Source: Rhodocyclaceae bacterium
GTDB taxonomy: Bacteria; Pseudomonadota; Gammaproteobacteria; Burkholderiales; Rhodocyclaceae
NCBI GenBank assembly: GCA_013821865.1
Contig: PNJM01000001.1
Location: 1 to 29,220 of the forward strand
Reading direction: 5' to 3'
Length of the DNA: 29,220 nt
Shown here piece by piece: positions 1-29,220 of the stretch (position 1 is its first letter; the number at the start of each line of letters is the position of its first letter). Under the pieces are notes generated by a model, which worked only from the letters and a program-made list of their open reading frames with translations, had not been told where the DNA came from and did no database searches. Made by a program: the position numbers and the translations under genes.

Positions 1-2414
1 ACGCCCAGGCCCAGGGTGAAGGTGGTCATGTGCTGGCCCGGGTTCGGGTCCCTGGTCGAGGTCGGGACATTGTTGGTGCATATGTCGGCGCCGAGATAGC
101 CGCTGTTGCAGTTGCCCGTGCGCAAATCCCGCCAGTAGTAATAGAGCGCGACGTCGGCCAGGGAGTTGGCGGAGCCGCCGCCCAGGTTGCCGTCGTAGCA
201 GCCGTTGGCGCGGGTGCAGAACCTGGCATCGTTCTCCGCGTTGTCCTGGTCGCCGTAGCCGGTGAAGGACTGGTTCCAGTAGCCGTCCGTCGTCACGATG
301 GTGAAGTTCTGCTGGCAGGAGTACTGGATCGGGTTTTGGGCTCCGGCAATTGTGCCTTCGTACAGCCTGCCGATGCGACCGACGGCGGTGCGCAGCGGCG
401 TGCTGCCGCTGGCGTTCTGTGCGTACAGCTTGGTGTACCAGTTCTGTTTCTGTGTGGTGTCGTAGTCGCCGATCGCCAGGTACCGCGAGTTGCTGCTGCC
501 GGTGACATCGGTCTGGTTGATCGTATTGAAGCCGGCGCGATAGTCGCTGTTCATGCTGAGGAAAGCCTGGCCGACCGAGGATTTCATCATCTGCATGCGC
601 GTGCGGTAGTAGGCGTACCAGTTCGCGTAGTTGGTCATTTCCTCGTCGTAGGTGCAATAGCTGGCGTTGGTCACGCAGTCCGTCCGCGTCCCCGCCCTCG
701 GGTAGGTCTCGCCCGGCTTGATGTCGGTGCGTGTGAAGGTGCTGGCCGAGCCGATGGCCGTGACGTTGGTCGGGATGTAGCGGGAAACGCCGCCGGCCAT
801 GTCCAGCGTGCTCAAGGAGATGCCGCCGCCGCCGGAGGTAGTGACCTTGATCGGGAAGGTATTGGGCAGCGCTCCGGCGCTGGCCGGCGCATAGACGCAC
901 ACCTTGTTCGCGGCGTTGCAGTTCGTGCCGGCGACGTTGGTCGCCGCCGTGTATTCCCACGGCGTGGCGTTGGCATAGGCATTGATGCGGGCGGCGATCG
1001 CGTTCGCGGCGTTGGTCCGGCTGGTTGTGCTGTTGCTGCCGAAATTGGCCAGGCCGCCGTTCTGGATCTCGACGCCGTTGACCGTGATGCTGGTCGTCTT
1101 GCTGCCGCCGCTGCCCGAGCTCGTCACGGTGACGACGCCGTAAGCCGGGCTGATGCCGGTCGAGGTGGGCACGACCGATATGGGCGGATAGGAGCCGGCC
1201 GCGACCGCGGGATAGAGCCCGACCGTGTCGTCCGCCAGCGTCACTCCGAGGGGCCCTGCACAGGCGGCGCCGGCACAGGCAAGGTATTCCGGAGCGGAGA
1301 CCTTGGCAGTGATGGAGGCTGCCAGCGCGGTGGCGAATGCAGCACGGTTTGCCGAACTGAGCGTCCCGCTTGCGGCGGTGACTGTGCCGTTGGTGACGAC
1401 CACGGCGCCCACCCTGACTTCAGTGATGGCGACCGAGTCGGTCGAGCCCGAACTGCCGATCTGGATGGTGCCGTAGGCGGTCGCGGAAGGAGCGTAGGGT
1501 GAGAAGCGGGCGTACTGGAAGCTGCCGGTCTTTTTCGCCTGGCAGCTGTTCACGGCCGGCGTGGCGGGCGGCAGCACGTTGGCATTGGCGGCCGAGTTGC
1601 ACCAGCGCACTTTGGCCGGGAAGGGGAAGCCTGCCGGCGCCGCGGTGCCTTTGAGGACGTAGACGCAGTTTTTCAGGTCTTCAGTATCACAGTATTCCCC
1701 TGCGCTGATGCTGAAGTAGTACGGTGCGCCGGCAAGGTAGCGGTTGTCGTTGGCGCCGGCATCGAAGTTGTACTTGTAAGTCGCATCGGGGTAGGAGTAG
1801 TCGCCCGTATTGGTGACGCAGGTGACGCCTGCCGCCGTGTCGCACCACTTCCGCTCCGGAATGCCGGCGGTGATGTTTACCGTGGTCAAGGCGTTTTCGA
1901 ACTGGTCCAGGTTCTGCACGTTGAAACCGTCTGTCTTGACCGCGGTCCACCCTGCCGTATTGGCGCTGGTCTGGCTCTGATAGCTGTTGCCGAGATAATC
2001 GACCGGCGGGGTATAGGAAATCGCGGGGTTGTAGTACTGCTTGTTGAAATCCGGGCTCATGTAGGGCGGATCGCCCAGTACGCACAGGTCGCGGCTGCCG
2101 TTGGCATCGGTGTTCACAAGGCCGGGCGTGACGCGTACCTGGGTATCGGCGCTGTTGCGGCAGTGCATGTCGCTGGCCGCCTGCTCGCCCCAGCGTTCGC
2201 TGACGTAGTCCGGCGTGTACTGCTGCATCATCGAGCCCGAGTCGTCGAGCAGGAACATGATGTTGGGCTTGACCGCCACGGTGCCCGCAACGTTTGCCAG
2301 CGGCTCGCTGGCAAGATCCGTGGTCGCGGCCTGGCTCAGCGGGCTCAGGGCGGCATGGAACAGCGCCAGGAAGAGGGCGATTCCTTGTTGTCGTTTGAAG
2401 AAGGCGTACTTCAT
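1..2414 (-). CDS. pilY1: PilY1-like type IV pilus tip/biogenesis protein (partial, C-terminus outside window)
   Basis: This is a continuous minus-strand frame of 804 codons that runs off the left edge. It starts at an ATG with a good Shine-Dalgarno (AAGGAGA, about 8 nt upstream). The N-terminus reads MKYAFFKRQQ followed by a hydrophobic signal peptide to about residue 31. A von Willebrand-type MIDAS motif (DDSGS, residues 57-61) comes next, within NIMFLLDDSGSMM. The rest is Thr/Ser/Asn/Gly-rich with many Tyr, as expected for an exported surface protein. In PilY1 proteins this A-domain-like part precedes a C-terminal beta-propeller with a calcium site, which lies outside the window. PilY1 caps the minor-pilin complex and acts in pilus extension, adhesion and surface sensing. 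It is the last visible gene of the minor-pilin operon, 38 bp after pilX. The call rests on context plus the MIDAS region. Confidence 0.88.
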   Translation of the reverse strand, partial: MKYAFFKRQQGIALFLALFHAALSPLSQAATTDLASEPLANVAGTVAVKPNIMFLLDDSGSMMQQYTPDYVSERWGEQAASDMHCRNSADTQVRVTPGLVNTDANGSRDLCVLGDPPYMSPDFNKQYYNPAISYTPPVDYLGNSYQSQTSANTAGWTAVKTDGFNVQNLDQFENALTTVNITAGIPERKWCDTAAGVTCVTNTGDYSYPDATYKYNFDAGANDNRYLAGAPYYFSISAGEYCDTEDLKNCVYVLKGTAAPAGFPFPAKVRWCNSAANANVLPPATPAVNSCQAKKTGSFQYARFSPYAPSATAYGTIQIGSSGSTDSVAITEVRVGAVVVTNGTVTAASGTLSSANRAAFATALAASITAKVSAPEYLACAGAACAGPLGVTLADDTVGLYPAVAAGSYPPISVVPTSTGISPAYGVVTVTSSGSGGSKTTSITVNGVEIQNGGLANFGSNSTTSRTNAANAIAARINAYANATPWEYTAATNVAGTNCNAANKVCVYAPASAGALPNTFPIKVTTSGGGGISLSTLDMAGGVSRYIPTNVTAIGSASTFTRTDIKPGETYPRAGTRTDCVTNASYCTYDEEMTNYANWYAYYRTRMQMMKSSVGQAFLSMNSDYRAGFNTINQTDVTGSSNSRYLAIGDYDTTQKQNWYTKLYAQNASGSTPLRTAVGRIGRLYEGTIAGAQNPIQYSCQQNFTIVTTDGYWNQSFTGYGDQDNAENDARFCTRANGCYDGNLGGGSANSLADVALYYYWRDLRTGNCNSGYLGADICTNNVPTSTRDPNPGQHMTTFTLGLG

Positions 2415-2452
2415 CTCGGTTCTCCTTTTCTGCCGGGCCCGCGGACTGCAAA

Positions 2453-3064
2453 TCAGGTTGCCGGAACCAGCACCAGCGACTGGACGTAACTTACCGTGTT
2501 GCGCGACCCGACGATCCGGACGGTGATGCGGTAATAGAGGTAGGTGGTGTCCTTGAACGCAGAGGCTTTCGACCCCTGGCTGGCGCCTGCGCCGACGCCG
2601 CCGGAAGAGGCGGAATGCGTGGCGCACTTGTTCGGTTCCGCGCCATAGGCCATGTTCGGATTGCTGCACATGCGGTGAATGACGTAGGAGATCTCGTTCC
2701 CGACGCTATCCGGAGGGAGGGACCTCGCGACGGCATTGTCCCAGTTGTTGGCGGGGTTCCAGCTTGGGTCGGCCGCGTGCCGGGCGGAGAAATAGCCCGC
2801 CGGCGTGTCGGTCAGGTTGAGGTCCGCAGGCGACACGGCCTGCTTGTTCTCAAGCCACAGGTAGGCCGCCTGGATGCCCTGGTCCCCCGCCAGCGTGGCG
2901 CGCTGCTTGAAGGACAGGTTGGCGGCAACCATGGTCGCGGTGTCGACGGAGCGGATCAGGGTCGCCGCGGCCAGGAGCATGGCCACGAGTACCATGAGCG
3001 CAACGGGCAGGGCCACGCCGCGCTGGCCGGCGAGCCGGGAACAGGATGGGGTGACCGCGATCAT
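2453..3064 (-). CDS. pilX: PilX minor pilin-like protein
   Basis: A 203-residue protein starting MIAVTPSCSR, with a type IV pilin-like N-terminal helix (GVALPVALMVLVAMLLAAATLIRS) from about residue 16. The prepilin cleavage Gly is present, but the usual Glu5 is replaced: the motif reads GVALPVAL. PilX proteins are often atypical here. The globular part has few Cys and ends VLVPAT. An upstream ATG in the same frame (3130) lies wholly inside pilW, so the start at 3064 is preferred. Its ATG shares one base with the pilW TAA stop, a tight translational coupling. PilX forms part of the priming complex with PilV, PilW, FimT/FimU and PilE at the pilus tip. Assignment is by position between pilW and pilY1 and by the helix; side-chain sequence identity is low in this family. 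Confidence 0.85.
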   Translation of the reverse strand: MIAVTPSCSRLAGQRGVALPVALMVLVAMLLAAATLIRSVDTATMVAANLSFKQRATLAGDQGIQAAYLWLENKQAVSPADLNLTDTPAGYFSARHAADPSWNPANNWDNAVARSLPPDSVGNEISYVIHRMCSNPNMAYGAEPNKCATHSASSGGVGAGASQGSKASAFKDTTYLYYRITVRIVGSRNTVSYVQSLVLVPAT

Positions 3065-4335
3065 TACCTGACCCTCCACATCATGTTGCGCAAGGGGGCC
3101 ACCGTCTGGAAGACCTTGTACTTGTAGCACCGCCAGTCGGCGCCGGCGGGCAGGCCGGCGGCAAGGTCCGCGACGGAAATGCTGTCCCAGCCCCAGTTGG
3201 GAGGTGCGTCAGTGCCGAGCGCCGGATCAAAGTTGGAGGTGCAGCTTCCCGGCGTGTTCGGATTGTCGGGGTACTTGCTGCGGGCCACGATGGCGATGCG
3301 CACCGCCCCGACCCGCATGTAATCGTCCGGGTCGTTCGTGACGACGAGTCCGCCGGCATCGAAGGCCATGGAGACGCCGTCCCCGTCGGCGTCGAGGATG
3401 GTATTGCTGAAGGCCGTGACCCTGAGGTCCGGCTGGGCCGGGACCCTGGTGTCCAGGCCATACTGGGCCTTGAATGCGATGACGTTTTCCATCAGCACGG
3501 TCGTTTTGCCGTCCAGGTTGTTGGTGGCGATCATCTGGCCGATGTTCTGGGCGGTGCACGGCGCCGGGCTGGCGGCGGTGCAGGCGGTATAGGTCATGAC
3601 GGTCGGTCCGCTGCCGATGTTGAACACCTTGGTCGTGTTCGCCGGGTAGGCATAATCGGGTGCGCCCAGGCCCGCCACCGTGTTCCACTTCGAGTCCTGA
3701 TTGGGTTGCCCCAGCGCATTGGTGTACTTCTCCAGCAGATGCCGCAGATCGTTGGTTTCGCCTGGGGCGTTGGGCAGTCCGGTGACTTGGTGCATCGAGC
3801 AGTTCCTCTCCGAGGGAGGAAAGGTGTTGCGGAGGTTGAGAGGCTTGGCGAGGATGATCGCGTCGCCGGCCTCGAAGCCGTAGCGCTCGCTCAGCCTGAA
3901 ATTGGTCAGGTCGCCGTTGTAGGCTTGGATCAGGGTGACGGCCGCGGATATCATGGGGGAGTTGCTCGAGGTCACCATGATCGAATCCGGCACGCCCCCC
4001 GCGCCTTTCGCGATGCGGGCGGGGAAGACCGAGACGAAGTAATCCTGGGCCCCCGCCGGCTGGCCCGGCACCTCCGAGTGGATCCGGATGGTGCAGCCTA
4101 TGAGATCCTGGTCGATGATGCCGTAGCCGGCCCCCTGCAGCTCGCGGCTCAGGGTGTAGAGCGCCACGGCGCCTTCGTCCATGGACTCGGCGCTGCCCAC
4201 CGTGGATCGCTTCTGGCCTTCGAAGGTGATGGCCAGCTGCGTCAACACCAGGATGGCGACGGCGCCCACGGCCAGGCCGACCATCAGTTCGACCAGGGAG
4301 AACCCGCGGTTCTTCATGGAATAGTATGAGGACAT
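3064..4335 (-). CDS. pilW: PilW minor pilin
   Basis: A 423-residue prepilin with the classic type III signal and N-terminal helix: MKNRGFSLVELMVGLAVGAV, with Gly before the cleaved bond, methylatable Phe and Glu5. Two starts are possible, ATG at 4335 (MSSYYSMKNRG) or ATG at 4317 (MKNRG). Neither has a strong Shine-Dalgarno, and 4335 is chosen because it follows the pilV TAG by 2 bp. The frame continues upstream inside pilV, but that part is antisense to sense and not real. PilW is a large minor pilin; its C-terminal domain carries several Cys pairs (for example CTAASPAPC and CTSNF). It acts in the inner membrane and periplasm in the tip complex that primes pilus assembly and exports PilY1. 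It is part of the pilE-fimT-pilVWXY1 operon. Confidence 0.9.
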   Translation of the reverse strand: MSSYYSMKNRGFSLVELMVGLAVGAVAILVLTQLAITFEGQKRSTVGSAESMDEGAVALYTLSRELQGAGYGIIDQDLIGCTIRIHSEVPGQPAGAQDYFVSVFPARIAKGAGGVPDSIMVTSSNSPMISAAVTLIQAYNGDLTNFRLSERYGFEAGDAIILAKPLNLRNTFPPSERNCSMHQVTGLPNAPGETNDLRHLLEKYTNALGQPNQDSKWNTVAGLGAPDYAYPANTTKVFNIGSGPTVMTYTACTAASPAPCTAQNIGQMIATNNLDGKTTVLMENVIAFKAQYGLDTRVPAQPDLRVTAFSNTILDADGDGVSMAFDAGGLVVTNDPDDYMRVGAVRIAIVARSKYPDNPNTPGSCTSNFDPALGTDAPPNWGWDSISVADLAAGLPAGADWRCYKYKVFQTVAPLRNMMWRVR

Positions 4336-4337
4336 GG

Positions 4338-4844
4338 CTAGTTCAACTCTTGGTTGAGTGTGCCGATGTTCGCGATCACGCGGTGCGTATGGGCGGCGCC
4401 GCCCGTATTGGAAGGCGTCCAGCGGATGGTGATCGTGACCAGGCCGTTCCCGTCGACCGTGATGATCGGGTTGTTGCCGGGATTCGTGGTGCCCGGCAGC
4501 CGGTCGCGCAACGCGTCGAGCCAGCTCATGTCGCCCGCGACCGGGGGGATTGTGACGGGGGGGGTCGTGAGGCCGGCCGGAGGAGCGCCGACGCCGTCCC
4601 AGACGTATAACGCTGAATTCGGGAAGTTGACAGCGCCGCTTCCGGCATTGACCCACATCTCGCCGATCAGCCGGTCGGCCAGTGCGGCGGCATCCACCCG
4701 GTAGCGGGCATCGCTGACGAAAGCGATCGAATTGGCCTGCAGGCCGATGATGCCGAGGATGCCGAAGGAGATGATGAGGATCGCGATCAGCGCCTCGATC
4801 AACGCTATGCCTGCCTGCGATCCGGGTGAAGCATCGTGTTTCAT
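4338..4844 (-). CDS. pilV: PilV minor pilin (type IV pilus modification protein)
   Basis: A 168-residue prepilin-like protein. A short polar leader (MKHDASPGSQA) is followed by GIALIEALIAILIISFGILG, a pilin helix with Glu at the position expected for methylation and assembly, and the typical PilV continuation LQANSIAFVSDARYRVDAAALADRLIGEMW. The start ATG has a GAGG Shine-Dalgarno 8-11 nt upstream, and the gene lies 13 bp after the fimT stop. PilV belongs to the minor-pilin priming complex. Length and the PilV-specific segment after the helix agree with the family. Confidence 0.9.
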   Translation of the reverse strand: MKHDASPGSQAGIALIEALIAILIISFGILGIIGLQANSIAFVSDARYRVDAAALADRLIGEMWVNAGSGAVNFPNSALYVWDGVGAPPAGLTTPPVTIPPVAGDMSWLDALRDRLPGTTNPGNNPIITVDGNGLVTITIRWTPSNTGGAAHTHRVIANIGTLNQELN

Positions 4845-4857
4845 GGATAGCCTCGTC

Positions 4858-5505
4858 TCAAGAGCAGCGGCGCGGATCGCCCGCGGGCAGGCTCCAGCTG
4901 CTTGCCTCGGCAGGCGGGTTGAGGTCGCGGGGATCGCCGGCCCAGGGCGCGCACAGCCGGATACCGCCGTTTTCCGCGATCCTGATTTCCAGCGGCCGTA
5001 TCGCTGCGCCGCTCATCACGGCCGAAGCCACGTTGATCTGCTTGATCGAATCGCCGCAGTCGTAGTTGACCCGTCCGAGCGGGTCGAAGGTGACCGTGGC
5101 GAGGTTGGCCGGGAAGATCGCAATGCTCGTCGTCGCCGAGCCTTCTTCGCCGGAGCGCCTCTTGAGCACCGGATCCGCCACGGGCAGTCCCGACACGGGA
5201 TCCACCGCCAGCAGCGGACAGCCGCCGGGAGGCGGGGATACCAGGGACACCTGCCAGCCGGTGGCGAGGCCGGGGGTGGCCGGATTGGTGAGAACGAACT
5301 GCACCCAGCCGTTGCGCTTCACGGCCTCGGCACGCGCAGCCTGCAGTCCGCTGAGAATCGACTCCGCCGCGGTCCGGATCTGCGTGTTGTGTATCCAGTC
5401 CTGGAAGGCGGGAAGCCCGAGCGCGACCAGGATGCCCAGTACCGCGACCGCGATGACGAGCTCGATCAGCGTGAAGCCCCGCTTCGCTGAGGGTGCTAGC
5501 TGCAC
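4858..5505 (-). CDS. fimT: FimT/GspH-type minor pilin
   Basis: A 215-residue prepilin: RGFTLIELVIAVAVLGILVALGLPAFQ is a perfect pilin helix, followed by a GspH/FimT-type segment (TAAESILSGLQAARAEAVKRN). The C-terminus is rich in Cys and Pro (GIRLCAPWAGDPRDL). The best start is GTG at 5505, giving a 9-residue leader. It lies inside the 3' end of pilE (10-bp overlap) and directly after a run of nine G on the coding strand that also serves as a Shine-Dalgarno. The frame is open further upstream through pilE, but that part is pilE in another frame. FimT/FimU pilins join the tip complex, and some FimT proteins bind DNA during competence; nothing here decides whether this one does. Confidence 0.88.
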   Translation of the reverse strand: MQLAPSAKRGFTLIELVIAVAVLGILVALGLPAFQDWIHNTQIRTAAESILSGLQAARAEAVKRNGWVQFVLTNPATPGLATGWQVSLVSPPPGGCPLLAVDPVSGLPVADPVLKRRSGEEGSATTSIAIFPANLATVTFDPLGRVNYDCGDSIKQINVASAVMSGAAIRPLEIRIAENGGIRLCAPWAGDPRDLNPPAEASSWSLPAGDPRRCS

Positions 5506-5927
5506 GCCCCCCCCCTTCTTACGACCCAGCAGTTGGCGTTTGCCGCCCAGCCGGCGGGGGCGCCGGCGCCGATGGTTGTGGACCTCGCATCGGCCTCGGT
5601 GATGGAGAAATTGATGCCGGCCACGGTGCCTTGCCCGCTTGCGGTGAATGTGTAGGTGTTGGCACCGATGTTGCCGCAGGCATAGGTGAAATTCGTGGTG
5701 GCGGCCGGGACGGGGCAAAAAGGCATGCCCACGTAGGTGTTCTGGTCCTGGAAGTACTGCTCCGCCCGCATCCTCAGGCTCGCCAGGTTGGCATGGGCCT
5801 CGGGCAGGCGGCTGCGGATGAGATAGTCGCTGTAATTCGGCAGCGCGATCGCGGCGAGAATGGCCACGATCGCCACGACTATCATTACCTCGAGCAAGGT
5901 AAAGCCGTATTCCCTGGACTTGGACAT
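5496..5927 (-). CDS. pilE: PilE-type minor pilin
   Basis: A 143-residue prepilin starting MSKSREYGFTLLEVMIVVAI: leader ending in Gly, Phe+1, Glu5, then helix and the PilE-like NYSDYLIRSRLPEAHANLASLRMRAEQYFQD. Four Cys in the C-terminal half (PFCPV, YACGN, ANCWV, GACS) match the PilE minor-pilin domain with its D-loop. The Shine-Dalgarno AGAAGGAGCG lies about 7 nt upstream. It is the first gene of the minor-pilin operon here, whereas in Pseudomonas pilE comes last. It is called a minor pilin rather than the major pilin because of the operon and the Cys pattern. The last codons contain a run of nine G that joins pilE to fimT. Confidence 0.88.
   Translation of the reverse strand: MSKSREYGFTLLEVMIVVAIVAILAAIALPNYSDYLIRSRLPEAHANLASLRMRAEQYFQDQNTYVGMPFCPVPAATTNFTYACGNIGANTYTFTASGQGTVAGINFSITEADARSTTIGAGAPAGWAANANCWVVRRGGACS
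5507..5515 (-). repeat. Homopolymer tract, nine G on the coding strand, at the pilE/fimT junction
   Basis: The plus strand reads nine consecutive C at 5507-5515. On the coding strand this encodes the last Gly codons of pilE (RRGGACS) and lies just before the fimT GTG. The pilE and fimT frames differ by one base, so a one-base gain, or a -1 slip by polymerase or ribosome, would join pilE in frame to fimT. Confidence 0.9.
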
Positions 5928-6003
5928 GTGCGCTCCTTCTGACTATCGTCATGTTGGAATGGGCCGCCGGGAAAATCCAGCGCGTGCCGACAAACAGTTA
6001 TTT

Positions 6004-6063
6004 GGGCCGGACGAACGGTTATGCCCGCCAAATCCTAACGCACAACACTCATTCGTCCGGCCC
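6004..6063. repeat. 12-bp perfect inverted repeat with 36-nt spacer between pilE and tRNA-Thr
   Basis: GGGCCGGACGAA at 6004-6015 is matched by TTCGTCCGGCCC at 6052-6063. The pair lies in the divergent region between pilE (minus) and the tRNA promoter (plus). It could be a regulator site for the pilus operon or a stem in its leader. No clear sigma-54 or sigma-70 promoter for pilE could be singled out in 5928-6060. Confidence 0.6.
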
Positions 6064-6096
6064 GGGGGCGCTGTCTGGGGTGCCCTGGCAGCGGGT

Positions 6097-6126
6097 TTGC
6101 CGGCTGTCGCGCCTGTCGTATATAAT
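6097..6126 (+). promoter_or_regulatory. Sigma-70 promoter of tRNA-Thr
   Basis: A -35 like TTGCCG (6097-6102), an 18-bp spacer and a perfect -10 TATAAT (6121-6126). The -10 ends 11 bp before the mature tRNA, so transcription should start near 6133, as is usual for stable RNA genes. Confidence 0.75.
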
Positions 6127-6137
6127 TCGCTCCCCGT

Positions 6138-6213
<76 letters not shown>

Positions 6214-6280
6214 GAAAACGAAGTTTCAGCGCAGGCTAACATGAGCGGAGCGAATGTTAAGCGAAGCGGCTGAAGCTAAA
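6214..6280 (+). repeat. Short interspersed repeat, copy A (inverted partner at 12293-12358)
   Basis: It begins directly after the tRNA CCA. Positions 6214-6237 are identical to the reverse complement of 12335-12358 (24/24). Positions 6259-6280 match the reverse complement of 12293-12314 with one change. The 21-nt centre (6238-6258) differs in sequence but is again self-complementary (AACAT...ATGTT). Outer parts AGTTTCAGC (6222-6230) and GCTGAAGCT (6269-6277) can also pair, with one G-U. This looks like a mobile REP/MITE-like hairpin element; no transposase is near. Confidence 0.8.
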
Positions 6281-6285
6281 ACCTC

Positions 6286-6314
6286 ATGGCTTGCAGACCG
6301 GCAAGCCATTTTTT
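6286..6314 (+). terminator. Rho-independent terminator after tRNA-Thr
   Basis: The stem ATGGCTTGC (6286-6294) and GCAAGCCAT (6301-6309) form a perfect 9-bp hairpin with a 6-nt loop, followed by a run of T ending at 6314. It ends the tRNA transcript before the SDR gene. Confidence 0.9.
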
Positions 6315-6343
6315 CTTTGTGATGCCGAAGCGGAGGCGGAACC

Positions 6344-7111
6344 ATGCAAATCAAGGACAGTGTATTCATCGTTACCGGAGGCGCCTCCGGGCTCGGCGCA
6401 GGCACCGTGCGGGCGCTCGTGGCGGCGGGCGGCAAGACGGTGATCGCCGACCTGAACAAGGCGGGCGGCGAGGCCCTGGCGAAGGAGCTGGGGGCGAACG
6501 CCCGCTACGCCGAATGCGACGTGTCGTCCGAGGCGAGCGCCAAGGCCGCCGTGGATCTGGCGGTCGGCACTTTCGGCGGATTGAACGGCCTGGTCAATTG
6601 CGCCGGCATTGCCATCGGCGAGAAGACCGTGGGCAAGGAAGGGCCGCACCAGCTGGCCACGTTCGCCCGCGTCATCAACATCAACCTGATCGGCACCTTC
6701 AACATGATCCGCCTGGCGGCCGATGCCATGAGCCGCGGCCAGCCCAATGCGGGCGGCGAGCGCGGCGTGATCGTGAACACCGCTTCCGTGGCGGCCTTCG
6801 ACGGCCAGATCGGCCAGGCGGCCTACTCGGCCTCGAAGGGCGGCGTGGTCGGCATGACGCTGCCGATCGCGCGCGACCTGTCGCGCTCCGGCATCCGCGT
6901 CATGACCATCGCCCCCGGCATTTTCGAGACCCCCATGCTGCTCGGCATGCCGCAGGATGTGCAGGAGGCGCTCGGCAAGATGGTGCCGTTCCCGCCGCGC
7001 CTGGGCAAGCCGGCCGAATACGCCGCGCTGGCGCTGCACATCATCCAGAACGAGATGCTCAACGGCGAAGTGATCCGCCTCGACGGCGCGATTCGCATGC
7101 AGCCGAAATGA
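6344..7111 (+). CDS. SDR-family 3-hydroxyacyl-CoA dehydrogenase (HSD10/type II-like)
   Basis: A 255-residue short-chain dehydrogenase. It has the N-terminal NAD-binding motif TGGASGLG (residues 11-18), the acidic residue after beta2 (ADLN, favouring NAD), the NCAG motif, the catalytic Ser in NTASVAAF and the YSASKGG motif. The C-terminal segment ([43 protein letters not shown]) closely resembles the type II 3-hydroxyacyl-CoA dehydrogenase family (human HSD17B10 group). These oxidise 3-hydroxyacyl-CoA or 2-methyl-3-hydroxybutyryl-CoA in fatty-acid or isoleucine breakdown. The Shine-Dalgarno AGGCGG lies before the ATG. It stands alone between a terminator and a repeat, so no operon partner narrows the substrate. 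Confidence 0.85.
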
Positions 7112-7115
7112 CCGT

Positions 7116-7203
7116 TTCGGGTTGCGGGTTGCGAGTTTCGAGTTAGGGCGGTACAGCCGTGGACTTCAACTCGAAACCCGAAACCCGAAACCCGAAACCC
7201 GAA
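7116..7203. repeat. Heptamer repeat array with large inverted repeat covering the ccoI start
   Basis: Four tandem copies of CGAAACC lie at 7172-7199. The whole block 7168-7196 is the inverted copy, with 3 mismatches in 29, of 7116-7144. The 23-nt loop (7145-7167) contains the ccoI Shine-Dalgarno-like AGGGCGG and its GTG start. The array encodes the N-terminal NSKPETRNPKPETRNPKPEA-type residues of CcoI. Such heptamer tracts occur dispersed in many proteobacterial genomes; here one abuts and enters a gene. Confidence 0.85.
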
Positions 7204-9642
7204 GCTTGTTATCACTGCGGCCTGCCGATTCCGCAGGGCGCGCATTTCGCCGTCACCATCGCCGCCGCGCCGCACGCGATGTGCTGCGCCGGCTGCCAGG
7301 CGGTGGCCCAGGCGATCGTCGACAACGGCCTGGCGGACTACTACGACCACCGCGATGCCCTGCCGGAGAGTCCGCGCGAGGCCATGCCCGCGGTGCTGCA
7401 CGACCTCGGCCTGTACGACCATCCCGACATCCAGAAGAGCTTCGTGCAGCCTCTTTCCGGGCATGAGCGCGAAGCCTCGCTCATCCTCGAAGGCATCACC
7501 TGCGCCGCCTGCGTCTGGCTGAACGAGCAGCATCTCACGCGCCAGGCCGGCGTCACGGCGGTCGACATCAACTACGCCACGCGCCGGGCGCGCGTGCGCT
7601 GGGATGAACGGCAGATAAAACTTTCCGGCATCCTTGCCGCCGTTGCCGCGATCGGCTATCACGCCTACCCCTACGATGCCGCCCGCTCCGAGGAACTGGC
7701 GCGCAAGGAGCGCCGCGCCGCGTTGTGGCGCCTGTTCGTCGCCGGCTTCGGCATGATGCAGGTGATGATGTACGCGGTGCCGGTGTACCTGGCGGAAGAG
7801 GGCACGATGAGCGCGGACATCGAAGCGCTCATGCGCTGGGCCAGCCTGGTGCTGACGCTGCCCGTCGTGCTCTATTCCGCGGCGCCGTTCTTCCGCAATG
7901 CCTGGCGCGACCTCCGCCTCATGCGCGTCGGCATGGATGTGCCGGTGGCCCTGGGTATCGGCGCCGCCTTCGCCGCCAGCCTCTGGGCCACGCTTGCCGG
8001 GACGGGCGAAGTCTATTTCGATTCGGTGACGATGTTCGTCTTCCTGCTCCTGGGCGGACGCTACCTGGAGATGCTGGCGCGGCAGAAGGCGGTGCGCTCC
8101 ATCGAGCGCGTCGGCCGGGCACTGCCGGCCTTTGCCGAACGGCTCAATGCCTTTCCTTCGCTGGAGGCCGAACGCGTCGCGGTATCCGCGCTCGCCGCCG
8201 GCGATATCGTGCTTGTCGCGCCGGGCCAGACCATTCCCGCCGACGGCGTGGTCATGCAGGGGAAGAGCGAAGTGGACGAATCGCTGCTGACCGGAGAGAG
8301 CCGGTCCATTGCCAAGGAGGAGGGCGGCGAGGTGACCGGCGGCACGGTGAACATGCGCAGCCCGCTGGTGCTGCGGGTGGAGAAGGTCGGCGAGGCGACG
8401 CGGCTCGCCTCGATCGTCCGGCTGATGGAGCGCGCCATCACCGAGAAGCCGCGCGTGGTGGTACTGGCTGACCGCGTTGCCGCCTGGTTCGTCGCCGCGC
8501 TGCTGGTGCTGGCGGTGTCCACCGGCGTGATTTGGAGCCAGATCGATCCGCAGCGCGCGCTGTGGGTATTCGTTTCGGTGCTGGTCGTGAGCTGCCCCTG
8601 CGCCTTGTCCCTCGCCACGCCGGCGGCCCTGGCGGTGGCGACGGGCGCGCTGTCCCGTCTCGGACTGCTCGTCTCGCGCGGCCATGCCATCGAGGCGCTG
8701 GCGCGGGCCGACCATTTCGTTTTCGACAAGACCGGCACGCTGACCTGGGGCCGCTTGCGCATGCTGGAAGTGCTGGCCCCGGGCGGGATGCCGGCGGCCG
8801 AAGCACAGCGGCTTGCTGCGGCGCTGGAGCAGGGCTCCGAGCATGCCGTCGGGATCGGCTTGCGGCAGGCTTTCGGCACGGGCGGCACGCTGCCGGAGGC
8901 GCAGGGATTGCAGGCATATACCGGACAGGGCGTCGAGGGCGTCATCGAAGGGCGGCGGCTGCGCATCGGCCGCATCGAGTTCGCCGGGGCATTGCACGGC
9001 AAGCCTTTGCCGCCGGACGCGGCCGCGCTGGCGGCGGCGGGCGATACCTGCGTCGCGCTGGCGGATGCGGATGGCTGGATTGCGCTGTTCCGCCTCGGCG
9101 ACGAGCTGCGGCCGCAGGCGCGCGAACTGGTCGCCGGCCTGCGGCAACTCGGCTGCAAGGTGACGCTGCTCTCCGGCGACTCGCCTGCGGCGGTGGCGCG
9201 CGTGGCGCAGGGACTGCAAATCGACGATGCCCACGGCGGCATGGCGCCGCAGGACAAGCACGGATTCATTGCCCGCCTGCAGCGCGAAGGCGCGCTGGTA
9301 GCGATGACGGGTGACGGTGTGAATGATGCGCCGGTGCTGGCCCAGGCCCAGGTGTCCATAGCCATGGGCGGCGGCACCGAGCTGGCGCGCAACCAGGCCG
9401 ACATCGTCCTGCTCGGAGAGGGTCTCGGGCAGATCGAGCAGGCGGTCAGGCTGGCGCGGCGCACGCTCTCGATCATCCGGCAGAACCTGGGCTGGGCCTT
9501 CGCCTACAATTTCGTGGCGATCCCGCTCGCCATGTTCGGCCTGATCACGCCGTGGATGGCCGGCGTCGGCATGTCGATGAGCTCGCTGCTGGTCGTGGCC
9601 AACGCGCTGCGGCTGCAGCCGGGCGGGGAGGGGGCACGCTGA
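7159..9642 (+). CDS. ccoI: CcoI copper-transporting P1B-type ATPase for cbb3 oxidase assembly
   Basis: An 827-residue heavy-metal P-type ATPase. An N-terminal Cys-rich region (CYHCGLP, then CCAGCQAV) typical of CcoI/FixI is followed by a metal-binding domain with GITCAAC (Cys 115 and 118). It has the transmembrane metal motif SCPC (Cys 479 and 481), the actuator TGES, the phosphorylation site DKTGT (Asp523) and the hinge GDGVND (about 718-723). The family moves Cu(I) to the periplasm for insertion into CcoN. The only start that keeps the conserved CYHCG part is GTG 7159, since an in-frame stop lies just upstream at 7144-7146. As a result the first 17 or so residues are made by a heptamer DNA repeat and look non-native. 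It overlaps ccoS by one base. Confidence 0.93.
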   Translation: MDFNSKPETRNPKPEACYHCGLPIPQGAHFAVTIAAAPHAMCCAGCQAVAQAIVDNGLADYYDHRDALPESPREAMPAVLHDLGLYDHPDIQKSFVQPLSGHEREASLILEGITCAACVWLNEQHLTRQAGVTAVDINYATRRARVRWDERQIKLSGILAAVAAIGYHAYPYDAARSEELARKERRAALWRLFVAGFGMMQVMMYAVPVYLAEEGTMSADIEALMRWASLVLTLPVVLYSAAPFFRNAWRDLRLMRVGMDVPVALGIGAAFAASLWATLAGTGEVYFDSVTMFVFLLLGGRYLEMLARQKAVRSIERVGRALPAFAERLNAFPSLEAERVAVSALAAGDIVLVAPGQTIPADGVVMQGKSEVDESLLTGESRSIAKEEGGEVTGGTVNMRSPLVLRVEKVGEATRLASIVRLMERAITEKPRVVVLADRVAAWFVAALLVLAVSTGVIWSQIDPQRALWVFVSVLVVSCPCALSLATPAALAVATGALSRLGLLVSRGHAIEALARADHFVFDKTGTLTWGRLRMLEVLAPGGMPAAEAQRLAAALEQGSEHAVGIGLRQAFGTGGTLPEAQGLQAYTGQGVEGVIEGRRLRIGRIEFAGALHGKPLPPDAAALAAAGDTCVALADADGWIALFRLGDELRPQARELVAGLRQLGCKVTLLSGDSPAAVARVAQGLQIDDAHGGMAPQDKHGFIARLQREGALVAMTGDGVNDAPVLAQAQVSIAMGGGTELARNQADIVLLGEGLGQIEQAVRLARRTLSIIRQNLGWAFAYNFVAIPLAMFGLITPWMAGVGMSMSSLLVVANALRLQPGGEGAR

Positions 9643-9836
9643 TGGAGATTCTCTACATCCTCATTCCGCTTTCGGTGGTGCTGGTATTCCTCATCGGAGT
9701 CGTGTTCTGGTGGTCCGTGCGCAGCGGCCAGTTCGACGATCTGGAAGGGCCGGCCTATCGCGTTCTCATGGATGACGACAAGCCGAAGAGTGACTCCACC
9801 GGCGAGGCGGGGCGGAAGAAGGACGAAAAAACCTGA
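9642..9836 (+). CDS. ccoS: CcoS, cbb3-type oxidase assembly protein
   Basis: A 64-residue protein. One N-terminal transmembrane helix (ILYILIPLSVVLVFLIGVVFWW) is followed by the family signature SGQFDDLEGPAYRVLMDDD, then a charged tail. CcoS is needed for cofactor (haem and copper) insertion into the CcoN subunit. The ATG overlaps the ccoI TGA as TGATG, so translation is coupled. The same frame is open further upstream inside ccoI, but homology begins at this Met. Confidence 0.95.
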   Translation: MEILYILIPLSVVLVFLIGVVFWWSVRSGQFDDLEGPAYRVLMDDDKPKSDSTGEAGRKKDEKT

Positions 9837-9872
9837 GAATCACTGCGGCCGGCTCTCATATTTGAGGTGGCT

Positions 9873-9914
9873 TTGATCCATGTCAATTTTTTCCGGCCCG
9901 CAATTTCCCATACT
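9873..9914 (+). promoter_or_regulatory. FNR box and -10 element of a class II FNR-activated promoter (candidate sRNA)
   Basis: TTGAT-CCAT-GTCAA (9873-9886) matches the FNR/Anr consensus TTGAT-N4-ATCAA at 9 of 10 positions. Its centre is 9879.5, and CATACT, a reasonable -10, lies at 9909-9914. That puts the box at exactly -41.5 for a start at 9921, the standard class II spacing. It lies 37 bp after ccoS and reads away from it. Confidence 0.7.
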
Positions 9915-9920
9915 TGCGTC

Positions 9921-10051
9921 AAGGTTTTGGTCTTGGAGGCGGGCCGGGCTGTATGCAGTTCTCTGCGACAGGGTTCCGTTCCGGCTTGCAAGTCTGAAGT
10001 CTTGTCTCTCTGTTGGGGTTGGGGTGCGCACCAGCGCACCCCCTTTTTTTT
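9921..10051 (+). ncRNA. Candidate FNR-activated small RNA, about 131 nt
   Basis: This is the stretch between the FNR-type promoter and a strong terminator. It has no convincing ORF: the open frames through it begin upstream of the predicted start or lack a ribosome-binding site. Predicted structure, from the sequence by eye, has nested stems GCCGG/CCGGC (9943-9947 with 9981-9985), CTGT/ACAG (9949-9952 with 9968-9971) and GCAG/CTGC (9955-9958 with 9963-9966, loop TTCT). A pyrimidine-rich single-stranded linker (about 9986-10016) and the terminator hairpin follow. This is the layout of an Hfq-type trans-acting sRNA such as FnrS of enterobacteria or AniS of Neisseria, to which no sequence kinship is claimed. 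The linker part TTGTCTCTCT (10002-10011) is complementary to the 10 bases just before the ATG at 17666. Inference, not proven. Confidence 0.6.
10021..10051 (+). terminator. Strong rho-independent terminator
   Basis: A perfect 9-bp stem GGGGTGCGC (10021-10029) / GCGCACCCC (10034-10042) with loop ACCA, followed by C and eight T (10044-10051). It ends either the candidate sRNA or a long ccoS 3' end and isolates the Rrf2 gene. Confidence 0.93.
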
Positions 10052-10119
10052 GTGCGCCTAATAAGTGTATATTGAGATATTTATATCGCCATATGCTCCC
10101 GCCAGGGAACTCTTCGACG

Positions 10120-10659
10120 ATGATTCTGTCCCGCACCAGCCAATACGCCATTCAGTCCCTCATTTTCGTCGCGACCCAGCCGCGCGGCGTTCCCGTGTTG
10201 ATCCGCACGGTCGCCGAGCGCCTCGGCGTGCCGCCGCCATATCTTGCGAAAATTATGCAAAGCCTCGGCCGCGCAAAACTTATCTATTCCCTTCGCGGCC
10301 GGCAAGGCGGCGTGTGTCTGCGTGAGGGCGGCGAAAAGACCGATTTGATGCAGATTCTCACGCTGATCGAAGGTCCGGGCTTGACCGAGAACTGCGTGCT
10401 CGGGTTGAAGATATGCGGCGACGAGACGGCCTGCCCCATGCACGCCCAGTGGAAGCCGATCAAGACGAGAATCGTGAAACTCCTGAATCAGCAGACCCTC
10501 GGCAAGCTTGCCGCGGCAGTTCAGAGCGGGAAATATCGACTCACGGAACTTCCGTTTGCCGCACTGGAAGCCAAGGGAGTCGCGCAAGGCAAAGGACCAG
10601 CGATTCTCGTCCAGGCGCAGGGAATCCGGGCCCGCCGCGCGGGCAGCGCCCGTAACTAA
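10120..10659 (+). CDS. Rrf2-family transcriptional regulator, three-Cys Fe-S type
   Basis: A 179-residue Rrf2 regulator. The N-terminus MILSRTSQYAIQSLIFVA is the family start, with a winged helix (VAERLGVPPPYLAKIMQSLGRAKLIYSLRGRQGG). Three cysteines C92-x6-C99-x5-C105 lie in TENCVLGLKICGDETACPMH, so a [2Fe-2S] or [4Fe-4S] cluster is likely. The start at 10120 has AGGGA upstream and matches the family; an upstream in-frame ATG (10093) has no ribosome-binding site. An AT-rich segment (10061-10090) lies before it and may hold its promoter. It sits between the candidate sRNA and fnr, so a role in redox, NO or Fe-S status around the cbb3 genes is plausible. It is not the suf regulator, which is a separate Rrf2 gene at 27898. 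Its exact subgroup is not recognised. Confidence 0.88.
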   Translation: MILSRTSQYAIQSLIFVATQPRGVPVLIRTVAERLGVPPPYLAKIMQSLGRAKLIYSLRGRQGGVCLREGGEKTDLMQILTLIEGPGLTENCVLGLKICGDETACPMHAQWKPIKTRIVKLLNQQTLGKLAAAVQSGKYRLTELPFAALEAKGVAQGKGPAILVQAQGIRARRAGSARN

Positions 10660-10703
10660 AACGCGAACAAACGCCCATAACTCGATTGCGCATCGGGGAG
10701 AGC

Positions 10704-11465
10704 ATGAAAGACATGCCTGGTTCGAAGGTAACGCCACTCCGTTCGGCGCCCGATCGACCCTGCGAGCCGATTGCCTGTGCTCAGTGCGGGGTCTACCGGT
10801 TGTGCCTTCCGCTCGGCCTGCATCAGGCCGATATGACGCTGCTGGAGAGCATCGTCAGGCGCAAGGAGATCTATAAGCGCGGGCAACGCCTCTTCAGGCC
10901 GGGAGACCGCTTCGACTTCATTTATGCGATCCGCAGCGGCTCGGTCAAGACTTGTGTTTGCACTCCGGACGGGCGCGTGCAAATCACCGGCTTCCATATC
11001 GCGGGCGAACTCCTGGGATTGAGCGCGCTCGATTCGGGGCGGTACAGTTGCGAAGCGCGGGCGCTCGAAACAACGTCTGTTTGCAAGGTGGAGGCCGAGC
11101 GGCTCGGGGAACTGGCGCAAAGCATCCCCTCGATCCAGTACCAGATGCTGAAAATAATGAGCGGACATATCCGCCAGGACGAGGAACTCATGCTGCTGCT
11201 CGGGCGAAGGAACGCCGAGGAACGCCTGGCCGAATACCTGATCGGTCTGTCCAGGCGCTTCGCCGCCCGCAATTATTCCCCGACCCAGTTTCACTTGAGC
11301 ATGTCCCGCGGCGACATCGGCAACTATCTCGGCATTGCCGAGGAGACGGTCTGTCGCATTCTGACCCGATTCCAGAACGCAGGCCTCATCGCCACAAACC
11401 GGCGCCATGTTCGGCTGATCGATCTTCGGGAACTGGAAGCGGTAGCGCGAACAAACGCTGCCTGA
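10704..11465 (+). CDS. fnr: FNR/Anr-type oxygen-sensing transcription factor
   Basis: A 253-residue CRP/FNR-family protein with all four cluster cysteines of FNR: C25-x2-C28-x5-C34 and C127 (TSVCKVE). It has the cyclic-nucleotide-like roll (YAIRSGSVKT, ITGFHIAGELLGLSAL), the dimer helix and a helix-turn-helix GDIGNYLGIAEETVCRILTRFQ. It should bind TTGAT-N4-ATCAA as a [4Fe-4S] dimer without oxygen. The recognition helix reads E214-T-V-C217-R218 where E. coli FNR has E209-T-I-S212-R213, so the DNA-contacting Ser is Cys here. The start at 10704 follows GGGGAG at good spacing; an alternative in-frame start at 10686 lacks one. FNR boxes nearby (9873 and 12204) suggest it controls the adjacent cco genes. 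Confidence 0.93.
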   Translation: MKDMPGSKVTPLRSAPDRPCEPIACAQCGVYRLCLPLGLHQADMTLLESIVRRKEIYKRGQRLFRPGDRFDFIYAIRSGSVKTCVCTPDGRVQITGFHIAGELLGLSALDSGRYSCEARALETTSVCKVEAERLGELAQSIPSIQYQMLKIMSGHIRQDEELMLLLGRRNAEERLAEYLIGLSRRFAARNYSPTQFHLSMSRGDIGNYLGIAEETVCRILTRFQNAGLIATNRRHVRLIDLRELEAVARTNAA

Positions 11466-11590
11466 CGCCCCCCCATCCGCCCGGCGATTCTCTCGCCGGT
11501 GCTGCTCTTCCTCCGTTTCATCGCGACCAGCATCGAAGTTGATGCAAGCCGGCATTTCCAGTTCGAAGCGTCGTCGCGCGGACACAAAGG

Positions 11591-11604
11591 TTGACGTGCG
11601 TCAT
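11591..11604 (+). promoter_or_regulatory. FNR/FixK-like palindrome upstream of ompW remnant
   Basis: TTGAC-GTGC-GTCAT contains the perfect dyad TGACG-TG-CGTCA. It matches the FNR consensus only at TTGA/TCA, but TTGAC half-sites are accepted by FixK/FNR relatives, and the box at 9873 also has a TTGAC half. It lies between fnr and the ompW remnant. No -10 sits at the exact class II distance; TATATT at 11633-11638 is 6 bp too far. Confidence 0.35.
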
Positions 11605-11628
11605 GGTTCCGGAATGCACGGCCGCCAC

Positions 11629-11643
11629 ATCCTATATTAGGAT
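11629..11643. promoter_or_regulatory. 15-bp palindrome, candidate Rrf2-type operator
   Basis: ATCCTA-TAT-TAGGAT is a dyad with 6-bp arms overlapping a -10-like TATATT. It agrees at 10 of 15 positions with the palindrome GTACTAAATTAGTAC in the suf promoter (27723-27737), sharing the core CTA-N-ATTAG. A second weaker dyad GATAA...TTATC follows at 11641-11660. It may be an operator for the Rrf2 regulator at 10120. Confidence 0.4.
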
Positions 11644-11741
11644 AACAATATCCGATTATCTCAAGGTGTGGCTGGCCAGGCATGTCCACGAAAGCGATAA
11701 GCGATACGGAATTTCAATTTTTTCAACTAGGGGAGTTCTTG

Positions 11742-12212
11742 ATGAAACACTTGATGAAACGGCTTCTGGCCCTGACAATCGCTTCCGCCGCATTGGCTGT
11801 CCCCAGTGCATTCGCCGCCGACGGTCCTTGGATGGTTCGCGTGCGTGCGGTCAATCTCGACATGACGAACAAGTCCGACGCCATTCCGGCGCTGGCGGTA
11901 CCGTCGGACGCCATCCGCGCCTCGGACAAGACCATTCCGGAAGTTGATATAAGCTACTTCATCACGAAGAACATCGCCGCCGAACTGATCCTCACCGTGC
12001 CGCAGAAGCATGGCGTGGAGGTGACGCAAAGCGCGATCGGTGCCTTCAAGGCCGGTACGTTCAGGCACCTGCCGCCGACCCTGACGCTGCAATACCACTT
12101 CCTGCCCGACGGCCAGTTCCGCCCCTATGTTGGCGCCGGCGTCAACTACACGCGCTTTTCCAGCGTCAATCTAGCGATATCAAACTTTGCGACCACGATA
12201 TATTTGATATAA
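11742..12212 (+). pseudogene. ompW: OmpW-family outer membrane protein, C-terminally truncated
   Basis: A 156-residue frame starting MKHLMKRLLALTIASAALAVPSAFA, a clear signal peptide cleaved after AFA, with Shine-Dalgarno AGGGGAG 7 nt upstream. The mature start DGPWMVRVRAVNL and the segments ISYFITKNIAAELIL, LPPTLTLQYHFLPDG and FRPYVGAGVNYTRF are typical of OmpW, an 8-stranded beta-barrel linked with anaerobic or stress responses. Family members continue some 50 more residues to a final strand ending in Phe. Here homology stops near VNYTRFSSVNL (about 12170), and an unrelated tail ISNFATTIYLI ends at a TAA inside the FNR box of ccoN. Lacking the last strands, it is unlikely to form a barrel. 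A recombination joint near 12170 is the simplest explanation. Confidence 0.8.
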
Positions 12213-12246
12213 ATCAATCATCGGCGGATTGTTCCTGGAGTATCCT
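12204..12246 (+). promoter_or_regulatory. FNR-dependent promoter of ccoNOQP
   Basis: TTGAT-ATAA-ATCAA (12204-12217) is a perfect FNR/Anr box. TATCCT at 12241-12246 serves as the -10, giving a start near 12252 with the box at about -41.5. The leader to ccoN is about 127 nt and contains repeat copy B. The box overlaps the stop codon of the ompW remnant. Confidence 0.88.
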
Positions 12247-12292
12247 TCGGCCAATCCGATGCCTGACAAAAACGGGCGCAAACGGGAATCGC

Positions 12293-12358
12293 TTTAGCTT
12301 CGGCCGCTTCGCTTGACGTTTGCTTCGCGAACCGAGCCTGCGCTGAAACTTCGTTTTC
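12293..12358 (-). repeat. Short interspersed repeat, copy B, in the ccoN leader
   Basis: Inverted partner of 6214-6280. Positions 12335-12358 are identical to the complement of 6214-6237, and 12293-12314 match with one change. The 20-nt centre (12315-12334) differs from copy A, yet it can also form a small stem (CGTTTGC with GCGAACCG, allowing G-U and a bulge). It ends 20 bp before the ccoN ATG and would fold in the ccoN mRNA leader. Confidence 0.8.
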
Positions 12359-12378
12359 GTACTACTGGGGTATCCATC

Positions 12379-13806
12379 ATGCAAACAGAAGCGACCTACA
12401 ACTACAAGGTTGTGCGCCAGTTCGCCATCATGACGGTGGTGTGGGGCATCGTGGGCATGTTGGTCGGCGTCGTCATCGCCGCCCAACTTGTCTGGCCCGA
12501 ACTGAACCTGACCTCCTGGCTGTCCTACGGCCGATTGCGGCCGCTGCACACCAACGCCGTCATCTTCGCCTTCGGCGGCTCGGCGCTGTTCGCCACGAGC
12601 TATTACGTGGTGCAGCGCACCAGCCACGTGCGGCTGTTCTCCGACGGCCTGGCCGCCTTCACCTTCTGGGGCTGGCAGGCCGTCATCGTCGCGGCGGCCG
12701 TGACCCTGCCGCTGGGCATGACCAGCGGCAAGGAGTACGCCGAGCTGGAGTGGCCGATCGACATCCTCATCACCCTGGTGTGGGTCTCCTATGCCGTGGT
12801 CTTCTTCGGCACCATCGCCACGCGAAAGGCCAGCCACATCTACGTCGCCAACTGGTTCTACGGCGGCTTCATCCTCGCCGTGGCCCTGCTGCACCTGGTC
12901 AACAGCTGCGAGATTCCGGTCTCGCTCTTCAAGAGCTACTCCTGCTACGCCGGCGTGCAGGATGCCATGATCCAGTGGTGGTACGGCCACAACGCGGTGG
13001 GCTTCTTCCTCACCGCCGGCTTCCTCGGCATGATGTACTACTTCGTGCCCAAGCAGGCCGGGCGCCCGGTGTACTCCTATCGCCTCTCGGTGGTGCACTT
13101 CTGGGCCCTCATCTTCACCTACATGTGGGCCGGCCCGCACCACCTGCACTACACGGCGCTGCCCGACTGGGCCCAGTCGATCGGCATGATGTTCTCGCTG
13201 ATCCTGCTGGCGCCGTCCTGGGGTGGCATGATCAACGGCATCATGACCCTGTCCGGCGCCTGGCACAAACTGCGCGACGACCCGATCCTCAAGTTCCTCA
13301 TCACCAGCCTGTCCTTCTACGGCATGAGCACCTTCGAAGGCCCGATGATGTCGATCAAGACGGTGAACGCCCTCTCGCACTACACCGACTGGACCGTCGG
13401 CCACGTGCATTCGGGGGCCCTGGGCTGGGTGGCGATGATTTCCATCGGCTCCATCTACTACCTGATCCCGCGCCTGTTCGGCCGGAAGGAGATGTACTCG
13501 GTCCGCCTCATCAACGTGCATTTCTGGGTGTCCACCATCGGCGTCGTGCTCTACATCGCCGCCATGTGGATCGCCGGGGTGATGCAGGGCCTGATGTGGC
13601 GCGCCACCAACGCCGACGGCACGCTCACCTACGCCTTCGTCGAGAGCGTCAAGGCCACCTATCCGTTCTGGAGCATCCGCCTCCTCGGCGGCCTCCTCTT
13701 CCTCTCCGGCATGCTCATCATGGCCTGGAACACCTGGAAGACGGTCGCCGGCCAGAAGGCTTACGACGCGCCGGTGCTGGCCCCTGCGGCCGGTCAACAC
13801 GCCTGA
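12379..13806 (+). CDS. ccoN: CcoN, catalytic subunit of cbb3-type cytochrome c oxidase
   Basis: A 475-residue, 12-helix haem-copper oxidase subunit of the C family. The ligands are all visible. Low-spin haem b: His57 (RPLHTN) and His344. Copper B: His204 (WWYGHNAVG) and His254-His255 (GPHHLHY). High-spin haem b3: His342 (VGHVHSG). The cross-linked Tyr of helix VII is Tyr314 ([11 protein letters not shown]), keeping the spacing to His204 known for cbb3 enzymes. It reduces oxygen to water at very low oxygen and pumps protons. The start ATG has GGGG 9 nt upstream; the longer in-frame N-terminus comes from the repeat-containing leader and is rejected. Driven by the FNR promoter at 12204. Confidence 0.97.
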
Positions 13807-13823
13807 TCGGGAGAAGAGACATG

Positions 13824-13887
13824 TACCCCCACGCTCACATTCGTTCGCTGCCCCCCGAGGGGGCGCATGCCCCCCTCGGGGCGGCCC
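13824..13887. repeat. GC-rich hairpin repeat between ccoN and ccoO
   Basis: CCCCGAGGGGG (13853-13863) is followed by its inverted copy CCCCCTCGGGG (13871-13881). A flank reading ACGCTCACATTCGTTCGCTG comes before. The layout is like GC-rich interspersed repeats common in betaproteobacterial intergenic regions (recalled, not searched). It fills most of the 96-bp gap within the otherwise tight ccoNOQP operon. Confidence 0.75.
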
Positions 13888-13902
13888 TTCAGGAGACATG
13901 AC

Positions 13903-14514
13903 ATGAAACTCACGCATGATTTCATTGAGCGCAAGATCGGCTGGATGATCGTTTTCGTGCTGCTGGTTGTCTCCGTCGGCGGCCTGGTCGAGATCGTCCC
14001 GCTGTTTTTCCAGAAATCGACGACGCAGCCGGTGGCCGGCCTGAAACCCTACACCGCGGTGCAACTGTCGGGCCGCGACATCTACCTGCGCGAAGGCTGC
14101 TACAACTGCCATTCGCAGATGATCCGCCCCTTCCGCGCCGAAACCGAGCGCTACGGCCACTACTCGGTGGCCGGCGAGTTCGTCTATGACCACCCGTTCC
14201 AGTGGGGCTCGAAGCGCACCGGCCCGGACCTGCACCGCGTCGGCGGCCGCTACTCGGACGAGTGGCACCGCGTGCACCTGCTCAACCCGCGCGACGTGGT
14301 GCCGGAATCCAACATGCCGGCCTACTTCTGGCTCGACCGGCCGCTCGACGGCAGCGACATCGAAGCCAGGATGCGGGCCCTGCGCCTAGTTGGCGTGCCC
14401 TATACCGACGAGGATATCAAGGACGCCGCCACCCAGCTGAAGGGCAAGACCGAACTCGACGCGCTCGTCGCCTACCTGCAGGGGCTGGGCACGGCGCTCA
14501 AGCAGACGAGGTAA
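13903..14514 (+). CDS. ccoO: CcoO, mono-haem cytochrome c subunit of cbb3 oxidase
   Basis: A 203-residue membrane-anchored cytochrome c. One N-terminal transmembrane helix (about 13-34) is followed by the haem-binding site C66-YN-C69-H70 ([14 protein letters not shown]) and the axial Met138 in ESNMPAY, both family signatures. It passes electrons from CcoP to CcoN in the periplasm. The Shine-Dalgarno AGGAGA lies 7 nt upstream. ccoQ follows after 3 bp. Confidence 0.96.
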
Positions 14515-14517
14515 GCC

Positions 14518-14703
14518 ATGGACATCAACGACCTGCGTTCGTTCGTCACGGTGCTGGCCTTCGCCACGTTCATCGGCATCGTGCTGTGGGCCTGGAGCGG
14601 CAGGCAGAAACAGGCCTTCGACGAGGCGGCCAATCTGCCATTTGCGGAAGACGAGCTGCCGGCTTCGGCCCGCAGCGCTAGCAAGGAATCTCATCATGAG
14701 TGA
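14518..14703 (+). CDS. ccoQ: CcoQ, small subunit of cbb3 oxidase
   Basis: A 61-residue protein with one transmembrane helix (FVTVLAFATFIGIVLWAW) and the CcoQ-typical AWSGRQKQAFDEAANLPFAED. CcoQ stabilises the CcoP-CcoNO complex. It lies in order between ccoO and ccoP; its 3' end overlaps the ccoP start by 8 bp. Confidence 0.93.
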   Translation: MDINDLRSFVTVLAFATFIGIVLWAWSGRQKQAFDEAANLPFAEDELPASARSASKESHHE

Positions 14704-15616
14704 TTTCGTCAGCGGTTTCTGGAGCGTCTATGTGGCGCTCGTCACCGGCGTCAGCATTCTCGGCTGCGGCGTGTTCCTGTGGATGCAAAGCAAGGTGAAG
14801 CAGGTCCCGGCCGGGGCCGAGCCGGAACTGAAGGACCATGTCTGGGACGAGGACCTGCAGGAATACAACAACCCCCTGCCGCGCTGGTGGATGTGGCTGT
14901 TCTACATCACCATCGTCTTCGCCCTGGGCTATCTCGCCGTCTATCCGGGCCTGGGCAGCTACAAGGGCTCCTTCGGCTGGACCTCGGCCAGGGAGTATGA
15001 GGACGAGATGCAGAAGGCCAATGCCCAATATGCGCCGATCTTCGAGCAGTTCGCCAGGCAGGATTTGAAGAGCGTGGCGGCCGACCCGAAGGCCCGGCAG
15101 ATGGGCGAGCGCCTCTTCGTCACCTACTGCGCCCAGTGCCACGGCTCGGATGCGCGCGGCGCCAAGGGCTTCCCCAACCTCGCCGACAGCGACTGGCTCT
15201 ACGGCGGCGAGCCGGAGCAGATCAAGCAGAGCATCCTGGAGGGGCGCAACGGCGTCATGCCGCCCGGCCTCTTGGCCGGCGAGGAGGCCAAGGATGCGGC
15301 CCACTACGTGCGCTCGCTCTCCGGGCTGGCGGCCGACTCGATCCGGGTCGCCCGCGGCAAGGAGAAGTTCGCCGCCTCCTGCTCGGCCTGCCACGGGCCG
15401 GACGGCAAGGGCATGCAGGCGGTCGGCGCGCCCAACCTGACCGACCAGACCTGGCTCTACGGCTCCTCCGAGACCACCATCCTGGAGGGCATCGCCAAGG
15501 GCCGCAATAATCAGATGCCGGCGCACAAGGAATTTCTCGGCGAGGCCAAGGCGCATCTGCTGGCAGCGTATGTTTACGGCCTGTCCGCCGATGCGGCGCG
15601 AACCGATAAAAAATAA
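14696..15616 (+). CDS. ccoP: CcoP, di-haem cytochrome c subunit of cbb3 oxidase
   Basis: A 306-residue protein. Two N-terminal transmembrane helices (about 8-30 and 64-84) are joined by the CcoP signature DEDLQEYNNPLPRWW, the two-helix form found in Pseudomonas and many betaproteobacteria. Two cytochrome c domains follow, with C145-AQ-C148-H149 and C229-SA-C232-H233. It accepts electrons from soluble or bc1-linked cytochromes. The ATG at 14696 lies inside the ccoQ end; the longer open frame upstream is ccoQ in another frame. A hairpin follows the gene. Confidence 0.96.
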   Translation: MSDFVSGFWSVYVALVTGVSILGCGVFLWMQSKVKQVPAGAEPELKDHVWDEDLQEYNNPLPRWWMWLFYITIVFALGYLAVYPGLGSYKGSFGWTSAREYEDEMQKANAQYAPIFEQFARQDLKSVAADPKARQMGERLFVTYCAQCHGSDARGAKGFPNLADSDWLYGGEPEQIKQSILEGRNGVMPPGLLAGEEAKDAAHYVRSLSGLAADSIRVARGKEKFAASCSACHGPDGKGMQAVGAPNLTDQTWLYGSSETTILEGIAKGRNNQMPAHKEFLGEAKAHLLAAYVYGLSADAARTDKK

Positions 15617-15628
15617 AACTGTCTCATG

Positions 15629-15661
15629 ACTGTTTCCGGGCATGTGCCCGGAAACAGTTTT
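15629..15661. terminator. Perfect palindrome between ccoP and ccoG, likely (partial) terminator
   Basis: ACTGTTTCCGGGCA (15629-15642) and TGCCCGGAAACAGT (15645-15658) are perfect inverted copies around TG, followed by only three more T and then C-rich sequence. It could end or attenuate the ccoNOQP transcript, or protect its 3' end, while letting some transcription reach ccoG 20 bp downstream. Confidence 0.7.
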
Positions 15662-15681
15662 CCCCGACCGAGAGCTTCACC

Positions 15682-17103
15682 ATGGCCGAACCGGCCCCCA
15701 GGCAAGGCAGCGCCAAGATCATCCCGATCAAGGAGGATGTCCTTTACGAAGCACAGAAGAAAATCTACGCCCGCTCGGTGAGCGGGATCTTCGCCACCTG
15801 GCGCTGGATTTTCGTCTGGTTTACCCAGATCCTTTTCTACGGCCTGTGCTGGGTCGAATGGAACGGTCGCCAGGCTGTCCTGTTCGATCTGGTCGAACGC
15901 AAGTTCTACATCCTCGGCCTGGTCTTCTGGCCGCAGGACGTTTTCTACCTCGCCGTCCTGCTCATCATCTCGGCGCTGGCCCTGTTCCTGTTCACCGCGG
16001 TGGCCGGCAGGTTGTTCTGCGGCTACGCCTGTCCGCAAACGGTCTACACCGAGATATTCATGTGGGTCGAGAAGCTCTTCGAAGGCGACCGCGCGGCCCG
16101 CATGAAGCTCGACGCTGCGCCGATGAGCGCGCGCAAGCTCGGCCTCAAGTCGGCCAAGCATTTGGCGTGGATCGTCATCGGCCTGTGGACGGGCTTCACT
16201 TTCGTCGGCTACTTCACGCCGATCAGGACACTGATGCACGAAGTCGTATCCTGGCAACTCGGCCCGTGGCAGATTTTCTGGATTCTCTTCTATGGCTTCG
16301 CTACCTGGGGCAACGCCGGCTTCATGCGCGAGCAGGTGTGCAAGTACATGTGTCCCTACGCCCGCTTCCAGGGCGTCATGTTCGATCCGGACACGCTGAT
16401 CGTCACCTATGACACCGAGCGCGGCGAGCCGCGCGGCTCGCGTTCGAAAAAGAGCGATCATAAGGCGGCCGGCAAGGGCGATTGCGTGGATTGCAGCATC
16501 TGCGTACAGGTCTGTCCCGTCGGCATTGATATCCGCGAGGGGTTGCAGTACGAATGCATCGGCTGCTCGGCCTGCATCGATGCCTGCGATCAGGTGATGG
16601 ACAAGATGAGCTACCCGCGCGGCCTCATCCGTTACTCGACCGAGCATGCCCTCAAGGAGCACTGGGGCGCGCGCGAGATCGTCCGCCACATTGCGCGGCC
16701 GCGCACGCTGCTCTATGGTTCCGTCCTGTCGGCCATCGTCATCGCCGCCGCCTGGGCGCTTGCGGTGCGCGTGCCGCTCAAGGTCGATGTCATCCGCGAC
16801 CGCGCGGCGCTGGCGCGCGAGGTCGAAGGCGGCCGGATCGAAAACCTGTTCCGGCTGCAGGTCATGAATATGGCAGAGGAGCCGCGCCGCTTCGCCCTCA
16901 GCGTCACCGGCATGGACGCGCTGCAGATCGCATCGGAGCGCATCGTCGAGGTTCCCGCCGCCACCACGCAGAGCGTCTCCGTGCGCGTGCGTGCCGAACC
17001 GGATGCCGGCAAGCGCGGCTCCAACCGCATCTATTTCGAAGTGCGCGCCCTCAATCACGACGACGTCAATGTGCGCGAGAAAGCCAGTTTCCTGCTGCCG
17101 TGA
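15682..17103 (+). CDS. ccoG: CcoG (FixG/RdxA-type) cupric reductase for cbb3 assembly
   Basis: A 473-residue polyferredoxin-like membrane protein. It has several transmembrane helices, a Cys motif CGYACPQ (about 114-120), CKYMCPYARFQ, and a double 4Fe-4S ferredoxin region (CVDCSICVQVCPVG and CIGCSACIDACD). A C-terminal periplasmic Ig-like domain (from about residue 365) follows a further helix. CcoG reduces Cu(II) to Cu(I) before export by CcoI for CcoN maturation. It follows ccoP after a 65-bp gap containing a hairpin and precedes ccoH by 11 bp. Confidence 0.95.
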   Translation: MAEPAPRQGSAKIIPIKEDVLYEAQKKIYARSVSGIFATWRWIFVWFTQILFYGLCWVEWNGRQAVLFDLVERKFYILGLVFWPQDVFYLAVLLIISALALFLFTAVAGRLFCGYACPQTVYTEIFMWVEKLFEGDRAARMKLDAAPMSARKLGLKSAKHLAWIVIGLWTGFTFVGYFTPIRTLMHEVVSWQLGPWQIFWILFYGFATWGNAGFMREQVCKYMCPYARFQGVMFDPDTLIVTYDTERGEPRGSRSKKSDHKAAGKGDCVDCSICVQVCPVGIDIREGLQYECIGCSACIDACDQVMDKMSYPRGLIRYSTEHALKEHWGAREIVRHIARPRTLLYGSVLSAIVIAAAWALAVRVPLKVDVIRDRAALAREVEGGRIENLFRLQVMNMAEEPRRFALSVTGMDALQIASERIVEVPAATTQSVSVRVRAEPDAGKRGSNRIYFEVRALNHDDVNVREKASFLLP

Positions 17104-17114
17104 GGGACGATGCG

Positions 17115-17618
17115 ATGAATACCGATGCCGCACAACCCTGGTACCGCCACCGCTGGCCGTGGCTGCTCATGGCCGGACCCGCGGTGGTCGTCGTTGCCGG
17201 CGTCATCACGCTCTGGCTTGCCGTGCGCAGCAACGACGGCCTGGTGGCCGACGACTATTACAAGCAGGGCCTCGCCATCAACCGTACGCTGGCGCGGGCC
17301 GAGCGGGCGCAGGCGATGGGCCTCGAGGCGCGGCTTGCCGCGCGCGAAGGGCAGGCCCGATTGCGGCTCGCCGGCCGCCCCGGTGTCGTGCTGCCGCCGC
17401 GCGTCCGGCTGACGCTGTCCCATCCGACGCGCAGCGGGCTCGACCAGGCGCTGCTGCTGACGGGGCAGGGCGGCGTTTACACCGGCCCGGCCGTGGAACT
17501 GCCGGCGGGACGCTGGCAAGTGGTGATCGAGGATGAGGCGGCGACCTGGCGGCTGGCCGGCGCGGCCAGCCTGACTGAAGGAGAAGTGGTGCTCAAGCCG
17601 CTGGAAAGCGGCAGATAA
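17115..17618 (+). CDS. ccoH: CcoH (FixH-like) cbb3 oxidase assembly protein
   Basis: A 167-residue protein. The N-terminal WYRHRWPWLLMAGPAVVVVAGVITLWLAVRS is a membrane anchor, and SNDGLVADDYYKQGLAINRTLARAERA is the FixH family signature. A periplasmic beta-rich domain of about 100 residues follows. FixH-like proteins stabilise the complex during assembly. The start ATG has GAGGGACG upstream; a GTG at 17100 in the same frame is possible but has no advantage. Placed as expected directly after ccoG. Confidence 0.93.
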   Translation: MNTDAAQPWYRHRWPWLLMAGPAVVVVAGVITLWLAVRSNDGLVADDYYKQGLAINRTLARAERAQAMGLEARLAAREGQARLRLAGRPGVVLPPRVRLTLSHPTRSGLDQALLLTGQGGVYTGPAVELPAGRWQVVIEDEAATWRLAGAASLTEGEVVLKPLESGR

Positions 17619-17665
17619 AAAAACGGAGCCGGCACAGACCGGCCAATTTCCCGGGAGAGAGACAA

Positions 17666-17956
17666 ATGAAGCAAATGATCTGGATACTCTGGCCATCCTT
17701 CGTCGTCGGCGGCATCGCCGAGACGATCTTCTTCACGCTGTTCGACCCGCAGGACCTGCAGATATTCGGCGTACAGCACGAAATGTCGCGGGTGGCCATC
17801 TATTCCATCGGCTTCTTTCTCTTCTGGCTGATGGCCGCCGGATCGAGCGCCTTCACCTGCTTCATACAGCGCCGGGCCGATGCGCCCTACCGCTGCCCGC
17901 TGCCCGCCTGCGACCGCCCCCTGGGTTGTCCGAAGCGCGAAGAAGGCGGCACCTGA
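17666..17956 (+). CDS. Small two-helix membrane protein of unknown function at the end of the cco cluster
   Basis: A 96-residue protein with two clear transmembrane helices (about 5-25 and 43-66) and a Cys-bearing C-terminus (YRCPLPACDRPLGCPKREE). Name and function are not recognised. The two helices carry Trp and Phe and acidic Glu19. The four Cys of the second half (FTCFI, RCP, ACD, GCP) could bind metal or be structural. It lies 47 bp after ccoH with the strong Shine-Dalgarno GGGAGAGAG, so it is probably co-transcribed with ccoGH. The 10 bases before its ATG are complementary to the linker of the candidate sRNA at 10002-10011. A role in cbb3 biogenesis is a guess from position. Confidence 0.75.
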   Translation: MKQMIWILWPSFVVGGIAETIFFTLFDPQDLQIFGVQHEMSRVAIYSIGFFLFWLMAAGSSAFTCFIQRRADAPYRCPLPACDRPLGCPKREEGGT

Positions 17957-17957
17957 C

Positions 17958-18710
17958 CTACTGCCGGTTGAACTCCTGGAGGCAGTTCTTGAGCGCGTCG
18001 CCGATGTTGCCGGATCGCAGTTCGCAATCGCCCGTCCTGGCCGTGCCCGGCTGAGCCTTGTTTCCTGCGGGGGGCGCCGCGTCGGGCCGATAGGCGTTCT
18101 TCGCCCGATCCTGCTCGAGTTGCGCCCACTGGCTCTTCTTGGCCTCTGCCAATTTTGCCTGATCTTCCTCCAGCTTCTTGTGATCCTGGGCAAGCGCTTT
18201 TTCCTGATCTGTCAGCTTGGCCTGCTCGACCTCGATCTTCCGGTTTTCCAGGACCAGAATTTTCTCGTAGCCGGAGAGCAGGGCTTTCTGCTGGGCGATC
18301 TCTTCCTGCTGGCGGCTGATTTCGGCCGACTGGTGTGCGACGACTCCGGAGAAGAGATAGTAGGCGCCGCCACTGCCGGCGAGTGCGCCGATCAGGGCGG
18401 CGGTCATGTAGGCCAGCAGGCCACGCCAGCGCCGCGGTTCGGCCTTTGCCACTTCCTTGTCCTCGGCAGGCGCGCTTTCCCTCCGCCAGCCGGCTTTGCG
18501 CTCGGCTGCCGCGGGTTTTCCTTCCTCGCTTTCCGCTTCTGCTGCCGGTTTGCCACGCAGTCTGCCCAGCCCGTTTGCCCACGCATTGTGCAAGATATCG
18601 AGTCCACTGCGAAAAGCCGCCTTCAGGCGGAAAAACCGGCCTGCGGACGTGGCGGATTCTTGTTCCGGGACGACTTCATCAGCCGGGGGGACGCGTTCGA
18701 TAGCCTGCAA
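17958..18710 (-). CDS. Membrane-anchored coiled-coil protein of unknown function
   Basis: A 250-residue protein with a TTG start at 18710 preceded by GGAG at good spacing; an in-frame stop upstream excludes longer forms. The layout is a charged cytoplasmic N-terminus rich in Ala, Glu and Lys (1-95), one transmembrane helix (about 97-126), then a long coiled coil (about 128-205, with ENRKIEVEQAKLTDQEKALAQDHKKLEEDQAKL) rich in Gln, Glu and Lys. A small C-terminal part with two Cys (GDCELRSGNIGDALKNCLQEFN) follows. The coiled coil and C-terminus would be periplasmic if the N-terminus is inside. No function is recognised. It is downstream of miaA on the same strand (70-bp gap) and ends 1 bp from the convergent cco-cluster gene. 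Confidence 0.8.
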   Translation of the reverse strand: MQAIERVPPADEVVPEQESATSAGRFFRLKAAFRSGLDILHNAWANGLGRLRGKPAAEAESEEGKPAAAERKAGWRRESAPAEDKEVAKAEPRRWRGLLAYMTAALIGALAGSGGAYYLFSGVVAHQSAEISRQQEEIAQQKALLSGYEKILVLENRKIEVEQAKLTDQEKALAQDHKKLEEDQAKLAEAKKSQWAQLEQDRAKNAYRPDAAPPAGNKAQPGTARTGDCELRSGNIGDALKNCLQEFNRQ

Positions 18711-18780
18711 GAAATGCTCCGATTCTGGCCGCTATAACGGGAGGTATAACGGCGCGAACCGGTTCGGACTTGAGGGAGTG

Positions 18781-19830
18781 TCAGATGGCAGCCAGCCGCT
18801 CCTCGATGGCCTGCGCCACGCGTGACGCAAGGCCGGCCGCAAGGCAGTCGAGCAGCGGCACGTCCGGCATGCCGCGCTGCCAGGTCATCTGCCGCTTGGC
18901 CAGCTGGCGCGTGGCGGCGACGGCCTTCTCGCGCAGCGTCGTTCGATCACAGTTGCCTTCGAGGAATTCCCACGCCTGCCGGTAGCCGACGCAGCGCATC
19001 GAGGGCAGGTTCGCATCGAGACGATATTTTCTTCGCAGGGCGGCGACCTCATCCAGCAGGCCGGCTTCGAGCATGACCTCGAAGCGCCGTGCAATGCGTT
19101 CGTGCAGCACGGCGCGGTCGGAAGGCATCAGCCCGAGCGCAATGAGGCGATAGGGCGGCGCTTCGCTGCTCCTGCGCGCGAAGCCGTCCGCCAGCGGTGC
19201 GCCCGTCAGGCGCACGATCTCCAGCGCGCGCTGGATGCGCTGCGCGTCGTTGGGCTTCAGGCGTGCGCCGCTGGCGGGATCGAGCATGGCCAGTTCCGCG
19301 TGCAGGGCCGGCCAGCCGCGCGCCCGCGCATCCTCGTCGATCTTGCGGCGGATGTCCGGGTCGGCCGGGGGCAGATCGGAGAGCCCCTCGCGCAGGGCCT
19401 TGAAGTAGAGCATGGTGCCGCCGGCCAGCAGCGGGATGCGCCCGCGCGCCTTGATCTCCGCCATCAGGCGCAGGGCATCGGCGCGGAAGCGGGCGGCGGA
19501 ATAGCTTTCCTCCGGGCTGATGAGGTCGATCAGGTGGTGCGGGAATCGTTCGAGCGTGGCGCGATCCGGCTTGGCCGTGCCGATGTCCATATCGCGGTAG
19601 ACCTGCGCCGAATCCACGCTGACGATCTCCACCGGCAGGCGCATCGCCAGTTCCAGCACGACCGCGGTCTTGCCGCTGGCGGTCGGGCCCATGAGGAGGA
19701 TGGCCGGTGGGAGCCGGCCATCCTCCTCATGGGCGCGCGGTTGTCCCCCGCCCCCCGTCCCCCGCCCCGGGGGCGGGGGTGACTGATTTGCCGCACCCGA
19801 CGGGTGCGGAGAGGGGGGCTTAGCGGCCAC
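18781..19830 (-). CDS. miaA: MiaA, tRNA dimethylallyltransferase (unusual N-terminus)
   Basis: A 349-residue frame. Its core matches MiaA: P-loop GPTASGKT, then [46 protein letters not shown] and the tRNA-binding region RCVGYRQAW...[10 protein letters not shown]. The enzyme adds dimethylallyl to N6 of A37 in tRNAs reading U-starting codons. Normal proteins have about 10 residues before the P-loop strand; here 42 precede PAILLMGP. They are encoded by GC-rich hairpin repeats and a 20-bp palindrome, and give low-complexity [23 protein letters not shown] 19830 overlaps the mutL stop and is the only in-frame start before Met47 (19692), which would remove the first strand. The true start is therefore uncertain. 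Confidence 0.92.
19688..19733. repeat. 20-bp perfect inverted repeat at the miaA P-loop
   Basis: Positions 19688-19707 and 19714-19733 are perfect inverted copies separated by 6 nt. The downstream arm (in mRNA sense) encodes PAILLMG of the MiaA P-loop strand. The upstream arm is its mirror and contains GAGGAGG. It may result from a fold-back replication event, and it would form a very strong hairpin in the miaA mRNA. Confidence 0.9.
19759..19809. repeat. Two GC-rich hairpins between mutL and the miaA core
   Basis: CCCCCGCCCC (19759-19768) pairs with GGGGCGGGGG (19770-19779). CCGCACCCG (19791-19799) pairs with CGGGTGCGG (19801-19809) around one base. The region looks like an intergenic repeat element that the miaA frame now reads through. 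Confidence 0.8.
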
Positions 19831-21565
19831 GCAGGAACAGGCGGTCGAGATCGTCCATGCCGAGCTGCGTCCATGTCGGCCGGCCGTGGTTGCACTGGTC
19901 GGCGCGCTCGGTGGCTTCCATCTCGCGCAGCAGGGCGTTCATCTCGGGCAGGCTGAGCGAGCGGTGCGCGCGCACGGCGCCGTGGCAGGCCAGGGTCGCC
20001 AGCAGCTCGTTGCGATGTTCGGCGGCGGCGCGGCTGGCGCCGAGCTTTTCCATGTCGGCGAGCAGCGCTCGCACCAAATCTGGAACTTTCGCGTTGGCGA
20101 GCAGGGCCGGCACGGCGCGCACCGCAAGTTCGCGCGGCCCGGCCGGGGCGATCTCGAAGCCGAGACGGCGCAGCGTGTCGGCATGCTCCTGCGCGGCGGC
20201 CATTTCCTCGCCGCCGGCCGCCAGCACGGCGGGGATGAGAAGCTGCTGCGACGCCGCGCCGCTGTCGTCGAGCGCGTTCTTCAGCTTCTCGTAGAGGATG
20301 CGCTCGTGGGCGGCGTGCATGTCGACCAGCACGAGCCCCGTTGCGTTCTGCGCCAGGATATAGACGCCGTGCAGCTGGGCCAGCGCATAGCCGAGCGGCG
20401 GCGCCTCGCCTGGTGCGCTCTCGCCGATGCGTGGCGCCGGCATGGCAGAGGGGCGGACGAAATCGTAATAGGCCGCGACCGGCTGCTCGACGCCCAGCGC
20501 CTGCTGGCGCGGCATGGCAGACTGCTGTCCCCATTGCGTCGCGGGCGAAGAGGCGGCCTGGGAAACTGGCGCGGCGGATGCATGCGAGAGCGGTGCCGCC
20601 AAGGTGCGTTGCAGCGCGTGGAAGATGAATTGATGGATGGCGCGGCCGTCGCGAAAGCGCACCTCGGTCTTGGACGGGTGCACGTTCACGTCGACGCCGT
20701 AGGGGTCGAGTTCCAGGAACAGCACGTAGGCCGGGTGGCGGCTGCCGTGGAGGACGTCCGCGTAGGCTTCGCGCACGGCGTGGGCCAGCAGCTTGTCGCG
20801 CACGAAGCGGTTGTTGACGAAGAAATACTGGGCGTCGCGGCTGGCGCGCGAGTAGGCCGGCAGCGCGGCATAGCCCATGAGGCGCAGGCTGCCGGCGGCG
20901 GCTTCGAAGGGCCGGGCCTGCGCGGCGAACTCATCGCCGAGCATCTCGGCCACGCGCCGCGGCAGATCGCTCGCGGCGAGGCGATGGCCGACCCGGCCGT
21001 TGTGCTGCAACTGGAAGGCCACCGACGGCCGCGCCAGCGCGATGCGGCGGAACGCCTCCTCGCAATGGGCATACTCCGTCTGCCCGGTCTTGAGGAATTT
21101 CCGCCGTGCCGGCGTGTTGAAGTAGAGGTCGGCCACCTCGATCACCGTGCCGGCATTGAGCGCGGCCGGCGCAATGGCCATGTCCGCCGCGTCGATGCGG
21201 TAGGCGTGCGCCGCCTCGCGCACCCGGCTGGTGATGGAGACGCGGGCGACCGAGGCGATGGAGGCCAGCGCCTCGCCGCGGAAGCCGAGCGAGGCGACGT
21301 GTTCGAGGTCTTCCAGCGAGGCGATCTTGCTGGTGGCGTGGCGCGCCAGCGCCAGCGGCAGTTCGTCGCGCAGGATGCCGCAGCCGTCGTCGGCGACGCG
21401 GATCTGGCGCACGCCGCCCTCGGCGAGTTGCACGGAAATGTCCCACGCCCCGGCATCCAGGCTGTTCTCCAGCAGTTCCTTGAGTACTGAAGCCGGGCGC
21501 TCGACCACCTCGCCGGCGGCGATCTGGCTGATGAGCAGGTCTGGAAGGGGCTTGATTGAGGGCAT
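19820..21565 (-). CDS. mutL: MutL, DNA mismatch repair protein with endonuclease-type C-terminus
   Basis: A 581-residue protein. The GHKL ATPase N-terminus reads [32 protein letters not shown] and ATSKI, with GFRGEAL near residue 95-100. After a linker (about 335-390) the C-terminal dimerisation domain carries D415-M-H-A-A-H-E421-R-I-L-Y-E, the metal-binding endonuclease motif DQHAxxExxxxE with Met for Gln, plus ACHGAVRAH and CNHGRPTW. Such MutL proteins nick DNA themselves and occur in bacteria without MutH, although nothing here shows whether mutH exists. It is the first gene of mutL-miaA on the minus strand, divergent from dedA. Confidence 0.96.
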
Positions 21566-21615
21566 GGCGTTGCGGATGAATTATACTCTGCGGGCTTTTT
21601 TACCCTCGTGGCCTC

Positions 21616-22251
21616 ATGGAACTCCTCGCGCTCTTCTGGGACATCGTCGTCCACCTCGACAAGCACCTCGCCGCCCTGCTCGCCCAGCACGGCGCGTGGG
21701 TGTATGCCATCCTCTTCGTCATCGTCTTCTGCGAGACGGGGCTGGTGGTGACGCCCTTCCTGCCCGGCGATTCGCTGCTCTTTGTCGCCGGCGCCCTGGC
21801 CGCGACGGGCGGCATGGACGTGACGGCGCTGAATGTCTCGCTGATCGCCGCCGCGGTGCTCGGCAACAGCGTGAATTACTCGATCGGCCGCTACCTCGGG
21901 CCGAAGGTGTTCCAGTGGGAGGATTCGCGCTTCTTCAACAAGAAGGCGCTCGAGGCGGCGCATGCGTTTTACGAACGTCACGGCGGCAAAACCATTGTCA
22001 TAACCCGCTTCCTGCCCATCCTGCGCACTTTCGCGCCCTTCGTCGCCGGCATTGCCCAGATGTCCCTTATGCGTTTTCAGGCATTCAACATCGCCGGCGC
22101 CGTGCTATGGGTCGTTTCGCTCACGCTGGCCGGCTTCTGGTTCGGCAACCTGCCCATCGTGAAAGACAATCTGACGCTGGTCATCCTGGTCATCGCCGCC
22201 GTCTCGGTGATGCCGGCGGTGGTGGGCTATCTGAAGCACCGGGCCAGCTAA
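21616..22251 (+). CDS. DedA-family membrane protein
   Basis: A 211-residue integral membrane protein. FCETGLVVTPFLPGDSLLFVAGALA and GGKTIVITRFLPILRTFAPFVAG are the two DedA signatures, including the re-entrant loop Glu/Pro-Gly-Asp and the TRF(L/I)P motif with its Arg residues. Three or more further helices follow (FNIAGAVLWVVSLTLAGFWFG, LVILVIAAVSVMPAVVGYL). Family members (YqjA/YghB, and UptA-like) act in membrane lipid carrier recycling and proton-dependent homeostasis. It is divergent from mutL; TATACT at 21582-21587 is a possible -10 for this gene, but no good -35 fits. Confidence 0.93.
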   Translation: MELLALFWDIVVHLDKHLAALLAQHGAWVYAILFVIVFCETGLVVTPFLPGDSLLFVAGALAATGGMDVTALNVSLIAAAVLGNSVNYSIGRYLGPKVFQWEDSRFFNKKALEAAHAFYERHGGKTIVITRFLPILRTFAPFVAGIAQMSLMRFQAFNIAGAVLWVVSLTLAGFWFGNLPIVKDNLTLVILVIAAVSVMPAVVGYLKHRAS

Positions 22252-22318
22252 GCCTCGACATTTTTCCTTGCAGGACAGGCGCTTGGCCCGGTCAACGGGC
22301 TTTGCGCTATCATTGGCC

Positions 22319-23035
22319 ATGTTTCTGCGGCTTATCCCATTGATTTTCCTGCCCCTATTGGCTGCTTGCGCCAATACCGGCAGCGGCACCGCCCCGGGTA
22401 AGGCAGGCAGTAGCGGGTTCGACCCCGGTCAGCTGGCCAAGACGGACATCGACCGCGTCGCCGAGGCGCACCAGCGCGAGATTTTCGCCAGCCTGAAGCT
22501 CCTCGCTGAAAAGCTCTACCGGCGCAACCCGCGCGAGTGGCGCAAAAGCGGCCAGGCGAGCGTCGAAGCGGCCGTGGCGCGCATCTTCGAGGGGCGGCAC
22601 GAGTGGAGATTTGCCGAACTCGAAGGCAAGCGCGGCACGGAAGCGATCCAGCTGGCTTTCCGCGAGGACTACGCGGGCGACCGCGTGCTGGCCTTCGTGG
22701 CGGGGCTGGGCGGCATGATCCAGGCGTCGTTCCACGACAAGGCTGAATTTTTCGTGCTTGACGATCTCGATCCGCAGGCGCTGCACAACGCCGCGCGCAA
22801 TGTCGAGATCGCGGTGTGGAAGCTGTCGAACGCGCATGCCGCGGGCGGCGAGCTGTTCCTGATCTCGAACGAGGCGAGCGGCCCGGTGCGCAACCTGTCC
22901 TTCGAGCGGGAGTTCGGCAAGATGATCGGCAATCTCGACCTCCTGTCCAGGATCATCGCCGACAAGACCAGCCGCACGGTGGTCAAGGTCATCCAGAACG
23001 TGGCGACGGCGCTGTTTTTGCCCGTCAAATTTTAG
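22319..23035 (+). CDS. Putative lipoprotein of unknown function
   Basis: A 238-residue protein. MFLRLIPLIFLPLLAACANTGSG has a short hydrophobic signal and lipobox LAAC (Cys17), so it is probably an outer-membrane or periplasmic lipoprotein. The start at 22319 is chosen for this signal; an in-frame TTG at 22268 would spoil it. After a Gly/Ser linker the protein is helical and hydrophilic (DIDRVAEAHQREIFASLKLLAEKLYRRNPREWRKSG), and it contains a Gly-rich hydrophobic segment VLAFVAGLGGMIQASFHDKAEFFVLDDLDPQALHNAARNVEIAVW. Function is not recognised. It lies 67 bp after dedA and 8 bp before purN. Confidence 0.82.
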   Translation: MFLRLIPLIFLPLLAACANTGSGTAPGKAGSSGFDPGQLAKTDIDRVAEAHQREIFASLKLLAEKLYRRNPREWRKSGQASVEAAVARIFEGRHEWRFAELEGKRGTEAIQLAFREDYAGDRVLAFVAGLGGMIQASFHDKAEFFVLDDLDPQALHNAARNVEIAVWKLSNAHAAGGELFLISNEASGPVRNLSFEREFGKMIGNLDLLSRIIADKTSRTVVKVIQNVATALFLPVKF

Positions 23036-23043
23036 TGAAGAAC

Positions 23044-23733
23044 ATGAAGTCGATCGTCATCCTGATCTCCGGCCGCGGCAGCAACATGGAAGCCATGCTC
23101 AAGGCGAAGCTGCCGTGCCGCATCGCCGCCGTTATCAGCAACAGGCCGGACGCAGCGGGGCTGGGAATCGCGCGCAGCCACGGCATCGCCACGGCGGTGG
23201 TGGCCCATGCCGAGCATGCCTCGCGCGAGCTGTTCGACGCTGCCCTCGGCGCGGAGATCGCGCGGCACCAGCCGGACCTCGTCGTGCTGGCCGGCTTCAT
23301 GCGTATCCTCGGCGACGAGTTCGTGCGCCGCTTCCACGGCCGCCTGGTGAACATCCATCCGTCCCTGCTGCCGTCCTTCCCCGGCCTGCACACGCACCGG
23401 CGCGCCATCGAGGCCGGCGTGCGCATCCACGGCTGCACGGTGCATTTCGTCACGCCGACACTGGACAACGGGCCCGTCATCATCCAGGCCGCGGTACCGG
23501 TGTATGCGGACGACACCGAGGACACCCTCGCCGCGCGCGTGCTGGCGCAGGAGCATGTTGCCTATCCGCAGGCGGTGCGCTGGTTGGTCGAGGGAAGGCT
23601 GATGCTGACGGGGGACGGCCGCGTGCTGCTCGACGGCGAGTGCCGCAACGCCGCCGTGCTGCTCGTGCCGCAATCGGACGACAGCCTCCTCCACCAACCT
23701 CTCTCCCCCGCGCGGGAGAGGGGAGCGACTTGA
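23044..23733 (+). CDS. purN: PurN, phosphoribosylglycinamide formyltransferase
   Basis: A 229-residue GAR transformylase of the 10-formyl-tetrahydrofolate type. It has N-terminal ISGRGSNMEAM (phosphate loop), VVLAGFMRIL, the catalytic Asn and His in VNIHPSLLPSF, GLHTHRRAIEAGVRIHGCTVHFV and the catalytic Asp in TPTLDNGPVIIQ. It performs the third step of purine synthesis. The core would end near residue 200; the last 13 or so residues (LHQPLSPARERGAT) are encoded by a hairpin repeat at 23699-23722. The Shine-Dalgarno is weak (AGTGAAGAAC), and the start is 8 bp after the lipoprotein stop. Confidence 0.95.
   Translation: MKSIVILISGRGSNMEAMLKAKLPCRIAAVISNRPDAAGLGIARSHGIATAVVAHAEHASRELFDAALGAEIARHQPDLVVLAGFMRILGDEFVRRFHGRLVNIHPSLLPSFPGLHTHRRAIEAGVRIHGCTVHFVTPTLDNGPVIIQAAVPVYADDTEDTLAARVLAQEHVAYPQAVRWLVEGRLMLTGDGRVLLDGECRNAAVLLVPQSDDSLLHQPLSPARERGAT
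23699..23722. repeat. Hairpin repeat at the 3' end of purN
   Basis: CTCTCCC (23701-23707) and GGGAGAG (23714-23720) form a stem around CCGCGC. This is the familiar form of an interspersed intergenic palindrome in GC-rich betaproteobacteria (recalled). It falls within the last codons of purN and just before the next gene. Confidence 0.7.
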
Positions 23734-23755
23734 GCCGCTGGTGCGGCTTTCGGGG

Positions 23756-24763
23756 ATGGACCGTCGCCTGCTCGCCGCCTTGGCGCTCTCCTTGCTGATC
23801 CATTTCGCCGCGGTAAGCGGTCCCGGCTGGCGCCTGCCGCTGATGAACGACGAACCCGGCATGTCGGTCACCCTGCAGGCGCAAATTGCGCAACCGCGCC
23901 CGCAGGCCGCGGCGCCGCCGCGGCCGGTGCAGCCAAAGGCGCGGAAACCGCGGCTCGCGCCGGTGCGTGATGCCGCACCGGTTGCACCCGCCGCGCCGAT
24001 GCCGGAGCAGCCTGCCGCCGCCGAGCCGGCGCCGGCACCGATTGCCGCGCAGCAACCGGCTGCACCGATTGCTGCCGCGCCTGTCGAGATCACGCTGCCG
24101 CGCCAGGGGCGCATCCGCTTCGTCGTCACACGCGGCGAAGGCGAGCAGGGCATGCAGCTGGGCGAGTCGGTGCATAGCTGGCGCCACGACGGCACGAGCT
24201 ATGCGCTGCAGGCCGTGACCGAGACCACCGGGTTGGTGGCGCTGTTCCGGCCGGTGAAGGTGGTGCTGTCCAGCGAAGGCACCATCGGCGCCGCCGGCCT
24301 GGTGCCGCGCGAGTATCGGGCCGAGCGCAACGGCCAGGCCGCGGAGGCGGCGCGCCTCGACCCGGAGTCGATGCGGGTCGTGCTGTCGGATGCCGGCCGC
24401 GTGCGGCGCGAAGCTGCGATGACAGAAGGCGCGCAGGACCTGCTGAGCCATCTCTACCAGCTCGGACTGATGGGTGCGCCGGCACGCGTGGAAATGATGA
24501 TCGCCACCGGCAAGAACTACAGCCGCTACGTGTTCGAGCTGGTCGACGCAGAAAAGCTGGCCACGCGTTTCGGCGTGTTGCGCGCGCTGCACTATCGCAC
24601 GCTGGCGGGAGAGGGCGAGCAAACGACCGAGTTCTGGCTGACGCCGGAACATCGCAACCTGCCGCTGCGCATCAGGCACATCGACCGCAAGGGCGACATC
24701 TTCGACCAGACGGCGGTCGAGATCGAAATTGACGGAACAGGACTGGCCGAACGTGCCGAATAA
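23756..24763 (+). CDS. DUF3108-type protein, probably membrane-anchored
   Basis: A 335-residue protein. A short N-terminal hydrophobic segment (RRLLAALALSLLIHFAAVSG) is like a TonB-type anchor or signal. A long Pro/Ala-rich spacer (about 45-110, with PAPAPIAAQQPAAPIAAAP) and a globular C-terminal domain from about 115 follow (PRQGRIRFVVTRGEGEQGMQLGESVHSWRHDG...EYRAERNGQAAEAARLDPES...LSHLYQLG), which resembles DUF3108. The domain is probably in the periplasm, bridging from the inner membrane; the biochemical role is unknown. Two starts are possible, GTG 23741 and ATG 23756; the latter gives MDRRLLAAL. It follows purN by 22 bp and ends 10 bp before the methyltransferase gene. Confidence 0.82.
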   Translation: MDRRLLAALALSLLIHFAAVSGPGWRLPLMNDEPGMSVTLQAQIAQPRPQAAAPPRPVQPKARKPRLAPVRDAAPVAPAAPMPEQPAAAEPAPAPIAAQQPAAPIAAAPVEITLPRQGRIRFVVTRGEGEQGMQLGESVHSWRHDGTSYALQAVTETTGLVALFRPVKVVLSSEGTIGAAGLVPREYRAERNGQAAEAARLDPESMRVVLSDAGRVRREAAMTEGAQDLLSHLYQLGLMGAPARVEMMIATGKNYSRYVFELVDAEKLATRFGVLRALHYRTLAGEGEQTTEFWLTPEHRNLPLRIRHIDRKGDIFDQTAVEIEIDGTGLAERAE

Positions 24764-24773
24764 GAAAGAGAAC

Positions 24774-26033
24774 ATGCGTATCACACCTAAACTGATCGAC
24801 GCGACGATCACCGCGCTCAACGAGCTGCTCAAGTTCGGGCAGCCGGCGGACGCCGTGCTGTCGAAATTCTTCCGCGACCATCGCCTGCTGGGGCAGAACG
24901 ACCGCGGCTTCGTGGCCGAGACGGCCTTCGCCATCCTGCGGCGCAAGCGGCTGCTGGAGCACCTGCTCGCGCCCGATGTCACGCCGCGGCGCCTGGTGCT
25001 GGCGGCGCTGGTGCGCCTGTTCGGCAACAGCCAGCGCCAGCTCGCCGATCTGCTCAAGGCGAAGGAGGCGGACTGGATCGCCGCACTCAAGGGCCGCACG
25101 ACGGCGGATCTGACCCTGGCCGAGCAGGCCGATTTCCCCGACTGGCTGGCGGGCCGCCTGCTGGAGCACATGGAACCTTTCGAGATGCTGGAACTGGCGC
25201 AGGGCCTCAACCAGGGCGCGCCGCTCGATCTGCGCGTGAATACGTTCAAGGTCGAGCGCGAGGACGTGCTCAAACAGCTTGCGGAAGAAGGCATCGAGGC
25301 CGAGGCGGGCAAGCTGTCGCCGCTCGCCATCCGCCTCAAGGCCAAGCCGGCGCTGCAGCGCCATCCGCTCTATCTCTCCGGTGCGATCGAGGTGCAGGAC
25401 GAGGGCAGCCAACTGCTCGGCTACCTGCTCGGGCCGAGGCGCGGCGAGATGGTGGTCGATTTCTGCGCCGGCGCCGGCGGCAAGACGCTGCTGCTGGGCG
25501 CGCTGATGCGCTCCACCGGCCGGCTCTACGCCTTCGACGTGTCGGACAAGCGCCTGGCGCGCCTGCGCACGCGCGTGGCGCGCTCGGGGCTGTCGAACGT
25601 GCACCCGGTGGTGATCTCCAACGAGAACGACCTGAGGGTCAAGCGCCTGGCCGGCAAGATCGACCGCGTGCTGGTCGACGCGCCGTGCAGCGGCCTCGGC
25701 ACGCTGCGGCGCAACCCCGACCTCAAGTGGCGCCAGACGCCGGAGGGCGTGGACGAACTCACGCGCAAGCAGCACGACATCCTCAAGGGCGCCTCGCGCC
25801 TGGTGAAGAAGGGCGGCCGGCTGGTGTACGCCACCTGCAGCATCCTGCCCGAGGAGAACGAGAAGGTCGTTGCCGATTTCCTCGCCGCCCATGCGGAATT
25901 CCACAAGGTGTCGGCGCAGGAAATCCTCGCCCAGCAGGGCATCGTGCTGGAGTGCGGCGAGGACTTCCGCCTCTCGCCGCACAAGCACGGCACGGATGGC
26001 TTCTACGCGGCGGTGCTGGAACGGGATTCTTGA
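24774..26033 (+). CDS. RsmB/NOP2-family 5-methylcytosine RNA methyltransferase
   Basis: A 419-residue protein. A helical NusB-like N-terminal region (1 to about 150) precedes a NOL1/NOP2/Sun core with LDLRVNT, motif I FCAGAGGKTL, YAFDVSDKRL, motif IV DAPCSGLG (Cys305) and motif VI YATCSILPEENE (Cys355). Both cysteines are needed in this family: the motif VI Cys attacks the base and the motif IV Cys helps release it. It ends HKHGTDGFYAAVLER, as usual. The target may be 16S rRNA, as for RsmB, but the gene is not next to fmt as true rsmB usually is, so no symbol is given. The start ATG 24774 follows AAGAAAGAG. Confidence 0.9.
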   Translation: MRITPKLIDATITALNELLKFGQPADAVLSKFFRDHRLLGQNDRGFVAETAFAILRRKRLLEHLLAPDVTPRRLVLAALVRLFGNSQRQLADLLKAKEADWIAALKGRTTADLTLAEQADFPDWLAGRLLEHMEPFEMLELAQGLNQGAPLDLRVNTFKVEREDVLKQLAEEGIEAEAGKLSPLAIRLKAKPALQRHPLYLSGAIEVQDEGSQLLGYLLGPRRGEMVVDFCAGAGGKTLLLGALMRSTGRLYAFDVSDKRLARLRTRVARSGLSNVHPVVISNENDLRVKRLAGKIDRVLVDAPCSGLGTLRRNPDLKWRQTPEGVDELTRKQHDILKGASRLVKKGGRLVYATCSILPEENEKVVADFLAAHAEFHKVSAQEILAQQGIVLECGEDFRLSPHKHGTDGFYAAVLERDS

Positions 26034-26113
26034 ACTGCGACAGCAGGGGTCATACCGGCGTCCGAGCGCTTCGGGCTAGCTTTCCACTCCCCAACCCAGA
26101 CAAGAGAAACCCC

Positions 26114-26722
26114 ATGAACTACCCGGCTTTCTTCGACCAGGTGTGCAGCATCACCGTGCGCGACCCGCTCGCCGAATTCCTCGGCGCGGCCGAGGGCGGC
26201 ATCTTCGAATACCGCTACCTCGACGCGGTCAAGGCGGCGGGGCATTCCTGCCCGACCGTGGCGTCCGCCTGGCTCATGACGGCGAAGGCGCTGGATGCAC
26301 TCTACCCCGGCGCCACGCCCGAGCGCGGCGCGATCCGTGCCGAGTTCGGCGAAGATCGCAGCAGCGGCGTCACCGGCGTCATCGCCAACATCGTCAGCCT
26401 CATCACCGGCGCCACGCAGGACACCGGCTTCAAGGGCCTCGGCGGGCGCTTCGACCGGCGCAACCTGCTCTTCTTCAATGCCAAGGTGAGTGCGGAGATT
26501 CGTTTCAGGCGCGTCGATACCGGTGCTGCCGTGGAAGTCGCGGCGAACCTGGGCCGCGTGCCGGGCGACCTGCGCATGCGCGAACTGATGGGGATGTGCA
26601 TCGGCGGCGTGGCCAGCGAGGAGCAGAAGCGCGAATTCGGCCGCCTGTGGCAGGAGCGAGTGCGCGCCCTCCTGCTCGATCACGCCGACGACCCGGAGGT
26701 GATCGTCGTCAGGCCGGTTTGA
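26114..26722 (+). CDS. FmdE-like domain protein of unknown role
   Basis: A 202-residue protein. The segment YLDAVKAAGHSCPTVASAWLMTAKALDALYP resembles the GHxC motif of the FmdE family (formylmethanofuran dehydrogenase subunit E), with His44 and Cys46 as likely metal ligands. The later part (GVTGVIANIVSLITGATQDTGFKGLGGRFDRRNLLFF) is a typical conserved stretch of the bacterial members. No methanogenesis genes are near, and the bacterial function is unknown, possibly metal or molybdopterin related. Its 3' end overlaps the convergent gene by 14 bp. An 80-bp gap after the methyltransferase holds no clear promoter. Confidence 0.75.
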   Translation: MNYPAFFDQVCSITVRDPLAEFLGAAEGGIFEYRYLDAVKAAGHSCPTVASAWLMTAKALDALYPGATPERGAIRAEFGEDRSSGVTGVIANIVSLITGATQDTGFKGLGGRFDRRNLLFFNAKVSAEIRFRRVDTGAAVEVAANLGRVPGDLRMRELMGMCIGGVASEEQKREFGRLWQERVRALLLDHADDPEVIVVRPV

Positions 26723-27107
26723 CGAGTTCCGTGCTTCCGCTTTGCTGCCGCATCAACTGTTCGATCGCCTCATCGATGCGGCCGTTGGGCTGAACCTGGA
26801 GCCAGACCGTGATATCCATGACGACGGGCCGAACCTCGTCGATATTCAATTCGCCGGCCTGCAGAAACGCGATGAGTTCGCCGGCGATCATGTGAATGAA
26901 GCTTCCCTCTTCGGCCAGTATCTGCGCAACCAGCCCTATCGCCAGCAGGTCGGAGCGGTGGCTCTCGCTGAACCAGGACTGCCCGATGGCTTCCAGGGCA
27001 ATCAGCGCGGGAAGCTCCGTTTTGGTCTGATTCTTGATCCCGAGAGGCAGTAGCCGTTTCTTCATGCTGGGCATAACGGCAGAGAAAGGATTTACTTGAG
27101 CCCGCAT
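26709..27107 (-). CDS. Conserved-looking hypothetical protein
   Basis: A 132-residue frame, MRAQVNPFSAVMPSMKKRLLPLGIKNQTKTELPALIALEAIG..., with no membrane helix and no recognised domain. It is mainly helical, with the segment SHRSDLLAIGLVAQILAEEGSFIHMIAGELIAFLQAGELNIDEVRPVVMDITVWLQVQPNGRIDEAIEQLM. Starts at 27107 (AGGCGG nearby), 27074 and 27065 are all possible; the first is used. The open frame further upstream is the DUF488 gene read in another frame. It follows that gene by 23 bp and probably forms an operon with it. Function unknown. Confidence 0.7.
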   Translation of the reverse strand: MRAQVNPFSAVMPSMKKRLLPLGIKNQTKTELPALIALEAIGQSWFSESHRSDLLAIGLVAQILAEEGSFIHMIAGELIAFLQAGELNIDEVRPVVMDITVWLQVQPNGRIDEAIEQLMRQQSGSTELVKPA

Positions 27108-27130
27108 GCCGGGCCGCCTGCACCGGGACG

Positions 27131-27517
27131 CTACGCCAGGTCGGCGTCGCGCTCCAGCAGCAGTTGCCGCAGGACGGAACGGTGGCAGCGGCTTTCGTCG
27201 TCGCAGTAGCAGCCCAGGGACAGACTGGTCTGGTGCGACAGCGCCGCCAGCAGGTCGAGAACCCGGCTGTTCTCCGGCGCGTTCATTTCGGCGCGGAATT
27301 TCCTGTGAAAAGCGGCCCATGACTTTTCGTCATGCGCCGCCTGGGCCTCTTTCACCAGTTCCGGGCTCGGCGAGAGATTCGGCAGCCACACGTCGTAGAA
27401 ATCGCGCTTGGCGAACTCCGACTTCGGTACGCCGCGCGGCGGACGGCGGACGGTTCCCAAGCGAATGCCTTCCCCCGCTTTCCTCGGTGAACCAAGCTGG
27501 ACGATGCGTATGGACAT
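27131..27517 (-). CDS. DUF488-family protein
   Basis: A 128-residue protein. The N-terminus MSIRIVQLGSPRKAGEGIRLGTVRRPPRGVPKSEFAKRDFYDVWLPNLSPS and the C-terminal CYCDDESRCHRSVLRQLLLE (Cys-x-Cys, Cys-His-Arg) fit the DUF488 family, whose small Cys/His motif resembles a phosphatase-like or metal site. No function is established. The start ATG has GGAG at good spacing. The longer upstream frame includes the suf promoter region and is rejected. Confidence 0.82.
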   Translation of the reverse strand: MSIRIVQLGSPRKAGEGIRLGTVRRPPRGVPKSEFAKRDFYDVWLPNLSPSPELVKEAQAAHDEKSWAAFHRKFRAEMNAPENSRVLDLLAALSHQTSLSLGCYCDDESRCHRSVLRQLLLERDADLA

Positions 27518-27703
27518 AGGGGCTCCGCCGATCAGATTGCTAGTTATCACACGGACGACAGCATCCGGACAATTTAATGATACGAACGCCATGTTGCCAG
27601 CGTAATTACATGATGCGCAACGGATTGTTGATTCTGTGCCCACATGGCCACTCCAGCAGCACCGACAGAATTGCCCGCATGCCGTGCCGACGATTGCAAG
27701 GAC

Positions 27704-27737
27704 TTGCATTTTTCTTAAAAAGGTACTAAATTAGTAC
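27704..27737 (+). promoter_or_regulatory. suf operon promoter with palindromic operator over the -10
   Basis: The -35 is TTGCAT (27704-27709), the spacer is 17 bp and the -10-like element is TAAATT (27727-27732). The -10 lies inside a perfect 15-bp palindrome GTACTAA-A-TTAGTAC (27723-27737). An operator over the -10 fits autorepression by the Rrf2-type SufR-like protein encoded just downstream. Confidence 0.75.
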
Positions 27738-27770
27738 TGTATGAAACAGAACGAAGGAATGGAGACGGAA

Positions 27771-27896
27771 ATGGAACCCGAAAACAGCATTCCCTGCTTT
27801 CTTGCCCGCTCGGCGGCCTATCTCGAAGTGCCGGCCGGAGAGGGCATGGACTGCGTTGCGGCCGCAACTCGCACGAGCGAGGACGCGGAAGGCTGA
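27771..27896 (+). CDS. Small leader ORF upstream of the suf regulator
   Basis: A 41-codon frame from ATG 27771, with GGAGACG just upstream. It reads MEPENSIPCFLARSAAYLEVPAG... and ends DAEG, 1 bp before the regulator ATG. An in-frame ATG at 27741 would give 51 residues and lie at about the predicted transcription start, that is, almost leaderless. No homology is recognised; it has two Cys (PCF and DCV). It may be a true small protein, a leader peptide coupling translation into the regulator, or just a chance frame in the leader. Confidence 0.45.
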   Translation: MEPENSIPCFLARSAAYLEVPAGEGMDCVAAATRTSEDAEG

Positions 27897-27897
27897 C

Positions 27898-28361
27898 ATG
27901 CTGCGCATCAGCAAGCTGGCCGACTACGGCACGATGGTGACCGCCTACATGGCGCGGCGGCCGGACCAGTTGTTCAACGCCGGCGAGATCGCGCAGGCGC
28001 TGCATCTCGGCCAGCCGACGGTGAGCAAGATCCTCAAGATGCTCGGCCGCGACACGCTGGTGCTGTCGGTGCGCGGCGCCGCCGGCGGCTACACGCTGGC
28101 CCGCTCGCCGGAACTGATCACCGTGGCCGAGATCATCGACGCCATGGAGGAGCAGCCTTTCGGCCTGACCGAATGCAGCGCCGTGGAAGGCGCGTGCACG
28201 CAGGAAGATACCTGCATCATCCGCGGCAACTGGCGCCGCATCAATGGCGCCGTGCGGCGCGCGCTGGAGGAGGTGTCGCTGGCCGACATGATCCGGCCGC
28301 CTGCGCGGACTTCCGGCCAGGCACCGGCGCGGAGCGTGCAACTGCGCCAGGGGAGGCAGTC

Positions 28362-28365
<4 letters not shown>
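27898..28365 (+). CDS. SUF system Fe-S cluster regulator (Rrf2 family, SufR-like)
   Basis: A 155-residue Rrf2 regulator. [19 protein letters not shown] is the start typical of the proteobacterial SUF-associated subfamily, followed by a winged helix ([36 protein letters not shown]). Three cysteines C93-x6-C100-x5-C106 lie in [16 protein letters not shown] and are presumed Fe-S ligands. It should repress or tune the suf genes by sensing cluster status. It overlaps sufB by 4 bp (ATGA) and lies after the palindromic operator at 27723. Confidence 0.93.

Positions 28366-29220
<855 letters not shown>

Follow-up and report, generated by a model that had tools for sequence, protein, structure and literature searches.

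The window, i.e., the whole stretch of DNA analysed here, comprises 29,220 nucleotides from the genome of a Rhodocyclaceae bacterium (G000) and contains a cbb3 (cco) locus. Within this locus a predicted small RNA (sRNA), preceded by an FNR box and followed by an intrinsic terminator, lies between ccoS and a gene for an Rrf2-family regulator. The features are as follows:

7159 to 9642, plus strand: ccoI, copper-transporting P-type ATPase (PF00122, PF12156, PF00403)
9642 to 9836, plus strand: ccoS (FixS family), upstream neighbour of the element (PF03597)
9873 to 9886, plus strand: FNR box TTGATCCATGTCAA of the putative sRNA promoter, read directly, centre at 9879.5
9909 to 9914, plus strand: -10 element CATACT, read directly, with the predicted +1 at 9921
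9921 to 10051, plus strand: predicted sRNA of about 131 nt (fold z = -3.7)
9921 to 10003, plus strand: predicted 5' hairpin, a long interrupted stem exceeding the length of those of its siblings (fold; the shorter hairpins of siblings show compensatory changes)
10000 to 10024, plus strand: conserved linker TCTTGTCTCTCTGTTGGGGTTGGGG, proposed to be the part that pairs and complementary to gene starts
10021 to 10042, plus strand: intrinsic terminator stem-loop of 9 pairs, 8 of them G-C (direct reading and terminator scan)
10044 to 10051, plus strand: T8 tail of the terminator, read directly
10120 to 10659, plus strand: Rrf2-family regulator (PF02082), an arrangement seen in 3 of 88 loci
10704 to 11465, plus strand: FNR gene, candidate activator of the sRNA (PF13545, PF00027; scan from 10686)
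12204 to 12217, plus strand: second FNR box, upstream of ccoN (motif scan)
12379 to 13806, plus strand: ccoN (PF00115)

The best matches of the FNR protein of the window among solved structures were FNR-type regulators, with C25, C28, C34 and a later cysteine all aligned to cysteines; its recognition helix reads EETVCR, compared with VETISR in solved FNR, a Cys replacing a Ser. An OmpW-like ORF in 11742–12217 matches only positions 2–116 of the 195 of PF03922, so that the gene, judged by this partial match, looks truncated, and the FNR box at 12204–12217 overlaps its end. A second Rrf2-family gene is present at 27898–28365.

Because CATACT occupies positions 9909–9914, transcription would start near 9921, which centres the FNR box at -41.5. 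This class II spacing between box and -10 element, which the preliminary description had pointed out, could be confirmed by direct reading and proved to be conserved across the Rhodocyclaceae. Perfect boxes of the form TTGAY-N4-RTCAA were found twice in the window, compared with 0.02 expected from shuffles. A sigma-70 scan of positions 9400–10600 detected no -35/-10 promoter; a missing -35/-10 pair is no argument against a class II FNR promoter. For the promoter count in homologous loci, in the choice of which the FNR box played no part, 108 loci (28 from relatives and 80 from named genomes) were reduced to 102 by removing five duplicates, as well as L144, whose upstream sequence is short. A perfect box was present within 200 nt upstream of the sRNA in 100 of the 102 loci (the exceptions being L126 and L152), compared with 0/102 for a reversed control. 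Over these 100 loci, the best match to TATAAT lay at the class II distance from the box, or in part one base nearer. The spacing is that expected of an FNR-activated sRNA.

The 131-nt predicted RNA folds with an energy of -58.0 kcal/mol, compared with -45.1 kcal/mol for shuffles (z = -3.7), only 1/200 of which did as well. The homologous predicted RNAs from 100 loci measure 64–147 nt (median 90), and the 5' hairpin of the window member exceeds that of 14 siblings by about 50 nt, the whole predicted RNA of these siblings spanning just 75–79 nt. The 5' segments of the homologues also fold better than their shuffles, with a mean z of -2.5 and values below -1 in 76/100. Compensatory changes were observed in 5/14 pairs of the 5' hairpin among 13 distinct siblings (alignment A2, which omits L001 and L013 with their longer hairpins), and in 7/7 pairs among 18 short members of the 100 (alignment A3), where 83% of cells pair. 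In the terminator, 4/8 modelled pairs had changed on both sides in the 46 sequences of the model alignment (A1, drawn from 83 distinct stretches). The covariation score was reached by 0/500 shuffles in each of the three alignments, a result that relatedness alone can produce, and a terminator-like pattern is in itself no rarity in the region (1 found; shuffle mean, 1.4). What is predicted is a short, structured RNA with an intrinsic terminator. The earlier claims of about 100 nt of structured RNA and of a 9-bp terminator with eight T (stem at 10021–10042) were borne out, and over the Rhodocyclaceae conservation extends to the box with its -10 spacing, to the hairpin and the terminator, both with compensatory changes, and to the place.

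The possibility that the element is instead a gene for a small protein, on one strand or the other, can be almost entirely discounted. ORFs do exist at 9867–10061 (plus strand) and 9755–10039 (minus strand), but the RNAs predicted at homologous loci go down to 64 nt in length, 64/100 of them contain no complete plus-strand ORF, and the longest such ORF has 26 codons' worth of product (26 aa); moreover, conservation tracks the stems, the linker and the terminator.

When 201 bases of the window were compared with related genomes by BLAST, two conserved blocks were evident, one corresponding to the promoter and the other to the linker plus terminator, and a match was obtained in 27/60 genomes, the window's own included. 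A scan of named genomes for linker plus terminator yielded at least 118 stretches, 80 of which were taken as loci (L073–L152); these include members of Azoarcus, Thauera, Aromatoleum, Zoogloea, Dechloromonas, Azonexus, Accumulibacter, Sulfuritalea, Uliginosibacterium and Tepidiphilus. With a covariance model of the 3' part, i.e., linker and terminator, the sRNA was detected in 155/199 genomes and 54/68 genera of the Rhodocyclaceae (GTDB family; E <= 1e-9), with a single match per genome except in G505, which has two on separate contigs. Across 399 genomes of the order, strong matches (>60 bits) were obtained in 15, of which 13 belong to the same family, while both of the others sit in cbb3 loci of the same type. 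Intermediate matches outside the family (<=36.6 bits; L274–L278 were read) were rejected; they resemble unrelated terminators, and tblastn detected no cco gene. Judged by its sequence, the element belongs to a conserved family of sRNAs.

The genomic position is conserved as well. A ccoS gene lies no more than 450 nt upstream of the sRNA in 96/100 loci, and the gene downstream is ccoN in 81/88, with the rrf2-fnr pair of the window type in three and neither in four. The placement within the cbb3 locus of a rhodocyclal-type organism, as first proposed from the window alone, therefore extends across the Rhodocyclaceae. Among the 44 genomes of the family in which the model found no match, 20 were tested for a ccoN-like gene (E <= 1e-60), which was present in 15.

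This arrangement raises the question of whether the element might instead attenuate ccoN (or, in the window, rrf2-fnr) as part of an FNR-driven leader, read-through of the terminator supplying extra mRNA. The presence of ccoN directly downstream and on the same strand in 81/88 loci is consistent with a leader, and some read-through of a terminator is always possible. However, in 84/90 loci another perfect FNR box was found after the terminator of the sRNA and ahead of ccoN (reversed control, 0/90), and since ccoN thus has its own box, the element is probably not its leader. In addition, four of the 15 genomes that have a ccoN-like gene but no model match (L332, L334, L336 and L337) lack the sRNA and retain ccoS-like sequence upstream of ccoN with its one FNR box, and the linker, which a leader would not need, is kept letter for letter and matches gene starts elsewhere in the genome. 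We therefore regard a leader as very improbable. The sRNA and the oxidase, as far as their sequences tell, carry tandem, separate FNR boxes. Two boxes between terminator and ccoN were seen in 8/90 loci and three in 1/90; some of the siblings among L045 and L003–L012 have two.

The last four G of the linker TCTTGTCTCTCTGTTGGGGTTGGGG also enter the terminator stem. Its invariance in alignment A1 is partly a matter of construction, because the named loci were chosen by an exact linker plus terminator pattern; the box, the place and the 5' hairpin were unselected in the same set. In minimum-energy folds, only 4/100 RNAs had at least 10 of the 13 bases at the centre of the linker unpaired (mean, 5.9), the pairing occurring mostly through a weak hairpin (UCUC-UGUU-GGGG) or with the 5' part. 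On these models, the weak 4-bp hairpin with its UGUU loop may serve to start pairing.

In genomes of the window's genus, the conserved linker (UCUCUGUUGGGGUUGGGG) is complementary to the ribosome-binding sites of genes. The 12 secondary BLAST matches that were examined turned out to represent the complement of the linker at gene starts, and were rejected as paralogues of the sRNA because all 12 loci read antisense to those starts. The most consistent site was that of a DsrC-like gene (PF04358), where CCCCAACCCCAACAGAGAGA or a near variant is found just before the ATG. It was present in 14/16 genomes of the genus, including both copies in the window's own genome. Base changes in the sites of G000, G003, G006, G008 and G011 keep the pairing through G-U, whereas a change in the C run of the G002 site does not. 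As a background for pairing, 207 gene starts were taken by a simple ORF rule from a single genome, G001, and scored with RNAduplex. All 14 of the DsrC-like sites scored in the genus (13 genomes; the gene of G005, at a contig end, was left out of the scores) paired better than every one of the 207 background starts, as did the sites of G016 and G023, which belong to other genera. The two remaining genomes of the genus were G009, in which no close DsrC-like orthologue was found, and G013, which has the sRNA and an orthologue with no site (-14.3 kcal/mol; 164/207 background starts better). The two DsrC-like genes of the window's genome (L241; contig C42, 7735–8061 and 12356–12682) are 4.6 kb apart, each with a pairing site.

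A second candidate target was sodC, encoding a Cu/Zn superoxide dismutase (PF00080). In G000, G001 and G011 its site outscored every one of the 207 background starts (RNAduplex), and the sites of G006, G007 and G014 were each exceeded by 6/207; sites are also present in G010 and G015, both outside the scored set. For G016, 21/207 background starts were better, and for G019, in which no sRNA was found, 96/207; the sodC gene of G002 had no evident pairing site. Other candidates were restricted to particular lineages. The start of a gene for a small, secreted, Cys-rich protein in G008 paired at -49.7 kcal/mol (0/207 better), a lipoprotein gene was a candidate in G003, G007 and G012 (3/207 better in G012, the one scored), and a site at 4-hydroxyphenylpyruvate dioxygenase (PF14696) was present in 3/5 genomes of another genus, g8 (3/207 better for the two scored). 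In the window itself, the start of an FmdE-family gene (26114–26722) paired with the linker at -28.5 kcal/mol and did not exceed the best background starts; from its sequence it is a possible further target.

A scan of 60 genomes for CCCCAACAGAG-N3-20-ATG produced 25 rows, from 17 of the genomes, compared with 3 control matches, although one row (G018) was the sRNA locus in reverse and two sites were doubly listed. When 199 genomes of the family were scanned with a narrower pattern, 45 rows were obtained from 40 genomes, compared with 8 control matches; as 13 of the 45 fall on the sRNA locus itself, the comparison becomes 32 versus 8. Few recurrent targets emerged from the exact pattern outside the window's genus, and it had no match in the window's own genome, where the target sites pair via G-U (DsrC-like) or with a gap (sodC). 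Complementarity of the linker to ribosome-binding sites was found at genes elsewhere in these genomes, with the dsrC-like gene of G013 and the sodC genes of G002, G016 and G019 as the misses. The expectation, voiced in the preliminary description, that the RNA represses aerobic genes fits sodC in several genomes and the dioxygenase in one genus; it does not cover the best-conserved target, the DsrC-like gene of sulfur relay.

An FNR-activated sRNA could also use its linker chiefly to act on a protein or a second RNA (as a sponge), or could activate its targets, with the matches at gene starts arising as side effects. The linker is conserved more widely (155/199 genomes of the family) than any target found, and its G-rich GGGGUUGGGG might bind in other ways. 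Nevertheless, complementarity of 15–20 nt at the ribosome-binding sites of unrelated genes, the best of which beat all 207 background starts, argues against such a mode of action, which we consider unlikely.

Taken together, these observations make it quite probable that the element encodes a trans-acting sRNA which FNR activates and which keeps its target mRNAs from being translated. The DNA itself shows the box and its spacing, the hairpin, the linker, the terminator, the place and the complementarity, and the conserved box, spacing, structure and place lend support to the earlier suggestion of an analogous FNR-activated sRNA. According to the mechanism we propose, falling oxygen would lead FNR, possibly the product of the gene 0.65 kb downstream, to bind the box at -41.5, and a short RNA would be transcribed as far as the intrinsic terminator; here we infer both that the RNA is expressed and that its expression depends on FNR. 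The 5' hairpin, being variable in sequence, probably protects the sRNA, while the linker would pair with about 15–20 nt covering the ribosome-binding site of the DsrC-like mRNA, the sodC mRNA and a few lineage-specific mRNAs. Such pairing would block translation (we assume repression rather than activation) and mRNA decay would follow, probably with Hfq, to which the sRNA would presumably bind. Hfq is encoded in the window's genome (PF17209, E = 6.7e-30) and was found in 19/21 genomes searched. The conserved pairing sequence and the likely targets go beyond what the preliminary description had proposed.

Members of the Rhodocyclaceae, which include Azoarcus, Thauera, Aromatoleum, Dechloromonas, Zoogloea and Accumulibacter, make their living by switching between oxygen and nitrate, and the family is important for wastewater treatment and for the breakdown of aromatics. 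Among the open-licence PMC matches listed, we found no described oxygen-responsive sRNA of this family and no report of the present RNA, and no Rfam family describing it was found. In a broader and frankly tentative view, about which we are more doubtful than confident, the riboregulator embedded in the cbb3 locus could be a core part of oxygen adaptation in the Rhodocyclaceae, made by the same locus as the high-affinity oxidase, with a twin FNR promoter and a seed fixed throughout the family. It might silence the superoxide defence, a sulfur carrier of the DsrC type and lineage-specific, oxygen-using enzymes such as 4-hydroxyphenylpyruvate dioxygenase, and a gene would become a new target by evolving a sequence complementary to the seed. 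A link to the dsrC-like gene would tie oxygen sensing to sulfur transfer, and the sRNA offers a constant place, a constant seed and named candidate targets.

When the whole window and the element were compared with Rfam (4227 families), nothing scored above its gathering score at the element, and hence no model for FnrS did so. FnrS of enterobacteria was reportedly described by Durand and Storz in 2010. It is portrayed as a short, trans-acting, FNR-activated sRNA that represses genes unneeded without oxygen (PMC8139620, PMC10993149), with sodB, a superoxide dismutase gene, named as a target (PMC8139620). Similarly, sodC is a predicted target of the Rhodocyclaceae sRNA in several genomes; the latter differs from FnrS in its place in the cbb3 locus, in its linker and in having the DsrC-like gene as its best target. 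The best reading of the sequences is that the present sRNA would work like FnrS, with no sign of homology between them. AniS of Neisseria meningitidis, described as a betaproteobacterial sRNA induced in anoxia and linked to Hfq and FNR (PMC4423775), resembles it by description; the strong order-wide matches outside the Rhodocyclaceae were confined to two genomes, both with cbb3 loci of the present type. The best of the weak Rfam matches was to SorY of Rhodobacter (RF02651), which shares CUCxCUGUUGG-like letters before the terminator; however, it scored 31.1 bits where the gathering score is 111, and there is hardly any match in the 5' stem, so that homology is not claimed.

S17 of Bordetella pertussis (RF02278) is described as a betaproteobacterial sRNA with a fully conserved stretch that pairs at the ribosome-binding sites of its targets, and its reported occurrence includes Ca. 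Desulfobacillus denitrificans and Aromatoleum (PMC11722255). Identity with the present RNA was rejected: there was no match to RF02278 at the element (cut-off, 50 bits), and S17 is a separate gene in siblings. In G002, for example, the RF02278 match lies at C1:514166-514231 and the cbb3-locus sRNA at C1:2291231-2291279. The conserved letters of S17 (TCTCCTCCACCCTCCTCCTTTGGTGTGG) are also unlike those of the linker, and no perfect FNR box was found in the 150 nt upstream of seven S17 copies. Matches to S17 above the cut-off were seen in the siblings G001, G002 and G011 (L346, L348 and L349), while none was found in the incomplete G000. Because no Rfam model scored above its cut-off at the element, and because S17 is a different gene, the cbb3-locus sRNA would represent a new family of an already known kind.
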